From: Euzebya rosea
GTDB taxonomy: Bacteria > Actinomycetota > Nitriliruptoria > Euzebyales > Euzebyaceae
Assembly: GCF_003073135.1 (NCBI RefSeq)
Contig: NZ_PGDQ01000018.1
Span: 1 to 64,000 of the forward strand
Direction: 5' to 3'
DNA length: 64,000 nucleotides
In this document: positions 1-64,000 of the stretch, piece by piece
Layout of the letters: each line of letters opens with the position of its first letter
How positions within the stretch are numbered: position 1 is the first letter of the stretch
The notes under the pieces: generated by a model
The model's database searches: none
What the model was told of the DNA's origin: nothing
The model's input: only the letters and a program-made list of their open reading frames with translations
Made by a program: the position numbers and the translations under genes

Positions 1-270
1 GCACGGGAAGCCTCCTGATGAACTTGCTGCTTTGGACAGCTGCAAGCCTCAGGGGGCTTCACCCATTCACCGTCGAACCTCCACCAGACCCCCCTTCACG
101 ACGAAGACCCGACAACACCCACATCGCGTGGTTGGACCACGACGGGCTCATCAACGCCGTCAACGCACTGGTCAGCCACGGTGTCTCCCTCCCCCAGGAG
201 GGCCTGACCCGCACGGCCCTGCATGACGACACGACATGGGCGACCTGACCCTCACCCGGCTCCGCTGGCG
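1..270. other. left edge, no supported gene
   Basis: No convincing gene is seen here. A plus-strand open frame at 18-248 could encode 76 residues, but it has no clear ribosome binding site and no recognisable domain. Its tail runs toward the convergent gene ending at 271. It may be the remnant of something lying outside the window. Confidence 0.4.
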
Positions 271-1575
271 TCAGTTGACCGCGGCCACACCCACCCCGAC
301 GTAGATGACCGCCCCACAAGTCAACAACGTGAGTAGACCGGCAGACGCCCTCGCAACCAATGCCCTTCGTGAGACTTCGCCAGCATCGGCGGAAGCCAAC
401 GCCCGTTGGCGGTCCTCCTCCGGCAGCAACGGATCCCGACGGATCCGTTCACGACGGCGTTCCAAGGCGTCCAACCCGTCGTCGATCCGCGACCAAGCCC
501 CTATGAACATCGCTACCTCCACGGTCACGAGCACGATGACGACCACAGCGATCGCCCCGTCCGGGAACACCGTGGTGTTGCGCACGATCAACGACGCCGC
601 CGCAACCACAGCACCAATGACCGCCCCTGCGCCCTTCAACGCCGAGCTGACCTCAGCGTCCACGGCCCGACGCGCATCCGTGAGCGCCGCCAGCGCCGTC
701 TCATGGGAGGCGGCCGCCGCCGCAGCAACTGCGGCGGCGTTCTCCTGGGCCAACGCGATGCGATAGCGCTCGGCCAACTCACGCACCCCGTCGGCCGCCG
801 GCAGTGACATCGACCCGGGCGAGCCGACGGTGACCTGCGTGAGAACGAAACGGAGCGCCTCCAAGCGGTTCGGGTCATCGGTGGCGATGACCCAGTCGGC
901 CAACCTGCGGCCACCCGACACCGCCGCGTCGATGCCAAGCCGGATCGACGGGTCGGCATCACGACGCAAGGCCAGCAGCACGACGTCCCCATCGCGGCGC
1001 CGCGCCGCAGACACGTCCTGCCACCCCGCCGCATCGTCGATCATCCCCGCCAGTTCCCACAACCAGCCCTGCGGATCGCCGTCGTGACGTCGTACATCGG
1101 CCACGGCCACAGACTCTGACCCGCATGCCACAGACCCAACCGCTTTCACGTCCTCCAACACCTGCGCCGGTCGAGACACAACCGCGTCAATCAGCGCGTC
1201 ACGGGTCCGAGCCCACCCCCGCCGCCTGACCGCAACCTCGATCTCAACCACCCGATCTGACACGACCCCGACAAGCTCTCGTCGAGACGCCGAACTCTCG
1301 GCCTCAGTCCTGTCCGACGCGACCGACAGCAACGCCAAGACAGCGTCCAGGTCATCGGCATCTGGTTCCCCGTCATCGATCTGCAACCGGCGAGGCAGAC
1401 CGTCCAACGCCACGCTCACAACGAGACCGACCGCCTGCGCGTCCGCGACGTCATCGCTGTCGAACCCGTCGACCATCCACCGGACGACCGTTTCGCCCCA
1501 CCCGTCGGTGAGCATCACCCCGTTGCGCGAAGCGATCTGCTCCAGAAGATCCAGCCCGTCAGGAACACCACTCAC
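271..1575 (-). CDS. membrane-anchored protein of unknown function
   Basis: A 434-aa protein I do not recognise. The first 300 residues look soluble: acidic and mixed helical, with an alanine-rich run near 280-290 that is probably a helix or coiled coil. Hydrophobic stretches near 315-331, 340-360 and 406-432 suggest three membrane spans, two close together and one at the C-terminus, separated by a charged arginine-rich loop. Its start overlaps the stop of the upstream gene (1572-2678) by 4 bases, so the two are very likely translated together. It could be the membrane effector or anchor of a two-gene system, but that is inference from architecture and neighbourhood only. Confidence 0.75.
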   Translation of the reverse strand: MSGVPDGLDLLEQIASRNGVMLTDGWGETVVRWMVDGFDSDDVADAQAVGLVVSVALDGLPRRLQIDDGEPDADDLDAVLALLSVASDRTEAESSASRRELVGVVSDRVVEIEVAVRRRGWARTRDALIDAVVSRPAQVLEDVKAVGSVACGSESVAVADVRRHDGDPQGWLWELAGMIDDAAGWQDVSAARRRDGDVVLLALRRDADPSIRLGIDAAVSGGRRLADWVIATDDPNRLEALRFVLTQVTVGSPGSMSLPAADGVRELAERYRIALAQENAAAVAAAAAASHETALAALTDARRAVDAEVSSALKGAGAVIGAVVAAASLIVRNTTVFPDGAIAVVVIVLVTVEVAMFIGAWSRIDDGLDALERRRERIRRDPLLPEEDRQRALASADAGEVSRRALVARASAGLLTLLTCGAVIYVGVGVAAVN

Positions 1576-2678
1576 CGGGGCTTCTTCAATGGCAGTTCCG
1601 ACTCGGTCAGGACAACATCATCGGGATAGCTGAGCACGATCCGGCCGTCCTCACGTACCAACTCCACACCCGGACCGGCCTCCACACGGATCCAAGGGTC
1701 CTTGCACTGCAACACCGTCCGGAACGGTTCGGGCTGCACGGTCGTGACCGGCCGGCGTGGGTTGCCGCGGTGCCGGGTCAACGTGCGCTCATCGACCTCC
1801 GGGACCTCCTCGCGAACCCGTTCGAACAGATCAACCGACTGGTCACCGGTCGACACCTCATGCAACACCTCCCGAACCCGTGGGCCAGAGACGCCGGCGT
1901 CACGCAGCGCAGCACCCAACGCGGGAATGTTCCCCTCAGTCTTCGGGACGGTCAGGTCCACTGCGTCAAGGAGGTAGATCGCAGCCATCCCACGCCCCGC
2001 ACCTTCGTCGAACACACCCGAGTCCGCCTCACCCAACGGCTCGGGCGCGATGACGAACTTTGCGACCTTGTCCTTGGGCGGGGGGAGCAGCCGGTCGACC
2101 TCAGTCAACGACCACGTGCTTCCCGTCGCATTGGCGAACTGAAGCCGCTTGTCCATGTCGAGATCAACCTTGACGAGACCGTGGACCGGGCTGCCGTCCT
2201 CAAGCGTCCCGTAGAAGCCAAACAGAATGCCGAGGTTAGCCTTCTTCGAACCCATGGCTGCAACTACACGGGCCGCCGCGTCCGCCGTCGCCGCCTCACA
2301 TGTCGACGGTGAGGCCAGCCGAGCAAAGAAGGGTGCCGCCGGGTAGGACGCACCGACGGCCGTCGACTTGCCGCGGTAGATCTCTGTGAGATACGGCGTC
2401 AGTACTCGGTCCGTGGCATGGACCGGTTCTACATGGCCGTGGACAGCGTATTTAGGTACGGGATCGCCCTCCGCGACAACCGGCGCACCATCCATGTCCC
2501 CATGAATGATCGCCATTGCGAAGCCCCCGCTGACCTGGCCGAATCCCATGATCGCGACCCTACCGTCCACCCGTGACACCTCCACACCTATGACGACCAT
2601 GTTCGTGGGCTCGCAGGACCGCTGTGGCGCGTATGCCCGATGCAGGCCACGACCAACGACCACGGTCGATGCCACCAT
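1572..2678 (-). CDS. nucleoid-associated-protein (NdpA/YejK)-like, tentative
   Basis: A 368-aa soluble protein. From about residue 140 it reads KANLGILFGFYG, then HGLVKVDLDM, then a segment ending LLPPPKDKVAKFVIAP. This order (small-talk beta strand, a KxD strand, then an LP..K.. segment) is the pattern I know from the NdpA/YejK nucleoid-associated family (PF04245), and the tail with GRIVLSYPDDV matches the usual C-terminal strand. Length fits (about 335-350 aa). The assignment is from memory of the family, not a search. A later ATG at 2600 (sequence MVVIGVEVS) is an alternative start; 2678 has a weak AAGG seven bases upstream. It is coupled to the membrane protein downstream and may act with it on nucleic acid. 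Confidence 0.55.
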   Translation of the reverse strand: MVASTVVVGRGLHRAYAPQRSCEPTNMVVIGVEVSRVDGRVAIMGFGQVSGGFAMAIIHGDMDGAPVVAEGDPVPKYAVHGHVEPVHATDRVLTPYLTEIYRGKSTAVGASYPAAPFFARLASPSTCEAATADAAARVVAAMGSKKANLGILFGFYGTLEDGSPVHGLVKVDLDMDKRLQFANATGSTWSLTEVDRLLPPPKDKVAKFVIAPEPLGEADSGVFDEGAGRGMAAIYLLDAVDLTVPKTEGNIPALGAALRDAGVSGPRVREVLHEVSTGDQSVDLFERVREEVPEVDERTLTRHRGNPRRPVTTVQPEPFRTVLQCKDPWIRVEAGPGVELVREDGRIVLSYPDDVVLTESELPLKKPR

Positions 2679-2725
2679 GACTGAGCCTTCTGACCCTCAC
2701 AGCGATCTGCGGCCATTTGAGGACA

Positions 2726-2739
2726 TTTCCGCAGGTCAG
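2726..2739. repeat. 14-bp direct repeat, copy A
   Basis: TTTCCGCAGGTCAG here is identical to 16203-16216, inside the terminator hairpin behind rnpB. It sits 48 bases upstream of the 2678 start and next to the broken end of the RecB fragment. The two copies bracket 13.5 kb of accessory genes. A 14-bp match in 64 kb of GC-rich DNA can also be chance. Confidence 0.35.
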
Positions 2740-2820
2740 AGCCACTGTCAAGACAGACCCTCCACTGCCACGCGCTGCCAGACAGGCGTCGAAACACTGC
2801 CACGATCCCAAACGTTGACA

Positions 2821-3167
2821 GGGTTTGCCAGGGCGATGCCAAGTGTGGCATAGGCGGTCTGCTCGCCCGGGATCTCGTTCTTGTCGGCGATGGGGGTGTC
2901 GCGGAAGAACCCGACGAGGAGGTCGCGGATGTGATGGTCGACCATCGCGTCGACGTTCTCGACCAGCTCGACGCGGCCGCCGACATCTCCGGCATAGCCG
3001 GCAGCAGCGAGCACACGCTGGCAGAAGCCGTGGATGGTGGTGATCGATGCGGCGTCCAAGGACCGGACGGCGGCTTCTAGCCGGGCCGCGCGTTCCTGCA
3101 GCTCGGCGGCGGGCCCGGACGAAAGGTGGACGAGCAGCGGGTCCTTGGTCTCCGCGATGCCGCCCGC
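2821..3167 (-). pseudogene. internal fragment of a RecB-type (UvrD-like) helicase
   Basis: Translated in the frame whose codons begin at positions equal to 2 modulo 3, this stretch reads AGGIAETKDPLLVHL, then AAELQERAARLEAA, then ASITTIHGFCQRVLAAAG, and continues to GIALANP. The TIHGFCQR motif is diagnostic of RecB/AddA helicases, and the preceding TxDPLL segment matches the same region of RecB. There is no N-terminal Walker A, no later helicase motif and no nuclease domain, so roughly 115 residues of a protein of about 1,100 remain. The upstream side is joined directly to the truncated ATPase; the downstream side runs into unrelated sequence and a stop at 2748. This is a recombination relic, not a working gene. 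Confidence 0.75.
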
Positions 3168-5073
3168 GCGGAGATGCCGGCCAACACCTTGGCGAGGCCG
3201 TCAACTCGAGCAGGGTCCATGGACTGCACTGGGTCATCGATAACGACGAAGCGGAACGGGCTCTCGGGCTGTGTGGCGCGTGGGATGAAGATGGCCAGCG
3301 CGAGGGCGTGAAGCTCGCCCTGGCTCATCACGCCGAGGGCGTTGGCGTCGGTGCCGTCCACGGCGACATCCAGCTCGACCCTGCGCTGTGTCCCGGTGCC
3401 GGCCAGCTCGATGTCTCGAACCTCGACGTTGGATGCCAGGCGAAGCTGATCCCACAGCTGGGCGGTCTGCCCCTTCACCGGTTCGAACCGTCCGGCCTTG
3501 ATGGCGACCTGGCAGTCCTTGAGCCACTTCTCCGCCTTCTTCAGCTCCTTGGCGGCAGCAGTCGCCGTGGCAGCGGATCGGGCGTCGGCGATCCAGGCGA
3601 GGGCCTTGGCCGCGACAGGGCGCCACTCGGCGTGTCGCCTGGCCAGCTCGGCCTTCGCGGCTTCGGCGACGGCGGATTGTTCTGCGGCGAGGGCGGCATG
3701 CTCCTCACGAAGGTGGGCGGCAAGCTCGCTCGGATCCTCGGGGGCATCGACCCAGCTCCCCCACCGCTGTCCCAGCTGGTCGGTGTCGACGCCAGTATTG
3801 GAGCTCGGCGCGAGGTCAGCGGGAGGCGTGACGAGCAGCCGACGTGCGGCGCCGATTGCCTGCTTCAGCTGCGTCGTGGCGTTGTTGGCTTCCGCGGCCA
3901 AGCTGCTGAGACGGTCGATCTCCGCCTCCGTCGCGTTGCGCCATGCCTCGTCCAGCTGACCTGTCTTGCACACGGGACACGGTTCAGTCTCGCCGCTGTG
4001 CACAACGAGCGCTTGCCGGAGCAGGTCCGCGAGCCGGCCAGCCGACTCCGCGTCGCTGCCCTCGTGCTCGGCCGCCGCCAGCACGGCGGTCTCCAAGTCA
4101 TCCGCTGCCTTCTCGACCTCCTCGCTGCCGATCGGGCGCAGGGACGCCAACCGCCGAAGCGCGGAGATGTCGGTCTGCTGGTCGTCCTCGTCGCCGAGCA
4201 GCAGCAGCTCGGCGGCGTCCAGGTCCGGCTTGCGACGGTCGAGAGCATCCAGAACCGTCCGAGCAGCTTCCTCTGGGCTGGCCTCGAGCGATTGCTTGAC
4301 GCCACCCCAGGCGGACTTCAGGTCCTTGCCGGGCTGTTCTCGTTCCTTGCGGGCAGCGGCCAACGCGGTGATCGCCGCATCTAGGTCGCCCACGCCGAGG
4401 ATGCCGGACAGCGCATCATGGAGCGCTGAGGGACGCCCTGCAGCATGGTGCCCAGCTCGTGGTAGCTGAGGATCGGCCGGTGCCGGCTGATGGCATCGCT
4501 CCAGCCAAGGACGTCCAACGGCTCCGGGTCGTTCCCCGCACGTCGGGCGGTCGTGTCGCCGGTGGTGAGATCCTCTGGATCCGACCACTGCCTCACCAGC
4601 CGGGTCGGCGTGGTGGCGGACTCTTCCAGGATCTCCAGATGCAGCGACGGCGTGCCCGCGTGGAGGTTGCGCCACCCCTCCGTCCAGGACTTCGACTGCG
4701 CGCTGTCCCAGCGGCTGGACGTCCCCGTGAGCACGACCTCGACGGCCTCGGCGAACGAGGACTTCCCCGAGCCGTTGCGGCCGACCACGACAGTCAGGCC
4801 GGGGCCCGGGTTCAAAGGCAGCGTTCGACGCGGGCCTATCCCTCGGAAGCCCTCGACGGTGATCTCCGACAGGTAGGCACCGACCGGGTCGGGCAGGTCG
4901 GCATGCTCAGGGATCGACCGGGAGACCATTGCGCCTCCCAGGACCTCGGCGAGCTGACCCTCGCAGGCCGCCATGACATAGCTGGCCAGCACCGGCGGAA
5001 GATCCGCGACGTCCAGGCGCTCATACACGTCTGCGAGCAGGCTCTCATCCATGCGGTTCGGTCCATTCGCCAT
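3166..5073 (-). pseudogene. SMC/RecF-like AAA ATPase, frameshifted and 3'-truncated
   Basis: Read through one frameshift this gives about 635 residues. Features in order: an N-terminal cap, ITVEGFRGIG then Walker A GRNGSGKSS near residue 98, a central helical region with a zinc-hook-like CPVC, then MSQGELHALALAIF (ABC signature region) and Walker B VVIDDPVQSMDP. This is the RecF/SbcC/Rad50 type of DNA-repair or defence ATPase. At 4436-4438 a GGG run appears to have lost one G: upstream reads ...LGTMLQ and downstream GRPSALHDAL in the next frame. The C-terminus after AKVLAGI is missing and replaced by a RecB fragment. Start is 5073, or 5052 (MDESLL); both overlap the stop of the 218-aa gene upstream. 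The frameshift alone could be a sequencing error; the 3' fusion could not. Confidence 0.8.
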
Positions 5074-5701
5074 CAAGGTGACCGTAAACCGGATCGTGAT
5101 CGGCCGTGCGCTTGCGGAGCTCGTCGTCGAACGGCGTCCGAAGCGCCGCGTCGTACCGGAAGGTGACCCCGCGGACGCCGAAGAACCGCAGCCATGTCCA
5201 AAGCGCACGCTCGACGGTGGCGGTCGTCCACGCAGGGACGAGGTCCAGCCGCGGTTCCGTCGTTCCGCCAGCCCGATGCAGCTGGTCCAGATCCCCTGGT
5301 GGGGGCAGGGTGCGCGGTCTGGCAACCAGCTCGACTGGCTCATCGGCACCGTGCACGCGCCACACGGTCCGGTCCGGCGTCGCCGCGATCATCCATGGAT
5401 TCACCGACGAGATGGCGAGGCCGTCCACCTCATGCCACGGCATCAGGTCCGGTTCACGGTCGCCCAGCACCGTCCAGAGCCAACCCATGCCGAGTTCCGC
5501 GGTCAGCGTTGGCATCGCTGCGACATCCACGCAGGAGATGTGAACAACTCCCGGTCCGCCATCACCGTCGTCGAGTGTCACGCCATCCTCGCCCCAACGA
5601 AGATGTCCTCGGCGTCTCACCGCATCGGCGACCGCCGTGACCCGTTCCCACCGCTCTGGTGGACAGGCCAACCGCATCGCCAAGCGATCCGCCCGCCCCA
5701 T
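5045..5701 (-). CDS. hypothetical protein, partner of the broken ATPase
   Basis: A 218-aa soluble protein with no family I recognise. It has a tryptophan-rich middle (GMGWLWTVLG, LWTWLRFFG) and no signal peptide or membrane segment. Its end overlaps the start of the ATPase pseudogene, which is typical of co-translated partners, so the intact pair was probably a two-gene unit. It is preceded by about 175 bases without a gene, which probably hold its promoter. With the ATPase broken, it may be an orphan. Confidence 0.7.
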   Translation of the reverse strand: MGRADRLAMRLACPPERWERVTAVADAVRRRGHLRWGEDGVTLDDGDGGPGVVHISCVDVAAMPTLTAELGMGWLWTVLGDREPDLMPWHEVDGLAISSVNPWMIAATPDRTVWRVHGADEPVELVARPRTLPPPGDLDQLHRAGGTTEPRLDLVPAWTTATVERALWTWLRFFGVRGVTFRYDAALRTPFDDELRKRTADHDPVYGHLDGEWTEPHG

Positions 5702-5876
5702 CAGCCATCACACTCCCATACCGACCCGCCGACACCCGTCCACCGGATGCTCGATCACGCTACGCGATCCGTGTGACATCGCGACCTCACGTCAGGAGTG
5801 CGCCCAGCGCCGGCGACACACGGGCACGGCGCTCGTAGGCCGGCGGCCCAAGGTGGCGATCCCTCGAGAGCACGGC

Positions 5877-6986
5877 TCAGGGCGTGAGCCTTCGGAGCAG
5901 CTGCCCGGCGTCGGCAGTGGTCTCGAGTACCGACACGACGTCTCCGGCGGCGTAGACGCGTTGTCGAGAGGCGGTGCGCTCGGTCCACACGTCGACGGGC
6001 AGCTCGCCGCGAGGAGCCGCAACTCCCACGTCGGACAGCAGCTTCTTCACCCGGACCTCGGACCACAACCACTGATCTCCTGCTGCGGGAGTCCGGACCC
6101 CCGTCAGGAGGACGGGTTCCCCTGTTGGCACGGGTGGGGCTGACCGAAGCAATCCGTGCGCGTGAGCGGCGGCCAGGACGTCGGCCACCGGGTGGATCCG
6201 TTCGCGTCCGTCCAACAGCGGAGCGGCGACCCGAAGGAATTCCATGGCGACGCGGCGGTTGATCCAGAAGGGCTGATCGCAGATGTGGTTCGTCGAGGTG
6301 GCGAGCACCGACTGCCCCGCCAGGGCCACAGGCAGCACCAGACGGTGCACGCGTGGGACCGCCGGAAGGGGTTGTGGACGCTTGTCCGCGTCGCGTGACC
6401 CGAGCGGCGTGCTGAGCAGTCGCACCACGCGCTCGGCGAGCGTCCGAGCCTCCTCGTCCGCGGGGTCGTGCTCACGCATCAAGGCGTCGGTGAGGCGAGC
6501 GATGCGCATGACGTGGCACCGGTTGTCCGCGGTTGCGCGCACCGCGGCCGGTGGGCTCGTGCCGCACACCCAGAGGAGGGTTCCGTCTGGGCCGATGGCG
6601 TCTCGGGCGGACATCTGCAGCCTGAGCTGGCGGACCAATCCGGCGGCCGGGTACCCAGGGCGCTTCAGCTCCATCCCGATGCGGCCTTGCCAGCGCCTGC
6701 CGTCTTCCTGGGTTGACTTGAGCGGTGTGAGCGCCTGGTGGCCGACAAGACCGTTGATCGCGTCTGCGATCGTGGTGGGCCGCAGCCTGCGGAGGAGTGC
6801 GACGAGCGCAAGGTGAGCCTGCCGTTCGATGCTGACTCCCGTGTCCCGTGCGTGCCACACCGGGGCCTCCACCTCGACGTGATGGCGAGTGGTCGGCTCG
6901 ATGAGGACGTCGGTGGACCATGGCCGGCCGTTGTGGCCGGGTTCGTGGACGATGGTGAGTGGCGAGGACGTTGTGGGAGCGGCCAT
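5877..6986 (-). CDS. hypothetical protein, last gene of a three-gene operon
   Basis: A 369-aa soluble protein without a domain I can name. The ATG at 6986 is chosen because GGAGG lies five bases upstream; an earlier ATG at 7073 would overlap the upstream small gene and lacks such a site. The protein is rich in arginine and hydrophobic residues, with few cysteines and no obvious catalytic motif. The middle contains WQGRIGMELKRPGYPA and LLWVCGTSPPAAVRATADN; the last 60 residues look like a small basic domain. It follows two short genes (7239-7484 and 7042-7242) on the same strand. Confidence 0.75.
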   Translation of the reverse strand: MAAPTTSSPLTIVHEPGHNGRPWSTDVLIEPTTRHHVEVEAPVWHARDTGVSIERQAHLALVALLRRLRPTTIADAINGLVGHQALTPLKSTQEDGRRWQGRIGMELKRPGYPAAGLVRQLRLQMSARDAIGPDGTLLWVCGTSPPAAVRATADNRCHVMRIARLTDALMREHDPADEEARTLAERVVRLLSTPLGSRDADKRPQPLPAVPRVHRLVLPVALAGQSVLATSTNHICDQPFWINRRVAMEFLRVAAPLLDGRERIHPVADVLAAAHAHGLLRSAPPVPTGEPVLLTGVRTPAAGDQWLWSEVRVKKLLSDVGVAAPRGELPVDVWTERTASRQRVYAAGDVVSVLETTADAGQLLRRLTP

Positions 6987-7041
6987 ATGGACCTCCAAGG
7001 GATGTGTGGGGCGCCGATGGGACGACGCCCCGTCCGGTTGA

Positions 7042-7242
7042 CTACCGGTACTTGCGCATGGCGATCCGGTCACGAGGCCGCGGCCGGTGGGGCAGCAGCT
7101 CGAGCGCCGGGGGGCGTATCGGTGCTGACCGCGACGCCCGAGTTCGCACGAGGGCGAGCAGTCGGTGGCGGGCGACGCCTGGGTGGAATGGGCCGCAGCT
7201 CTGGGGCCGATGCGTCTGGGTCTGGGCGGTGGGGCCGGTCAT
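7042..7242 (-). CDS. small basic protein, coupled to upstream membrane peptide
   Basis: A 66-aa ORF whose ATG (7242-7240) overlaps the TGA of the 81-aa gene (7241-7239) in the classic ATGA arrangement, which is the main reason to believe it. The product is proline- and arginine-rich (MTGPTAQTQTHRPQ... ending IAMRKYR) with no domain. Its stop lies 55 bases before the start of the 369-aa gene. In DNA this GC-rich a chance ORF of this size is common, so confidence is modest. Confidence 0.4.
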   Translation of the reverse strand: MTGPTAQTQTHRPQSCGPFHPGVARHRLLALVRTRASRSAPIRPPALELLPHRPRPRDRIAMRKYR

Positions 7243-7484
7243 CGACGTACCGCCAGTGAGGAGGCGAGGACGGATACGACCAGTGCGACACCGAGGATCT
7301 GTTCGTTCGATGCGGTGACGCCGGTCAGCTTGGCGGCGACCCAGAGCACGATGGCCCAGAAGCCGACGCCAAGGAGGAAGGCGATGAGGACGATCGCCAG
7401 GAGGATGGCGATGTCGGCCTTCATCGAGGAACGAGGCGCAAGCCGTGGTCGGCGGAAGCGCCGTGACTGCTTTCGAGGGGTCAT
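7239..7484 (-). CDS. small two-span membrane protein
   Basis: An 81-aa protein with a basic N-terminus (MTPRKQSRRFRRPR) followed by two hydrophobic segments, IAILLAIVLIAFLLGVGFW and ILGVALVVSVLASSLAV. An internal ATG at 7424 (MKADIAIL) would give a 61-aa version without the basic leader. It is the first gene behind the palindrome at 7504-7518 and is ATGA-coupled to the next ORF. Small membrane proteins heading operons are common in phage-defence and toxin modules, but nothing here proves such a role. Confidence 0.65.
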   Translation of the reverse strand: MTPRKQSRRFRRPRLAPRSSMKADIAILLAIVLIAFLLGVGFWAIVLWVAAKLTGVTASNEQILGVALVVSVLASSLAVRR

Positions 7485-7503
7485 TGGAGACGGTCAACTC
7501 CTA

Positions 7504-7518
7504 GTCGTTATTAACGAC
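7504..7518. promoter_or_regulatory. perfect palindrome upstream of the small-gene operon
   Basis: GTCGTTATTAACGAC is a perfect inverted repeat with 7-base arms around a single T. It lies 20 bases upstream of the 7484 start in a locally AT-rich spot, which stands out in this GC-rich DNA. It has the size and position of a repressor operator overlapping the promoter. The regulator could be the XRE protein at 11123 or one of the HTH genes, which is inference. Confidence 0.6.
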
Positions 7519-7650
7519 ATTTTGGGGATCGGAACGTCGGGGCTGCCCCGACGCCTCAGCACCGTATGAACCGTCGCCGACACGCCGTCCCCGGGGCCGG
7601 ACTCGATCGAGTGTCTTCGCCGGGCTTGGAGGTGCCCGTAGGGCGGCGCT

Positions 7651-10600
7651 CTACGCGGAGTTCAGGATGCGCAGGTCTCCATCAACGCTCTCTGCGGCCA
7701 ACTCGGCGACAGCAAGAAGCTGCACGAACGCCTGGCCTCTACCCGAGTTGACGGCGTCGATGAGCTGTTGTTTGGAGAGCCCGGGCTGCACGATCCCGAT
7801 GGTTGGCACGAGCTGCGGGCGAGTCTGGGGCCAGCTGCCATCGGACGGATCCAGGCGCTGGCGGAGGAGCAGCTCGTCGCCGTGGATGATCGTTGCGTGA
7901 GGCGATTCGTGGCCGTCCAACCGGCGGAGCAGGGACTCCCATAGCCCAGGCGAACGGAAGTGCCAGCGTGATCTGGCGGCCTGGGACACGACGACCTGCA
8001 GGTCGGCGATCCTGAGCCCTGGAGAGGCTGCGCCGCTGGGTTTGGAGTGCCAGAGTCCGAGCCGCACCACGCCGTTCGCGTCCTCCTCGATCAGCAGGTG
8101 GTCGGCGATCTCCCCGCTGCCGTCGTTGCAGATGAGCCACCTGTGGATCCCAAGCATCGGCTGCGCGTCGGCCCATCGTTCGAACGCCGTGTGAACGCAG
8201 ACCTCGGTCGATCTCTTTGGCAGGGACGCCGCAGTCTCCGTTGTGATCCTGGTGCCCGACCAGTCGTGAACGATCAGCTGCTCCGGATCGAAGGGTCGAG
8301 GGACATCCGGCGGCGGGTACAGGGTGTGGCCGACGACGGTCGTGCCGTCCACGAAGTAGGCGGTAGGTGGGAAGTTCGTCAGGAGGTCCGAGAACAAACC
8401 CGTCTGATGCCCATGCCGCACGTCGAGGTCATCACCGGTCACGGTGCCGTCGAGATGCATCTGCCCCGTCCAGATCGGCGGCTCGGGGCTGTCGGCGACG
8501 ATCGCATCGATGGGCAACACGTCGTTCGTGTCAGCCACTTGCTGGAGGTCCCGAGGCACGAGTAGCACGTCCTCGATGGGGATCCCGACGCCCGATTCGA
8601 GGATCCACCCTTGCCCGAGGAGGCTCGGATCGACCTCGGCAGATATGACCGAGCTCTGTGGCCACGCTGTCAGCGTTCGGCCGCGCTCGACGGTCGGTAG
8701 GAGCGGCACCAATGCGGGGGCAACGTCGCGGAGTCCCTCGACCACGCTGGATACCCACTCGTCGTAGGCAGCGAGCGGCACGTACCGCGTCACCCAGATC
8801 TTGGCCTTCTCGAGTGCGGCGCCTCCGCTCGCCGATCGCCCGCCGTAGTCGTACTGGAGGTTGACGTGGCCGAGTGCAGCACCCGACACGTCAACCCGCC
8901 GGAGTCCTTGTTCGACACCGGATCCCAGGAAGTTCCTGTACGCGGTCCCGGCCTGACCGGCCAACCCCGTCGTCCGCACACCGACGGCGGAGACGGAGTG
9001 TCGTGGGAGCCGATCGAGGTAGGCATTCAAGCGTTGGTGGTCGACGAGCCGGCTGCCCTCCGGCATCTCCAGGAGCGCAACAAGGCCTCTCTGAGCCAGC
9101 CCCACGTTGGAGTTCAGCAGGAGGAGTGCAGGGTGGTCGCCCGAAGCCGGACGGTAGGCCAAGAGGTGGAGCTCGAAGCGCCGGGATGCCATCTCGGTGT
9201 CCGTGGACCACCGTGGCTGGTCCCGGTGTTCGGTGACGAGGACGAACAGTCGTGCCGTCTGATGGACTCCTTGGTAGACCACCAGTCCGCCGGCGAAAGG
9301 TTCACCGACAGACAGGCCCTGAGCGTGCTGCCCGTCGCCGACGAACCAGGGGGCCCATCCCTCATCGGCGATCTGAAACGCGATCAGGCGCATCAGTGGC
9401 GTCAGCGCGGCGGCGTTGACGGTGCCGGATCCCTCCGCGGCCACGCCTTGGATGAAGGCTCTGTTGCGCTGCTCCTGCTCCACATGGTCGTCGATGACCT
9501 GAGGCAAGACGGTGGCCCAATCCGCGTCCTCATGGTCGTAGAGCGCCCGCAGGGCTCCCTGAAGGTGCGGGTAGACGTCATGGTCCCGCACCGTCACCAC
9601 GCTCGACGGCGAGAAATGCTCAGGGCTTGTTCGGGCCAGTCGGCCGATCATCTGGACCGTCGGTTCAAAGGACCGGTGCTTGTCGTGGTAGCCGACGATC
9701 CTCAAGCTCGGGAGGTCGTAGCCCTCGCCGAGCATCCCGTCGACGAACACGACACGCACGGCGCCGCTCGCCAGACCATCGAGCACGGTCTGTCTCTTGG
9801 CTGCGCCCATTCGGCTGTGGAGGAGCTCGCCATCAAGTCCCCGATCTGCATACAGCTTTCGGAGTTCACGGAGGCGTTCGATCCCCCTGCCACGGATCAT
9901 CACGGTGGACGCGTGGTGGTTCGGGTCACCGGCAAGATCGACCACCTTGTCCGCAATCGCTGCGTCGGTGCGCACCGGATCAAAGGGCTGGGGTGCGTCC
10001 AGCAGGTGCGGAACGATCGGGTTGAACGAACCGTCCGCGAGCGCCTGCCTGAGGGGGTAGCGGTAGATCATGTCTCCCGGAACGGCCTTGCGGTCCCGCC
10101 GGGTGGGTGTGGCCGTCAGGAGGAGCGCTCGCTTCCAATGGAAGTGCTCGAGGACCGCGCGCCAGGTCTGGGCTGGCGCGTGATGGGCCTCATCGACCAC
10201 GATCAGATCGAACAGATCGGGCGGCGGCGGCTCCCGGTCGACGTAGTGGCTCGGGCTGATGCTGTTGGGCAGGGCCACCACCACGTCATGGCGTCGGATG
10301 TCGTCCCAGTCCTCGGCCAGCCCCTTCATCGCCAGCACATCGGGGTTCGAGTCCTCGTGCAGCGCTCCGACCATGCGGAGGACGCGCTGGTCGGAGAACT
10401 GCGCTGCGATCTGGCCGCGGAGGGCTGCCGATGGGACCAAGACGAGCACGCGCGTCGGTGGAGCCTCCATCAGGTAGGGAGCCGCGATGGCGATGGCGGT
10501 CTTGCCCGTCCCCGTGGGCAGGCTGACCAGCGACGGCACGTCGTCGGTCCGCGACCAATGCGCGATGAGCGCCGCGATCGCACCCTTCTGCGGGCGCCGC

Positions 10601-10659
10601 CATCTGACACCCGGCGCCAGGAGGCTAGGGGTGTCGCAGCTGGCGTAGTGGTCGGACAT
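7651..10659 (-). CDS. superfamily 2 DEAD/DEAH-box helicase (type III restriction/SSL2-like)
   Basis: A 1002-aa protein. The first 350 residues form an SF2 helicase core: Q-like WRRPQKGAI, Walker A SLPTGTGKT (46-54), DEAH (156-159), TATP (182-185), a second RecA-like domain, and motif VI QMIGRLAR (336-343). This is the ResIII/SSL2 class found in restriction, DNA-repair and many anti-phage systems. The remaining 650 residues are not recognised and show no nuclease motif I can see, so the C-terminal part may bind a substrate or partner. It is transcribed toward the small-gene operon, with 166 bases and a palindrome between them. No methyltransferase is present, so a classical restriction-modification system is unlikely. 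Confidence 0.85.
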   Translation of the reverse strand: MSDHYASCDTPSLLAPGVRWRRPQKGAIAALIAHWSRTDDVPSLVSLPTGTGKTAIAIAAPYLMEAPPTRVLVLVPSAALRGQIAAQFSDQRVLRMVGALHEDSNPDVLAMKGLAEDWDDIRRHDVVVALPNSISPSHYVDREPPPPDLFDLIVVDEAHHAPAQTWRAVLEHFHWKRALLLTATPTRRDRKAVPGDMIYRYPLRQALADGSFNPIVPHLLDAPQPFDPVRTDAAIADKVVDLAGDPNHHASTVMIRGRGIERLRELRKLYADRGLDGELLHSRMGAAKRQTVLDGLASGAVRVVFVDGMLGEGYDLPSLRIVGYHDKHRSFEPTVQMIGRLARTSPEHFSPSSVVTVRDHDVYPHLQGALRALYDHEDADWATVLPQVIDDHVEQEQRNRAFIQGVAAEGSGTVNAAALTPLMRLIAFQIADEGWAPWFVGDGQHAQGLSVGEPFAGGLVVYQGVHQTARLFVLVTEHRDQPRWSTDTEMASRRFELHLLAYRPASGDHPALLLLNSNVGLAQRGLVALLEMPEGSRLVDHQRLNAYLDRLPRHSVSAVGVRTTGLAGQAGTAYRNFLGSGVEQGLRRVDVSGAALGHVNLQYDYGGRSASGGAALEKAKIWVTRYVPLAAYDEWVSSVVEGLRDVAPALVPLLPTVERGRTLTAWPQSSVISAEVDPSLLGQGWILESGVGIPIEDVLLVPRDLQQVADTNDVLPIDAIVADSPEPPIWTGQMHLDGTVTGDDLDVRHGHQTGLFSDLLTNFPPTAYFVDGTTVVGHTLYPPPDVPRPFDPEQLIVHDWSGTRITTETAASLPKRSTEVCVHTAFERWADAQPMLGIHRWLICNDGSGEIADHLLIEEDANGVVRLGLWHSKPSGAASPGLRIADLQVVVSQAARSRWHFRSPGLWESLLRRLDGHESPHATIIHGDELLLRQRLDPSDGSWPQTRPQLVPTIGIVQPGLSKQQLIDAVNSGRGQAFVQLLAVAELAAESVDGDLRILNSA

Positions 10660-10758
10660 CGCCCACCCGATGGTGCACCGCCCCGACCCCCCGACCCATG
10701 AGGCACGTCGTCCGGCAGAAGGTGCACCGACCCCGCCGGAAGCCCAGACCTCGGCGTG

Positions 10759-10980
10759 TTAGGCGGCCTCGGTGGACGCCCGTGCCTCGCGCTCCTCGAT
10801 CCACTCCTTGATCCCCGCCGCGCGGTAGCGCACGGACCCGTTGGGGCCGCACCCCACCCTGAAGTGCGCGGGCGCTTCGCCCCGGTATCGCATCTTGCGA
10901 AGGGTCTCCCGCTCCACGCCCAGGTAGGCGGCGAGTTCGGGTTCGGTCAAGACCTCACCCCCACTGGCGTTATCGATCAT
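10759..10980 (-). CDS. excisionase/AlpA-like helix-turn-helix protein
   Basis: A 73-aa protein with a winged-HTH of the excisionase/MerR type: LTEPELAAYLGVERETLRKM, followed by an RVGCGPNGSVRYRAAGIKEW wing. Such proteins act as directionality factors (Xis) or promoter activators for integrated elements. The ATG at 10980 is preferred over a GTG at 11022 because AGGAG lies about ten bases upstream. It is divergent from the XRE and integrase genes and shares a control region with them. It may alternatively regulate the helicase, which lies 100 bases downstream on the same strand. Confidence 0.75.
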   Translation of the reverse strand: MIDNASGGEVLTEPELAAYLGVERETLRKMRYRGEAPAHFRVGCGPNGSVRYRAAGIKEWIEEREARASTEAA

Positions 10981-11038
10981 CGCGGTTGGACTCCTGAGGA
11001 CGGGGACGTCGTCAACCGACACTGTACACCATGATTCC

Positions 11039-11095
11039 TAGTAATTCTACCGGAATTGACCACACGTCAGATACGTAGTGCTACGATAGCTAGCA
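11039..11095. promoter_or_regulatory. divergent control region between excisionase-like and XRE genes
   Basis: The gap between the divergent starts is AT-rich and carries two short inverted repeats: AATTC-TACCG-GAATT at 11043-11057 and TGCTA-CGATAGC-TAGCA at 11079-11095. These are plausible operators for the XRE and excisionase-like proteins, as in lysogeny-type switches. No -10/-35 pair is certain. Confidence 0.5.
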
Positions 11096-11122
11096 TTCCG
11101 TCCGAGGTGGAGGTGTGGTCGT

Positions 11123-11599
11123 ATGGTAAGGCCGGAGAGGCTCAAGGCCGAGCGGCGCCGCAAGGGGTGGACGCTGAAGGAGGCGGCCGCCAACGCTGGG
11201 GTGGCGTTGGACACGTGGGCCGGCGCGGAGCGGGGCCGCAAGTCTCCGCAGCGCGACAGTGCCGAACGGATGGCTGAAGCGCTGGGGATCGACGTCGAGG
11301 ACCTGGACAGGCCCGCGATCTCCATCGCACCAGCGCCATGGTTGAACGATCGCCTCGCCACGAATCTGGACGTCGCGGCACCCCACGCCCCGAACATGAC
11401 CGAGGACGTGGCAAGGGACGTGCTGGAGCACCCCTGGCGGTGGTGCTTGGTGTCTGCGGATGGCGAGCAGCACCCGACCTGGGACGTCGGGCCTGAGGAC
11501 GACCGCTGGTGGCACGAACTCATGCTGCTTGCCCGCCAACTGTCTCCGGATCGACGAGAAGCCGCATTGGCCATGCTTCGAGGACTCACCGATGGCTAG
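11123..11599 (+). CDS. XRE-family helix-turn-helix regulator
   Basis: A 158-aa protein. Residues 5-65 form an HTH_3-type DNA-binding domain (LKAERRRKGWTLKEAAANAG...TWAGAERGRKSPQRDSAERM). The C-terminal 90 residues are acidic and tryptophan-rich (HPWRWCLVSADGEQ, DRWWHELMLLARQL) and may bind a ligand or partner. GGAGGTG lies eight bases before the ATG. Its last 8 bases overlap the integrase start, so regulator and integrase are one transcript, a common arrangement in integrative elements. It probably controls the divergent promoter region upstream. Confidence 0.85.
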   Translation: MVRPERLKAERRRKGWTLKEAAANAGVALDTWAGAERGRKSPQRDSAERMAEALGIDVEDLDRPAISIAPAPWLNDRLATNLDVAAPHAPNMTEDVARDVLEHPWRWCLVSADGEQHPTWDVGPEDDRWWHELMLLARQLSPDRREAALAMLRGLTDG

Positions 11600-12764
11600 C
11601 GTCTACAAGGACAAGTCCCGCAACAAGTGGCGCGCTCGATACGACGGACCGGACGGCAAGCGCCGCAGCAAGGACTTCCACCGCAAGGCGGTCGCTGAGA
11701 AGTGGCTCGCCAATCAACTGGCGGACATGGAGCGCGGCGACTGGATCGACCCGCAAGGTGGCCGCGTCACCTTCACCGAGTGGGCGGATGCGTGGCTCGC
11801 GGGCCTCCCCATCAAGGCCCAGACCAGAGAGAGCTACAGGCAGGCCGTCGAGGATGCGAAGGCCTCCTTCGGCGGACGCCGTCTCACGGGCCTCCGACGA
11901 TCGATGATCGTGGCCTGGGTCGGCGACATGTCCCAGCGCCTCGGGCCGAGCACAACCACCAGCCGGTACCGGATCGTCGCGATGTGCCTGAAGGCTGCGG
12001 TCAGTGATCGCCTGATCCGACAGACCCCCTGCGAGAACGTGCCGCTTCCCCGGTCCACGAAGGGAAAGGTTGTCCCGCCCACCGACGAGGAGGTCTTGGC
12101 GGTGGCCGAGAGCATCTCGCCCCGGTTCCGGGCGGCCGTCCTGTTGATGGCGGGAACCGGCGCCCGTCAGGGCGAGGCGATGGGACTGACCGTCGACCGG
12201 GCCGGACTGGCACCCGCGATCGATCCGGTCATCACGATCGATCGTCAACTGCTGACACCATCGCGTCGTGGCCACCTCCCCTACATCGGGCCCGTCAAGC
12301 GCGAGTCCAGCGTCCGGACCGTTCCCCTACCCAATTCGGTACGTGAGGCCCTGGCAGCCCACCTCGCGGAGTTCGGCCCGCTGAACCTTGAGATCGAGAT
12401 CGCCGACGACTCCGGCCGCCGCAGGACAGAGACCGTGGACCTGGTCTTCGGTTCGCGAACGGGTGGACCGGTCACGCGGTCCTCCATCGGCGATGCCGTG
12501 CGTCGGGCCGCGGAACGTGCCGGAGCGAAGGGCGTGACACCGCACATGCTGCGTCACTACTACGCGAGCACCCTCATCGCGGCCGGAGAGGACGTGGTAA
12601 CCGTCCAGAACCGCCTCGGCCACAAGAACGCAAGCGAGACCCTCGACACGTACTCCCACCTGTTCCCGAACAAGGGCGGCGACAGGACCCGACGCGCGAT
12701 CGACCACGCCCTCGGGGGTGCCTTGCGCGGGCGACAGGATCCGGACGCCAAAGCGACCGGCTAA
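11592..12764 (+). CDS. tyrosine-type site-specific recombinase (integrase)
   Basis: A 390-aa phage-type integrase. N-terminal AP2-like/arm-binding segment (VYKDKSRNKWRARYDGPDGK), SAM-like core-binding domain from about 65, and the catalytic domain from about 165. Catalytic residues are visible: the first Arg in GTGARQGEAMGL, HMLRHYYAS (H-x-x-R), LGHKNASET and the nucleophile in DTYSHLF. Length is normal. The start used (11592) overlaps the XRE stop; an earlier in-frame ATG at 11460 lies inside the XRE gene and is rejected. The extreme 3' end contains a sequence like a tRNA 3' end (12727-12746), where integrase genes often carry attP. Confidence 0.92.
   Translation: MASVYKDKSRNKWRARYDGPDGKRRSKDFHRKAVAEKWLANQLADMERGDWIDPQGGRVTFTEWADAWLAGLPIKAQTRESYRQAVEDAKASFGGRRLTGLRRSMIVAWVGDMSQRLGPSTTTSRYRIVAMCLKAAVSDRLIRQTPCENVPLPRSTKGKVVPPTDEEVLAVAESISPRFRAAVLLMAGTGARQGEAMGLTVDRAGLAPAIDPVITIDRQLLTPSRRGHLPYIGPVKRESSVRTVPLPNSVREALAAHLAEFGPLNLEIEIADDSGRRRTETVDLVFGSRTGGPVTRSSIGDAVRRAAERAGAKGVTPHMLRHYYASTLIAAGEDVVTVQNRLGHKNASETLDTYSHLFPNKGGDRTRRAIDHALGGALRGRQDPDAKATG
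12727..12746. other. candidate attP core inside the integrase 3' end
   Basis: GCGGGCGACAGGATCCGGAC closely matches the reverse complement of a typical tRNA 3' half, in which acceptor strand CGCCCGC, T-stem CCTGT and GGATTCGAAC occur in this order. No complete tRNA can be folded here, so it is not a tRNA gene. Integrases of elements that insert into tRNA genes often carry such an identity segment at their 3' end. That would place one island boundary here, with the intact tRNA at the other end, outside the window. Confidence 0.4.
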
Positions 12765-12852
12765 CTGTAGTTCCTGCGCGCACCCACAAACGGTTGACGT
12801 CCTCGGCGGAGGGCGAGGACTTGGGGTGAGGCGCCGGCGTTCACCGACCGTC

Positions 12853-13416
12853 TCAGCCCAGGCCAGCAACGGCCGCAGCGCCGTCCTTCTCGAACGCACG
12901 GGCGTCGTGCGGCAGGCCGACGCGCATGTAGAAGCGCGCGAACGCCTGAGCGAAGTGCTCCTTGTACGGCGATACAAGACGCGCTCGCGGTTCAGTCTCC
13001 TGGACGTGACGATCGAGGGTGCTTCTGCTCACGACGTGGAGTTCGCGGAAGTCCACGACCGACCACTGGACGGCCGGTTCGTCCTGCTGGTGGAGCAGCG
13101 ACAATGGTGGGACATCGCCGCGCACGAGGCTTCGGCGGAACGAGCCGCCTTTGACGGCCGTGTTGCCGGCCCCGTACTGGGCTGCCGCGAAGTCCTCCCA
13201 CGCGAGGACTCGGGCGACCAGGATGTTCTCGACCTTGCTGTTCTCGAGGTCGCAGGTCTGCGTGACGATGATTGCGTCCAGGTGCTCAACGCGTGTGCGG
13301 ATCTGGGCCTGGTCGCCGTCGATGGTCAGGGACTCCACGGTCACGACGGGCAGGGAGCGTTGCAGGTCGCCCTGTTCGTGGTCCGCCCCCGTTGCGGTAA
13401 CCCACCAGTCAGACAA
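12853..13416 (-). CDS. hypothetical protein paired with an HTH gene
   Basis: A 187-aa soluble protein, family not recognised. It contains AIIVTQTCDLENSKVENIL, a region around VKGGSFRRSLVRGDVPPL, and LVSPYKEHFAQAFARFYMRV near residues 148-167. It overlaps the upstream HTH gene by 8 bases (13409-13416), so they are co-translated. The small-regulator/larger-protein pair could be a toxin-antitoxin-like or stress module. No nuclease, kinase or Fic motif is visible to support that. Confidence 0.7.
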   Translation of the reverse strand: MSDWWVTATGADHEQGDLQRSLPVVTVESLTIDGDQAQIRTRVEHLDAIIVTQTCDLENSKVENILVARVLAWEDFAAAQYGAGNTAVKGGSFRRSLVRGDVPPLSLLHQQDEPAVQWSVVDFRELHVVSRSTLDRHVQETEPRARLVSPYKEHFAQAFARFYMRVGLPHDARAFEKDGAAAVAGLG

Positions 13417-13747
13417 CGCTCGTGCCTGTCGACCAGTCCTCCAGCACGCCCGCGTCGTCGAGGACCCGGGCCGGCGCGGGTGAGACCTGGACGGTCTGCA
13501 CCGTCACTCGACTGGACGCAGGTGGGACACGAACGAAAGGGACCGGGTCGGGAAGTTCCCACCCGCCAGCAGGTTCGCCGTCATCATCTCCGGTGATGGC
13601 CCTGACAGCCTCTTCGACGTCGAACCGTCGGTGACCGCCGGGTGTGGTGTCGAACGGCAGCTTGTTGGCCCGCGCGTACTTGCGGACCGTCGCGGGCTTG
13701 ACGTGCAACGCCGCTGCGACTTGTTCGGTTGTGGAGGTGCGGGCCAT
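13409..13747 (-). CDS. MerR/excisionase-type helix-turn-helix protein
   Basis: A 112-aa protein. Residues 1-52 are a classic small HTH (STTEQVAAALHVKPATVRKY) with the wing KLPFDTTPGGHRRFDVEE, as in MerR-like and AlpA/excisionase proteins. The remaining 60 residues are acidic and proline-rich, of the kind that docks onto a partner protein. It is the first gene of a two-gene operon with 12853-13416, and a tandem 9-bp repeat lies just upstream of its start, consistent with autoregulation. Confidence 0.8.
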   Translation of the reverse strand: MARTSTTEQVAAALHVKPATVRKYARANKLPFDTTPGGHRRFDVEEAVRAITGDDDGEPAGGWELPDPVPFVRVPPASSRVTVQTVQVSPAPARVLDDAGVLEDWSTGTSVV

Positions 13748-13756
13748 TCGAACTCC

Positions 13757-13800
13757 GTTACGGTTTAATCGTTTATGACGTTTGTGACGGTTCTACCGTA
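13757..13800. promoter_or_regulatory. AT-rich promoter with tandem 9-bp repeats
   Basis: Just upstream of the HTH start (13747, minus strand) is an AT-rich patch. It holds CGTTTATGA (13770-13778) directly followed by CGTTTGTGA (13779-13787) and related CGGTT words. Direct repeats next to an HTH gene suggest the binding site of its own product. Confidence 0.45.
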
Positions 13801-13919
13801 CCCGGTTTCAGTTTGTGCGCAAGGCGTCGTGCGAGTGACGGGCGTCAGCGGGGAGATGTCGCATGGGATGTTTCCGGCCATCCGACGTTTCGTGTCAACA
13901 ACGTGGCGGGGCACGACCG

Positions 13920-14417
13920 CTAGCCCGCCAGCAGCCGATGCACGGCTTCGTCGGGCCAGGTCGCTGACGGGCTGCCCGCTCGGACCGGGGTCTGGGCCAG
14001 CTCCACGCTGAACCGCACTGCGGTGTCGCCGGTGATCGGGCCGGCGTCGTGACGCCACCAGTCCAGCATCTTCACGTACTCGTTCATGACGCCGACGACG
14101 CTGCGGTCGTTGGTCGGCTCGACCCGCGCATCGGTCGGGTCCACCCGATGCCGATCGACCGCGTCTGCGGGAACGCCGAGCTCGAGCAGCACGCGCTCCA
14201 TCTGCTCGGCGAACCGCACGATCACTGTGCTGGCTGGTGCGAGGTCGACGAGGACGGGCAGGTAGGTCTCCCTGTGGACGAAGATCGCCAGATGCGGTCG
14301 CCACAGGCGCACGTTGGCGAACCACTCTCCCAATGCGCCCAACGCCTCGCCTCCGGCAGGCGACCTGTCGGGGACGCGCTTGCGGAACGCTGCGGTCCCA
14401 CGGATGACCAGCGTCAC
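13920..14417 (-). CDS. DUF6933 domain protein
   Basis: A 165-aa protein matching the DUF6933 pattern known to me: a short strand and RKR segment, then LGEWFANVRLWRPHLAIFVHRETYLPVLVDLAP, a helical middle, and DRSVVGVMNEYVKMLDWW. The function of the family is unknown; members are scattered among mobile or accessory regions. The start is a GTG at 14417 that overlaps the TGA of a short upstream frame (GTGA), suggesting it was once the second gene of a pair whose first gene is now disrupted next to the IS110 copy. Confidence 0.75.
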   Translation of the reverse strand: MTLVIRGTAAFRKRVPDRSPAGGEALGALGEWFANVRLWRPHLAIFVHRETYLPVLVDLAPASTVIVRFAEQMERVLLELGVPADAVDRHRVDPTDARVEPTNDRSVVGVMNEYVKMLDWWRHDAGPITGDTAVRFSVELAQTPVRAGSPSATWPDEAVHRLLAG

Positions 14418-14610
14418 AGCGACGAACCTTCAACTCCGGGGACAGTGGCGCGGTCGAGCTCGACCGTACTGGAGAGGACGACGTTCGGCTCACGAGACAT
14501 GTGGGACCACGCGCCCTGGCCGGACCAGCACCGCCGCATGGTCAGCAACCGCCTCGTCCGGATCGATCGTGGCCTCACACCTCAACTGTGCCAGCTCCCA
14601 GTGGACTGAG
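14418..14610 (-). pseudogene. remnant of a gene upstream of DUF6933
   Basis: Two short frames look like one broken gene. One reads WELAQLRCEATIDPDEAV through GRVVPHVS and stops at 14490; the next frame begins MSREPNVVLSSTVELDR and ends in the GTGA overlap with DUF6933. A two-base loss near 14493 would join them. The upstream end runs into the right end of the IS110 element, so the insertion may have removed the true start. Too little remains to name a family. Confidence 0.4.
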
Positions 14611-14620
14611 TAGCCCTGTG

Positions 14621-15847
14621 TCAAGCCACGGCGGCTGCGAGCTGTTGGTGGCCACCGTGGAGGGCGGGGTTGTAGGCGGTGTGGTTCTGCCACATGCGCC
14701 AGATGACGCGGATCCAGGCGCGGGCGAGGATGCGCACGGCGTGGGGGTGTCTGCAGCCTCTGTCGCGGGCGCGGCGGTAGATGTGAGCAGCCCAGGGTGA
14801 GGCGTTGCGGCTGTCGTCGGCGAAGTTGATGACCGCGTCGCGGAGCTTCTTGTCACAGGCGTCGCGGAAGGTGACGGCGTGGAGCTTGCCGGATCGGCGG
14901 GTGGAGGGGGCGCAGTCGGCGAGGGCAGCCAGCGCGTCGTCGGTAGGGAACCGGCCGCGGGCGTCACCGATCTCTGCGAGGAGGGTGGCAGCTCGGACCA
15001 TGCCGCCCTTGGGGAGGCTGGTGAAGATGTGCGCGTCGGGGTGCAGCTCGAGCGCTTCTCGGATGTCCCGCTCGAGGCTGGTGATCTGGCGGTTCAGCGA
15101 CTCGATGCCCTCGACAAGCGCGAGGGTGATGGTGGCGCGTGCGTCGGCTTCGGCACCGCCGATGCCTCGGGGGGCAGCGGCCAGGTGGGCGCAGAACTGG
15201 GCGGCGGTCTTGTTGCCGCAGTAGCTGTTGGCCTTCAGCCAGGTGGCCATCCGGCGTTCAGAGAGCCAGTCGACGCGGGTCTGGGTGGGGAAGCGGCGGA
15301 GGAACGCGATCGCGATGGCCGAGTCGAGGCGGCTGAACAGCTTCACCGCGCCGGGCAGGACCAGCTGGAGGTTGGCCAGCAGCTGGTTGGTCAGCGCCAC
15401 CCGGGCCTCGACGAGGTCCTTGCGTGCCCGGGTCAACGCCCGCAGCGCCCGGGTGGCGTCGCTGTCGCGCTGCAGCGGCACCAACCGGCGGGTGTCGGTG
15501 CGGAGCGTGTCGGCCAAGACGAAGGCGTCCAGGGCGTCGTCCTTGTTGCCCGCGTTGCCGTAGCGGCCCCGTAGGTTCTTCAGCTGCCGCGGATGGATCA
15601 CGACCACCTCGAGGTCGGCGTCGAGCAGCGCCTCGACGACCGGCCCGTCAGGCCGTTCGATCGCGACCCTGCGCACACCCAAGGTGCGGAACCGGTCCAC
15701 CATCCGGTCAAGCCCGACGCTGGAGTGATCGATAGAGGCGTCTGCGACGAGGTCGCCGGTGTGGTCGACGATGGCGAGGTGGTGGGCTTCGGTGGCCCAG
15801 TCGATCGCCCCGGTGGGTGCCGGGACGGTGCGGATGTCATGCTGCAT
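14621..15847 (-). CDS. IS110-family transposase (DEDD recombinase)
   Basis: A 408-aa transposase. The N-terminal DEDD RuvC-like domain shows AIDWATEAHHLAIVD (first Asp), RVAIERPDG (Glu) and GNKDDALDAFVLAD (Asp pair). The C-terminal Transposase_20 domain carries the conserved serine motif CAPSTRRSGK near residue 300. Length (about 400 aa) is normal and no frameshift is seen, so it may be active. The ATG at 15847 is preceded by AAAGG; the longer frame to 16045 runs through the non-coding leader and is rejected. In this family the protein works with a structured RNA from the leader region. Confidence 0.92.
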   Translation of the reverse strand: MQHDIRTVPAPTGAIDWATEAHHLAIVDHTGDLVADASIDHSSVGLDRMVDRFRTLGVRRVAIERPDGPVVEALLDADLEVVVIHPRQLKNLRGRYGNAGNKDDALDAFVLADTLRTDTRRLVPLQRDSDATRALRALTRARKDLVEARVALTNQLLANLQLVLPGAVKLFSRLDSAIAIAFLRRFPTQTRVDWLSERRMATWLKANSYCGNKTAAQFCAHLAAAPRGIGGAEADARATITLALVEGIESLNRQITSLERDIREALELHPDAHIFTSLPKGGMVRAATLLAEIGDARGRFPTDDALAALADCAPSTRRSGKLHAVTFRDACDKKLRDAVINFADDSRNASPWAAHIYRRARDRGCRHPHAVRILARAWIRVIWRMWQNHTAYNPALHGGHQQLAAAVA

Positions 15848-16085
15848 GTCGGAGCCTTTCACTGGTACCAGCAGTGCAAGTGCTCCCGGTTCGGGACGCG
15901 AGCCGGAGGCTGACTGATCGGCGCTCGCAGCGCACAGCCCTGTCGCCGGTCCTTGCGTCCCGGACCACACCGACCCCGCAGAACTCAGTCTGACCCTCCA
16001 CGGGTGAGGCAGCGTGGCGGTGATCGGGATGGACCAGGAACACAACCGGCATCATCCACCGGTCACCGATCAGGATGACCAGTCA
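15848..16085 (-). ncRNA. putative IS110 bridge-RNA (leader) region
   Basis: IS110 elements transcribe a structured bridge (seek) RNA from the non-coding end upstream of the transposase. Its loops pair with target and donor DNA. This gene-free 238-base stretch is in the right place and size and is rich in short complementary segments (for example GGTCATCCTGATC and GATCACCG words). I have not folded it, and no loop can be assigned by eye. Confidence 0.4.
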
Positions 16086-16188
16086 GACAGCTTGGTGTTC
16101 CAGGCCACGTAGGACTGCAAGGTCGGCCCCGCGCGACCCGCATCGGAGATTCCTGACCCATATCTGACCCAAGGAGGCAGGAATGGGT

Positions 16189-16220
16189 GCGGCTGACCCG
16201 CGTTTCCGCAGGTCAGCCGC
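16189..16220 (-). terminator. terminator-type hairpin behind rnpB
   Basis: A perfect 10-base inverted repeat, GCGGCTGACC and GGTCAGCCGC, with a 12-base loop, 9 bases beyond the 3' end of rnpB. There is no T-run after it, which is usual in actinobacteria. The loop side contains the 14-bp repeat also found at 2726. Confidence 0.7.
16203..16216. repeat. 14-bp direct repeat, copy B
   Basis: Identical to 2726-2739. Here it forms the loop and one arm of the rnpB terminator hairpin. Ends of stable RNA genes are common integration sites, so this could be an att-type duplication, but chance is not excluded. Confidence 0.3.
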
Positions 16221-16228
16221 TTGCCAGA

Positions 16229-16589
<361 letters not shown>

Positions 16590-16677
16590 CCTGACCGCCC
16601 CGCATCGTACGCGCCGCTGCACCAATCGGCCGTGCGGTCGACACGGCCACCCGTCGCTGGAGCACACTCGGTCGCCG

Positions 16678-17247
16678 GTGCGACTGATCGAGGACTATGG
16701 CCCCGCGCCGCTGGACGACCCGGCGGTGTACCCCGGCACGTGGCCCTCCGGCCCGGTGATGGTGTCGGCCGACGCGGTGGTGCCGGTCCCCCCGTCGATC
16801 AGCACGACCGACCGCATCGCCGTGCTGGCGATCGGGTCCAACGCCAACCCCGCGCAGATCCGCCGCAAGGGCATCGCCGGCGAGGTGCTCCTGCTCCCCA
16901 CGACCCTGCAGAACCACCTGGTCGTGCACGCGGGACACATCACCACCTACGGGGCGGTACCGGCCACGGTCGTGCGATGGCCGCAGGCGAGCTGCCGGGT
17001 CTTCGTGGCATGGCTCACCGAGCGGCAGGTCGCCGACACGACCATCAGCGAGCACGGCAACTACGACCTGGTCGACCTGCCCACCGACGACGGGATCATC
17101 CCCGGGTACCGGGCCAGGTCCGGCGTGCTGACCGATCGCACCGGGTGGCCCATCCGGCTGGCCGCGATCGAGGCCCGTGGGCCGGGCCTGCCCACGGAGA
17201 TGACGCAGGCACAGGCGCTGGCAGCGCATCCGGGACCGGTCCGCTGA
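16678..17247 (+). CDS. conserved hypothetical protein, gamma-glutamylcyclotransferase-like motif
   Basis: A 189-aa soluble protein. IAVLAIGSNANPAQIRRK recalls the GSN phosphate-binding loop of gamma-glutamylcyclotransferase-fold proteins, followed by HITTYGAVPATVV and an EHGNYDLVDL segment. The family is recurrent in actinobacteria in my memory but without a firm function. GTG at 16678 is used; the open frame upstream runs through rnpB and cannot be coding. It is divergent from rnpB. Confidence 0.7.
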   Translation: MRLIEDYGPAPLDDPAVYPGTWPSGPVMVSADAVVPVPPSISTTDRIAVLAIGSNANPAQIRRKGIAGEVLLLPTTLQNHLVVHAGHITTYGAVPATVVRWPQASCRVFVAWLTERQVADTTISEHGNYDLVDLPTDDGIIPGYRARSGVLTDRTGWPIRLAAIEARGPGLPTEMTQAQALAAHPGPVR

Positions 17248-17284
17248 GTTCGGCCGGAACGCGACCGGGCACCCGGGCGGTTCC

Positions 17285-18544
17285 TCATCCGCGGGTCGGG
17301 AACTCCACCGTGGGGGCCATCTCCGGCATGTCGGCGTGGTCGTCGGGGGAGCTGGCTGCCAACCGCCGGCTGTAGACGCCGACCAGCGGCACCGCGGACA
17401 TGCCGTGGGCCACGATGCTGGCCAGCACCGTCCACAGCGCGACCGACACGATCCGGTCGCGGCCGGCCACCTCCACGCGCTCCACGACGAGGAGGGCGAA
17501 CAGGACCGTCGCCAGCCCGCGGGGGCCGAACCAGCCGAGGAACGCCACGGTGTCCCGTCGGAGGCCCGCACCCGCCAGCGACAGGGCGATCGGCACCATC
17601 CGGACGACCGTCAGGCTGAGGACCACGTACAGGGCGGTGGACAGGTCGAGTGCCTGCAGCTGCTGCGGGACCAGCGCCGCGCCGAGCAGGGCGAAGACGA
17701 GGAGGGTCAGCAGCGTGCCCTCCTCCTCGGCCAGCTCCTGCACGCCGGCGCAGTGTTGCTGCGCGAGGGTCCCGAACGCCATCCCACCCACGAAGGCGGC
17801 GATGAAGCCGTTGCCACCGATCCCCTCGGCCCCGACCACACAGAGCACGGCGACCGCGAGCGCGGACAGCTGCTGGAAGCTGCCGGTCATCCATCCGCGC
17901 TGGCTGGCCCGGTCGATCATCCACGCCCCGAGGCTGCCGACGACCACGCCGACACCGACACCTCCGCCGACCTGGGCGCCGACGAACCCGGCGGCGCTGC
18001 CCACCGACGACACGCCCTCCTCCGCGCCGGCCAACCCGAGGAAGATCGTCACGAACGGCAGGACGATGCCGTCGTTCAGGCCGCTCTCCACGTTCAGGGT
18101 CTGACGGACCCGGGTGGGCAGCCGCTCGTCGGTCACGACCGCTTGGCCGAGGGCGGCGTCGGTCGGGGCCAGGACGGCCGCCAGGACCGCGGCCTCGAAC
18201 AGGCTGAGGTCCGGGAGCAGCAGCGCCGCGGCGCCGGCGCCGAGGAGGATGACGAGCGGCAGGCTGCCGAGCATCCGCGCCGGCAGCGCCGCGTCGGCGC
18301 GCAACCGGCCGAGGTTGATGCGCGCCGCATCGCTGAACAGGACCAGCCCGAGCGTGGCCTCGGTCAGGATCGACACGACCTCGCCGTCGAGGTCGACCTC
18401 GATCAGCCCGGACCCCGTGGCGCCGAGCAGCAGTCCGGCCGCGGTGAACACCATCGGGGCGGTGAGGATGCTGCGTTCGATCGGCCGGCTGACCACGCCG
18501 AAGAGCAGCACCAGCAGCGCGAGGACGACGACTCCGGTTTCCAT
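17285..18544 (-). CDS. CPA1-family cation:proton antiporter
   Basis: A 419-aa integral membrane protein with about twelve hydrophobic segments. Diagnostic pieces are APTDAALGQAVV (discontinuous helix of NhaP/NHE transporters), NVESGLNDGIVLPF (the ND ion-binding pair), and a late GWFGPRGLATVLFALL with the conserved arginine. It exchanges Na+ or K+ for protons across the cytoplasmic membrane for pH and salt homeostasis. ATG at 18544 has GGGAG three bases upstream; the longer frame to 18856 overlaps the divergent small gene and is rejected. It ends with a hydrophilic tail of about 25 residues. Confidence 0.9.
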   Translation of the reverse strand: METGVVVLALLVLLFGVVSRPIERSILTAPMVFTAAGLLLGATGSGLIEVDLDGEVVSILTEATLGLVLFSDAARINLGRLRADAALPARMLGSLPLVILLGAGAAALLLPDLSLFEAAVLAAVLAPTDAALGQAVVTDERLPTRVRQTLNVESGLNDGIVLPFVTIFLGLAGAEEGVSSVGSAAGFVGAQVGGGVGVGVVVGSLGAWMIDRASQRGWMTGSFQQLSALAVAVLCVVGAEGIGGNGFIAAFVGGMAFGTLAQQHCAGVQELAEEEGTLLTLLVFALLGAALVPQQLQALDLSTALYVVLSLTVVRMVPIALSLAGAGLRRDTVAFLGWFGPRGLATVLFALLVVERVEVAGRDRIVSVALWTVLASIVAHGMSAVPLVGVYSRRLAASSPDDHADMPEMAPTVEFPTRG

Positions 18545-18685
18545 GACTCCCTTCCGCCTCGGCCGATCCCTGTACCCCCACCTCCCCTGCAGAATCCTTA
18601 CAGAACGATGTCGGTTGTGTCCGCCGGGGGTCAAAGGTCCGCGGGGACAGTGGACACCGTTCATGGACGACGGATACTCGACGGC

Positions 18686-18931
18686 GTGACCACCGCAACG
18701 CTGGAGATCTACCGCACCGAGTCGGGGGCGGTCTACGAGGTCGTGGGCCACCGGGTCCGACGCACGAGCGCCACCGATGACGGGCCGATCGGCGACTGGC
18801 AGGACTACGTCGCGATCAACCGCCTGCCCGCCGCGCTGATGCGCCCCGGAAGCCAAGGCGAGGTGCTGGAGATCCTGCTGGTGGGCGGACGCCGGATCTA
18901 CACCTCTCGACTGGTCGTCCCGACCGACTGA
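18686..18931 (+). CDS. small conserved-looking hypothetical protein
   Basis: An 81-aa soluble protein beginning with GTG (VTTATLEIYRTESGAVYEVV) and ending TSRLVVPTD. It alternates charged and hydrophobic residues as in a small beta-rich domain. No family is recognised. It is divergent from the antiporter gene and convergent with 18947-20233. Confidence 0.6.
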   Translation: MTTATLEIYRTESGAVYEVVGHRVRRTSATDDGPIGDWQDYVAINRLPAALMRPGSQGEVLEILLVGGRRIYTSRLVVPTD

Positions 18932-18946
18932 CCACGCTCGTCCCGC

Positions 18947-20233
18947 CTACTCGCCGGGGGGTGGCAGGTCGGGTTCGTCCCAGTCCCATTCGGTGCCCTC
19001 GCGCGTGTCGCGCACTCGCACCCCGTCGGCGTCCATGTGCACCCGGATGTGGTCGGCAACCTCGAACGCCTTGCGGCTCCGGGCGTCGTCGCGGACATGC
19101 AGGAGCGTCTCGATGTGCGGCCGGACCAGCTCCCGGTGGTCGTGCATGGCCTCGCCGGCGAGCCGTCCCAGGCGGGTCAGCATGCCGCGAAGGGTCCGGA
19201 CCGCCCGGTCGTGCTCGTCGGACTCCTGGGTGTCGGCGGCCCAGGCCCTGATGAGCTCCTCGAGGTCGAGGGCCGCCCGGGTCGCCCCGTCGGCGTCGTG
19301 CTCGTCCAGGGCGGTGTCGAACGCCCGGTCCAGCGCGGCGACCTGCTCGTCCATCGGTGTCGGGCCGGCTTCGACGCCGTCGACGCCGGGCGCGGGCAGG
19401 TCGTCCGGGGTGACGGTGCCGCTGGCGCTGCCGGAGCCCACCTGGTCCAGGGCGACCGTGTCGCCTGACATCCAGCTGGCCACCGGCTGCCCGTCGCGGC
19501 GCACGTGCACGCCGCCTCGACCCTCGACCCGCATCGTCCCCGCGTCGAGGTCGAGGATGGCCGCGGTGTGCTCGTCGATGCCGAGCACCCACTCGTCATC
19601 CTCCAGGTCGGCCTCCAGCAGCTCCAGCCGGCGCTGCCCGAGGTAGCAGTAGCGGGTGTCGTGGGTGCCGCCCTCGGCGTTGTCGAAGTGCGGGACGACC
19701 ACGCAGCGCCAGCCGAGGACCTGCTCGACGACCCCGAGGCCGGGAGCCCACGACGGGACGACCCCCGCCTTGTAGATCTCGTAGACGGGGATGGTCCGGG
19801 TGCCGGTGGTGACGGCTGCGGCGCTGGCGAACACGACCGTGCCGCCGCCGTCGACGATCGCCGCGAAGGCGTCGGCGAACCCCGCCGTCGACCACTGGCC
19901 GATGGCGTAGGTGGGGCTGCCCGGTCCAGAGAACAGCCAGTCGGCCCGGCGCACCGTGTCGAGCGTCGACTCGACCGCGAGGGCGTCGGTCCGGTCGAGG
20001 CGACCGGCGCGGACCACCTTCACGTCACGGCCCACGTGGTGGGCGAAGTAGTGCTTGGCCTTGTCGCTGATCTCCGCGGCGTTCTCCTGGAAGCCGTACG
20101 GCGTGTCGAGCAGGACCGCGTCGACGCCACCGCCGCGTCGTTCGGCGGTGGTGGCGAAGATCTTCTGATGGGTGGTGACCATCGTCGGGGTGGTCTCCCC
20201 CGACCCCATCAGGACCAGCGTTCCGGATGTCAT
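18947..20233 (-). CDS. S51/cyanophycinase-like peptidase fused to a CysRS-like C-terminal domain
   Basis: A 428-aa protein. Residues 1-230 resemble the peptidase E/cyanophycinase fold: LVLMGSGETTPTMV at the start, LDTPYGFQENAAEI, then WLFSGPGSPTYAI where the nucleophile elbow lies, and a later IDEHTAAIL. The region 270-330 is a linker, then a helical domain (ALDRAFDTALDEHD) ends in KAFEVADHIRVHMDADGVRVRDT..GTEW. This last segment looks like the C-terminal end of cysteinyl-tRNA synthetase (ADxIRxxLxxxGVxxxDTxxGTxW). The usual catalytic serine of S51 is not obvious in the elbow, so activity is uncertain. ATG at 20233 is preferred over 20269. Confidence 0.8.
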   Translation of the reverse strand: MTSGTLVLMGSGETTPTMVTTHQKIFATTAERRGGGVDAVLLDTPYGFQENAAEISDKAKHYFAHHVGRDVKVVRAGRLDRTDALAVESTLDTVRRADWLFSGPGSPTYAIGQWSTAGFADAFAAIVDGGGTVVFASAAAVTTGTRTIPVYEIYKAGVVPSWAPGLGVVEQVLGWRCVVVPHFDNAEGGTHDTRYCYLGQRRLELLEADLEDDEWVLGIDEHTAAILDLDAGTMRVEGRGGVHVRRDGQPVASWMSGDTVALDQVGSGSASGTVTPDDLPAPGVDGVEAGPTPMDEQVAALDRAFDTALDEHDADGATRAALDLEELIRAWAADTQESDEHDRAVRTLRGMLTRLGRLAGEAMHDHRELVRPHIETLLHVRDDARSRKAFEVADHIRVHMDADGVRVRDTREGTEWDWDEPDLPPPGE

Positions 20234-20258
20234 GCCCCAGAGACTGACCGGACTGGGT

Positions 20259-20987
20259 TCAGCTGACAACCACGATGCTGCCGCACTGCTGGCAGTAGGC
20301 CAGGCTGTCGGCGGCGGCTTCCTTGATGTCCTCCAGCTCGATCGCCGTCAGCTCCATGTAGCAGCCCTTGCAGGTCTTGCCCTCGAGCTTGGCGACGACG
20401 CGGCCCTTCCGCTTCGCGCGGAGCCCGTCGTAGACGGCGAGGACCTCGTCGTCGATGCCGCTGGCCTCCTCGGCACGCCGCGCCTCGAGCTTCTCGATCT
20501 CGGCGTCGATGTCGGTGGCTGCGTGGTCACGTCGGTTCTCGAGGTCGGCGATCTGCGCCTTGAGCTCACCACGCCGTGCGGTCAGCTCGTCGACCAGCGA
20601 GCTGCTCTCCTCAAGCTGCTCCATGATCTCCAGCAGCGAGTCCTCCAGGTCGGACTTGCGGTGCTGCAGGGAGCGGATCTCCTCGCGGAGTGCGCCGAGC
20701 TCCTTCTCGCTGGTGATCCGGCCCGAGTAGACGTTGGCCTCCGAGGACTTGCGGCGGGCGTCGACGGTCTCGATCTCGCGCTCGTGGCGGCTTGACTGGG
20801 CGGTCAGGTTGTCCTGCGTCTTCGTGGCCTCGACCAGCTCGTCGACGACCTTCACCAGGGTCTCCTCGTGCTGCTCGAGGACCTTCTGCTCCTCCAGGTT
20901 GGCGCGCTTGTGGCGCAGCAGGCGGATCTCCTCGTCGGTGTCGGCGAGGAGGAGCAGGTCGTGCTGCTGCTGGGGGGTGGCCTTCAT
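20259..20987 (-). CDS. coiled-coil protein with C4-type zinc ribbon (PF02591)
   Basis: A 242-aa protein: residues 5-180 are a long antiparallel coiled coil, and the C-terminus has CKGCYMEL and CQQCGSIVV, the four-cysteine zinc ribbon. It belongs to the CT398/HP0958-like family, which is conserved in actinobacteria and nearly always placed beside nif3-like genes. The cellular role is not established; relatives bind nucleic acids or secretion factors. It overlaps the Nif3 stop by 4 bases, so the two are coupled. Confidence 0.9.
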   Translation of the reverse strand: MKATPQQQHDLLLLADTDEEIRLLRHKRANLEEQKVLEQHEETLVKVVDELVEATKTQDNLTAQSSRHEREIETVDARRKSSEANVYSGRITSEKELGALREEIRSLQHRKSDLEDSLLEIMEQLEESSSLVDELTARRGELKAQIADLENRRDHAATDIDAEIEKLEARRAEEASGIDDEVLAVYDGLRAKRKGRVVAKLEGKTCKGCYMELTAIELEDIKEAAADSLAYCQQCGSIVVVS

Positions 20988-22171
20988 GTGGTGCGGTTCC
21001 AGTCGGTCCAGGGGTCGGTGGCGCGCGTCGAGCGGTGCACGGGTGCCGTCAGCCCCATGGTCGCAGCCTGCGCACGCAGGTGGGTGGCAACGTCGTCCAT
21101 CGCCGGGTTCTCGGTGGCGAAGTGGCCGGCGTCGATCAACGACAACCCCATGGTCAGGGCGTCGAGCGTCGGGTGGTGCTTGAGGTCCCCGGTGACGAAC
21201 AGGTCGACGGTGGGGCGGCCGTCGGCACCGATGAGCGACCCGATGAGGCTGTCGCCGGCGCCGCCGCAGATGGCGACGTCCGTCACCTCGCGGTCGGGGT
21301 CGTCGTCGACGGCGGCGAGCCGCAGGTGCCGAGAGGGAAGTCCGTGGGCCAGCGCGGAGGCGATCTCGGCGAGCGAACGTGGTTCGGGCAACCGGCCGAC
21401 CAGCCCGAGGCCGCGGGACGCCGTGGATGGACCCACGTCCAGCAGGGGCACGACGTCGACGGCGACCTCCTCGTAGGGATGGGCCTGTCGCAGCGCCGCG
21501 AGCACGTGGGGGACCCGGTCGCGAGGTGCCTCCATCTCGACGCGGTCCTCGCTGACGTGTTCGGTCTCGCCCGGCGTGCCGATGTGGGGGGTGGCGGCCT
21601 CACCGGGCCTGAACCGGCCCGAACCGGTCGTGGTGAACGCACAGCCGGTGTAGTCACCGATGTTCCCCGCCCCCGCGGCGGCCATCGCGTCGATGACGAC
21701 GTCGGTGTGTGCTGCGGGGACGAACGTGATCACCTTCGCCCGTCCCGAGGTCGGCAGGGGCTGCAGCGGGCGGCGATCGACGAGGCCCAGGACCTCCGCC
21801 GCAGGGTGGGACGTGCCGTCGGCGGCCTTGTCGACGTTGGTGTGGGCGGCCAGGATCGCGCAGCCCTGTCGCGCCGCACGAAGGGCCAGCCGTCCTGATG
21901 CGGTCTCGGGCGTCAGGCGCCGAAGCGGGGAGAACAGCAGCGGGTGGTGGACGACCAGCAGGTCCGCGCCGAGCTCGTTGGCCTCGTCGAGCACCGCCTC
22001 GGTGACGTCGAGGGCCACGAGGACGCCGGTGACCGTGTCGCGGGTCGGGTCGCCGACGTGCAGGCCGACCTGGTCCCATCCCTCGGCGTCGGCGGGCGGG
22101 TACAGGGCCGAGAGTCCGCGCATCCATGCGCCCAACGGGTCCCCGGCGGTGCTGGCTGATCGGTCTGGCAT
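20984..22171 (-). CDS. Nif3-like dinuclear metal centre protein
   Basis: A 395-aa Nif3/YbgI family protein. Metal-ligand motifs are complete: VVHHPLLFSP, HTNVDKAADG, VTGDLKHH and DAGHFATENP. A PII-like insertion of about 120 residues (VITFVPAAHTDVVIDAM...) sits between the two halves, giving the longer version common in Gram-positive bacteria. Often annotated GTP cyclohydrolase I type 2, but the true activity is unsettled. It is the first gene of a pair with the zinc-ribbon protein. Confidence 0.9.
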   Translation of the reverse strand: MPDRSASTAGDPLGAWMRGLSALYPPADAEGWDQVGLHVGDPTRDTVTGVLVALDVTEAVLDEANELGADLLVVHHPLLFSPLRRLTPETASGRLALRAARQGCAILAAHTNVDKAADGTSHPAAEVLGLVDRRPLQPLPTSGRAKVITFVPAAHTDVVIDAMAAAGAGNIGDYTGCAFTTTGSGRFRPGEAATPHIGTPGETEHVSEDRVEMEAPRDRVPHVLAALRQAHPYEEVAVDVVPLLDVGPSTASRGLGLVGRLPEPRSLAEIASALAHGLPSRHLRLAAVDDDPDREVTDVAICGGAGDSLIGSLIGADGRPTVDLFVTGDLKHHPTLDALTMGLSLIDAGHFATENPAMDDVATHLRAQAATMGLTAPVHRSTRATDPWTDWNRTT

Positions 22172-22262
22172 GTCCGCGGGATCCTAGTGGACAACACCCG
22201 CTGGCGCTCCGCAGGACCGGCCTGCCCGTCGGATCCGGCGCGCTCGCCTACGCTGCCCGCAG

Positions 22263-23687
22263 GTGCTGTTCCCGACGATCGACTTCGCGGTCTTCTTCGT
22301 CGTCGTGCTGACCGGATCATGGCTCTTGATGCCCCGGCGCGGCGAGTGGAAGTCCTTCGTGCTGGTCGCGTCGTATGTCTTCTACGGCTGGTGGAACCCG
22401 CGCTTCTGCCTGCTGCTGGCGGGGGTGACGCTGGTCAACCACTTCGGGGCGACGGCGGTGTCCCGCCTGTCGGTCGGGCGGGCACGGTCGCTGGTGCTGG
22501 CCCTGACGGTGATCGCCGACCTCGGCGTGCTCGGGTTCTTCAAGTACTACGGCTTCTTCGTGACGTCGGTCACCAACTCGCTGGCCTCCATCGGCGTGAC
22601 GGTCGCCCCTCCCCTGCTGCAGATCGTGCTGCCCGTCGGGGTGTCGTTCTTCACCTTCCAGGCCATCAGCTACGTGGTGGACGTGCACCGTGGCGACACC
22701 GACGCCGTGCCGCTGCTGGACTTCGCGATGTACCTGTCGTTCTTCCCGCAGCTGGTGGCCGGGCCGATCGTGCGTGCCAGCGAGCTGCTGCCGCAGATGC
22801 GCCAGCGGCAGGATCCGCGGTCGGTCGACGCCGCCCGTGCGTTCGGGCTGATCACGGCCGGGATGTTCAAGAAGGTCGTCGTCGCCAACCTGCTGGCCAC
22901 CGAGCTGGTCGACCGGGTGTTCGCCAACCCCGAACGCTTCAACGCCCTGGAGGTGGGGCTGGCGATCTACGGCTACGCGGTGCAGATCTACGCCGACTTC
23001 TCCGGCTACACCGACATCGCCATCGGGGTGGCCCTGCTGATGGGCTTCCGGTTCCCCGACAACTTCGACCGGCCCTACATCGCGGTGACCCTGCAGGACT
23101 TCTGGCGGCGCTGGCACATGACGTTGTCCCGCTGGCTGCGCGACTACCTCTACATCCCGCTGGGGGGATCACGGGGGACCGAGCGGCGGACGAAGGTCAA
23201 CCTGATGCTGACGATGCTGCTGGGCGGCCTGTGGCACGGGGCCGCCTGGAACTTCGTCATCTGGGGTGGCATCCACGGTGTGTGGCAGGCCGTGGAACGA
23301 CAGGGCGTGCTCGTGGGCGGCCGGGACCCGCAGGGGTTCCGCACGCGCCTGCTGCGCGGCCTGATCACCTTCCACGTGGTGTGCCTGGCCTGGGTGTTCT
23401 TCCGGGCCGAGACGTTCACCGCGGCGGGAACCATCCTCGGGCGGCTGGTGACCGGCTGGACCACCCCGGCGGCGTTGGACCCGTCGGTGCCCTTCTGGTG
23501 GCTGCCGCTCGTGATCGCCGGCGCCCTGGCCGTGCAGTTCCTGCCCGAGGGCACAGGGGCCCGCCTGCAGGCCGTGTTCTCCCGCGTGCCGGCGGTCGCC
23601 CAGGGGGTCGCGCTTGCCGGCGCGCTGCTGGTGATCGAGACGCTCGGCCCGGTCGGCGTCGCCCCGTTCATCTACTTCCAGTTCTGA
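22263..23687 (+). CDS. MBOAT-family O-acyltransferase (AlgI-like)
   Basis: A 474-aa polytopic membrane protein starting with GTG (VLFPTIDFAVFFVVV). Hallmarks are the AlgI-type N-terminus, FFTFQAISYVVDVHRGD, FPQLVAGPIVRA, ADFSGYTDIAIG, and the catalytic histidine segment GLWHGAAWNFVIWGGIHG. Such enzymes pass acetyl or other acyl groups across the membrane to a surface polysaccharide. They usually work with an exported SGNH protein; two SGNH genes lie in this window (29930 and 57173), but neither is adjacent. Confidence 0.92.
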   Translation: MLFPTIDFAVFFVVVLTGSWLLMPRRGEWKSFVLVASYVFYGWWNPRFCLLLAGVTLVNHFGATAVSRLSVGRARSLVLALTVIADLGVLGFFKYYGFFVTSVTNSLASIGVTVAPPLLQIVLPVGVSFFTFQAISYVVDVHRGDTDAVPLLDFAMYLSFFPQLVAGPIVRASELLPQMRQRQDPRSVDAARAFGLITAGMFKKVVVANLLATELVDRVFANPERFNALEVGLAIYGYAVQIYADFSGYTDIAIGVALLMGFRFPDNFDRPYIAVTLQDFWRRWHMTLSRWLRDYLYIPLGGSRGTERRTKVNLMLTMLLGGLWHGAAWNFVIWGGIHGVWQAVERQGVLVGGRDPQGFRTRLLRGLITFHVVCLAWVFFRAETFTAAGTILGRLVTGWTTPAALDPSVPFWWLPLVIAGALAVQFLPEGTGARLQAVFSRVPAVAQGVALAGALLVIETLGPVGVAPFIYFQF

Positions 23688-23691
23688 GCGG

Positions 23692-26247
23692 TCACGATCC
23701 GTTCCACCGGTACACCTCGGCGTACGCGTCGGGGTCGGCGTGGGGGTGGTGGCTGGCGATCTCGTCGAAGACCACGTCGCCATCGTCGGTCACGTCGAGG
23801 CCGATCGAGCAGTTGGACGCTCCGGGCTCGACTTCTCCCAGGTCCGCGCGCTCCATCTCACCCGTCGTGAGGGAGTAGCGGTACACCCCACATCCCGTCG
23901 CCCGATGGTTGACCAGGTCCTCGCTGCCTCGGAAGGCCACCCATGCCCCGTTGTCGGACATCCGGGGGTCACCGAACGACTGCTGATCCGTGACGGGCGA
24001 ACCGTCCAGCCGTCGGCTGAGCAGGATCGTCGTCCCTTCCTGGCGGTCACGCAGGTACATCGCGTTCTCGCGGACCACCTCTCCCGGAATCAAGTCGGTG
24101 GAGTGGCTGGAGAAGGCCACCCATCGGCCGTCCCCGCTGATGCCGCGGATGTCCTCGCCGTTGGTGGCCGTCGTGTTGCCGGTGGTGCCATCTGGAGTGA
24201 CGCTCACGACCTCCAGCGTCCCCGCGAGGGTGTCGAAGACGTAGGTGTCGTGGCCGGTGTTGTCGTCCTCGGGGAGGAGCGGCAGGTCATGGGTGAACGC
24301 CACCCACCTTCCGTCGGCCGAGATGGCGGGCGTGTCGCCGCCGTTGTTGCCCGGGACGGGACTGCCGTCGGCGTCGGCGACCCACGCGACCGTCCCGGTC
24401 GACAGGTCATGGACGAACATGAAGGAGTCGCGGACGTCACCGACCCAGCCGAAGCCCTCGTAGGTGACGACATCGCCGTCGTGGCTGATGTCCAGCCCCC
24501 GGGGACCGACCGGGTTTCCCCGCGTGTCCACGGCCGCCAGAACGGTGGTCCCGGCGTCGAGATCGCGGACGTAGCCGAACGGGCCGGACCCGCTGGCCGT
24601 GGGCTCGGACGTGGCCAACCCGCCGTCCCTCGACACGAACGCGACGTGTCTGCCGCCACCGGCAACGACCGGACCGTCGTGGAACTCGGTGGTGGCCGCG
24701 TCGCCCGGTGTCCCGTCCGGGGCGACGTCGACCAGCTGTGGCACACCATCCACGACCGCCCAGGTGTGCACGGGCCCCGACGGCACGGAGGGCAGGATCC
24801 CACCGTCGCTGACGAATGCGACCACTGATCCGTCGGCGCTGACGGAAGGCGAGTTCCCCCCGACGCCGTTCCCATCGGGATCGGTGGAGAGGAGCTCGAT
24901 CCTGGCCGGGCCGGCGATCACGAAGCCCAACGAGTCCTCCCGAGTCGGTTCCCCCGGGGGTGTCCATCGCAGGTCGAAGGTGCACGGTCCCTCCGGGGTC
25001 CCGATCGTGGGCGAGAGGGTCACCCTCGATCCGTGAAGCGGCTGGACCGAGCTCGTCGCCTCTCCCATGCACGTGCCGGACACCCGCAACGAGGAGGGCT
25101 GGGCGCCGGGAATCGTCACGACGATGGGCTGCCCGGCGGCGACCTCGGAGCCGGCTGGGGGGTCGGCCAACAGGCCGGTGCTGGGCGGCAGGCCCAGCGC
25201 AAGGCGTGCCTCCTCGCACAACGACGGGACGGTGACGCAGGTCAGCCTGACCCCGGTCCCCTCCTGCGCCCACCGGGCGCCGTTGCTGCTGAGGAAGTCG
25301 ATGGTCTCCTGCGGCAGGCTGTCGGTCGACGCCAGCACGATCGGGGCGTCGAACAGCGCCGAGTGTGCGGCGGCGGCGTACCCGCCGGCCCATGCGGTCT
25401 GCTCCTGGCCCTGCACGAGGATCACCTGCGCGGCGTCGTCGGCAGTGGCCGACCCCCGCTTGTCGGCGATGGCGACAGCGGTGGCCGCCCGGCTGGGACC
25501 GGCCAGCCGCTCCACGGTCATGCCCATCCCGACGAGCTCGTCCTCCACGGCCTGGCCGATGGCTGCGGTCCCACCGATGATCTCCACGCGGGTCGCACCG
25601 GAGGTGGCCAGGTAGTCGCGGGTCGGGGCGGTCAGGCGGTCGGTCTCGGTCAGCAGGACCGGCCAGCCCGAGTCCGCTGACATGCCGGCCGCGGCCAGGG
25701 TGTCGGCGAACGCCTGCGTCGGGTCGGTGGCCCCGGGCGCCGCGAAGGCCCTCGCCAGGATGATCGTGTCGGCGTCGGGGGCGTCCTGCGCGGCGATGGC
25801 GATGGCCGTCTCGAAGCGGGACCCGCCGGCGCGGCGTTCGGTGGCCAGGCCCATGGCGGCCAGCTCCGCCTCCACCTCGGGGGCGATCGCCGCGGTGCCG
25901 CCGAGCAGGATCGCCCGCTCCGGGGCCAGCCGATCGATCTCGGCCCGCAGGTCGTCGGGGACCGCCCCCTGGCCGGGGACGAGCAGCAGCGGCTTGTCGG
26001 CCTGCAGGACCCCGGAGGCCAACGAGTCGGCGAACTCGTCGTTGCGGCCCACGACGATGGTCCGGACGGCTGGCAGCGGCGTTGCCTGGCTCAGCGCGAT
26101 GGCGATCTCGACGTTCGGTGGCGTCTCCTCGGTCTTGACGATGGCCAGCGTGTCCGCTGGGAAGCTCGCCTGACCCACCACGGGCGGTGCGCCCGCGAGC
26201 ATCGCCCCGAGCAGCACCACCACAGAACCCACGACACGACCGCGCAC
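23692..26247 (-). CDS. exported protein: CWB2 cell-wall-binding repeats plus WD40/PD40-like propeller
   Basis: An 851-aa secreted protein. GTG at 26247 is chosen: AGGGAGG lies five bases upstream and a signal peptide follows directly (RGRVVGSVVVLLGAMLAGAP). Residues 25-330 hold three CWB2 repeats (GGSRFETAIAIA, AFADTLAAAG, LLGGTAAIAPEVE), which anchor proteins non-covalently to the cell wall. Then comes an Ig-like segment, followed by about six repeats with VSADGSVVAFVSD, ISADGRWVAFTHD and ISGDGRWVAFSSH, the PD40/TolB-type beta-propeller pattern. It probably displays the propeller on the wall. The stop is four bases from the convergent MBOAT gene. Confidence 0.88.
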   Translation of the reverse strand: MRGRVVGSVVVLLGAMLAGAPPVVGQASFPADTLAIVKTEETPPNVEIAIALSQATPLPAVRTIVVGRNDEFADSLASGVLQADKPLLLVPGQGAVPDDLRAEIDRLAPERAILLGGTAAIAPEVEAELAAMGLATERRAGGSRFETAIAIAAQDAPDADTIILARAFAAPGATDPTQAFADTLAAAGMSADSGWPVLLTETDRLTAPTRDYLATSGATRVEIIGGTAAIGQAVEDELVGMGMTVERLAGPSRAATAVAIADKRGSATADDAAQVILVQGQEQTAWAGGYAAAAHSALFDAPIVLASTDSLPQETIDFLSSNGARWAQEGTGVRLTCVTVPSLCEEARLALGLPPSTGLLADPPAGSEVAAGQPIVVTIPGAQPSSLRVSGTCMGEATSSVQPLHGSRVTLSPTIGTPEGPCTFDLRWTPPGEPTREDSLGFVIAGPARIELLSTDPDGNGVGGNSPSVSADGSVVAFVSDGGILPSVPSGPVHTWAVVDGVPQLVDVAPDGTPGDAATTEFHDGPVVAGGGRHVAFVSRDGGLATSEPTASGSGPFGYVRDLDAGTTVLAAVDTRGNPVGPRGLDISHDGDVVTYEGFGWVGDVRDSFMFVHDLSTGTVAWVADADGSPVPGNNGGDTPAISADGRWVAFTHDLPLLPEDDNTGHDTYVFDTLAGTLEVVSVTPDGTTGNTTATNGEDIRGISGDGRWVAFSSHSTDLIPGEVVRENAMYLRDRQEGTTILLSRRLDGSPVTDQQSFGDPRMSDNGAWVAFRGSEDLVNHRATGCGVYRYSLTTGEMERADLGEVEPGASNCSIGLDVTDDGDVVFDEIASHHPHADPDAYAEVYRWNGS

Positions 26248-26349
26248 GTGACCCTCCCTGGAACGGGCCGACGCGCCGACGCGCCGACTGCCTGCGCAGC
26301 CTAGTCCCGGATCAGCTCCCGCCGCGGGGCGAACGTGTCTTGTCACCCA

Positions 26350-27501
26350 TCAGAACCCGAGGTCTCGGCTGATCAGCAGCTTCATGATCTCGTTGGAGCC
26401 GGCCCAGATGCGGGTGACGCGGGCGTCGGCCCACGCGCGGGCGGCGCGGTACTCGGCCATGAACCCGTAGCCGCCGTGCAGCTGGACGCAGGCGTCGAGG
26501 ATCTCGTTCTGCACGTCGGCGGTCCACCACTTGGCCTTCGCCGCGTCGACCGACGTCAGCTGGCCCTCGGCGTGGGCGGCGATGCACTGGTCGACGAACG
26601 CCTGGGTCACCTCGGCCCTGGTGACCAGCTCGGCCAGCAGGAAGGCGTTGTGCTGGAACCGCCCGATCGGCTGGCCGAAGGCCTCGCGCTCCTTGGCGTA
26701 GGCGATGGTCTCCTCGAGGATCCAGCGGGCGTGGGACAGGTTCTGCACCGCCGCCCCGACCCGTTCCTGCGGCAGCCGCTCCATCATGTGCACGAAGCCG
26801 CGACCCTCCTCCCCGATCAGGTTGTCCACGGGGACCCGGCAGTCGCTGAACGACAGCTCGGCGGTGTCGGCCTCGTGCTGGCCGACCTTCTCCAGCATCC
26901 GGCCGGGCGCGAAGCCGGGGGTGTCCTTGGGGACCACGATCAGGCTGATCCCACGCGAGGACGAGGCGTCGGGGTCGGTGCGGCAGGCCACGATCACGAG
27001 GTCGGCGGTCCGCCCGTTGGTGATGAAGGTCTTCGACCCGTTGATGACCCACTCGTCGCCGTCGCGGACCGCGGTGGTCCGCAGCGCCGCGAGGTCGCTG
27101 CCGCCGCCGGGTTCGGTCATGGCGATGGCGGTGACCAGCTCGCCGGTGCAGAACCCCGGCAGCCAGCGGGCCTTCTGCTCCTCCGTGGTCAGCTCGACCA
27201 GGTACGGCGCGCAGATGTCGAAGTGGATCGACAGCATGGACGCGCAGGCGATGGAGGCCCGGGCCAGCTCCTCGCTGAGCACGGCGGCGAAGCGCCAGTC
27301 GTCGGCCCCTCCCCCGCCGAACCGTTCGGGGACCTCCAGGCCGAGGAGCCCCTGCTTGCCGGCCTCCAGCCACACGTCCCGCGCCAGCGCATGGTCGGCG
27401 GCGAACTCCTCCATCCGGTCCATGACGTGGCGGTCGACGAACGTCCGTGCCACGTCACGGAAGGCGTCGTGGTCCTCGGTGTAGACGGTGCGGCGCAGCA
27501 T
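26350..27501 (-). CDS. acyl-CoA dehydrogenase
   Basis: A 383-aa flavoprotein of normal length. Motifs are FAAVLSEELARAS, AIAMTEPGGGSDLA (FAD loop), WVINGSKTFITNG, LHGGYGFMAEYRAARAW and RIWAGSNEIMKLLISR. It performs the first oxidation of acyl-CoA chains. The C-terminal position that holds the catalytic Glu in medium-chain enzymes is Ala (WAGSNE), so the base should come from helix G as in long-chain or isovaleryl types. It stands alone, without an adjacent ETF or hydratase. Confidence 0.93.
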   Translation of the reverse strand: MLRRTVYTEDHDAFRDVARTFVDRHVMDRMEEFAADHALARDVWLEAGKQGLLGLEVPERFGGGGADDWRFAAVLSEELARASIACASMLSIHFDICAPYLVELTTEEQKARWLPGFCTGELVTAIAMTEPGGGSDLAALRTTAVRDGDEWVINGSKTFITNGRTADLVIVACRTDPDASSSRGISLIVVPKDTPGFAPGRMLEKVGQHEADTAELSFSDCRVPVDNLIGEEGRGFVHMMERLPQERVGAAVQNLSHARWILEETIAYAKEREAFGQPIGRFQHNAFLLAELVTRAEVTQAFVDQCIAAHAEGQLTSVDAAKAKWWTADVQNEILDACVQLHGGYGFMAEYRAARAWADARVTRIWAGSNEIMKLLISRDLGF

Positions 27502-27607
27502 GGCGTCAGCCTAGGCCCGCGCGATCCGCGACGCCCATCGCCCTTTTCACGAGTGCACGAGCGGCGTACGGTTGACCCAGGAGCACACAACCGAAGAGGT
27601 GGTCGCC

Positions 27608-28033
27608 ATGCCCAGGTATCTCGTCGTCGCGAACCTGACGCTGGGGGGTGAGCACCTGCTGGATGTCCTGCGCGAACGTGCGGAGGATCCCGAGGCACGG
27701 TTCCACGTCCTCGTGCCCACGTCCGCCGCACCTGACGGCTTCCACGTGCACGACGAGGAGGAGGCCACCATCGACGCCCACCGGCGGCTGAAGGAGTCCA
27801 TGCGACGCTTCGGCGAGCTCGGCGTCAAGGAGGTCACCGGTGAGCTCGGGAGCTCCCGCCCCAACGACGCCATCGGCGACGTGATCCGGGCCAACAGCCA
27901 CGACACGTTCGACGAGATCATCCTGTCGACGTTGCCGGCCGGCCCGTCGAAGTGGATCGCGATGGACCTGCCGCATCGCGTCGAACGTGCCCACGGCATC
28001 CCGCTGACCCACGTCGAGGCACCCAAGAGCTGA
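27608..28033 (+). CDS. small universal-stress-protein-like protein
   Basis: A 141-aa cytoplasmic protein beginning MPRYLVVANLTLGGEHLLD, with strand-helix alternation and FDEIILSTLPAGPSKWIAMDLPHRV near the end, the pattern of a USP-like Rossmann domain. The ATP-binding GxxG motif is not clearly present. ATG at 27608 has AGAGGTGG six bases upstream; the longer frame from 27572 is rejected. It may be co-transcribed with the exported hydrolase 78 bases downstream. Confidence 0.75.
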   Translation: MPRYLVVANLTLGGEHLLDVLRERAEDPEARFHVLVPTSAAPDGFHVHDEEEATIDAHRRLKESMRRFGELGVKEVTGELGSSRPNDAIGDVIRANSHDTFDEIILSTLPAGPSKWIAMDLPHRVERAHGIPLTHVEAPKS

Positions 28034-28111
28034 TCGGCCAGCGGGCAGGAGAACGACCCGCCGACGGCGAACTCCCCGGACGACCCCCGTCGTCCCGAGG
28101 AGCTTGCCCTG

Positions 28112-29836
28112 ATGTCGTCGTCCATCCGTCCTGCCGTCGCCGGCCTCGTGACCGTCGTGCTGGCGCTCGCCCTGGCCCTGGCCGGGTTGCAGCCCACGCC
28201 CGCGGCGGCTGCCGTCGCGGAGCCGGTGTGGACGCAGACCACGATCGAGACCCCCGACGGCATCACGCTGCTGACCGACGTGCTGCACCCGGCGGACATG
28301 CCGGCCGAGGCCGGTCCGCGGCCCGTCCTGCTGATCGTCAGCCCGTACCTGGGTGACGAGGGCGGCACCGACTGGTCCAAGCGGTTCACCGACTTCTACT
28401 ACGGCACCTACGACGGCCAGGGGCTGTTCGCCAACGGCTGGTCGGTGGTGCAGGTCCACACCCGCGGCACGTCCGGCTCGACCGGCTGCCTGGACATCCT
28501 GGGCCTCGGCGAGCAGACCGACATCGTCACCGCGGTCGAGTGGGTCGACGACCAGCCGTGGGCCGACGGCATCGCGATGTACGGCAAGTCCTACGACGCC
28601 AACACCGGCGCCGCCGCGCTCGCCAACCGCCCGCGGGGCCTGGACGCCGTCATCGCCCAGGCGATCGGACCCGACCGGTACCGCGCCACCCACAACGACC
28701 GGGTCCGCCTGCTGCAGTCCCTCGCCTACCCCGCGACGTACCGGGTGAGCGGCGAGGCGAACATGTCGACCTCCAGCGACCCCGAGTACGCCCTCAACGC
28801 GCTGACCCACACCGCCTACTGCTCGCCGGACGAGGTCAACCACTTCCGCGACGACGAGACCATCCCGTTCTGGACGATCCGCGACTTCCCCGAGCGGGCG
28901 AAGGGCGCCACGATCCCGACGTTCATCACCGCTGGGTACCTCGACAACGCCACCAACATCGGCGGCGGGGCACTGGACCTGTTCAACGCGCTGGAGGGCC
29001 CCAAGCACCTGTGGATCGGGTGGTGGGACCACGTCCGCGGCAACGACACCATCGGCACCTGCGACCAGTACACCGAGGACTGCACGTTCGCGATGGGCCG
29101 CGACTCCTGGTTCGCCGAGACCACCGCGTTCCTGGAGCGCCACGTCAAGGGCACGCCGCTGGCCGAGCTGCCGGACTACCCCGACTACGCCGTGGCCGCC
29201 CAGACCTCCGACGGCACCTGGCGCAGCGAGGACAGCCTGCCGGCCGCCGACACGATCCGGACCGACATGGCCCTGCGCGGCGGCGTGTACGTCGACAACG
29301 GCACCGGCCGCGGCTCCAACGACTCCGGCCTGGGCGCCGGCGGTCTCGTGTCCACCGGGTCGCTGACCGATGGCGTCTGGACCTTCGGCCAGCCGGTCAC
29401 CACCCGGACGCAGCTGGCCGGCATCCCCGTCGCCACGATGCTGATCGACCCGACGCTGCCCCGCGCCAACGTCGTGGTGAACCTCTACGACGTCGACGGC
29501 GCCGGCCGAGCCACGATGATCACCCGCGGCGCCGGCATGGTCGACACCGAGGGCGAGGAGGTCATCCGCATGTGGCCGACCGACTGGGTCCTCGAGCCCG
29601 GCCACCGGCTGGCTGTCCGGGTCTCCGACGCCAACACCGAGAACTACATCCACGTCCCCACCAACGCCGAGGTGCAGGTCGTCAGCGGCCGTGTCGAGCT
29701 GCCGATGCTGCCGGGCGCCAGGGTCAGCGACCTCGCAGGCGAGCCGGCACCCCGGCTGCTGTCCTACCAGCAGCGCGCCCCCTTCGACGTCTCGTCCCAG
29801 CTGGTGGCCCAGACGCTCTCGTCGTTCCTGCGCTGA
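28112..29836 (+). CDS. exported CocE/NonD-type alpha/beta hydrolase (X-Pro peptidase-like)
   Basis: A 574-aa protein with a signal peptide of about 35 residues (AGLVTVVLALALALAGL...). The hydrolase domain carries the nucleophile in AMYGKSYDANTG, the acid in ITAGYLDNATN and the histidine in IGWWDHVRG. The C-terminal 220 residues form the jelly-roll domain of the PepX/CocE family (VATMLIDPTLPRANVVVNLY). It hydrolyses esters or amides outside the membrane; substrate unknown. Followed after 93 bases by the DUF459 SGNH gene on the same strand. Confidence 0.9.
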   Translation: MSSSIRPAVAGLVTVVLALALALAGLQPTPAAAAVAEPVWTQTTIETPDGITLLTDVLHPADMPAEAGPRPVLLIVSPYLGDEGGTDWSKRFTDFYYGTYDGQGLFANGWSVVQVHTRGTSGSTGCLDILGLGEQTDIVTAVEWVDDQPWADGIAMYGKSYDANTGAAALANRPRGLDAVIAQAIGPDRYRATHNDRVRLLQSLAYPATYRVSGEANMSTSSDPEYALNALTHTAYCSPDEVNHFRDDETIPFWTIRDFPERAKGATIPTFITAGYLDNATNIGGGALDLFNALEGPKHLWIGWWDHVRGNDTIGTCDQYTEDCTFAMGRDSWFAETTAFLERHVKGTPLAELPDYPDYAVAAQTSDGTWRSEDSLPAADTIRTDMALRGGVYVDNGTGRGSNDSGLGAGGLVSTGSLTDGVWTFGQPVTTRTQLAGIPVATMLIDPTLPRANVVVNLYDVDGAGRATMITRGAGMVDTEGEEVIRMWPTDWVLEPGHRLAVRVSDANTENYIHVPTNAEVQVVSGRVELPMLPGARVSDLAGEPAPRLLSYQQRAPFDVSSQLVAQTLSSFLR

Positions 29837-29929
29837 CCGGTCGGCTGGGGCCGTCCGGGCCGTCGGGCGCGGGCGGCCCGTCGCCGCTGCTTGGCGGTCG
29901 GCGGACAGGGCCGTACGGTCGGGGCCAAC

Positions 29930-31099
29930 ATGGCAGCCGGGACCACCGCCCAGCCCGGCCGGCAACGCCGGTCGCTCCCACGGCTGCCCCGCAGCTACGC
30001 GCGCGAGGTCGGTGACCCTGCGCGTCGGACGATGGCGGCCGGCCGTGCGCTGCTGGTCATCATCATCGCCCTCCTCCTCGGTGGGCTGCTGAACGTGACG
30101 GCGCTGACGGAGGCCGCCGACCGGCAGCCCCCGAGCCTCAAGCGCGACATCTCCCAGGTGCTGGTCTGGCCGTTCGAGCAGATCAGCGGCCTGCTGGGGC
30201 TGGACCAGCCCCGCCAGCTGCTGGCCGAGCGGCTGGGCCGCGACGCCGACGCGGGCACGGGCGGCGGCACCGGGACCTCCATCGCGGCCGCCGGTGCGCA
30301 GGCCGAGGCCCAGGCCGGGGACGCCCTGGGTGCGGCCGCCGCGCTGGCCGGTCGCGAGGCGATCGACACGGCGCTGGGGAACGCCGTCGCCATCCCCGAG
30401 GCCGGCGAGTCCCTGGAGGACCAGCCGACCCTGAGCGGCCGACTGGAGGGCCCGTTCACCGAGGCCGAGCCGCTGGTCGTCGGCGTGATCGGCGACTCGC
30501 TGACCGAGCAGATCGGTCCCACGCTGATCCAGCGGCTGGGACGGCCGGGGGTGCCCGGCGAGGCGTTCCACGACTTCACCTACTCCTCCGGCCTGTCCCG
30601 TCCGGACTTCTACGACTGGCCGGCCCGTGCGGCGCAGCTGATGGCGGAGGAGGACCCCGACATCTGGGTCGTCATGGTGGGCGCCAACGACGGCCAGGAC
30701 GTGATCGACGACGACGGCCAGTTCCGGCAGCTCGGCACCGACGAGTGGGAAGCGATCTACCGGTCGCGCATCGGCGGGCTGATGGACCAGCTGACCGTCG
30801 ACGGCCGGGCGGTCATCTGGATCGGCCAGCCGGTGATGCGCGACACCGAGTTCGACGAGCGCATGGAGTACCTGTCCGGCCTGTACCAGTCCGAGGCCGC
30901 CGAGCGGGCCTACGTGTCCTTCGTCGACGCGCGGCGGGTCTTCGCGGCGGAGGACGGGCGGTACGCCGACTACCTGCCGGCCGGTGACGGATCGCTCAGC
31001 CAGATGCGCCTGGGAGACGGCATCCACCTGACCCGCTCCGGCGCCGAGCGCCTGGTCAGCCAGATCCTGCCGTTGCTGCCGATCGAGACCGGCGGCTGA
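29930..31099 (+). CDS. DUF459-type SGNH hydrolase, membrane-anchored
   Basis: A 389-aa protein with a basic N-terminus and one membrane anchor (ALLVIIIALLLGGLL) near residue 45. The extracytoplasmic SGNH domain shows VGVIGDSLTEQIG (block I Ser), WVVMVGANDGQ (block III Asn) and RLGDGIHLTRSGAERL (block V Asp/His). DUF459 proteins accompany MBOAT acyltransferases and act as esterases or acyl carriers on surface glycans. The start is MAAGTTAQ at 29930; 29891 is possible. An Ala/Gly-rich linker (100-150) separates anchor and catalytic domain. Confidence 0.88.
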   Translation: MAAGTTAQPGRQRRSLPRLPRSYAREVGDPARRTMAAGRALLVIIIALLLGGLLNVTALTEAADRQPPSLKRDISQVLVWPFEQISGLLGLDQPRQLLAERLGRDADAGTGGGTGTSIAAAGAQAEAQAGDALGAAAALAGREAIDTALGNAVAIPEAGESLEDQPTLSGRLEGPFTEAEPLVVGVIGDSLTEQIGPTLIQRLGRPGVPGEAFHDFTYSSGLSRPDFYDWPARAAQLMAEEDPDIWVVMVGANDGQDVIDDDGQFRQLGTDEWEAIYRSRIGGLMDQLTVDGRAVIWIGQPVMRDTEFDERMEYLSGLYQSEAAERAYVSFVDARRVFAAEDGRYADYLPAGDGSLSQMRLGDGIHLTRSGAERLVSQILPLLPIETGG

Positions 31100-31123
31100 C
31101 CAGCTGTCACCGGGCGGCGGGGG

Positions 31124-31984
31124 TCACGCGCCGAGGATGTGGCCGACCGCGAGCGCGAACCCGGGGGCCTTCCACGTGACGATGCCGGCGACCAGGGCCA
31201 GGCCGGCGAGCCTGAGGGTGCGCCTGGTCCCCTCCTGCAGCGGGATCACGCCGCGACGACGCAGGACGACCCCGAGTCCGCTGGCCGTCAGCAGCTCGGT
31301 CAGGAGCAGCAGGTCCGGCAGGACCAGCATCGCCAGCGGGACGTACGGCAGCCACGCCCGGACGGGTCGCATCGCCGGCAGGGGGACGGCCTGCGACAAC
31401 CGCGCGTGCACGACGGCCAGGACGGCGCCCGAGATGACCGCGATGGCGACGAACAGGGCCACGGCGACCCCGGCATGTCCGACGGTCGCGAACACCGGGT
31501 TGTCGGGACGCAACGGGTCGACCAGCGGCCCGACGACGACGAGGACCGCAGCGCCGACCAGCGCGCCGCCCCGCCAGCCGTCGGGCAGCAGCCGACGGAG
31601 GAGGGCATGAACCAGGGCGAGCAGCAACCCGGCCACCAGCCCGCCGAACACGACGACGACCAGCGTGCCCTCGACGGTGATGGTCCCCATCTCGGTGCCG
31701 GTCTCGATGGGGCGACCGCTTCCGTCGGGCCCGGCCAGCACGGCCAGCGCCCGCATCACCAGCCGGGCCGCCGGGCCGATCAGGAGCAGCCCGACCAGCG
31801 CCCCGGCCAGGACCATCAGCGCCGCCTCGCGGAAGATCCGTCGGGCGATGGGGACGCCTGCCCGGAGCCGGCGGGCAGGCATGGGGGCGGCGTACCATCC
31901 AGCCCGGTACTCCACCGCGCGCCAGCGGACCCCCGCCGCCAGCGCCAGGAGGACGATGGCGCCGCATCCGCTCATCAGCACCAT
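31124..31984 (-). CDS. multi-span membrane protein
   Basis: A 286-aa protein with seven or so hydrophobic segments (for example EAALMVLAGALVGLLLIG, GTLVVVVFGGLVAGLLLAL, ALVGAAVLVVVGPLV, VALFVAIAVISGAVL). No family recognised and no transporter motif seen. Hydrophilic loops are short. It is convergent with the SGNH gene and follows the VanW gene on the same strand after 70 bases. Confidence 0.75.
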   Translation of the reverse strand: MVLMSGCGAIVLLALAAGVRWRAVEYRAGWYAAPMPARRLRAGVPIARRIFREAALMVLAGALVGLLLIGPAARLVMRALAVLAGPDGSGRPIETGTEMGTITVEGTLVVVVFGGLVAGLLLALVHALLRRLLPDGWRGGALVGAAVLVVVGPLVDPLRPDNPVFATVGHAGVAVALFVAIAVISGAVLAVVHARLSQAVPLPAMRPVRAWLPYVPLAMLVLPDLLLLTELLTASGLGVVLRRRGVIPLQEGTRRTLRLAGLALVAGIVTWKAPGFALAVGHILGA

Positions 31985-32054
31985 GGGTCGAGCATGCGCT
32001 CCTGCCCGCTCGGGGACAAGGACGCGCTCGGCTCCTCGGTGGGTCGGAGTCGGC

Positions 32055-33926
32055 CTACCGGGGCACGGAGTAGACGGTGGTGTACTCCTCGGTCACCGGC
32101 TGGCCACCGGGCGCGGTCAGGATGCGCTGGTTGGTGATCCGGAACGATCCGCCGCAGCCGCAGGGGCCCATGATCGTCTGCACGTCCCAGTAGGGCGTCG
32201 ACCAGAACGTCACCGTGACCGACGTCTCGTTGCTGTCGGTGTCGATAAGGATGTCGTAGGGCGTGTCGTTGCGGATCTCGAGGTTGACGTTGGGGTAGTT
32301 GATCGTCGCCTCGCGCCCCGGGGGGTAGCGGGGGAAGTAGAAGCTGTGCGCCTTGAAGTCGACCAGCTCGACCCCGGCGAACCACGCGGCGTTGAAGAAG
32401 GTCGTCGCGAACTGGCTGACGCCGCCACCGATGTCGCTGACCAGCTCGCCGTCGAGGATCGCGCCGCCGACGGTGAACCCGTTGTCGACGGTGCGCCGGC
32501 CGACGAAGTGGTTGACCTCGAAGGACTCGCCAGCGGGCACGATGACGCCGTCGACGATCTCGGCGATTCGACGGATGTTCTGCACCCGCGACTGGCCGGC
32601 GGTGTAGTAGCTGGTGAAGGTCGAGACGGGTTCGACGATCCCCATGTCGGCAAGGCTGACCTCGGCGTCGGTGTCGCCGACGATCTCGACCTCGCCGCCG
32701 CCGGCGAGGGCGGCGTCGATGACCTGGGCGAGGGTGGCCTGCCGGTCGGGTTCGAAGCCGGGTTCGACCTCGTCGAGGACGAGGTCACCGGTGATGTCCG
32801 ACAAGTCGGTCGGGTCCTCGTCGCGGGTCGGGGTCGGCGAACGGTTCTCGACGTGGGCGGTCACGTCGGGGGCCACGCGCGCCAGGTCCATCAGCGCGAC
32901 GAGCCGGCCGGGGGTGCTGTCGGGGTCGGGCACGAGGCGCAGCCGTTCGCCCTCGGGGGCGTCGGCGTCGACCGCGACGTCGACGAGCTGGCGCAGCTCG
33001 CTGCGGCTGAGGGTGATGGACTGGGGACCGCGGCGTTCCTCGGCCGCGGCCTCGTCCTCGTCGGCCTCGGGGTCGGCGGGCAGGATGACCTCGCCCGTCA
33101 CGACGACCTCGGCGGACTCCAGCCGGGCCACGACCTCGTCGACGGCGTCGATGTCGGCCTGGGTCACCGGCGGCGGCACGGCCGAGCCCGACACGGGGAC
33201 CTCGAGGGTCTCGGGCCACGCCGCGGGGTCGGCGGTGTCGATGGTGTCCAGCGCCGCATCGAGTGCCTGCCGGACGTCCTCGCTGGTCACGTCGAGCCCA
33301 TCGACGCCCGGGGTGGTGTCGATGCCGGAGGGGCGGACGTCGAGGTCGGCGTTGACCGGTTCGGTGCTCACCCCGGCGGCGACCTCGGTGAGGACCTCGC
33401 CGTCGTAGGGCTCCAGCTGCAGGGGTGCGGCCAGGGGGCCGGAGGGCAGCCGGCGCAGCCACGCGGAGATCGACGGGAGGCCCTGCTCGATGGGGCTGAT
33501 CGTCCCGCGCACGTCGATGGTCAACCCGAGGTCACCGCCGGTTCGCACCAGCTCGGTTCCCGCCTCGGTGGAGAACCTGACGGGGAGGGTGGTCAGGGAG
33601 CCAGCGGCCTGCTGCAGCGCGGACGGGGCGTCGTCGACGGACGCCACCGACGTCCCGGCAAGGGTGGTCCCCCCGGGAAGGTTGATGGCCATCAGCACCC
33701 CAGCAACCGCGAGAACCGCTGTCGAGCCGACCAGTCCGAGCAGCCAGCCCCAACGCCTGCCGCCACCCTCCACCGTCATGGTGTCGTGCCAGTCGGCGCG
33801 GGACCTGCCCGTGCCACCGGCCTTGGCTGCCGTGCTGGAAGCTTGTCTGTCGATGTCCGGCGTCTCGGTCGAGGGTGTTCCCCCTGCCTCGTCGCTGGCG
33901 TGGGTGTCTGTCGTCACGTCACGCAC
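32055..33926 (-). CDS. VanW-family protein with YoaR-like substrate-binding repeats
   Basis: A 623-aa membrane-anchored protein. A cytoplasmic tail of 60 residues is followed by one transmembrane helix (LLGLVGSTAVLAVAGVLM). Two putative peptidoglycan-binding domains of PF12229 type occupy about 90-380. The VanW domain follows with TSYYTAGQSRVQNIRRIAE, PAGESFEVNHFVGRR, DIGGGVSQFATTFFNAAW and AHSFYFPRYPPGREATI. These proteins act in the cell wall; the exact reaction is unknown. The start codon is GTG. Confidence 0.92.
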   Translation of the reverse strand: MRDVTTDTHASDEAGGTPSTETPDIDRQASSTAAKAGGTGRSRADWHDTMTVEGGGRRWGWLLGLVGSTAVLAVAGVLMAINLPGGTTLAGTSVASVDDAPSALQQAAGSLTTLPVRFSTEAGTELVRTGGDLGLTIDVRGTISPIEQGLPSISAWLRRLPSGPLAAPLQLEPYDGEVLTEVAAGVSTEPVNADLDVRPSGIDTTPGVDGLDVTSEDVRQALDAALDTIDTADPAAWPETLEVPVSGSAVPPPVTQADIDAVDEVVARLESAEVVVTGEVILPADPEADEDEAAAEERRGPQSITLSRSELRQLVDVAVDADAPEGERLRLVPDPDSTPGRLVALMDLARVAPDVTAHVENRSPTPTRDEDPTDLSDITGDLVLDEVEPGFEPDRQATLAQVIDAALAGGGEVEIVGDTDAEVSLADMGIVEPVSTFTSYYTAGQSRVQNIRRIAEIVDGVIVPAGESFEVNHFVGRRTVDNGFTVGGAILDGELVSDIGGGVSQFATTFFNAAWFAGVELVDFKAHSFYFPRYPPGREATINYPNVNLEIRNDTPYDILIDTDSNETSVTVTFWSTPYWDVQTIMGPCGCGGSFRITNQRILTAPGGQPVTEEYTTVYSVPR

Positions 33927-34205
33927 GCGACCACGTTACCGCGTGATCGGGCCACAGCCGAACCACCACCCCCGCCGGTGACGTCCTCGGCGCGGGGCTG
34001 CACGATCGCCTGTCGGGACGCCGGCGGACGAGTCGCTGCCCGGCCTCACGGACCTGGAGGGCACGGGGGGAACCATCCAGCGGGGCCGGGCAGCACCGAG
34101 AGTGTAGAACGTGGCTCCGGTTCCGCCACAACCCGTCCGGTGGGTGCGACGAACTGGCCGATTGGCACAGAAGTGGCCGTCGGAGGCTGGGTGATCCTGT
34201 CCCCC

Positions 34206-34919
34206 ATGAGCGACATCCCTCCTCCCTTGCGCAGCGCCGACCGCCGGTGGTCGCCGGCCGCGGATGGCCGTGGCGAACCGGCGTCGGACAGGGTCCGGGT
34301 GCGCCGCGACACCAACAAGCGTGGCCGGTACGACACCGAGTCGGTGCACGCCATCCTGGACGCCACGCCGTTCTGCCACATTGCCTACGTGCACGACGGC
34401 CACCCGATCGTCATCCCGAGCCTGCAGGCGCGGATCGACGACCACGTCTACGTGCACGCCTCGTCGGGCAGCCGACTGGGACTCAGCGCCGACACCCCCT
34501 GGCCCATCTCGTTGTCGGTCACGCTGATCGACGGGCTGGTCATGGCCCGGTCGGGCTTCCACCACTCCATCAACTACCGCAGCGTCGTCGTGGTCGGGGA
34601 CGCGGTCCTGGTCACCGACCGGGAGGAGATGCTGGCCGCGCTGGACACGACGGTCGACCACGTGGCGCCCGGGCGCGCGGCCGAGCTGCGCCGGCCGACC
34701 GAGCGGGAGCTCTCGGCGACGGTGGTCGCGCGGCTGCCCCTGGCCGAGGCGTCGGTGAAGACCCGCAGCGGACCCCCCAACGACGAACCGGAGGACATGG
34801 ACCTGCCGGTGTGGGCCGGGGTGGTGCCGATGTCCACCACGTTCGGCCCGCCGCTGCCCTCCCCCGACCTGGCTGACGGCATCCCGGTCTCGCCGTCGAT
34901 ACGCCGGCTGACCGGGTGA
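34206..34919 (+). CDS. pyridoxamine-5'-phosphate-oxidase-family flavin/heme-binding protein
   Basis: A 237-aa protein with the FMN split-barrel pattern: RGRYDTESVHAILDATPF, HIAYVHDGHPIVIPS, VYVHASSGSRLGL, then GLVMARSGFHHSINYRSVV. This subgroup (YXFRXD-like, nitroimidazole-resistance-type) binds flavin or heme rather than making PLP. ATG at 34206. The 279 bases upstream (33927-34205) contain no gene and should hold its promoter and that of the divergent VanW gene. Followed by AraC and VOC genes on the same strand. Confidence 0.85.
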   Translation: MSDIPPPLRSADRRWSPAADGRGEPASDRVRVRRDTNKRGRYDTESVHAILDATPFCHIAYVHDGHPIVIPSLQARIDDHVYVHASSGSRLGLSADTPWPISLSVTLIDGLVMARSGFHHSINYRSVVVVGDAVLVTDREEMLAALDTTVDHVAPGRAAELRRPTERELSATVVARLPLAEASVKTRSGPPNDEPEDMDLPVWAGVVPMSTTFGPPLPSPDLADGIPVSPSIRRLTG

Positions 34920-34940
34920 GCGCCGTCTAGCCTCGGCTGC

Positions 34941-35390
34941 ATGCAACCCGAGACGCTGGCCGACCTGGCCAACCTCAGACGGGCCCGTGACTTCATGGAC
35001 CGGGAGTACGACCGGCCGCTCGACGTGGCGGCGATCGCCCGGCGGGCGCTGATGTCGCCCGCCCACTTCTCCCGACGGTTCCGTGCGGTGTACGGCGAGA
35101 CGCCCTACGCCTACCTGATGACCCGTCGGATCGAACGGGCCATGACGTTGCTGCGGGAGGGCATGTCGGTGACCGACGCCTGCATGGCCGTCGGCTGCTC
35201 GTCCCTGGGGTCGTTCAGCGCCCGTTTCACCGAGGTGGTGGGGATGCCACCCAGCGAGTACCGCTCCCTCGACCACGCGGCCGAGCGGGCCATGCCGTCC
35301 TGCGTGGCGAAGACCACCACGAGGCCGCCGCGGTCGGGCGGACGGAGGTCGAGCAGGATCGGAGAAGCGTCGGGCGTGCAGCCTCTCTAG
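34941..35390 (+). CDS. AraC-family transcriptional regulator
   Basis: A 149-aa protein consisting mainly of the double HTH domain: RARDFMDREYDRPLDVAAIA, MSPAHFSRRFRAVYGETPYAYL, then MSVTDACMAVGCSSLGSFSARF and VGMPPSEYR. No ligand-binding domain is present. The last 40 residues are basic and low-complexity. It is followed after 10 bases by a VOC gene, a frequent pairing in actinobacteria, so the regulator may control that gene. Confidence 0.92.
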   Translation: MQPETLADLANLRRARDFMDREYDRPLDVAAIARRALMSPAHFSRRFRAVYGETPYAYLMTRRIERAMTLLREGMSVTDACMAVGCSSLGSFSARFTEVVGMPPSEYRSLDHAAERAMPSCVAKTTTRPPRSGGRRSSRIGEASGVQPL

Positions 35391-35400
35391 GTTCCGCGTC

Positions 35401-35820
35401 ATGAGCATCGCACTGCGCTACAGCCACCTGACCGTGACCGACCCCGAGGCCGCGCTGGCCTTCTACCGCGACGGGCTGGGCCTGGAGGTCCACAACGACG
35501 TCAGCTCCAACGGCCACCGCTGGATCACCCTCGGATCACCCGACCAGCCCGGTACCGAGGTCGTCCTGTCCGATCCCCACGGCGGACGGTCGGAAGCCGA
35601 CGGCGACACCATCGCCGAGCTCGTCACCAAGGGGGTGCTCGGCATGGTGGTCTTCCGGACCGACGACCTCGACAAGGTGTTCGAGACCGTGGAGGCCACC
35701 GGCGCGGAGGTCCTGCAGGAGCCGGCCGACCAGCCGTGGGGACCCCGCGACTGCGCGTTCCGCGACCCCGCCGGCAACATGGTCCGCATCGAGCAGACGC
35801 CGTCGCCCGAACAGGCCTGA
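35401..35820 (+). CDS. VOC-superfamily (glyoxalase/dioxygenase-like) protein
   Basis: A 139-aa single-chain VOC fold: two beta-alpha-beta-beta-beta modules, LRYSHLTVTDPEAALAFYRDGLGLEV and MVVFRTDDLDKVFETVEATGAEVL, ending RDCAFRDPAGNMVRIEQ. Metal ligands expected at the start (His8) and near the end (Glu) are present. The substrate cannot be read from sequence; relatives detoxify aldehydes or bind antibiotics. It is probably co-transcribed with the AraC gene. Confidence 0.9.
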   Translation: MSIALRYSHLTVTDPEAALAFYRDGLGLEVHNDVSSNGHRWITLGSPDQPGTEVVLSDPHGGRSEADGDTIAELVTKGVLGMVVFRTDDLDKVFETVEATGAEVLQEPADQPWGPRDCAFRDPAGNMVRIEQTPSPEQA

Positions 35821-35858
35821 CCCGTCGTGGGCACGATCCGTCCCCAGCGGGCGGGCGA

Positions 35859-38243
35859 TCAGCCGGTGGCCACGGGAACGGCGAGGGTGACCCGACCGGT
35901 CGTGCCGTCGACCCGGACCCGCTGCCCCTCCACCAGCACCGAGGTCGCGTTGCGTGTGCCGACGACCGCCGGCAGGCCGTGCTCCCTCGCGGCGATCGAG
36001 ACGTGCGACAGCACCCCTCCCCCGTCGGCGACGATCGCGCGCACCAGGGGGAAGAGGGGCACCCAGGCGGGGTTGGTGGTCTGGCAGACCAGCACGTCGC
36101 CCTCCTGCAGCCGATCCAGCCGGGTGTGGTCGGTGACGATGCGCACGGTGCCCTCCGCCGTGCCCGGGCTGCCCCCCACCCCGGCGACCAGCACGCCGGC
36201 GGACTGGGGGGCGGCGGGCAGGGCGTCGGTGGACTGCGTGTCGCCGGGGTACTCCAGCCCCACCGCCCAGAGGACCGCCTCGTTGACCCGTCGCAGGGCC
36301 GGCGGCAGGGCCGAGACGTCCGGTGGGGCGCCCTGTCGGCCGAGCACGAGCGGTCCGGGATGGGCTCGCACCCACGCCGCCTCTCCGCGCCGACGCACGA
36401 CGAGGTCGAGGACCTCCGACGCCGACCGGTCGCCCCGAAGTGCCCCGACCAGCTCGTCCCGGTACAGGTAGGCGCCGTCGGCCACGGTGGGGAGCAGGCC
36501 CCGGGCGACCAGCCGCCCGGACACCTCGACCAGCCACCGGCGGAGCAGCCCGAGCGGGACGTCCCCGGCGAGCACCACCGTGTCCTCGCGCCAGGGAGAG
36601 CGGCGTCGGGCCGTGGCCAGCGCCCGGTCGAACGCCGCGCGGTCGGCAGCGGGCACCCGCTCCCGGACGGCGGCGGCTGCACGGACCGGCGCGTCGACGT
36701 CGGGCGCCGTGGGTTCCGCGAGCAGCAGGCGGGTCACCAGCAGGGGCCGTTCGGCGAGGACCGGCATGCCGGCGTCGTAGTCCAGCGCACGCCAGGCGTG
36801 ATCCCGCAGCCATCCGCGGAGGGCCTGCGCCAGCTCGGCGTCCACCGCCTCGAGCGCCTCGACGGGGGTGGTCGGCGACGCCCCGAGGGCCTCCCTCGCG
36901 CCGGCCGTCCCGATGATCCGTCGGCGCAGCACCCGCATGTCCTCCTCGCTGGCCGACGTCGCGGGGGACGCACCGGCGAGCAGCGCAGTCGTGTCGGCGG
37001 GACCCCAACCGGGCACGTCCTCGAGCACCCGGTGCAGGTCGTGGATGGCCAGCATGTACGGGACGATGACCCGGAAGTGGAGGCGCCCACCGTCCTCGAC
37101 GAGGTCGCCGAAGGCGTCGCCCCACGCGACGAGCTCATCGTCGTCGAACGCCGTCAGGTCGTCCGACAGGCGGTCGCGCATCAGGTCGATCCAGTCCTCG
37201 CGTTGCGCCACCCACTCCCTGATCCAGGCGTCGGCTCGTCCGGCCAGCAGCTGTCGTGCCGCGACGGCACGCCGACGCAACGCCGGGACGACCCTCGCCA
37301 GCGCCCCGAGGACGATCGCGGGCGGCGGCGCCCCTCCACCCGGCGCACCGAGGGCCGGCACGACCCGGCCGTAGCTCTCACCGCCGACCAGCACCTCCTC
37401 CAGTCCGTCGATCAGCAACCCGGCGTCGGCGAACACCTCTGGGACCGCCTCGGATGCCCGCTGCAGGGCCTCGAACCCGAAGGGCGTCAGCAGGTCGGAG
37501 TAGTGGGCCACGTCCTTCTCCCAGCCGTCACCGTCGGGCATGGTCGGGCGGACCGGGACGACCGTGACGGGTCGCGCCTGGAGGACGTGGACGGTGCCGT
37601 CGACGATTGCCCACTCGAGGTCCTGCGGACCGCCCAGCAACGTCTCGACCTCCGCGACGACAGCGGCGACCGCCCTGGCGGCGTCGGCCCCGAGCGTCCC
37701 GGTGTCGCCGTCGACCCGGTCCCCCCGGACGCGCATGTCCCACCCGACGACCTCGCCGCTCACGACGGGGGCACCGACACCCTCCACGGCGTTGATCCGC
37801 ACCACGTCGCGGTCTCCGGTGGCGGGATCCAGGCCGAACGCGACCCCGGCGTGGTCGGGGGCCAGCATGGGCTGGACGAGGATCGCCAGCCCGGCCTCGC
37901 TGGAGGCGCCCCGCTCCGCCGCGGCCCGGTGGCACGCCTCGATCGCCTCGAGGACGGCGGCGGGGCCCTCGACGTCGAGCACGGTCACGCTCTGCCCGGC
38001 TGCCGCCGCGGTCGCGAGGTCCTCCCACCCGGCGCTGGAGCGAACGGCCAGCGGCCCCAGGTGGTGCGCCGTGACGGTGTCGGCGAACGCCGCCCACCGT
38101 GCCCTCGGGCATCCGACGGGCAGGACCCACCCGTCGGGCACCGCGAAGCCGGCCATCCGCAGGCGGCACAGCACCGCTGCCTTGCTGCCGGCCCGCTCGG
38201 GGGCCAGCGCGTCACCGTCGTCCAGGGTCAACCAACCGGTCAC
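35859..38243 (-). CDS. PEP-synthase-like/rifampin-phosphotransferase-like enzyme
   Basis: A 794-aa protein with the PPDK domain order: N-terminal ATP-grasp domain (VRSSAGWEDLATAAAAGQS near 70, LEWAIVDGTVHVLQARPV ending near 260), a large helical middle of about 400 residues, and the C-terminal swivelling phosphohistidine domain (GGGVLSHVSIAAREHGLPAVVG, catalytic His near 747). It moves a phosphate from ATP through that histidine to an acceptor. The middle differs from true PEP synthase, and no C-terminal PEP/pyruvate barrel is present, as in rifampin phosphotransferases. The GTG start overlaps the TetR stop (GTGA), so the enzyme is controlled with the repressor. Confidence 0.85.
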   Translation of the reverse strand: MTGWLTLDDGDALAPERAGSKAAVLCRLRMAGFAVPDGWVLPVGCPRARWAAFADTVTAHHLGPLAVRSSAGWEDLATAAAAGQSVTVLDVEGPAAVLEAIEACHRAAAERGASSEAGLAILVQPMLAPDHAGVAFGLDPATGDRDVVRINAVEGVGAPVVSGEVVGWDMRVRGDRVDGDTGTLGADAARAVAAVVAEVETLLGGPQDLEWAIVDGTVHVLQARPVTVVPVRPTMPDGDGWEKDVAHYSDLLTPFGFEALQRASEAVPEVFADAGLLIDGLEEVLVGGESYGRVVPALGAPGGGAPPPAIVLGALARVVPALRRRAVAARQLLAGRADAWIREWVAQREDWIDLMRDRLSDDLTAFDDDELVAWGDAFGDLVEDGGRLHFRVIVPYMLAIHDLHRVLEDVPGWGPADTTALLAGASPATSASEEDMRVLRRRIIGTAGAREALGASPTTPVEALEAVDAELAQALRGWLRDHAWRALDYDAGMPVLAERPLLVTRLLLAEPTAPDVDAPVRAAAAVRERVPAADRAAFDRALATARRRSPWREDTVVLAGDVPLGLLRRWLVEVSGRLVARGLLPTVADGAYLYRDELVGALRGDRSASEVLDLVVRRRGEAAWVRAHPGPLVLGRQGAPPDVSALPPALRRVNEAVLWAVGLEYPGDTQSTDALPAAPQSAGVLVAGVGGSPGTAEGTVRIVTDHTRLDRLQEGDVLVCQTTNPAWVPLFPLVRAIVADGGGVLSHVSIAAREHGLPAVVGTRNATSVLVEGQRVRVDGTTGRVTLAVPVATG

Positions 38244-38851
38244 GGCGAGGCTCCTTCGGTGTCGGGCGGATCTCCCCCTCGGGCGGCATCCAGCAGCGCG
38301 GTGACGGCCCATCGGGTTGCCTCGACCGTGTCGTCGATCGACAGGCCGTAGTCGCGGGTCATCGAGTACCAGGTGCGCTGGCTGAACAGGTGGCGGACGA
38401 GCGTGCCGACCACCTCCTGCTGTGCCGGGGCGAGCTCGGGCAACGCACCGGCGACGAGCTCGACCATCCTGGCCGTTCGCCGACGATGCTCCTCGGCGGC
38501 AGGGGGCACGAGCGCGCTGACCTGGATCCAGGCCTCGGACAGCCCGCCAAGCTCCTCGAAGATGCGGAAGTTGGTGGCCGCTGCCTCCACGACCTGCTCG
38601 ACGGAGTCGACGTCACCGATCAGGACGCCCTGGCGTTCGACCATGACCTCGCTGAAGTGGTCGTTCAGCCCGTCGAGCAGGTCCTCGCGGCTGGGGAAGT
38701 GGTTGTAGACGGTGCGCAACGACACGCCCGCCCGTTCTGCGACCTCCTGGACGGAGAAGTCGAGGTGCCGGGTCTCGGCGATCAGGTCGGCCAGCGCCTC
38801 GAGGATCGCTCGGCGGGCGAGGGCCTTCTGGCGAGTACGAAGGTCGGTCAT
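38240..38851 (-). CDS. TetR-family regulator
   Basis: A 203-aa repressor: ALARRAILEALADLI, then the HTH FSVQEVAERAGVSLRTVYNHFPSREDLL, then an all-helical ligand domain. ATG at 38851 has GGTGA five bases upstream; 38863 is an alternative. It heads an operon with the PEP-synthase-like gene and is divergent from a membrane protein/cupredoxin pair. Two 17-bp palindromes in the shared upstream region are very likely its operators, so it should control both directions. Confidence 0.92.
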   Translation of the reverse strand: MTDLRTRQKALARRAILEALADLIAETRHLDFSVQEVAERAGVSLRTVYNHFPSREDLLDGLNDHFSEVMVERQGVLIGDVDSVEQVVEAAATNFRIFEELGGLSEAWIQVSALVPPAAEEHRRRTARMVELVAGALPELAPAQQEVVGTLVRHLFSQRTWYSMTRDYGLSIDDTVEATRWAVTALLDAARGGDPPDTEGASP

Positions 38852-38870
38852 TGCAGTCACCATAAAGTTG

Positions 38871-38922
38871 TTGCACGAATCATGCAAGCAGGTGTATGAC
38901 GGATGTTGCACAGTTCGTGCAA
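38871..38922. promoter_or_regulatory. two TetR-type operators in the divergent region
   Basis: TTGCACGAATCATGCAA (38871-38887) and TTGCACAGTTCGTGCAA (38906-38922) share a TTGCA(C)...TGCAA pattern; the second has perfect 6-base arms. Their centres are 35 bases apart, one near each divergent start (38851 and 38946). This is the expected placement for autoregulation plus control of the divergent operon. Confidence 0.8.
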
Positions 38923-38945
38923 CGACTGCATGGAGGGATCACCAG

Positions 38946-39674
38946 ATGAGCGCGCACGTCACCCACCCACCCCCCGACCTGCTCGAGGTCGAACCCACCC
39001 GCGACCGCATCGTCGATCGCCACAGCGGCATGTCAGTGGTGCGCTGGACCGCTGCGTCGCTGGTCGGCGCCTGCGTCGCCTTCGCCCTCGGGGCGGCCGT
39101 CCTGGTCTCCACCGGGGTGGACCTGGACGGCGCGGTCCAGGCCGGCACGGTCACCGAGGCCCTGCCCGCCATGGCCGATGCCGCACCCGCCCTGACCGTG
39201 ACCTTCGTCGCCTGGATGGTCGGCGCGACGTTGTTCGCCCTTGCCGGCGCCGGCCTCGGCCGCCTCCACGGCGACCGACCCGCGGGTGTCGCGGCTGCCG
39301 GGCTGATGACGCTCGGGGCAGCCCTCGCGGTGCCGGCGTTCCTGGCCATGCTCGCGCTCGTGCACGTCGTCGCCGCGACACCCGACCCGTCAACGGCCCT
39401 GGTGGGCACCGTCGGCTGGCTCGCGTCGACCACCGACTGGGTCGCCACCATCCTCATCATCGGCCTGCCACCCCTGCTGGTGGCGCGCGCGGGACGCGAC
39501 ACCTGGGCTCCGGGATGGCTGGTGGGGCTCGCGACCGCCGCAGCGGTCACCTCCGGGCTCACCGCGGTGTCGCTGCTGACCGGGAGCGGGCTGACCACGT
39601 GGGGCTTCGCCCTCGTCCCGGTCGGCATGGCCGCCCAGATCTCCACGGGAGTCCTGCTGTGGCAGCGGGGCTGA
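38946..39674 (+). CDS. multi-span membrane protein under TetR control
   Basis: A 242-aa protein with a 30-residue hydrophilic N-terminus and six to seven hydrophobic segments (for example WTAASLVGACVAFALGAAVL, LTVTFVAWMVGATLFALA, GLMTLGAALAVPAFLAMLAL, WVATILIIGLPPLLVA). It resembles DUF4386-type membrane proteins but I cannot confirm the family. Its final 16 bases overlap the start of the cupredoxin gene. Confidence 0.75.
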   Translation: MSAHVTHPPPDLLEVEPTRDRIVDRHSGMSVVRWTAASLVGACVAFALGAAVLVSTGVDLDGAVQAGTVTEALPAMADAAPALTVTFVAWMVGATLFALAGAGLGRLHGDRPAGVAAAGLMTLGAALAVPAFLAMLALVHVVAATPDPSTALVGTVGWLASTTDWVATILIIGLPPLLVARAGRDTWAPGWLVGLATAAAVTSGLTAVSLLTGSGLTTWGFALVPVGMAAQISTGVLLWQRG

Positions 39675-40399
39675 CCGCCACCGACGTCGGCGTGCGCGCC
39701 GGCCACCGGCCGTCCCCCGACCGCGGCGTGATCGGTGGCCTCCTGGCCGTCGCATCGCTCGCCGTGGTCCTGATGGTCCTGATCGGCGAGGTCATCCCGC
39801 CGGTCGTCGCCTTCGTCGCGGTGTTCGTCGCCCTGGCCGCGACCATCGGTCGCAGCGACGCGACCTGGCTGCGATGGACGGCCGCCACGGCCACGTTGCT
39901 GCTGCTCGTGGCCAACGCCCCGTTCGCGGTGTCGGACCTGTCCCACCCGGAGTCCCCCGGCGGCTTCGTCCCCACGCTGCTGCTGGTCATGGCGGCGGTG
40001 GCCACCACGGTCCTTGCGGTCGGCGCGGGCCTGCGTCGGCGCCTGCCCGTCGGCCGGGTGTGGGGCGGCACGATCGCCGTGATGGTCATCGGCGTGGCGC
40101 TGTCGCTCATCAGCGCGAGCGGGGTGGCCGAGGAGGCCCCCCTTCCCGGTGACGTCGCGGTGGAGGCCGCCGGCCTCGCCTACCCGGCGCGAGTCGAGGT
40201 CCCGCCCGGCGGCGCCCTCGCGATCACCAACGCCGATCCGATCCACCACACGTTCGTCCTCGAGGAGACCGGCGAGGTCGTCGAACTGCCCGCGGGGGCG
40301 ACGAGGCGGCTGGAGGTCGACCTGCCGCCCGGTGAGTACCGCTACCTGTGCGACGTACCCGGGCACGAGGTCATGCGAGGCACGGTGGTCGTCAGCTGA
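39659..40399 (+). CDS. membrane protein with C-terminal cupredoxin domain
   Basis: A 246-aa protein starting with GTG inside the previous gene. Four hydrophobic helices (IGGLLAVASLAVVLMVLIG, VVAFVAVFVALAATIG, LLLVMAAVATTVLAVGAGL, IAVMVIGVALSLISASGV) are followed by a plastocyanin-like domain of about 85 residues. Type-1 copper ligands are in place: DPIHHTFVLE (His), YRYLCDVPGHEVMRG (Cys, His, Met). It may carry electrons or copper on the outer face of the membrane. The overlap shows it works with the upstream membrane protein. Confidence 0.85.
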   Translation: MAAGLTATDVGVRAGHRPSPDRGVIGGLLAVASLAVVLMVLIGEVIPPVVAFVAVFVALAATIGRSDATWLRWTAATATLLLLVANAPFAVSDLSHPESPGGFVPTLLLVMAAVATTVLAVGAGLRRRLPVGRVWGGTIAVMVIGVALSLISASGVAEEAPLPGDVAVEAAGLAYPARVEVPPGGALAITNADPIHHTFVLEETGEVVELPAGATRRLEVDLPPGEYRYLCDVPGHEVMRGTVVVS

Positions 40400-40486
40400 A
40401 CCTTCTCCAGGTCCAACACGGAAAGCTGCGAGGATGGCGGCGCCGGCACGATCGTGTCCGGCGCCCCACTCCCGATCGGTCGTCCG

Positions 40487-41299
40487 ATGTTGGTCCGCTA
40501 CGGCTACGAGATCGGGATCTCCTGCGAGGCGCCGACCCCGCTGATCTGCCTGCTGTCGGTGCACCCCGACCTCATGCGCGACCTGCGGGCCCCGGAGTCG
40601 TTCTTCACGACGCCGGACGTCGCCACCTCCACCCACCTGGACCTGCACGGCAACCGCGCCCGACGCCTCGTCGCGCCAGCCGGGACGTTCTCGATGTGGG
40701 GGGACGCCACGGTCTCCGTCGACGGCCTGTTCGACATGGCCTACCCCGCCGCGAACGAGGTCCCCGTTCCGGAGCTGCCGTCGGAGACGCTCGTCTACCT
40801 GCTCGGTAGCCGGTACTGCGAGACCGACCTGCTCAGCCAGACGGCATGGGACCTGTTCGGCCACCTCGCGCCGGGCTGGTCGCGGGTGCAGGCCATCTGC
40901 GACTTCGTGCACAACCACATCCGGTTCGACTACAGCGAGGCCCGCGTGACCCGGACGGCCAAGGAGACGTACGAGGAGGGAGTGGGCGTGTGCCGCGACT
41001 TCGCCCACCTCGCAGTCGCGTTCTGCCGAGCCCTCAACATCCCCACCCGGTACGTCAACGGCCACATCAGCGACATCGGCCTGCCGCCGGTGCTCGACCC
41101 GATGGACTTCAGCGCGTGGATCGAGGTGTACCTCGACCAGGGGTGGTGCACGTTCGACCCGCGCAACAACAGCCCACGGATCGGGCGGATCGTGGTGTCG
41201 CGCGGCCGTGACGCGGCGGACGTGGCCCTGATCTCCAGCTTCGGGCCGCACGAGCTGACCGGCTTCCGCGTGTGGACCTACGAGGTCGACGCCGCCTGA
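40487..41299 (+). CDS. transglutaminase-like cysteine protease-fold protein
   Basis: A 270-aa protein with a bacterial transglutaminase N-terminal domain (MLVRYGYEIGISCEAPTPL) and core domain. The catalytic cysteine motif EGVGVCRDFAHLAVAF is intact, and DPRNNSPRIGRI gives the Asp. At the usual histidine site the sequence is MDFSAWIEVYLDQG, with Ser where many members have His, so either activity is altered or another residue serves. ATG at 40487 fits family starts better than GTG at 40454. Its end overlaps the convergent sigma-factor gene by 22 bases. Confidence 0.85.
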   Translation: MLVRYGYEIGISCEAPTPLICLLSVHPDLMRDLRAPESFFTTPDVATSTHLDLHGNRARRLVAPAGTFSMWGDATVSVDGLFDMAYPAANEVPVPELPSETLVYLLGSRYCETDLLSQTAWDLFGHLAPGWSRVQAICDFVHNHIRFDYSEARVTRTAKETYEEGVGVCRDFAHLAVAFCRALNIPTRYVNGHISDIGLPPVLDPMDFSAWIEVYLDQGWCTFDPRNNSPRIGRIVVSRGRDAADVALISSFGPHELTGFRVWTYEVDAA

Positions 41300-42600
41300 G
41301 GGTCGCCGACGAGCTGCGCCACTCGGTGGTCCAGGTGCTGTCGCGTCGGTCCCGGCGCCACCAGCTCGCGGGCCCGGTGCAGGGCGTCGAGCGCGCCGTC
41401 GCGGTCGCCCAGCCGCGCCCGCAGCTCGCCACGGGCGACGTGGAAGGGGTGGTAGCCATCCAGCCCGGCGATGGACTCGACAGCCGCCAGCGCATCACCC
41501 GGTCCGACGGCCTCGGCCAGGGCGACGGCACGGTTCAGCGCCACCACCGGGTTGGGATCGAGCACCAGCAGGTGGTCGTACAGGGCCACGACCTGCGCCC
41601 AGTCGGTGTCCTCAACGGATGGGGCGTCGGCGTGCACCGCGCTGATCGCGGCCTGCACCTGGTAGGGGCCCGGCTGGCTGCGTCGCAGGCAGGCGCGGAC
41701 CAGCTGCTGGCCCTCGGCGATCAGGCGGCGGGACCAGCGCGACCGGTCCTGGTCGCGGAGGAGGACCAGCCGGCCGTCGTCGTCGACGCGCGCCGCGTGG
41801 CGGGCGTCGGTCAGCAGGAGGAGGGCGAGCAGGCCCACGACCTCGGGCTCGTCGGGCATCAGGTGCTGCAGGAGCCGCGCGAGGCGCACGGCCTCGCGAC
41901 GCAACGACGGCAGGGCGGGGTCCTCCGGTGCGTGGGAGCCGGCGTTGTGGATGAGGTAGACGACCCCGAGCACCGCGTCGAGCCGGTCGGGCAGGTCGGC
42001 CTCGGCCGGCATCGCGAACGGGATGGTGGCTGCGGCGATCTTGCGCTTGGCGCGGACCAGCCGCTGGGCCATCGTCGGTTCGCTGACCAGCAGCGCCGCC
42101 GCGACCTCCGCCGTCGTCAGGCCACCCACCAGGCGAAGGGTCAGGGCGACCCGCGCATCGGGGGACAGGGACGGGTGACAGGTCATGAAGATCAGGCGGA
42201 GGCGCTCGTCCATGACCACCTCCTCTCCTCCCCCATCGGGGTGTCGCTCGTCAGCGCACACACCGTCGAGCTCGTCGTGCCGTGCTGGCTCGGCACGTCC
42301 GACGCCGGTGTCCGGGCCGCCGATCAGCCCCGCGGGATGCGCCTGCGCGATCAGCTCGGCGCCGCGTCGGTCACGACGCAGGATGTCGATGGCGCAGCGT
42401 CGTGCGGTGGTGGTGATCCATCCGCCGGGATTCGCCGGCAGCCCGTCGACCGGCCAGCGTGCCAGGGCCCTGGCGAACGCCTCCTGAACGGCATCCTCGG
42501 CCAGGTCGATGTCGCCGAACGCCGCGACCAGCGCAGCCAGCGAGCGTCCGGCTTCGTGTCGGAAGGTCCGGCCGATCCGTGCGACGTCGGGACTGGTCAC
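41278..42600 (-). CDS. ECF-type RNA polymerase sigma factor with C-terminal TPR-like extension
   Basis: A 440-aa protein: sigma-70 region 2 (DIDLAEDAVQEAFARALARW), region 4 (MTCHPSLSPDARVALTLRL...VSEPTMAQRLVRAKRK), and a long helical extension (about 200-440) with ALNRAVALAEAVGP and DGALDALHRAREL repeats. This is the ECF42-like type, genetically tied to YCII/DGPF proteins. The GTG start overlaps the YCII stop (GTGA). In this class the extension, not an anti-sigma factor, is thought to set activity. Confidence 0.9.
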   Translation of the reverse strand: MTSPDVARIGRTFRHEAGRSLAALVAAFGDIDLAEDAVQEAFARALARWPVDGLPANPGGWITTTARRCAIDILRRDRRGAELIAQAHPAGLIGGPDTGVGRAEPARHDELDGVCADERHPDGGGEEVVMDERLRLIFMTCHPSLSPDARVALTLRLVGGLTTAEVAAALLVSEPTMAQRLVRAKRKIAAATIPFAMPAEADLPDRLDAVLGVVYLIHNAGSHAPEDPALPSLRREAVRLARLLQHLMPDEPEVVGLLALLLLTDARHAARVDDDGRLVLLRDQDRSRWSRRLIAEGQQLVRACLRRSQPGPYQVQAAISAVHADAPSVEDTDWAQVVALYDHLLVLDPNPVVALNRAVALAEAVGPGDALAAVESIAGLDGYHPFHVARGELRARLGDRDGALDALHRARELVAPGPTRQHLDHRVAQLVGDPQAASTS

Positions 42601-42974
42601 TGCGAGCCGTGAGGCTCCTCGGCGAAGCCGGCGAACGGGCGCACCTCGATGGGCATGCCGACGGTGGCGCTGGTGCGGTCGGCCCACCCGAGGGCGTCGT
42701 CGAGGTCGTCTGCGGTGATCACGTAGAAGCCGCCGAGGTGTTCCTTGGTCTCGATGTAGGGCCCGTCGCTGACGACCCTCCTGCCGTCTCTATGGTGCAC
42801 GACCGATGCAGACTCGGGACCGTGCATGCGGGCGGAGAACAGCCATGCGCCCTTGTCGAGCATGTCTGTCTCCAAGGCCTCCAGCGCGGTCATGTGCATC
42901 GCCATGTCCTCGTCGGTCATGGCGGGGCGCTCCTGGGTGGGGTCCATGTGGACGCTGAGCATGTAGTGGGGCAT
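42597..42974 (-). CDS. YCII-related (DGPF) protein, partner of the sigma factor
   Basis: A 125-aa protein of the YCII fold: MPHYMLSVHMDPTQ, then RVVSDGPYIETKEHLGGFYVITADDLDDAL, the DGP(F/Y).E.KE signature. The function is unsettled; DGPF genes are nearly always next to ECF42-type sigma genes and are thought to be regulated by or to act on them. It is the first gene of the two-gene unit and is translationally coupled to the sigma gene. Confidence 0.92.
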   Translation of the reverse strand: MPHYMLSVHMDPTQERPAMTDEDMAMHMTALEALETDMLDKGAWLFSARMHGPESASVVHHRDGRRVVSDGPYIETKEHLGGFYVITADDLDDALGWADRTSATVGMPIEVRPFAGFAEEPHGSQ

Positions 42975-43099
42975 CGCTTCTCCTCGCGGGTCCGGCGGCG
43001 GGGTCGTTCCCGCCGCCCACCATCACCACGTACAGGATCCGCCACATCGACAGCCGGCGGCGGGACACCACGGAGAAAAGTTCAGTCGTGCAGCGCTGG

Positions 43100-43114
43100 C
43101 CGTACGGTGTACGG
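43100..43114. promoter_or_regulatory. palindrome upstream of the NAD(P)-binding gene
   Basis: CCGTAC-GGT-GTACGG is a perfect inverted repeat with 6-base arms, 38 bases before the 43153 ATG. A TACTAA word follows at about 43133 and could be the -10 box. It is likely an operator for an unlinked repressor, since no regulator gene is adjacent. Confidence 0.5.
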
Positions 43115-43152
43115 TTCCCGCATCACCGTTCGTACTAAGTAAGGACAGAGGG

Positions 43153-43839
43153 ATGAGGGTCTGCATCATCGGGGCGTCCGGCAAGCTGGGCCGGTACATG
43201 ATCGAGCACGCGCTGGAGCGCGGGTACGAGGTCGTCGGCGTCTGCCGGCCCGAGAGCGTCGACAAGCTGGCCGATGTGGCGGACCGCATCACGATCCTGC
43301 CGGGGCGGACCGACGACCGGGACGTGGTCGCCCGTGCGGTCACGGGCTGCGACGGCGTGCTGGTGGTGCTGGTGCCGTTCGGGGTGAAGGGGTACTCCAC
43401 CGGGACCGCCCAGGCGGTGCTGGACCTCGCCGAACCCGATGCCCGGCTGGTGTTCTCGTGCGGCTGGCACATCACCAAGGACGGCAGGGACCACTACTCG
43501 CGGATGTTCAGGCTGATGGTGAGGGTCACCGGGGCCATCGGCCGGCTGATCCGCTTCGTCGACATCGATGACCAGGTGGAGGCGTGCCGGCGGATCTTCG
43601 CCAGCGACCGTCGCTGGACGGTGGTGCGGGGCAGCGACCTGGAGGAGGGCCCCAGCGAGGGGCTGCCCGTCTGGTCGCCGCACGTCGGCGATCCGGTCCT
43701 GGCCAGCAACCGGACCCGCCGGACGGACTTCGCGCTGTTCATGATCGAGGCGTTGACCGACGACACGCTGATCGGCGAGGCCCCCGCGATCGTCAGCCGG
43801 GCGAGCGAGTCCGCGATGGCCCATCCGGGTTCGCGCTGA
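43153..43839 (+). CDS. NAD(P)H-binding Rossmann protein (NmrA/atypical SDR-like)
   Basis: A 228-aa protein. The glycine motif IIGASGKLGRYMIEHAL lies at residues 5-21, followed by GVCRPESVDKL, ITILPGRTDD and GCDGVLVVLVPFG. It is typical of atypical short-chain dehydrogenases that bind NAD(P)H to sense or reduce quinones and similar compounds. No catalytic YxxxK is apparent. Its 3' end overlaps the convergent phosphoesterase gene by 47 bases. Confidence 0.85.
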   Translation: MRVCIIGASGKLGRYMIEHALERGYEVVGVCRPESVDKLADVADRITILPGRTDDRDVVARAVTGCDGVLVVLVPFGVKGYSTGTAQAVLDLAEPDARLVFSCGWHITKDGRDHYSRMFRLMVRVTGAIGRLIRFVDIDDQVEACRRIFASDRRWTVVRGSDLEEGPSEGLPVWSPHVGDPVLASNRTRRTDFALFMIEALTDDTLIGEAPAIVSRASESAMAHPGSR

Positions 43840-44959
43840 CCAGGTCGAGGATCCCCACGGACGGCCGGCTGAACAGCCGCAGGCGAGGGGCACCGGCCCG
43901 TTCGACGCCCACACCGGAGGACACGTAGAGCAGGTTGCCGCCGACATCGTGCAGGCCGCCGCGCGCGACGTGGCGCGGGACGTCGGTGAAGGTGACCGGT
44001 GGCCCGAACCCGGGGATGACGACCTGCCCGCCGTGGGTGTGCCCGGCGACGGTGAGGTCGACGGCGGAGCCCGGCGGCAGGTCGAGCACGGCGTCGGGCC
44101 GATGGGCCAGGAGGATCACGAGGTCGTCGTCGGGCGCCGAGGCCAGCTCGGCACGCATGGCCGCGGCGTCGGAGGTGTCCCAGCGGATCCGGTTGCCGCC
44201 GATCCGGACCCGCTGACCGTCGACGTCGACGACCACGACCTCGTCGTCGAGGCGCTGCAGGCCGGTCCCGTCGAGCAGCCACTCGAGGCGGTCGTAGCGG
44301 TCGACGTCGCCCTCGACCACGAAGGCACCGTGGGGAGCCCGGACCTCCCGGAGGAGGTCGCGGATCGCCGGTCCCTCGCGAGCGAACGCCTCGTCGTCGC
44401 CCTGGAACAGGTCGCCGGCGACGAGGACGATGTCGGGGTCGGCGTCGAGGACGGCCCGGACGGCATCTCGTTCGTGCGGGCCGGCCGCGTCGGTCTGGAT
44501 GTCGGCCAGCACGCCGATCCTGACGGGGCGGTCGCCTGCCGTGGCGACGGGCACGTCGAGCTGATCGACGCGCAGCCAGAACGGCTCGACGTGGGTGCCG
44601 TAGGTGCCCAGGACGATCGCGGCGGCAGCCAGGCCGACGGCGGTCCGGGCCGATCGCGTGGCTCCCGCCCTCCGGTTGACCAGCCCCGTGACGAGCACCG
44701 CGGTCGGGCCCACCCCGAACAGGACCCGGCTGCCCAGCGCGGCGAGCCCGAAGAACCCCCCGACCCCCGTGACGGCCACCTCCACGAGGAGCACCGCCAC
44801 CGCCGCCCCGACGGCCACGGCGGCGTCGCCGACGTTCAGCCGCCGAGCGTCGACCCCACGACGCCGACGACGCCACGTCGCCACCCCGGCCCCGACGAGG
44901 ACCGCGGCGACGGACAGGAAGAACGAGGCGTCGATTTCCGGATCACACCACACGCGCAC
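43793..44959 (-). CDS. membrane-anchored metallophosphoesterase with altered metal motifs
   Basis: A 388-aa protein. Four hydrophobic segments in the first 140 residues (ASFFLSVAAVLVGAGVA, VAVGAAVAVLLVEVA, others) precede a calcineurin-like domain. GDLFQGDDE and the C-terminal GHTHGGQVVIPGFG are intact, but the first motif reads LADIQTD instead of DxH and the GNHD motif reads EGDVDRYD. At least two metal ligands are therefore changed. It may bind a different metal, act on an unusual lipid or nucleotide, or be inactive. Confidence 0.82.
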   Translation of the reverse strand: MRVWCDPEIDASFFLSVAAVLVGAGVATWRRRRRGVDARRLNVGDAAVAVGAAVAVLLVEVAVTGVGGFFGLAALGSRVLFGVGPTAVLVTGLVNRRAGATRSARTAVGLAAAAIVLGTYGTHVEPFWLRVDQLDVPVATAGDRPVRIGVLADIQTDAAGPHERDAVRAVLDADPDIVLVAGDLFQGDDEAFAREGPAIRDLLREVRAPHGAFVVEGDVDRYDRLEWLLDGTGLQRLDDEVVVVDVDGQRVRIGGNRIRWDTSDAAAMRAELASAPDDDLVILLAHRPDAVLDLPPGSAVDLTVAGHTHGGQVVIPGFGPPVTFTDVPRHVARGGLHDVGGNLLYVSSGVGVERAGAPRLRLFSRPSVGILDLVSANPDGPSRTRSPG

Positions 44960-45035
44960 AGCAAGGGGTCAACTCCCCCACCCAACGGGCCGAACGCCTC
45001 AATCAGGTCGCCACACAACCCGAGCCGAGCCCTGA

Positions 45036-45147
45036 CCTGCGTGGCCCGAACGCCCCGAGCGGAGCGGACGACGGCCCCTGACCTGCGTGGCCCGAACGCC
45101 CCGAGCGGAGCCCTTGGCCTGCGTGGCCCGAACGCCCCGAGCGGAGC
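45036..45147. repeat. three 30-bp direct repeats next to tRNA-Val
   Basis: CCTGCGTGGCCCGAACGCCC followed by CGAGCGGAGC occurs at 45036-45065, 45082-45111 and 45118-45147, identical in all three copies, with spacers of 16 and 6 bases. Spacers differ in length and content, and there are only three units, so it is not CRISPR. It is probably a mobile or amplified intergenic repeat. Confidence 0.85.
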
Positions 45148-45164
45148 GGGAAACACCTGGGCTT

Positions 45165-45232
45165 GCCCACGCGAGCACAGCGAGTGAGCCGCCAGGCGAA
45201 GGAGCTCACCGCCGAAGGCGGCTCGCGTGGGC
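45165..45232. repeat. long inverted repeat adjoining the tRNA 3' end
   Basis: GCCCACGCGAGC (45165-45176) is repeated inverted as GCTCGCGTGGGC (45221-45232), with an inner GTGAGC/GCTCAC pair and CGCCGAAGGCG. The right arm includes the last five bases of tRNA-Val. In RNA this would be a strong branched hairpin straight behind the tRNA; as DNA it looks like the end of a palindromic repeat element. Confidence 0.75.
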
Positions 45233-45301
45233 GCTGAGGGGCTCGAACCCCCGACCTCCTCGGTGTAAACGAGGCGCTCTCGCCATCTGAGCTAAGCGCC
45301 C
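45228..45301 (-). tRNA. tRNA-Val (anticodon TAC)
   Basis: A complete cloverleaf on the minus strand: acceptor GGGCGCT/AGCGCCC, D-arm GCTC...GAGC, anticodon stem CCTCG/CGAGG with loop TTTACAC (anticodon TAC, reading GTA and other Val codons), and T-arm with TTCGAGC. It has 73 bases plus the discriminator A and lacks an encoded CCA. One G-T pair occurs in the T-stem. It is followed directly by a strong inverted repeat. Confidence 0.97.
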
Positions 45302-45486
45302 GAGAGCGTGCCGTCCGTGGACGGCGCGGAGCAACATGGTACGGGCTCGATGCGTGTTGTCTGCCTCGACCCCGGCAGCGGGCCCGAACGGTGAGGCCGT
45401 CGACCCCGACCGCGACGACAGGCCCGGCCGTCGGGGCGTCGGCAGGGTGTCACCGGTCCTGCGGCCGACGGCCTACGATGCGGGGC

Positions 45487-45786
45487 ATGAGCGACACCGA
45501 TCCGCAGCAGCCCCAGCCGCCCCAGCAGCCCCGCGTCAACATCAAGGTCGACGACGACGAGCGGTTCGGCACCTACGCCAACTTCCTCGTGGTCAGCCAC
45601 TCGGCCCACGAGTTCACCCTCGACTTCTGCCAGATCATGCCTGGCGGCGAGCCGGGCAAGGTGCAGGCGGAAGTGGTCTCGCGTGTCAAGATCGCCCCGA
45701 CGATGGTGGGCAAGGTCATCCGGGCGCTGAACACCAACATGACCGGCTACGAGGACAAGTTCGGCATGGTCGCCGAGATCGGCTGA
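45487..45786 (+). CDS. DUF3467 family protein
   Basis: A 99-aa protein. After a proline/glutamine-rich leader it reads GTYANFLVVSHSAHEFTLDF, then VVSRVKIAPTMVGKVIRAL and MTGYEDKFG, the full DUF3467 pattern. The family is widespread in bacteria and archaea and lacks an assigned function. A start at 45487 is used. It lies between tRNA-Val and the lipoate-ligase-like gene, with a 70-base gap to the latter. Confidence 0.9.
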   Translation: MSDTDPQQPQPPQQPRVNIKVDDDERFGTYANFLVVSHSAHEFTLDFCQIMPGGEPGKVQAEVVSRVKIAPTMVGKVIRALNTNMTGYEDKFGMVAEIG

Positions 45787-45856
45787 CCGTCACGCCTGCG
45801 ACCGCCCCGGCGACCCGATTCGCCATCCACAGTCCCCCGAACGAGGAGCAACACCG

Positions 45857-46585
45857 ATGACCGCCCCTGCGGCGCGTTCCGCCGACGACTGGATCCTGCT
45901 CGGACTCGAGCGCGGCCCAGCCGACGAGCTGCTGGCCAGGAGTCCCGAGCTGCTGGAGGCGGCCGGCCACGACGGCCGGCCCCGCATCCGCTGGTACGTC
46001 TCCACCGACGAGGCGATCGTGCTCGGCCGCGGCCAGCGCGACGCCAAGCCCGTCGCCGGCCACGGCCAGCTGCAACGCCACTCCGGCGGCGGGGCGGTCC
46101 TGATGGACCCTGAGCTGCTGTCCTGCGACGTGATCCTGCCCGCCGGCCACCCGTGGCTCGACCACGCCGACCTCGGCGCGGTGTTCGCCCCCATCGGCGA
46201 GGCCTGGATGGCCGCGCTTGCCGACCTCGGCGTGCACGACCTGGCCGTCCACACCGGTGCGGCCACCGCCAGCCGCCTGGGGCCCGAGCACCTGCGTCCC
46301 CTTGCGGAGGTCTGCTACGCCTCCCTCGGCAAGGGTGAGGTGACCGCCAGCGGTCGCAAGCTGATCGGCCTTTCGCAGCGTCGCCGCCAGTCCGGCGCGC
46401 TGATCCAGTGCGGGATCCACCGCACGTGGGAGCCCGGTCCGCTGATCGAGGCGCTCGACGTGGAGGTGGCCCGCGAGGCCATCGAGGCGGCAGCCGTCGG
46501 CATCGACGACCTGCTGACCCCGCCGGTCAGCGACGCGTCGATCGTCCGGGCCGTCCAGGGCCGGCTGCTGGCCGCCGATCGATGA
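45857..46585 (+). CDS. lipoate--protein-ligase-like protein (BPL/LplA fold)
   Basis: A 242-aa protein with the BPL_LplA_LipB fold: IVLGRGQRDAKPV, HGQLQRHSGGGAVLMDPELL (the RxxGGG active-site loop), and GEVTASGRKLIGLSQRRR with the conserved lysine that contacts lipoyl/biotinyl-AMP. It could load lipoate or octanoate onto carrier domains. Length is short compared with full LplA, lacking the accessory C-terminal domain. Its stop overlaps the GT20 start by 4 bases (ATGA), an unexpected coupling. Confidence 0.85.
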   Translation: MTAPAARSADDWILLGLERGPADELLARSPELLEAAGHDGRPRIRWYVSTDEAIVLGRGQRDAKPVAGHGQLQRHSGGGAVLMDPELLSCDVILPAGHPWLDHADLGAVFAPIGEAWMAALADLGVHDLAVHTGAATASRLGPEHLRPLAEVCYASLGKGEVTASGRKLIGLSQRRRQSGALIQCGIHRTWEPGPLIEALDVEVAREAIEAAAVGIDDLLTPPVSDASIVRAVQGRLLAADR

Positions 46586-48027
46586 GCACCGGCAGGCTGA
46601 TCGTCGCGTCCAATCGCGGCCCGGTGTCGTGGTCGCAGGACGACGACGGGTCGTGGACGCCCTCCCGCGGTGCTGGCGGGCTGATCGTCGCCCTCGGCGG
46701 AGCCCTCCAGGAACGTCCGGGCACCTGGGTGTCGGTGGCGCTGGAGGACGGCGACCGTGAGATGTCGGCCGCCCATGACGGGCAGGCCTTCACCGCCGAC
46801 ACCGGCCAGGGACGGTTCACCCTTCGGCTGGTCGACGTGGGCGAGGTCTACGACGACTACTACAACAAGGTCGCCAACCGGCTGCTGTGGTTCACCCTCC
46901 ACCAGCTGTGGGCCGAGCCCTACTACCCGCTCGGCGAGGGCTGGACGGACGCGTGGGCGGCCTACCAGGACGTCAACCGGCAGGTGGCCGAGGCGGTCGT
47001 GGCCGAGGCCGGGGACGACCCCTCACCGGAGATCCACCTGCAGGACTACCACCTGCTGACCGCGGCACCGCACATCCGTGCGGCGATCCCGGGGGCGCGG
47101 ATCCTCCACTACATCCACACGCCGTGGGTGCACCCCACGTACTTCCGCAGGCTGCCCGATCCGATGATCACGGCGATCCTGGACGGGATGGTGGCCTGCG
47201 ACGTCGTGGGGCTGTCCGCGACGGAGTGGACCGACACCCTGCGGTCCTGCCTGATGCGACTGGGCAGCTGCACGGCGGTGGAGCCGACGCCGGACGGGAC
47301 GTGGATCGCGACGCCGCGTGGTCGGCTGCTGCTGAAGGACTTCACCCTCGGCATCGACGCCGAGAGCCTGGCCGCGGTCGCGGCTTCCGACGACGCGATC
47401 GCGGAGCGGGAGGCGCTGGCCGAGCAGGTCGGCGACCGGCAGCTGATCGTGCGGGCCGACCGCACCGACCTGTCCAAGAACATCCTCCGTGGCCTGGTCG
47501 CCTACGACCTGCTGCTGCAGCGTCGCCCCGACCTCGTCGACCGGGTGCACTTCCGTGCTCTGCTGAACCCCTCCCGCCAGGGTGTGCCCGAGTACCGCGA
47601 GTACCTGCAGCGATGCATCGACCTCGGGGAGGCGATCCGCGAGCGCCACGGCCAGGGGGTCCTGGAGGTCGACGTCGACAACAGCTTCCCGCGGGTCGTG
47701 GCGTGCATGCAGTCCTACGACGTGCTGCTGACCAACCCGGTGATCGACGGGACGAACCTCGTGGCGAAGGAGGGGCCGGCCCTGAACGAACGCGACGGCG
47801 TCCTGGTGCTGTCCCGAAACGCCGGGGCAGCCGACACGATGACCGACGCCGTGTTCGTCAACCCGTTCGACGTGGAGCAGACCGTCGACGCGCTCGAGCA
47901 GGCGCTGGAGATGCCGGCCGACGAACGCGCTCGCCGTGCCGCCGCCCTGAAGGACGCGGCGTCGTCGGGAACCCCGGCCGACTGGTTGGCCGCGCAGCGT
48001 CGCGCCCTGGACCTCGCGACCACCTGA
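46582..48027 (+). CDS. GT20 glycosyltransferase (trehalose-6-phosphate-synthase-like)
   Basis: A 481-aa GT20 family enzyme. It starts LIVASNRGPVSWSQDDDG, has WAEPYYPLGEGW, IHLQDYHLLTAAPHIR (substrate loop), ILHYIHTPWVHPTYFRRLP, and ends with the NLVAKEGPALN sugar-nucleotide segment. The basic loop usually reading DRLDYTKG is RADRTDLSKN here, and the conserved Trp/Tyr N-terminal residues differ. It may use a different acceptor, such as glucosylglycerol-type substrates. A phosphatase of the OtsB type lies convergently 14 bases downstream. Confidence 0.85.
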   Translation: MSTGRLIVASNRGPVSWSQDDDGSWTPSRGAGGLIVALGGALQERPGTWVSVALEDGDREMSAAHDGQAFTADTGQGRFTLRLVDVGEVYDDYYNKVANRLLWFTLHQLWAEPYYPLGEGWTDAWAAYQDVNRQVAEAVVAEAGDDPSPEIHLQDYHLLTAAPHIRAAIPGARILHYIHTPWVHPTYFRRLPDPMITAILDGMVACDVVGLSATEWTDTLRSCLMRLGSCTAVEPTPDGTWIATPRGRLLLKDFTLGIDAESLAAVAASDDAIAEREALAEQVGDRQLIVRADRTDLSKNILRGLVAYDLLLQRRPDLVDRVHFRALLNPSRQGVPEYREYLQRCIDLGEAIRERHGQGVLEVDVDNSFPRVVACMQSYDVLLTNPVIDGTNLVAKEGPALNERDGVLVLSRNAGAADTMTDAVFVNPFDVEQTVDALEQALEMPADERARRAAALKDAASSGTPADWLAAQRRALDLATT

Positions 48028-48041
48028 GGACCCCGGGCGGG

Positions 48042-48797
48042 TCAGGCCCGGCGGGACGCCAGGTCGGCCAGCCAGGCGGCGAAGCCCTCGGTGCCGTCGA
48101 CGACGAGGTCGGCGGCGGCGCGGACCCGGGGATCGGTCTCCTCGCCGTGGTCGACCGCGACGGCCAGGCCACCGCGGGACCGCACCTCGGCGAAGGCCGG
48201 CAGGTCACCGAGGTCGTCCCCGGCGAAGCAGACGTCGTCGAACCCGTCGGCGAGCAGCCCGACGGCGGTGCCCTTGTCGGCCTCGACGGGAGGGCGCAGC
48301 TCGACGACCATCTTGCCGTCCTCCACCGCCAGCTCGCCCGCGACCCGACGGGCGGTGGCGTCGAGGGCCGCCGCGGCACCTTCCCGATCCGCCGCCCGGC
48401 GCCAGTGGACGGCGAAGGCCCGCCCCTTGTCCTCCAGCTCCGCCCCCTCCCAGCGAGCGACCTCCTCCCCCATCGCGGCCTTGGCCCCTGCCAGCGCGTC
48501 CAGGTAGGGGGCGACGCGCGGGTCGGGTTCGACCGACCCGTCGACGACCCGCTCGAGCCCGTAGAGGCCGACCAGCTCGGCGCCGTCGACGCCGACGCGT
48601 TCGGCCAGGAACCCTGCGGGTCGTCCGGACACGATCGCCAGCCGGCCGACGCGGCCGACCAGCGAGGTCAGCACCGCCCGGGTCGACGACGGCATGGCCG
48701 ACGTCGCCGGGTCCGACACGATCGGGGCGAGGGTGCCGTCGAAGTCCAGCACGAGGCAGGCACGGTCGAGGGGGCCCGGGGGCCATGGCGTCGCCAC
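48042..48797 (-). CDS. otsB: trehalose-phosphatase-like HAD hydrolase (OtsB family)
   Basis: A 251-aa HAD phosphatase: motif I CLVLDFDGTLAPIV, motif II VSGRPAGFLAE, GLYGLERV, KGTAVGLLAD, and motif IV FAGDDLGDLPAF. It removes phosphate from trehalose-6-phosphate or a related sugar phosphate. GTG at 48797 lies 7 bases after the 5-FCL-like stop, making it the last gene of a five-gene operon, while the likely partner synthase is on the opposite strand. Confidence 0.88.
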   Translation of the reverse strand: MATPWPPGPLDRACLVLDFDGTLAPIVSDPATSAMPSSTRAVLTSLVGRVGRLAIVSGRPAGFLAERVGVDGAELVGLYGLERVVDGSVEPDPRVAPYLDALAGAKAAMGEEVARWEGAELEDKGRAFAVHWRRAADREGAAAALDATARRVAGELAVEDGKMVVELRPPVEADKGTAVGLLADGFDDVCFAGDDLGDLPAFAEVRSRGGLAVAVDHGEETDPRVRAAADLVVDGTEGFAAWLADLASRRA

Positions 48798-48804
48798 GGG
48801 TCGA

Positions 48805-49605
48805 TCAGTCCTTTCGTGCGGCCAGCCGCTGCAGCAGCGGTATGGCCGCGATCTTGTCGTCGGTGAGCTCGTCCCACCGGATGCCGGCCGGGCGGGGACG
48901 GCGGCCGGTGACCTCGATCACCCGCGTCGGGGTGACGATCAGGTCCAGCGGCGCGTCGTGGTCGGTGACGGGGATCCGGCCGACGTCGAGGACCTGGCAG
49001 TCGTGCACGGTGGTCGCCACGATCGTGTCGTCGGTGATCATCCCGGCCTCCTGGGCGATCGCGAACTCGAGGTCGGCGAAGCCGCCGCCCTTGCCGAGCC
49101 GGCCGCCGGCCTCGTCGACGGCCACGCAGCCGGTGATGACCAGGTCCACCGGCTCGAGCGCCTCGACGGCGACGGGGATGCCGTGGACCGACGAGCCCTT
49201 GATGGAGGAGGCCTTGCGCGGCGTGACGGGGATGGCGTCGGGCCGCAACGCCACGAACGGATGCTCCTCGGCCAGCCGGGGCACGGCCATGAAGACGGTC
49301 TTGCCGTCCTCCAGCGCCCGCTGCCTGACGGGCCACTGGGGGCTGTCGGGGTTGGACTTCACCGTCACCGCGTCCGCCCACGCGGCGGTCCCCCGCAGCG
49401 CCTCGGCGGCGGCTTCGGCCCCCACGAAGTTGGGGATGCGGTGGAACGCCCCGGGGAAACGTGCGGCCTCGGCGTCGACGACGGCCTGCCACGCCTCCTC
49501 GCGAAGCTCGGCCTTCGCCGCCAGGACCTCGGGGTCCCCGCCGGCGTCGTGGGCGTGGTCCCTGGGCATCCGCGCCTGACCGGATCCCCGTCCGGGGCCT
49601 GCCAT
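48805..49605 (-). CDS. 5-formyltetrahydrofolate cyclo-ligase-like protein
   Basis: A 266-aa protein. LRPDAIPVTPRKASSIKGSS and the ATP/folate motif LGKGGGFADLEFAIAQEAG match the 5-FCL/MTHFS family, in its longer MTHFSD-like version. A relative would close 5-formyl-THF to methenyl-THF. Start: ATG at 49605 overlapping the MiaE stop (TGATG); an internal ATG at 49569 is possible. It is flanked by coupled genes on both sides. Confidence 0.85.
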   Translation of the reverse strand: MAGPGRGSGQARMPRDHAHDAGGDPEVLAAKAELREEAWQAVVDAEAARFPGAFHRIPNFVGAEAAAEALRGTAAWADAVTVKSNPDSPQWPVRQRALEDGKTVFMAVPRLAEEHPFVALRPDAIPVTPRKASSIKGSSVHGIPVAVEALEPVDLVITGCVAVDEAGGRLGKGGGFADLEFAIAQEAGMITDDTIVATTVHDCQVLDVGRIPVTDHDAPLDLIVTPTRVIEVTGRRPRPAGIRWDELTDDKIAAIPLLQRLAARKD

Positions 49606-50249
49606 CAGTGGATGCGCGGCTGGTGGGGCAACGTGGCGATGACGGCGGCCTCCACCTCCGCGAGGTGGGACAGGCGGCCGGTGACGTCCTCGGTCGGGCA
49701 CTCGGCCAGCGCCAGCTCGACGAAGACGCGGTAGTGGCCCGCCTCGGACCGGGCCAGCTCGTCGTAGAAGGCCGCCAGCCGCGGGTCGCCGGCGTCCTCC
49801 AGCGCCAGGGACAACAGGTTCAGCCGCTCCCACGACCGGGCCTCGATCAGCGCGGCGACCAGCAGCTTGTCGCACAGCTCGGCCTCGCCCGCCCCACCAC
49901 GGCGTTCGGCGAGCAGGGCCTTGGCGAACCGGTCGGGCCGGTCGGCCATCAACGTCCAGCCCCGGGCCCGCATGTGGGTCAGGACCTGGTCGAGGTGGCG
50001 GATCTCCTCGCGGGCCAGCTTGGCCATCCGGTAGACGATGTCGTCGCGGTCGGGGTAGCGGTTCAGCATCGACAGCGCCGACAGCGCTGCCTTCTTCTCC
50101 GCGTGGGCGTGGTCGCTCATGGTCGAGCGCAGGTCGGCCAGGGCCACCTCCTCCCAGCCCGGCGGGGTGGCGATGCGCAGGGCGTCGACCCGCTCGTCGG
50201 GGATCAGGGGGTCGCGAACGGTCAGCACGCGGTCCTCGGAGCCGGTCAC
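49605..50249 (-). CDS. miaE: tRNA-2-methylthio-N6-isopentenyladenosine-37 hydroxylase-like (MiaE)
   Basis: A 214-aa di-iron ferritin-like protein: DHAHAEKKAALSAL (first ExxH pair), AREEIRHLDQVL, EARSWERLNLL and RSEAGHYRVFVELAL (later ligands). MiaE hydroxylates the isopentenyl side chain of ms2i6A at tRNA position 37. All ligand positions appear intact. The GTG start overlaps the XdhC stop. Its occurrence in an actinobacterium within this operon is notable but not unprecedented. Confidence 0.88.
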   Translation of the reverse strand: MTGSEDRVLTVRDPLIPDERVDALRIATPPGWEEVALADLRSTMSDHAHAEKKAALSALSMLNRYPDRDDIVYRMAKLAREEIRHLDQVLTHMRARGWTLMADRPDRFAKALLAERRGGAGEAELCDKLLVAALIEARSWERLNLLSLALEDAGDPRLAAFYDELARSEAGHYRVFVELALAECPTEDVTGRLSHLAEVEAAVIATLPHQPRIH

Positions 50250-51082
50250 GGGGTCTCCTCCACGGGGCCGCCGTCGGTCCCCTCCGACCGGTCCCCTGCC
50301 GACCGGTCCCCTTCCGACCAGTCAACGCCCATGCGGCCGCCGTCGCGACCGTTCTCCGCCGCAACGATCTCCGCAACGATCGACAGGGCGATCTCCTCGG
50401 GGGTGCGACTGCCGATGTCCAGGCCGACCGGCGCACGGAGGCGGCCGATGTGGGCCTCGGGGGTGCCGGCGTCGCGCAACCGTCGCACCGCACCGGGGGC
50501 GTGGCGGCGCGACCCGAGCATGCCGACGAACCCGGCCTCGCTGGCCAGCGCCACCCGCAGGACCTCGTCGACGTACGGGGCGTCGTGGTCGCTGAGCAGG
50601 ACCGCGTCGTTGGGGCCGGGAGGAGCGACGAGCAGGAAGCGTCCGGGGTCGTCGGCCTTGACCTCCACGGCGGGCGGCACGTCGGTGGTCCCCCCGGGGG
50701 TCACCACGGTGACGCGGCGGCCGATGAGGTCGGCCTGGCGGGCGACGGCGCAGCCCACGGGGTTGGCCCCGAAGACCAGCACGGCGGCCTCGGGTTCGTG
50801 GACCTCGGCGAACACCTCGATGCTGCGTTCCTCCTCGTCGTGGCCGCCGAACGCCACGCGGCGGCGGATCGGGCCGCCGACCCGGAGGGCCTCCGCGGCG
50901 AGCTCCACGCCGGCGGTGTCGAACTCCGAGCAGCCCAACGATCCGGCGACGGACCCGTCGGCGTCGGCGACCATCTTGGCGCCGGTGTGGGACGAGGCGT
51001 CCTCGCTGACGGAGAGGACCGTCAGCAGGACGACCCGGCGGCCACGGCCCCGGGCGTTGGCGAGTGCGTCGTAGACGTTCAC
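50246..51082 (-). CDS. XdhC-family (molybdenum-cofactor insertion) protein
   Basis: A 278-aa protein: GCSEFDTAGVELAAEAL in the N-terminal XdhC/CoxI domain and a Rossmann-like C-terminal half (VLVFGANPVGCAVARQADLIGRRVTVV, AGFVGMLGSRRHAPG, RLRAPVGLDIGSRTPEEIALSIVAEI). Family members deliver sulfurated Mo cofactor to xanthine-dehydrogenase-type enzymes, but no molybdoenzyme is nearby. The C-terminal 30 residues are a repetitive acidic tail (SEGDRSAGDRSEG). GTG start overlapping the upstream stop. Confidence 0.88.
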   Translation of the reverse strand: MNVYDALANARGRGRRVVLLTVLSVSEDASSHTGAKMVADADGSVAGSLGCSEFDTAGVELAAEALRVGGPIRRRVAFGGHDEEERSIEVFAEVHEPEAAVLVFGANPVGCAVARQADLIGRRVTVVTPGGTTDVPPAVEVKADDPGRFLLVAPPGPNDAVLLSDHDAPYVDEVLRVALASEAGFVGMLGSRRHAPGAVRRLRDAGTPEAHIGRLRAPVGLDIGSRTPEEIALSIVAEIVAAENGRDGGRMGVDWSEGDRSAGDRSEGTDGGPVEETP

Positions 51083-52515
51083 GAGGTCGACTCCTGTTCG
51101 GCGGCCAGATGCACCTCGGCAGCGTGCCGCAGGTCGGTCACGGACTCGGTGACGAAGTCCGAGAGGCGGTCGATGTCGAAGAGGGTGTCCCGGTCGCCGA
51201 GCAGCCCGAAGTGCATCCGGCCGTCGTAGGAGGACACCGCCAGCGACAGCGCCGAGTCCCCGGCGAGGGGGATGAAGGGGTAGGACTCCTCGAGCAGGTG
51301 GCCGGCCAGGAACCTGGGGGTCTGCGGGCCCGGGGCGTTGGACAGCGCGATGTTGTACCGCTGCTCGCCGGAGACCACCCGGGCGGCCAGGGCATGCATC
51401 GCGGGTGGCGCGTAGCCGGCGACCCTGACCAGCTGGTCGGCGGCGACGGCCTGCCGGGACTCCTTCAGGCCGGCCAGCTCGCCCATGATGCGGTACAGCC
51501 GTGCGACGGGGTCCATCTCCATCACGGGCAGCGGCGCGAGGACGCCGACGACCCCGTCGCCGACGGTGAACGCCTCGCCCAGCCCGGGCTGGTGGGTGGC
51601 GCCCTCGTGCACCCGGACGGGGACCATGATCTTGAGGTCCAGGTCCTTGGTCTCGTGCCCGCGCCAGCGCAGCAGCCGGCCCACGGCGTCGCCCACGACG
51701 GTGACGACGATGTCGTTGATCGACCCGCCGAACGCCCGTCGGACGATGCGCAGGTCATCGAGCTGGCAGGTCGCCGTGGCGAACCGGCGGTGCGGGGACA
51801 GGCGACGGTTGAGCGGCGACGTCGGTGCACCCTGCACGAGGCGGCTGACCAGCCCGAAGGCGGACTCGGCCACCGCGCCGGCACGGGGCAGGCCCACCCG
51901 GGGGTCCAGCGACTCGACCGCCGCCAGCCCCACCTGGCGGACACGGGCGAGCCGCGACCCCATGGCGTCGGCCAGCACCGCCGAACGGGGCGGCGGGCGA
52001 TCGGGGTGCCACGCCCGGTTGAAGCGGCCCACCTCGGGTTGCAGCTCGTTGCGGCTGTCGTCGAGCAGGACGCTGAACGGGTCACCCGCCTCGCCGTTGG
52101 CCATGGCGAGGTGGACCTTGCGGAACATGCCGACGCGGTCGCCCTCGAGCCCGTCGATGACGTAGATCTCCCACAGCGGCCGGTCGCGGTCCAGCGGGCG
52201 GCTCATCAGCCGGGACAGGAACTCGCCCAGCTGGTGGGTGTCGCCGGGCGCCGGCAGTGCCGCGTGGCGCACGTGGTAGGTCAGGTCGAAGTCGGGGTCG
52301 TCCACCCACAGCGGTCGGCCGGCGATGGTCGGCAGGGTCCGGACACGTCGGCGGGCGTTGGGGACCTGCTCGATCCGATCGCGGAGCACCCGGACGACAT
52401 CGGCGTACCGAAGGCCGGGCTCGAAGATGCCCAGACCGCCCACGTGCATGTGGTGGTTGGGTGACTCCAGCTCCAGGAAGGAGGAGTCGAGGACGCTGAG
52501 CCGATCGACAGCCAT
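51079..52515 (-). CDS. WS/DGAT-family protein with degenerate catalytic motif
   Basis: A 478-aa protein of the wax ester synthase/diacylglycerol acyltransferase family: DRLSVLDSSFLELESPNHHM at the start, PLDRDRPLWEIYVIDGL, NRRLSPHRRFATAT, GGSINDIVVTVVGDAVGR, and ALSNAPGPQTPRFLAG near the end. At the catalytic site (residues 133-141) the sequence is KVHLAMANG where active members have KVHHAxxDG: the second His is Leu and the Asp is Asn. Esterification of acyl-CoA by the usual mechanism is therefore doubtful. It heads an operon with XdhC, MiaE, 5-FCL-like and OtsB. Confidence 0.88.
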   Translation of the reverse strand: MAVDRLSVLDSSFLELESPNHHMHVGGLGIFEPGLRYADVVRVLRDRIEQVPNARRRVRTLPTIAGRPLWVDDPDFDLTYHVRHAALPAPGDTHQLGEFLSRLMSRPLDRDRPLWEIYVIDGLEGDRVGMFRKVHLAMANGEAGDPFSVLLDDSRNELQPEVGRFNRAWHPDRPPPRSAVLADAMGSRLARVRQVGLAAVESLDPRVGLPRAGAVAESAFGLVSRLVQGAPTSPLNRRLSPHRRFATATCQLDDLRIVRRAFGGSINDIVVTVVGDAVGRLLRWRGHETKDLDLKIMVPVRVHEGATHQPGLGEAFTVGDGVVGVLAPLPVMEMDPVARLYRIMGELAGLKESRQAVAADQLVRVAGYAPPAMHALAARVVSGEQRYNIALSNAPGPQTPRFLAGHLLEESYPFIPLAGDSALSLAVSSYDGRMHFGLLGDRDTLFDIDRLSDFVTESVTDLRHAAEVHLAAEQESTS

Positions 52516-52609
52516 ACCCGACAGCGTAGGAGGACGAGGGCCCTGTCCCCCAACGCACCGGACGGGTTGTGCGCCGATGACGACCGAGTGCGGCAGCATC
52601 GAGGACCAG

Positions 52610-55012
52610 ATGCGCCCATTCCCCACCTCACGGCTCGCCGTTGTTGCCCTGCTGGTCCCCTTCGTCGTGATCGGCGGGCTGGTCCCCGCACCCGCGGCGG
52701 ACGTCGACCCGACCCCGACGACCGACGCCGGGACGGCCGTCGCGTCGGGGTCGACCGCGCCCGAGGGTGGCCCGGTGGACGACGGGTGGCTGCCGGGCCC
52801 CGACGGGGCTGCCTTCGCGACCTTCGAGGGAGAGCCCGCGCCCGGGGGCGGTCCGGTCTGGCCGGGGGTGCGGCTGGATGCCCGCCGGACGACCCTGGCC
52901 GACGGCAAGAACGTCGACGTCCAGATCCTCCACCTCGATCCCGGTGCCGACGTCAGCGTCCGACCGACCCTCGCGGGCGGTTCGGTCCGGGGCACCGCGA
53001 CGGTGGCCGCGCAGAGCGGAGACCCGCTGGCCGGCGCGGTGGCCGCCACCAACGGCGGGTTCTGGCTGCGCGAGCCCTATGGCGAGCCCAACGGCTTCTT
53101 CGCGATCGACGGCCGTCTGGTCAGCGATGCCGAGAGCCAGGGCGTCGGGCCCCGCGGCACCGTCGGCTGGACCGCCGACGGTCGGGTCGTCATCGACCGG
53201 ATCGACACCACGCAGACGCTGATCCTGGCCGACGGCGCCAACCTGGACGTGCAGGGCATCAACCGGGGGCATCGCGAGTACGACGAGCTGTTCGCCGACG
53301 GCATCGACTCGTTGCTGGCCTACACCCCCGACTACGGCGGTCCGGTCGTGGTGACCGAACCCCGGCAGCCACCGCCGCCGGAGCCGACCCCTGCGCCGAC
53401 CGACCCCGACCAGCCGGCACCCCCTCCCCTTCCGGGTGCCGAGCCCCAGCAGCCGCCGGTGGACCTCGCCGTCCTGCGGATCGCCGCGGGGGCATGGCCG
53501 GCCGCCGGCGGGATCGGTGGCACGGTCATCGGCATCTCGCGCGACACCGCCGGGGCGTTCGAGCCCAGCGGCGGTGAGGTCATCGTCGTGGCCACCGGCG
53601 CCGACGCCGGGGCGCTGGACCGGGTCGAGGTCGGCGACCAGGTGGGGCTTGTCACCACCTCGACGGCGCTGGACCCGGCACGCGACCAGGCGTGGGCCCA
53701 GGTCCTCCACGGGCTGGCCGGCGGGCCGATGATCGTCAAGGACAGCCGACCGACCGACCCCGGGGACTGGGTGTCGGAGGGCTTCGAGCCGCAGATCCAC
53801 TCCGACGTCCGTGCCCCTCGGACCGCCATCGGGGTGACCGCCGACGGACGGCTGCTGATGGTGACGGCCGACGGGCGCCGACCGGGCATCACCCACGGCT
53901 TCACCATCGGTGAGCTGGCGGAGTACATGATCTCCCTGGGCGCCGTGGAGGCGCTCAGCCTGGACGGCGGTGGATCCTCCCAGATGGTCGTCGACGGGGT
54001 CCTGCGCAACACGCCGTGCTGCGACAGCGCCATCCGGACCGTCGCCACGTCCCTCCAGGTCGTGCACGCCCACACCTTCACCGCCACCTCCCGGTTGCAG
54101 GGCGCAGGTCGCATCGACACGGCGGTCGCGATCGCCCGGGCGGCCCACCCGACCGGGTCCTCGACCGCGCTGCTGGCAGTCTCCTCCAGCTTCCCCGACG
54201 CCCTTGCCGGCGGACCGCTCGCGGCGGCGCTCGGTGGTCCGCTGCTGCTGACCGGGACGTCGTCGGTGCCGGCCCAGACCGTCCAGGCGCTGCGTGACCT
54301 CGGCGTCTCGTCGGTGCGCCTGCTCGGCGGCGAGGCGGTCATCGCGCCGGAGGTGGTCACCCAGCTGGAGGCCGCCGGATTCACCGTCAGCCGGCTGGCG
54401 GGCGACAGCCGATTCGACACCGCCGCGGTGATGGCCCGTGCGGTGCAGTCCGCCCGCGGCGGCGACGGTCCCAGGCGGGCGTTCCTCGTCCCTGCCTTCA
54501 CCTTCCCCGATGCGCTGATCGCGGCCGGACCCGGCGGGCTGCTCGGCATGCCGGTCCTGCTGACCCAACCCGAGGAGCTGCACCCGGCGGCGGCCGCCGT
54601 GGTCCGCGGGGTCGACGAGGTGGTGGTCGTCGACAGCGACGGGCAGCTGGCACCCGCCGTGATCGACCAGCTGCGCGGCCTCGGGGTCACGGTGTCGCGG
54701 CTCGGCGGCAACGGTCGGTACGCCACGTCGGGGGCGGTCAACGACTGGCTGGCCCAGCAGGTGTCGCTGTCGGCGGAGGTGATCGTGGCCCGCGGCGACG
54801 ACTTCCCCGATGCCCTGGCCGGAGGTCCGCTGGCGGCGTCGCGTCAGGGGCGGCTGATGCTGGTCCCGTCGATGACGCTGGACACCGACCCCGCGACGGC
54901 CGCGTGGTTCGCCGCCAACGCCGGCGGCATCGACGTGATGCGGATCCTGGGCGGCCCGGCCGCGGTGTCCAGCCACGTCCAGTGGCAGCTCGACCGGCTC
55001 GCCGCCGGCTGA
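52610..55012 (+). CDS. exported phosphodiester-glycosidase (NAGPA) domain protein with CWB2 repeats
   Basis: An 800-aa secreted protein. Signal peptide MRPFPTSRLAVVALLVPFVV and following; ATG at 52610 has GAGG five bases upstream (52577 is the alternative). The NAGPA-type domain (PF09992, about 130-490) contains AATNGGFWLREPYGEPNGFF, PRTAIGVTADGRLLMV and ALSLDGGGSSQMVV, with a Pro-rich insert near 260-290. Three CWB2 repeats fill 500-800 (GRIDTAVAIA, FPDALAGGPLAAALGG, LLGGEAVIAPEV). It likely cleaves glycosyl phosphodiesters at the wall to which its repeats bind. Confidence 0.9.
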   Translation: MRPFPTSRLAVVALLVPFVVIGGLVPAPAADVDPTPTTDAGTAVASGSTAPEGGPVDDGWLPGPDGAAFATFEGEPAPGGGPVWPGVRLDARRTTLADGKNVDVQILHLDPGADVSVRPTLAGGSVRGTATVAAQSGDPLAGAVAATNGGFWLREPYGEPNGFFAIDGRLVSDAESQGVGPRGTVGWTADGRVVIDRIDTTQTLILADGANLDVQGINRGHREYDELFADGIDSLLAYTPDYGGPVVVTEPRQPPPPEPTPAPTDPDQPAPPPLPGAEPQQPPVDLAVLRIAAGAWPAAGGIGGTVIGISRDTAGAFEPSGGEVIVVATGADAGALDRVEVGDQVGLVTTSTALDPARDQAWAQVLHGLAGGPMIVKDSRPTDPGDWVSEGFEPQIHSDVRAPRTAIGVTADGRLLMVTADGRRPGITHGFTIGELAEYMISLGAVEALSLDGGGSSQMVVDGVLRNTPCCDSAIRTVATSLQVVHAHTFTATSRLQGAGRIDTAVAIARAAHPTGSSTALLAVSSSFPDALAGGPLAAALGGPLLLTGTSSVPAQTVQALRDLGVSSVRLLGGEAVIAPEVVTQLEAAGFTVSRLAGDSRFDTAAVMARAVQSARGGDGPRRAFLVPAFTFPDALIAAGPGGLLGMPVLLTQPEELHPAAAAVVRGVDEVVVVDSDGQLAPAVIDQLRGLGVTVSRLGGNGRYATSGAVNDWLAQQVSLSAEVIVARGDDFPDALAGGPLAASRQGRLMLVPSMTLDTDPATAAWFAANAGGIDVMRILGGPAAVSSHVQWQLDRLAAG

Positions 55013-55050
55013 GGAGGACGTCCGCCACGGCGTGCCGGAAGGGGGCGGCC

Positions 55051-55114
55051 GACCGTGTGGCCGACCGAGCGGCCAACCGCGTAGCCGACCAGGTGGCCGA
55101 CCGCGTGGCCGACC
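55051..55114. repeat. 12-bp tandem repeat
   Basis: Five imperfect 12-base units related to GACCGCGTGGCC run from 55051 to 55110, followed by a partial copy. They lie in the 245-base gap between the NAGPA/CWB2 and ACT genes. All frames stay open across a 12-bp period, so short ORFs here are artefacts. Confidence 0.8.
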
Positions 55115-55257
55115 AAGGTCTCGGGACGATTGGCGTCCGGCCACGATTGTGATGATGGGAGCACCCGTGCACCCCTCGCTACAACTGTCGCCGGAAGCCG
55201 ATCACGTGGGGTCGCGGTGACGGTGGCCAACGACCCGGTACCGCGGTGACCCGGTGG

Positions 55258-55932
55258 TCAGCGGGTGCCGCCGTTGCCGTTGCCGGCCATGACCTCGACC
55301 TTGACGGCGATCCGGGCCAGCCGTTGCAGCTGGGTCAGCTCGCTGTCGAGGAAGCGCGGGCCCTCGGTCCGGCCGACCAGCAGGGCGGTGTTGCGCTGCG
55401 ACAGCGGGGCGGCGACGACCTCGAGGTCGTGCTGCTCGCGCCACGCAGCCGGCATCCATGGCGCCCGGTTCAGCCGCCGCAGGTCCTCGATCGGCAGCCA
55501 CGGCGTCTCGAGCTCGTCGATCCCGGGGACGTCCCCCGAGGCGTGCAGCACCTGCGGGCCGGTGATGCTGGCCGCGACGACCATCGCCCACGAGACCCAC
55601 AGCGCATCGATCAGGCCGTTGACGAGCAGGGGCACCGCGCCCGACCCGGCAGCCACCATCTCCGTTGCCAGGCCCAGCGGGGCGGTCGGGTCACGGAAGG
55701 TGTCGGTCTCGCGGATGGCCTCCACGACCACCGACGGGACCTCCTCCACCGCACGTCGCAGGATGTCGGCCGGCACGTCGGACTGCACCGTCACGTCGTC
55801 GATGGCCATGCCGTCGGCGATGCCGACCACGTCCAGGGAGACGATGTTGGCGCCGGCGCGGCCGATGGCGCTCGCCACGGCGCTCAGCGCACCTCGTCGA
55901 TCGGGGAGGGAGAGACGCAGGGCGAATCGCAT
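55258..55932 (-). CDS. ACT-domain protein with GAF-like C-terminal part
   Basis: A 224-aa protein. Residues 1-75 are an ACT-type ligand sensor (LRLSLPDRRGALSAVASAIG, GANIVSLDVVG). The rest resembles a GAF-like domain with ASITGPQVLHASGD and LTQLQRLARIAVKVEV. No catalytic or HTH domain is present, so it is probably an amino-acid-sensing regulator. ATG at 55932. Divergent from the ferredoxin-NADP reductase gene. Confidence 0.82.
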   Translation of the reverse strand: MRFALRLSLPDRRGALSAVASAIGRAGANIVSLDVVGIADGMAIDDVTVQSDVPADILRRAVEEVPSVVVEAIRETDTFRDPTAPLGLATEMVAAGSGAVPLLVNGLIDALWVSWAMVVAASITGPQVLHASGDVPGIDELETPWLPIEDLRRLNRAPWMPAAWREQHDLEVVAAPLSQRNTALLVGRTEGPRFLDSELTQLQRLARIAVKVEVMAGNGNGGTR

Positions 55933-56033
55933 GGGTCCATACCGTACTGATCCCGACGATCCTTCGGTTGGGTCCGTGACGTCGGGTGCTCTAGGTTCTG
56001 CGCAACGCGAGGTAGCGAGCCACAGGAGATGCG

Positions 56034-57044
56034 ATGACCGACCAGTCCACCGAGTCGACCCCCACCGAGGTCGACCTGCTGATCATCGGGGCGGGTCCTG
56101 CCGGACTCTACGGCGCCTACTACGCCGGGTTCCGTGGGTTCTCCGTGGCCATCATGGACTCCCTGATCGAGCCGGGCGGGCAGGTCAGCGCGATGTACCC
56201 GGAGAAGGACATCCTCGACGTGGCGGGCTTCCCGCGCGTCAAGGGGCAGACGCTGGTCGACAACCTCGTCGAGCAGGCCAACCAGTTCGACCCGACGTAC
56301 TACCTGGGCCACCGTGCCGAGGACATGGACCTGCAGGACGACTACGTCGACGTCACCTCCCACAAGGGCGTGAAGCTGCGCTGCAAGGCCGTCGTGATCA
56401 CCGGTGGCATCGGCACGTTCACGCCGCGGCCGCTGCCGGACTCCGACAACTGGGAGGGACGCGGCCTGCAGTACTTCGTCCCCAAGCTCGACGTGATGCA
56501 GGACAAGGACGTCCTGATCGTGGGTGGCGGCGACAGCGCGTTCGACTGGGCGCTCAACCTGCGCGACATCGCCCGCTCCATCACCCTCATCCACCGTCGT
56601 GACCGGTTCCGTGCCCACGAGACCACCGTCGACGACGTGATGGCCGACGAACGCATCGACGTCCACACCTTCCACGAGGTGGCGCGGATCAACGGCAACG
56701 AGCGCATCGAGTCGGTGGACATCTTCGACAACCGCACCGACGAGAAGCGGACCATCAAGTGCCAGGCCGTCGTGGCGGCGCTCGGCTTCACCGCCGACCT
56801 CGGCCCGCTAAAGCGCTGGGGCCTGGAGCAGGACAAGCGGCAGGTCGTGGTGGACACCTCGATGCACACCAACCTCAACCGGGTGTTCGCCGCCGGGGAC
56901 ATCACGACCTACGACGGCAAGGTCAAGCTGATCAGCGTCGGCTTCGGCGAGGCCGCGACCGCCGTCAACAACGCCGCCCCCTACATCGACCCCGACAAGG
57001 GTGTCTTCCCGGGCCACTCCTCCGACAAGAGCAAGGACCAGTAG
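56034..57044 (+). CDS. ferredoxin/flavodoxin--NADP(+) reductase, thioredoxin-reductase-like type
   Basis: A 336-aa flavoprotein. FAD site LLIIGAGPAGLYGAYYAG (13-30), EPGGQVSAMYPEKDILDVAG, NADP site VLIVGGGDSAFDWALNL with a following HRRDRFRAHE (basic residues for the 2'-phosphate), and the final FAAGDITTY. The CxxC of thioredoxin reductase is absent, which marks the YumC/type-2 FNR. It reduces ferredoxin or flavodoxin with NADPH. AGGAG lies eight bases upstream of the ATG. Monocistronic. Confidence 0.93.
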   Translation: MTDQSTESTPTEVDLLIIGAGPAGLYGAYYAGFRGFSVAIMDSLIEPGGQVSAMYPEKDILDVAGFPRVKGQTLVDNLVEQANQFDPTYYLGHRAEDMDLQDDYVDVTSHKGVKLRCKAVVITGGIGTFTPRPLPDSDNWEGRGLQYFVPKLDVMQDKDVLIVGGGDSAFDWALNLRDIARSITLIHRRDRFRAHETTVDDVMADERIDVHTFHEVARINGNERIESVDIFDNRTDEKRTIKCQAVVAALGFTADLGPLKRWGLEQDKRQVVVDTSMHTNLNRVFAAGDITTYDGKVKLISVGFGEAATAVNNAAPYIDPDKGVFPGHSSDKSKDQ

Positions 57045-57127
57045 CCCGTCCGGACGGGTCTCGTGTGGTGCAGTCCAACGGGTTCGTGACAGGCCTGTGG
57101 ACGGGGAAGGCCTCAAGTTCGCCGTGT

Positions 57128-57150
57128 CGTTACCGTTCATACGAGTAACG
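57128..57150. promoter_or_regulatory. inverted repeat upstream of SGNH gene
   Basis: CGTTAC and GTAACG (57128-57133, 57145-57150) form a 6-base inverted repeat with an 11-base spacer, 23 bases before the 57173 start. GAGGAGG follows it as ribosome binding site. Position suits an operator. Confidence 0.4.
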
Positions 57151-57172
57151 GCAACCACACCGAGGAGGCGAC

Positions 57173-58105
57173 ATGGTCAGGGCACCCCGCGTACCGCAGG
57201 GCAGCCTGACCGCACTGGCCGTGGGCGCCGTCGTCGCCGTCCCGAGCACCTTCGGGCTGCTGATCAGCCGGCAGGTCCGCCGCATCCGCGCACACGCGAT
57301 GCTCCCCCGGCCCGACTACACCGTCGACATCACCGTGCAGCCGCCCTGGGTCCAGGGCGACCCGCTGCGGGTGACGTTCCTGGGCGACTCCCTCGTCGAG
57401 GGCGTCGGCGCTCCCCGGGCCAGCCAGTCGTTGCCGGCCCAAGCCGCCTACCGGCTGGCCGCCCACCTGGGTCGGCCGATCCGGATGCGCAGCTACGGCA
57501 TCGCCTCGAGCAAGGTCGAGGACGTCATCCGTGACCAGGTCCCCCAGCTGGACCACGACACCGACCTGGTCATCGTGCTGATCGGGGCCAACGACGCCAC
57601 CGGCGGGACCCCACCGTGGGAGTTCGCCCGTCGCATCGAGGCCCTGACCGTGCTGGCCCACGAGCGGACCGGCGGTGCCCCCGTGGTCTTCACCGGCCTG
57701 CCCCCCGTCGGCTCGGCCCCGCTGCTGACGATGCCGCTGCGCGAGCTCGCCTCGGCGATGGGCGACACGCTGCACACCATCCAGCGTCGGCTGGCCCAGC
57801 GGCTGCCCCAGGCCCGCTACATCGACATCCGGTGCGAGGTCGGCGACACCCTCCGTCGACGCGGCAAGGAGCTCTTCGCCGCCGACAACTACCACCCCAA
57901 CCCCGCGGGTTACGCCCTGCTGGGCGAAGCGGTGGCCCGGTCGCTCACCGCGATGCTGCACGACGAGCGGCCGGTCCACGCCGCGACGTTCACCCAGGCC
58001 GAGCTGGACGCCATCCACCGGTCGGCATGGGAGGAGCTGGCCGCGCTGCCGGGCATCACGGCCGAGGACGTACCCCCGGCCCCGTCCGTGGCCGCAGCAG
58101 CCTAG
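57173..58105 (+). CDS. SGNH/GDSL hydrolase
   Basis: A 310-aa SGNH hydrolase. After one N-terminal hydrophobic segment (LTALAVGAVVAVPSTFGLL) the blocks are VTFLGDSLVEGVG (Ser), SYGIASSKVEDVI (Gly), IVLIGANDATGG (Asn) and ADNYHPNPAGYALLGEAV (Asp/His). The N-terminal segment should anchor it in the membrane with the esterase domain outside. It may remove or add acyl groups on envelope glycans or lipids. ATG at 57173 with GAGGAGG upstream. Confidence 0.92.
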   Translation: MVRAPRVPQGSLTALAVGAVVAVPSTFGLLISRQVRRIRAHAMLPRPDYTVDITVQPPWVQGDPLRVTFLGDSLVEGVGAPRASQSLPAQAAYRLAAHLGRPIRMRSYGIASSKVEDVIRDQVPQLDHDTDLVIVLIGANDATGGTPPWEFARRIEALTVLAHERTGGAPVVFTGLPPVGSAPLLTMPLRELASAMGDTLHTIQRRLAQRLPQARYIDIRCEVGDTLRRRGKELFAADNYHPNPAGYALLGEAVARSLTAMLHDERPVHAATFTQAELDAIHRSAWEELAALPGITAEDVPPAPSVAAAA

Positions 58106-58123
58106 GCGCCTCGGCCGGCCCCC

Positions 58124-61100
58124 CTACCGCGGGGGCGGAACGTGGGGCACGGCACCCGGGGGCGGCGTCGGCGGCTCTGGGCGTGTCGTCGGGGGCGGCG
58201 GGACGTCCCGCAACGCCGTGGCGCGGACGATCGCGTCCTCCAGCGCCTCCCGTCCCTGCTCTGCGGCGACCGCTGCGTCCTCCAGCCGGTGGGCGACCAT
58301 CGACAGGTCGTGCAGCAGCTGCTCTGCGCGCTTGGCGGAGTCGCCCATCTGGGCGGCGACCTGCTGGGCCAGCGACGCGGCGACGTCCTGTTCCTCACGC
58401 AGGTTGCGGTTGGCCGCCGAGACCAGCTGGGCGGCGTCGCGGACGGTCTGCTCCATCCGCTCGACCTGCTCCTCCCGCTTCTGCAGCAGCTGGGTGCGCT
58501 CGCTGAGCGACCGCTCCACGGTCTCGGCGGTCTGGGCCAGCTTCTCGTGATGCCCGACTGATCGGTTGAGCTGCGCCGCCAGCGGGGTCACGGCGGCCTC
58601 GACGTGGTCGGTGAGGGTGGCCTGCAGCTGCCCGATGAGGTCCTTCAGCTCGGCACGGGCAGATGAGGACTCGGCCTCGACGCGGCTGGCGGTGGCGTCG
58701 GCAGCGTCCTGCAGGGTGACCATCTCGGCGGTGATCCCGCTGACGGCCTCCTCGACGGTGCGGGCTGCCCACGTGACGGCGGTGCTCAGCTGGTCGGTGT
58801 CGCGGGAGATCGCCGTCGTCGCCGTGCGGACGGCCTCGTCGACGGCGTCGGCCAGCTGGGCGGCGATGCGGTCCTGCTGCTCGACGCTGCGCTGGGTGGC
58901 GGCGTCGGCCTCGGCGGCCAGGCGTTCGGTGATGTCGTGCAGCCGGTCGGCGCTGCGGGCGGCCTGCGTACCGGCGTTGGCCGCGGCAGCTGCGGCGGAC
59001 TCGATGCGCTCGCCCGTCTGGCCCAGCTCGCGGGTCCGGTCCTCGATCTGGGCGGCCAGCCGCTCGCCGGCGTCGGCGACGCGGGCCACATGGGCGGCGG
59101 CGTCGTCGGCGGCCCGCTGGCCGATCGTGGCGGCCCGGTCGCCCATGTCGGTGATGGCGGTGGCCGAGGCGGTCAGCAGCCGCTGGACGGCGGTCTCGGC
59201 CCCGTCGGTGACGCGGGTCGCGTGGGTGGTGACGGCGGCGGTCAGCCGCTCCTCCACGTGGTCGGCCGTCGCGGTCAGCCGGGTGGTGGACTCGCCGGTG
59301 CTGGTCTGCAGCCGCTGGACGAGCTCGCCGGCGTCGGCGATGACCCGTGACAGGGCCGCCTCGCCGGTGCGTTCGATCCGGGTGGCGGCGCCGCTGGTGG
59401 CCTGCTCGAGGCGGTCGGCGGCACCGGTCAGGCGGTCGTTGAGGTCGGCGGTCGCGACGCCGACGCTGCGGACCCCGTCCTCCACGCCGGTGCCGATCTG
59501 GTCGACCGCGGCCTGGACGGCCTCGGTCAGCCGGGCCAGCTGGCGGTCGGCGGTGTCGTTGAGCCGCTGCTCGGCGTTGGTGACCGCCGTCTCCGCGCGG
59601 CTGCCGATGGCGTCGACGACGCGTTCGACGACGGTGCTGGCCTCGCCGATGCGCTTGGCCGCCTCGACCCCGGCGCTGCTGACCCCCTCGACGGTCTGCC
59701 GGCCGGTGGCTGCGAGCTCCGACTGCGCCCGTTCCATCGCGGCATGCAGGTCCGTGGCCGCCCGGCCCGAGGCGTCCTCGTGGCGGCTCGTCACCGTGTC
59801 GATGCGGGTGACGGCGGAGCGGACCGCGTCGGTGATGGCCTGGACCTGCGCACCCGCGCCGCTGTTCATCGCCTCGACGGCGGCGTTGGCGGACACGTCG
59901 AAGCGGGTCAGCCCGTCGGCCAGCTCGCCGACGAGGCGATCGGTGGACTCGGTGATCGCGGCGACGCTCTTGGTCCCAGACTGCGCGATCCGGTTGGCGA
60001 TGCTGCCGCCGGACTGGTCGGCCGCGGTCGTCGCGGCCTCCATGCGCTCCACGGCGGACCGCACGGCCAGGCTAAGGCGTTCGCTGGTCCGCTCGACCTC
60101 GCGGGTCATGGCGTCGCTGACGCCCTGCGCGGACGCCACGATCGCCTCGCCGGCGTCGGCGGCGGCACGGGCGGCCGCGTCCTTCAGCGACGCGGTGGCG
60201 ACGTCGACCTGGCTGCCGGTCTCGGCCAGCGCATCGCGGAGCTGTCCGGTCGCGGCCGTCGACGCCTGCTCGGTGGCGCTGGTGGCCTGCTCCAGGCGCT
60301 GGACCGCTTCGACGATGGCGATGTCGAGGCGTTCGGTGGACGCTCCCACCTCGTCCGCCAGGCGTTCGGTCAACCCGTTCGCCTGCGCAGCGATGGTGTC
60401 GGCGGCCTCGCGGGCCGCCTGGGCGGTCACGCGGGCCAGCTCGTCGCGGGCGTTGGACAGGCTGCGGGCCGAGGACTCGGCTGCGGTGCTGACCAACCCC
60501 TCGATGCGGGCGGCCACCTCGGCGTTGTCTCGGGCGGCCACCTCGATGGCGCGGCTGGCGTCGGCCGCCGCGTCGTGCAGGGTGGAGGTCGACTCCTGCA
60601 GGGTGCTGACGGCCTCGGCGACGCTCCCCTGGATGCCGGCCGACGAGTCGTCGGTCGCGGTCCGGTAGACCTCGGCGGCGACCTCCAGGCGGTCGACGAG
60701 GTTCGCAGCTGCCTCGGCCAGCCGGTCGGCCACCTCGGTGGTCCGCGTGTGCAGCGTGCCGAGGTCCTCGGAGGCGAGGACCTGCAGCTGCTCGGCCACG
60801 CCGGCGACGGACATGTCGAGCTGGTCGGCGATGCCGCGGACGAGGGCGGTGGTGTCGGCGACCTGCTGGGCCAGGCGCTCCTCGACCTGCCGGACGACGT
60901 CGTCGCCGGTGTCCCTGACCGCCCCGGCGTGGGTGGCTGCCGCGGTCTGGACCGCGACCTCCAGCCGCTCCACGGCGGCACGGGTCGCGTCGTCGAGCCG
61001 CTGGACGGACCCGACGCCGGCAGCGCTGACCCGTTCGGCGGCGTCCTCGGCCTCGGTCAGCAGCGACTCGGTGACCGTCAGCAGCTGCTGGGTGGCGTCA

Positions 61101-61177
61101 CGGTTGGCGTCCACGCCCTGCAGGATGGCGAGGACGGCTTCGCGGATGGGATCGTCGGAAGAGGAGGAGTCGGCCAT
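58124..61177 (-). CDS. 1017-aa long coiled-coil protein of unknown function
   Basis: A 1017-aa protein that is almost entirely Ala-, Thr-, Glu- and Val-rich helix with heptads from about 40 to 950 (for example ERLEVAVQTAAATHAG, SERLSLAVRSAVERMEAA), ending in a proline-rich tail (PPPPTTRPEPPTPP). It shows no ATPase, membrane or signal segment and none of the conserved hairpin of chemoreceptors. Repeating units of roughly 40-50 residues recur (ERL...AVQRLEQAT...). It may be a scaffold or filament former. It sits 8 bases behind the zinc metallopeptidase stop, so the two are one unit. Confidence 0.8.
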   Translation of the reverse strand: MADSSSSDDPIREAVLAILQGVDANRDATQQLLTVTESLLTEAEDAAERVSAAGVGSVQRLDDATRAAVERLEVAVQTAAATHAGAVRDTGDDVVRQVEERLAQQVADTTALVRGIADQLDMSVAGVAEQLQVLASEDLGTLHTRTTEVADRLAEAAANLVDRLEVAAEVYRTATDDSSAGIQGSVAEAVSTLQESTSTLHDAAADASRAIEVAARDNAEVAARIEGLVSTAAESSARSLSNARDELARVTAQAAREAADTIAAQANGLTERLADEVGASTERLDIAIVEAVQRLEQATSATEQASTAATGQLRDALAETGSQVDVATASLKDAAARAAADAGEAIVASAQGVSDAMTREVERTSERLSLAVRSAVERMEAATTAADQSGGSIANRIAQSGTKSVAAITESTDRLVGELADGLTRFDVSANAAVEAMNSGAGAQVQAITDAVRSAVTRIDTVTSRHEDASGRAATDLHAAMERAQSELAATGRQTVEGVSSAGVEAAKRIGEASTVVERVVDAIGSRAETAVTNAEQRLNDTADRQLARLTEAVQAAVDQIGTGVEDGVRSVGVATADLNDRLTGAADRLEQATSGAATRIERTGEAALSRVIADAGELVQRLQTSTGESTTRLTATADHVEERLTAAVTTHATRVTDGAETAVQRLLTASATAITDMGDRAATIGQRAADDAAAHVARVADAGERLAAQIEDRTRELGQTGERIESAAAAAANAGTQAARSADRLHDITERLAAEADAATQRSVEQQDRIAAQLADAVDEAVRTATTAISRDTDQLSTAVTWAARTVEEAVSGITAEMVTLQDAADATASRVEAESSSARAELKDLIGQLQATLTDHVEAAVTPLAAQLNRSVGHHEKLAQTAETVERSLSERTQLLQKREEQVERMEQTVRDAAQLVSAANRNLREEQDVAASLAQQVAAQMGDSAKRAEQLLHDLSMVAHRLEDAAVAAEQGREALEDAIVRATALRDVPPPPTTRPEPPTPPPGAVPHVPPPR

Positions 61178-61185
61178 CGTGGGGA

Positions 61186-62061
61186 TCAGAGGTCTCCGCT
61201 GAAGGTGTCGCAGGCGTTCACGTCGCCGGTCTCGAAGCCGGTGTTGAACCAGCTGATCCGCTGCTCGGAGGATCCGTGGGTCCACGTCTCGGGGTTCACC
61301 GGTGCGCCGGCGCTCGACTGGATGGCGTCGTCGCCGACCGCGGCGGCGGCGCCGAGGCCCTCCTCGAGGTCACCGGGTGACAGCGCGTCGCGTCCGTAGG
61401 CGGAGTGGGCCCACACGCCGGACAGGCAGTCGGCCTGCAGCTCGAGCCGGATGGACAGGTCGTTGGCCTCCGCCTGTGAGGCGCCCTGCTGCTGGCTGCG
61501 GACCTGGTCGGAGATGCCGAGCACGTTCTGGACGTGGTGGGCGATCTCGTGGGCGATCACGTAGGCCTGCGCGAAGTCGCCGGGGGCGCCGAAGCGGGTG
61601 GCCAGGTCCTCGAAGAACGACAGGTCGATGTAGACCTTCTGGTCCGCCGGGCAGTAGAAGGGCCCGATGGCCGCCTGGCCGTAGCCGCACCCGGCGGTGT
61701 CGGTGCCGCGGGTGTAGAGGACGAGGGTGGAGCGGTCGTAGGTGCGGCCGGCATCGGCGAAGCTGGCCTCCCAGAAGTTCTGGACGTCGTCGAGCACGAA
61801 GGACACGAACTCGTCCTGCTCGCTGACGGTGTCGGGTGCCTGCGCCTGGACGTTCTCCTGCGGTGGTGCGGCCGGGGCGGCCACGTCGAGCTGCTCGAGG
61901 ATCGCGCCGAGGTCGCCGCCGCCCCCACCGGTGAGCAGGCTGAAGATCAGGACGACGACGCCGATCAGCCCGCCACCACCGGCGATCGTGCCGGTCGAGA
62001 CACGCTGTCCACGCCTGTCCTCGATATCGGACGACATCCCTCGCCCGCGTTGCCATCGCAT
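61186..62061 (-). CDS. neutral zinc metallopeptidase (KPN_02809/YpfJ family)
   Basis: A 291-aa membrane-anchored protease of PF04228. One transmembrane helix (LIGVVVLIFSLL) near residue 35 is followed by a linker, then AYVIAHEIAHHVQNVLG with the HExxH zinc site, LELQADCLSGVWAHSAYG and DAIQSSAGAPVNPETWTHGSSEQR. Length is normal. The substrate in this family is unknown. It is upstream of, and probably co-transcribed with, the 1017-aa coiled-coil gene. Confidence 0.93.
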   Translation of the reverse strand: MRWQRGRGMSSDIEDRRGQRVSTGTIAGGGGLIGVVVLIFSLLTGGGGGDLGAILEQLDVAAPAAPPQENVQAQAPDTVSEQDEFVSFVLDDVQNFWEASFADAGRTYDRSTLVLYTRGTDTAGCGYGQAAIGPFYCPADQKVYIDLSFFEDLATRFGAPGDFAQAYVIAHEIAHHVQNVLGISDQVRSQQQGASQAEANDLSIRLELQADCLSGVWAHSAYGRDALSPGDLEEGLGAAAAVGDDAIQSSAGAPVNPETWTHGSSEQRISWFNTGFETGDVNACDTFSGDL

Positions 62062-62125
62062 GTTCGTCCACTCCCGGTTCGTTGACCTCGACACTGTAGT
62101 GGGCTGTCCCCGTATCGTGGCATCG

Positions 62126-63148
62126 GTGCGCCTCGACCCACACCCTGTCCGCCCCACCCGCCGACGCCTGCTGCAGCTGTTCGCTGCCGGCGTTGGCGTG
62201 AGCGTGTTCGGGACGCGTCCGGTCATGGCGGCCCAGCCGACGATCCGTCCCCGGTCGGCGTGGGGTGCCGACCTGCCGCCGCAGGGGCCGCTGGAGGCCG
62301 AGGCACCCGGGGACGTCCGCTTCCTGCTGGTGCACCACACGGCCTCCGGCAACCGCTACGACCCGGGTGACGTGGCGGGGATGATCCGGTCGTTCCACCG
62401 CACCCACACCGGTCCGGACAAGAGGTGGCCCGACGTGGCCTACAACTTCTTCGTCGATCGGTTCGGGACGATCTGGGAGGGGCGAGAGGGGTCGCTCGAC
62501 CTGCCGATCAAGGGGTCGGCGACGGGCGGCAGCCAGGGGTTCGCCCAGCTGTGCTGCTTCATCGGCAACCACGAGGAGGAGCCCCCGACCGCCGAGGCGG
62601 AGGAGGCGATGATCGGCCTGCTGGCGTGGCTGGCCGGCCGGTACGGCATCGACCCGCAGGGCCGCACGGAGTTCGTGTCGCGGGGCTCCAACCGCCATCC
62701 GGCCGGGACCACGGTCGTGACCCCCACGATCGCTCCGCACCGTGAGATGAGCCAGACGGTCTGTCCGGGCCGCTTCGGGATCGAGCTCGTCAGCCGGCTG
62801 CCGGTCCTGGTGGCCGCGCGTGCTGCGGGGATCGGCCAGCAGCCAGCGCCGGTGGCGACCGTCGCACCGACGCCGCTGGCCGCGCCGTCGACCAGCGTCC
62901 CACCCACCGAGGAGGCCGTGGCCGAGAGTGCCCCGGTGGCCGTGCCCCCGACTGCGACCCCCGACGCGGCGGCGTTGTCCCTGCCTGCCGTACCGGCCGC
63001 TGCGCTGCACGGCAAGGCGGTGCTGGGTGCTGACGTGAAGGTGTACGGGGCGGCGGGTGCGGGCCAGCTGCGGCTGACCGCGGCCGGCCTGCTGGCTGCC
63101 GTCAGCACAGCCACGGCGGTGGTCATCCGTCGCCGTGGGCTGCGCTGA
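62126..63148 (+). CDS. Tat-exported N-acetylmuramoyl-L-alanine amidase / PGRP-like protein
   Basis: A 340-aa protein with a twin-arginine signal RPTRRRLLQLFAAGVGVS. The amidase_2/PGRP domain covers about 45-235: FLLVHHTASGNRYDPGD (zinc His), PDVAYNFFVDRFGTIWEGRE, and a late HREMSQTVCPG (His, Cys). The C-terminal 100 residues are Pro/Thr/Ala-rich and end with one helix plus RRRGLR, a possible membrane anchor. It cleaves the stem peptide from peptidoglycan. The GTG start at 62126 is used. Confidence 0.9.
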   Translation: MRLDPHPVRPTRRRLLQLFAAGVGVSVFGTRPVMAAQPTIRPRSAWGADLPPQGPLEAEAPGDVRFLLVHHTASGNRYDPGDVAGMIRSFHRTHTGPDKRWPDVAYNFFVDRFGTIWEGREGSLDLPIKGSATGGSQGFAQLCCFIGNHEEEPPTAEAEEAMIGLLAWLAGRYGIDPQGRTEFVSRGSNRHPAGTTVVTPTIAPHREMSQTVCPGRFGIELVSRLPVLVAARAAGIGQQPAPVATVAPTPLAAPSTSVPPTEEAVAESAPVAVPPTATPDAAALSLPAVPAAALHGKAVLGADVKVYGAAGAGQLRLTAAGLLAAVSTATAVVIRRRGLR

Positions 63149-63182
63149 CGGGTACCCGCTCATCCGCGCGGCGGCGCTTGGA

Positions 63183-64000
63183 TCACGCGGCGTCCTCGGG
63201 GCCGCGACGCCGGCGCAGGACCAGGGTGATGCACCCGCCCATCATCCCGATGCCTGCGGTCATCATGGCCAGCGGCCACGCGATGGCGACCGGCACCCAC
63301 TCGAGGATCGCCTGGGGGACGAAGACCAGCCCGGCGAACCCGGCCCAGACCCAGTGACGGGTCGTCGTCAGGGTGATGGCGGCGCCCACGAGGACGACAG
63401 CGGTCAGCAGGCCGAGCAGCGGACCGGCGGTGCTGGCGTCGGCGACGACGGCCTGCGCTGCTGAGCAGGCCGCCAGGGCCCCGAGCGACAGGGGGGCCAG
63501 CTCCCGCAGACGAGGCACGGCGATGCCAGCGGTGACCCAGACGATCCCGACGGTCCAGATGGCGGTGGCCCGTGCGGCGTCGCCGCCGCCGGCAAGGCCC
63601 ACACCACCGAAGACGGCGACCAACCCACCGAGGAAGGCCAGGGCGCCGAAGAACCCGCGGTCGGTGCGTCGCCACAGGGCGGTGGCCGCGGCCGCCGCGG
63701 TCCCGCCGGCGGCCAGCAGGCCCGCGTCCGCCCCGAGCCCGGCGACCCGATCGAGCAGGATGTAGGAGGTCAGGGTCCCGGTCACCCCGGCCATCAGCCA
63801 CAGGGTGGTCGAGAGGCGGGCGGCGATGCGGTCCGCTGCCCCGACGAACCCGGCGGCGGTCGACAGCGCGACGGTCGCCAGGGCGAGGAGGAGGGTCTGG
63901 GCGCCGCCGCCGAGGTCGGTCCACACGTCGCCGAGCTCGTAGAGCACCGCGAGGGTGGTCAGGATCCCGCCGCCGTAGCCGAGGGCCTCCGCCGCCGGGC
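63183..64000 (-). CDS. multi-span membrane protein, cut at the window edge
   Basis: At least 272 residues with eight or nine hydrophobic segments. In-frame sequence continues past an internal start at 63947 to the edge (reading ALGYGGGILTTLAVLYELG), so the true start is outside the window. The EALGY.GG..LT.A pattern recalls DUF2157-like membrane proteins. No transport motif is seen. It ends convergent with the amidase gene. Confidence 0.8.
   Translation of the reverse strand, partial: PAAEALGYGGGILTTLAVLYELGDVWTDLGGGAQTLLLALATVALSTAAGFVGAADRIAARLSTTLWLMAGVTGTLTSYILLDRVAGLGADAGLLAAGGTAAAAATALWRRTDRGFFGALAFLGGLVAVFGGVGLAGGGDAARATAIWTVGIVWVTAGIAVPRLRELAPLSLGALAACSAAQAVVADASTAGPLLGLLTAVVLVGAAITLTTTRHWVWAGFAGLVFVPQAILEWVPVAIAWPLAMMTAGIGMMGGCITLVLRRRRGPEDAA

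Follow-up and report, generated by a model that had tools for sequence, protein, structure and literature searches.

What does a protein of the WS/DGAT family do once it has lost the family's catalytic motif, HHxxxDG? The question is raised by a gene of Euzebya rosea in the window, by which we mean the whole 64,000-nucleotide stretch of DNA analysed here. The original prediction, made from the sequence alone, held that this gene encodes a conserved member of the family with a degenerate motif, that it heads a tight operon and that its role is something other than acyl transfer, perhaps lipid binding or regulation. We compared the gene with its orthologues, with more distant relatives and with known systems, and weighed what the protein may do.

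A WS/DGAT-family protein with an altered catalytic site

The interval of the original prediction, 51079-52515, proved exact, and the gene lies on the minus strand, which had been left unstated. Its ATG start codon is at 52515 and its stop codon occupies 51081-51079; a plus-strand reading of the same interval was rejected, as it gives an unrelated frame. At the site that should read K-x-HHxxxDG, the protein carries K133-V134-H135-L136-A137-M138-A139-N140-G141. As had been read, the second His is thus replaced by Leu136 and the Asp by Asn140 in KVHLAMANG, while the first His and the Gly are retained. The motif HHxxxDG is absent from the window protein (HLAMANG) and from all 14 orthologues, this gene included.

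Membership of the WS/DGAT sequence family is given by three curated models, all scoring above their cut-offs: PF03007 (204.1 bits against 23.6), PF06974 (87.9 bits against 20.7) and TIGR02946 (379.7 against 309.95). The rest of the family pattern had been described as well kept, and both the domain scores and the conserved positions bear this out. A set of 54 motif-bearing relatives has 48 positions with a conservation of 95% or more; 35 of these are retained by 90% or more of the 13 full-length members of the orthologous clade, and both motif positions fall among the 13 that are not. The window protein has both the PLW and the ND motifs; across the full-length clade members, PLWE and SNxPGP are kept in 13/13, the Asp of ND in 13/13 and its Asn in 11/13. 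Clade-wide replacements were found at Ser301 (Arg in 13/13) and Val394 (Ala in 13/13), and Asn320, a residue that motif-bearing rows conserve, has given way to Asp or Glu in 10 of the 13. In the alignment, Arg301 (Ser elsewhere), Asp293, Tyr341, Glu346, Arg386 and Arg401 are new residues invariant in the clade.

The AlphaFold2 model of the window protein (pLDDT 82.6, pTM 0.83) has the predicted fold of a WS/DGAT. Its best solved matches are WS/DGATs, with a Z of 34.7 and an rmsd of 2.4 over 343 residues for 6chj_A and a Z of 31.9 and an rmsd of 2.9 over 350 residues for 7nxg. Lower matches of the model include condensation domains, a dehydratase (8s6l), a lyase (6wcs) and CER2/GL2 complexes, in keeping with the superfamily. 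In the model the motif strand ends at residue 135 and residues 141-143 have a pLDDT below 50, and in that of a motif-bearing relative (L064) the strand is predicted to reach 136 and to be followed by a short helix; no inference was drawn from either. Compared with WS/DGAT enzymes (TIGR02946; PF03007 and PF06974; 6chj from Marinobacter and 7nxg from Acinetobacter), the protein thus shares the domain architecture, the predicted fold, PLW, ND and the first His. It differs in that the second, catalytic His and the Asp are missing in all orthologues and the Asn of ND is lost in 2 of 13.

Distribution and descent of the altered motif

Protein searches for orthologues covered 101 relatives, 66 genomes of the class and 396 genomes of the phylum. 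They retrieved 14 orthologues including the window gene, 13 of them full length and one (in G026) found in fragments, in 14 of the 30 genomes of the order. Three further genomes of the genus have orthologues with identities of 97, 79 and 75%, and for nine other genomes of the order the full-length identity is 55-59%; beyond the orthologues, full-length matches drop to 45% or less. All 14 share the change that had been noticed in one gene. The second His is replaced in every case (Leu in 13, Val in one), as is the Asp (Gly in nine, Asn in four, Ala in one), and Lys133 and the first, structural His are always retained. Because the change is common to all orthologues, chance and sequencing error were rejected as explanations, along with decay in one genome. 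The degenerate site has a conserved pattern of its own rather than drifting freely, since position 136 is Leu in 12 and position 139 Ala in all 13 of the full-length rows; the loop 141-144, by comparison, varies more than most of the protein does in the clade. At greater distance, all nine loci taken from the phylum search have HH and DG.

No orthologue was found in 16 of the 30 genomes of the order, so the job of the gene is dispensable. The window's own genome (G000) has four PF03007 genes, and the motif is lost in the window gene only, the other three carrying HHATIDG, HHALVDG and HHSMFDG. In G006, which is assembled as one contig, and in G013, the motif-less gene is the sole PF03007 match. 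Its role there is therefore independent of a sister WS/DGAT, and for the same reason a regulatory subunit of such an enzyme was rated low as a candidate.

Loss of the second His was also found elsewhere in the family. Among the named loci L041-L117 (n=77), selected by similarity as the best 80 of 500, five come from the class of the window and 72 from outside it; two of the 77 (L052 and L091) were counted as HH after alignment. The second His is absent in 64 of the 72 similarity-selected loci, and the Asp is retained in 61 of the 64. In this best-80-of-500 sample the replacing residue is Gln, Pro, Asn, Ser or Leu. Lentzea and Geodermatophilaceae are among the sources of relatives that lack the His but have the Asp. 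Three Saccharothrix loci (L071, L078 and L090; WS/DGAT gene at about 8001-9350) read KTHQAMVSG; in this other actinobacterial lineage the second His and the Asp have both been lost separately from the present clade. In Rhodococcus jostii RHA1, the WS/DGAT homologues Atf4, Atf10 and Atf14 are reported to have Lys, Ser and Pro, respectively, in place of the second His (PMC2667194). In the accessible text of that source only this residue is reported as changed, whereas here the Asp is replaced too, across a whole clade. As loss of the His alone is frequent among relatives, these alignments suggest that this branch of the family may tolerate it without losing activity. If the His-less relatives are active, the His is dispensable there and only the loss of the Asp distinguishes the clade.

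A tree was built by a quick method from 94 selected rows of the 146 aligned, with the motif columns excluded; L070 had been left out of alignment A1, as its range spanned a stop. A single clade unites the 13 full-length copies (SH-aLRT 100), and its sister group consists of 27 rows from the class, with an SH-aLRT of only 83. The stem of the clade is 0.79 changes per column long, compared with 0.33 for the sister group, and the mean depth within the clade is 0.57, compared with 0.71. Considering that the depth within the clade resembles that of the sister group and follows a long stem, the branch lengths point to a burst of change and then ordinary constraint. In the sister group, 23 of the 27 rows have HH and four (L020, L124, L126 and L127) have lost the second His alone. 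The second His changes at least eight times on the tree and the Asp twice, in this clade and in the Saccharothrix row L071. Frames are open in all 14 orthologues, and no clade copy has an internal stop. Values of dN/dS range from 0.036 to 0.295 in seven clade pairs, and a single comparison pair of intact paralogues gives 0.236. These values indicate that the gene is under purifying selection.

Gene neighbourhood

Features of the locus and of the rest of the window are collected in Table 1.

Table 1. Features located in the window, with their positions, strands and supporting evidence.
Feature	Coordinates	Strand	Evidence
WS/DGAT-family protein with degenerate catalytic motif (478 aa)	51079..52515	-	Open frame, PF03007 and PF06974, TIGR02946, 13 further orthologues
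Degenerate HHxxxDG site, codons of K133-V-H-L-A-M-A-N-G141	52093..52119	-	Read in the sequence; codons compared over 13 orthologues
XdhC/CoxI-family protein	50246..51082	-	PF13478, PF02625; synteny
MiaE-like (tRNA hydroxylase family) protein	49605..50249	-	PF06175; below the NCBIfam MiaE cut-off
5-formyltetrahydrofolate cyclo-ligase family protein, start assigned by eye	48805..49569	-	PF01812
Trehalose-phosphatase	48042..48797	-	PF02358; TIGR00685 over cut-off
Divergent neighbour: phosphodiester glycosidase domain and CWB2 cell-wall-binding repeats	52577..55012	+	PF09992, PF04122
1018-aa protein	58124..61180	-	Apolipoprotein-like match, sub-threshold (53.6 bits against a cut-off of 90)
tRNA-Val (tac)	45227..45301	-	Sole tRNA gene found in the window

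The 1018-aa protein is weakly conserved in two congeners, and its region has long open frames on the opposite strand too.

The stop of the WS/DGAT-like gene overlaps the start of the XdhC-like gene by four bases (51079-51082), and the XdhC-like gene overlaps the MiaE-like gene by another four (50246-50249). With these successive overlaps, to speak of the gene as heading a tight operon is fair. XdhC adjoins the WS/DGAT-like gene in 10 of the 13 other orthologous loci, and trehalose-phosphatase and an oxidoreductase are each within reach in eight of the 13, several of the contigs being short. No XdhC match was found in G008, G012 and G018, which carry the WS/DGAT-like gene. The neighbours were not seen at 96 non-clade loci (97 were searched, L037 belonging to the clade). 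This search is weak for L018-L036, where the flanks reach about 1.5 kb per side at most, and is not valid for the glycosidase, trehalose-synthase and cyclo-ligase genes.

The same neighbours persist at empty sites, that is, at 12 loci of genomes without the WS/DGAT-like gene; the set comprises 12 of the 13 such genomes that bear XdhC, G019 being left out. An oxidoreductase or glycosidase gene lies within 300 bases of XdhC, measured between match ends, in eight of these 12 loci, and an ACT-domain gene within 350 bases, measured likewise, in three, with one contig too short to tell. The glycosidase/CWB2 gene adjoins XdhC in several genomes without the WS/DGAT-like gene. Since the neighbours stay linked in its absence, the operon lends little support to any function. 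A functional clue from the operon was rejected because the gene occurs without XdhC and the neighbours without the gene, and the idea that the nearby trehalose genes tie the protein to trehalose lipids was set aside, given that neighbours persist at the empty sites. The locus informs on position, not on function; its neighbours are housekeeping-like and indicate no lipid pathway.

What the protein may do

In WS/DGATs, a structural role is reported for the first His of the motif and a direct part in catalysis for the second (PMC11948995). The change in all 14 orthologues, taken with purifying selection, supports a conserved role that does not run through canonical HHxxxDG chemistry. To this extent the original prediction is partly supported, and the support from the operon is slight; a non-acyltransferase role, in lipid binding or regulation, is putative. 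The protein probably owes its retention to a function other than the synthesis of storage fat. The second, catalytic His and the Asp are lost and the first His is kept, and CER2, GL2 and the X-domain provide precedents, so that a non-catalytic binding protein is the most likely reading. We give a probability of about 0.5 to a WS/DGAT-derived pseudoenzyme that would bind acyl-CoA or lipid without transferring acyl groups.

The catalytic His (to Leu or Val) and the Asp were lost together, on the stem of a single clade that the searches found in one order only. Meanwhile the predicted fold, SNxPGP, PLWE, the first His and the Asp of ND were retained, and the gene stayed under purifying selection. 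The family positions that are kept suggest that the acyl-CoA or lipid tunnel may still bind its ligand. The protein would then work by binding: it might carry an acyl chain or present it, or it might dock on a partner enzyme. The latter is suggested by analogy only, with BAHD proteins of the CER2 type and the X-domain of glycopeptide NRPSs, which have the same fold. The partner, if there is one, is probably not another WS/DGAT, because two genomes have the motif-less gene as the only WS/DGAT found.

CER2 is reported to function without its catalytic His (PMC5489795), and GL2 to have complemented without an intact motif in one assay, in which respect it differs from GL2-LIKE, which required the motif (PMC11269236). 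The predicted model of the window protein shares the superfamily fold with the CER2-LIKE/GLOSSY2 BAHD chains 9uu3_A (Z 14.9), 9kqg_D (Z 14.5) and 9lpg_E (Z 15.1); these were taken as GL2/CER2 from title and length, and a Z of about 15 is common to ordinary superfamily members. The CER2-LIKE BAHD proteins are a plant family with about 10% identity to the window protein, and the partner of CER2 is a fatty-acid elongase. The window protein itself does not match the plant BAHD family, since Pfam at E 0.001 gave only PF03007 and PF06974. In glycopeptide NRPSs, the X-domain has an inactive HRxxxDE and is reported to recruit P450s (PMC6565677). It is likewise a superfamily member with a degenerate HHxxxDG kept as a recruitment platform, although it lies within an NRPS and the window protein stands alone, with WS/DGAT domains only. 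We tentatively raise, as an analogy that is probably too specific, a bacterial counterpart of CER2 found across the order, in which a WS/DGAT would have become a non-catalytic partner that binds acyl chains and might set chain length or deliver acyl groups to another enzyme, also where there is no other WS/DGAT. No description of a motif-less WS/DGAT clade was found in the literature searched, whose coverage mostly excluded subscription papers.

Alternatively, the protein might still be an acyltransferase that works without the His/Asp pair, for instance through substrate-assisted deprotonation or with a highly reactive acceptor. Such an enzyme would account for the retention of the substrate-side motifs PLWE, ND and SNxPGP and for relatives without the second His, widespread and conserved in the similarity-selected best 80 of 500. 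WS/DGATs with an altered first His are also reported to be active (PMC5513132), but the residue changed here is the second, directly catalytic one (PMC11948995). Moreover, the Asp is gone as well, and the Leu or Val at position 136 in all 14 orthologues cannot serve as a base. Both His residues are reportedly essential, to go by the title of Stoeveken 2009. Set against each other, these points make continued acyl transfer unlikely, if a serious contender.

The old pocket might also have acquired a new chemistry, that of a hydrolase, lyase or isomerase, as has happened in some superfamily members. Such an enzyme would be consistent with the new, clade-invariant residues, from Asp293 to Arg401, with the acidic residue at position 320 in 10 of 13 members and with the presence of 6wcs and 8s6l among the matches of the predicted fold. 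As the analysis revealed neither a nucleophile nor a metal site, we think it rather improbable. That the gene is decaying and has no function would fit its absence from more than half of the genomes of the order and the empty sites at the same locus. The open frames, the dN/dS values and the 35 of 48 conserved positions retained argue against decay, as do orthologues outside the genus that are intact despite their low identity, and the selection signal makes it very unlikely.

With a binding protein as the preferred reading, the finding bears on how the family is annotated. Curated models name the protein an O-acyltransferase and score it well over the cut-off, yet it may not be an enzyme. Counts of WS/DGAT genes used as a proxy for storage lipid can therefore include proteins without the catalytic residues, and in G006 and G013 such a protein is the only WS/DGAT found. 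It is a WS/DGAT-like protein, and its filing as a WS/DGAT enzyme should await an assay. A clade with joint loss of the His and the Asp, beside relatives that have lost the His only, makes the residues needed for WS/DGAT chemistry directly testable, and the same contrast bears on whether bacteria reuse the WS/DGAT fold as a binding protein.
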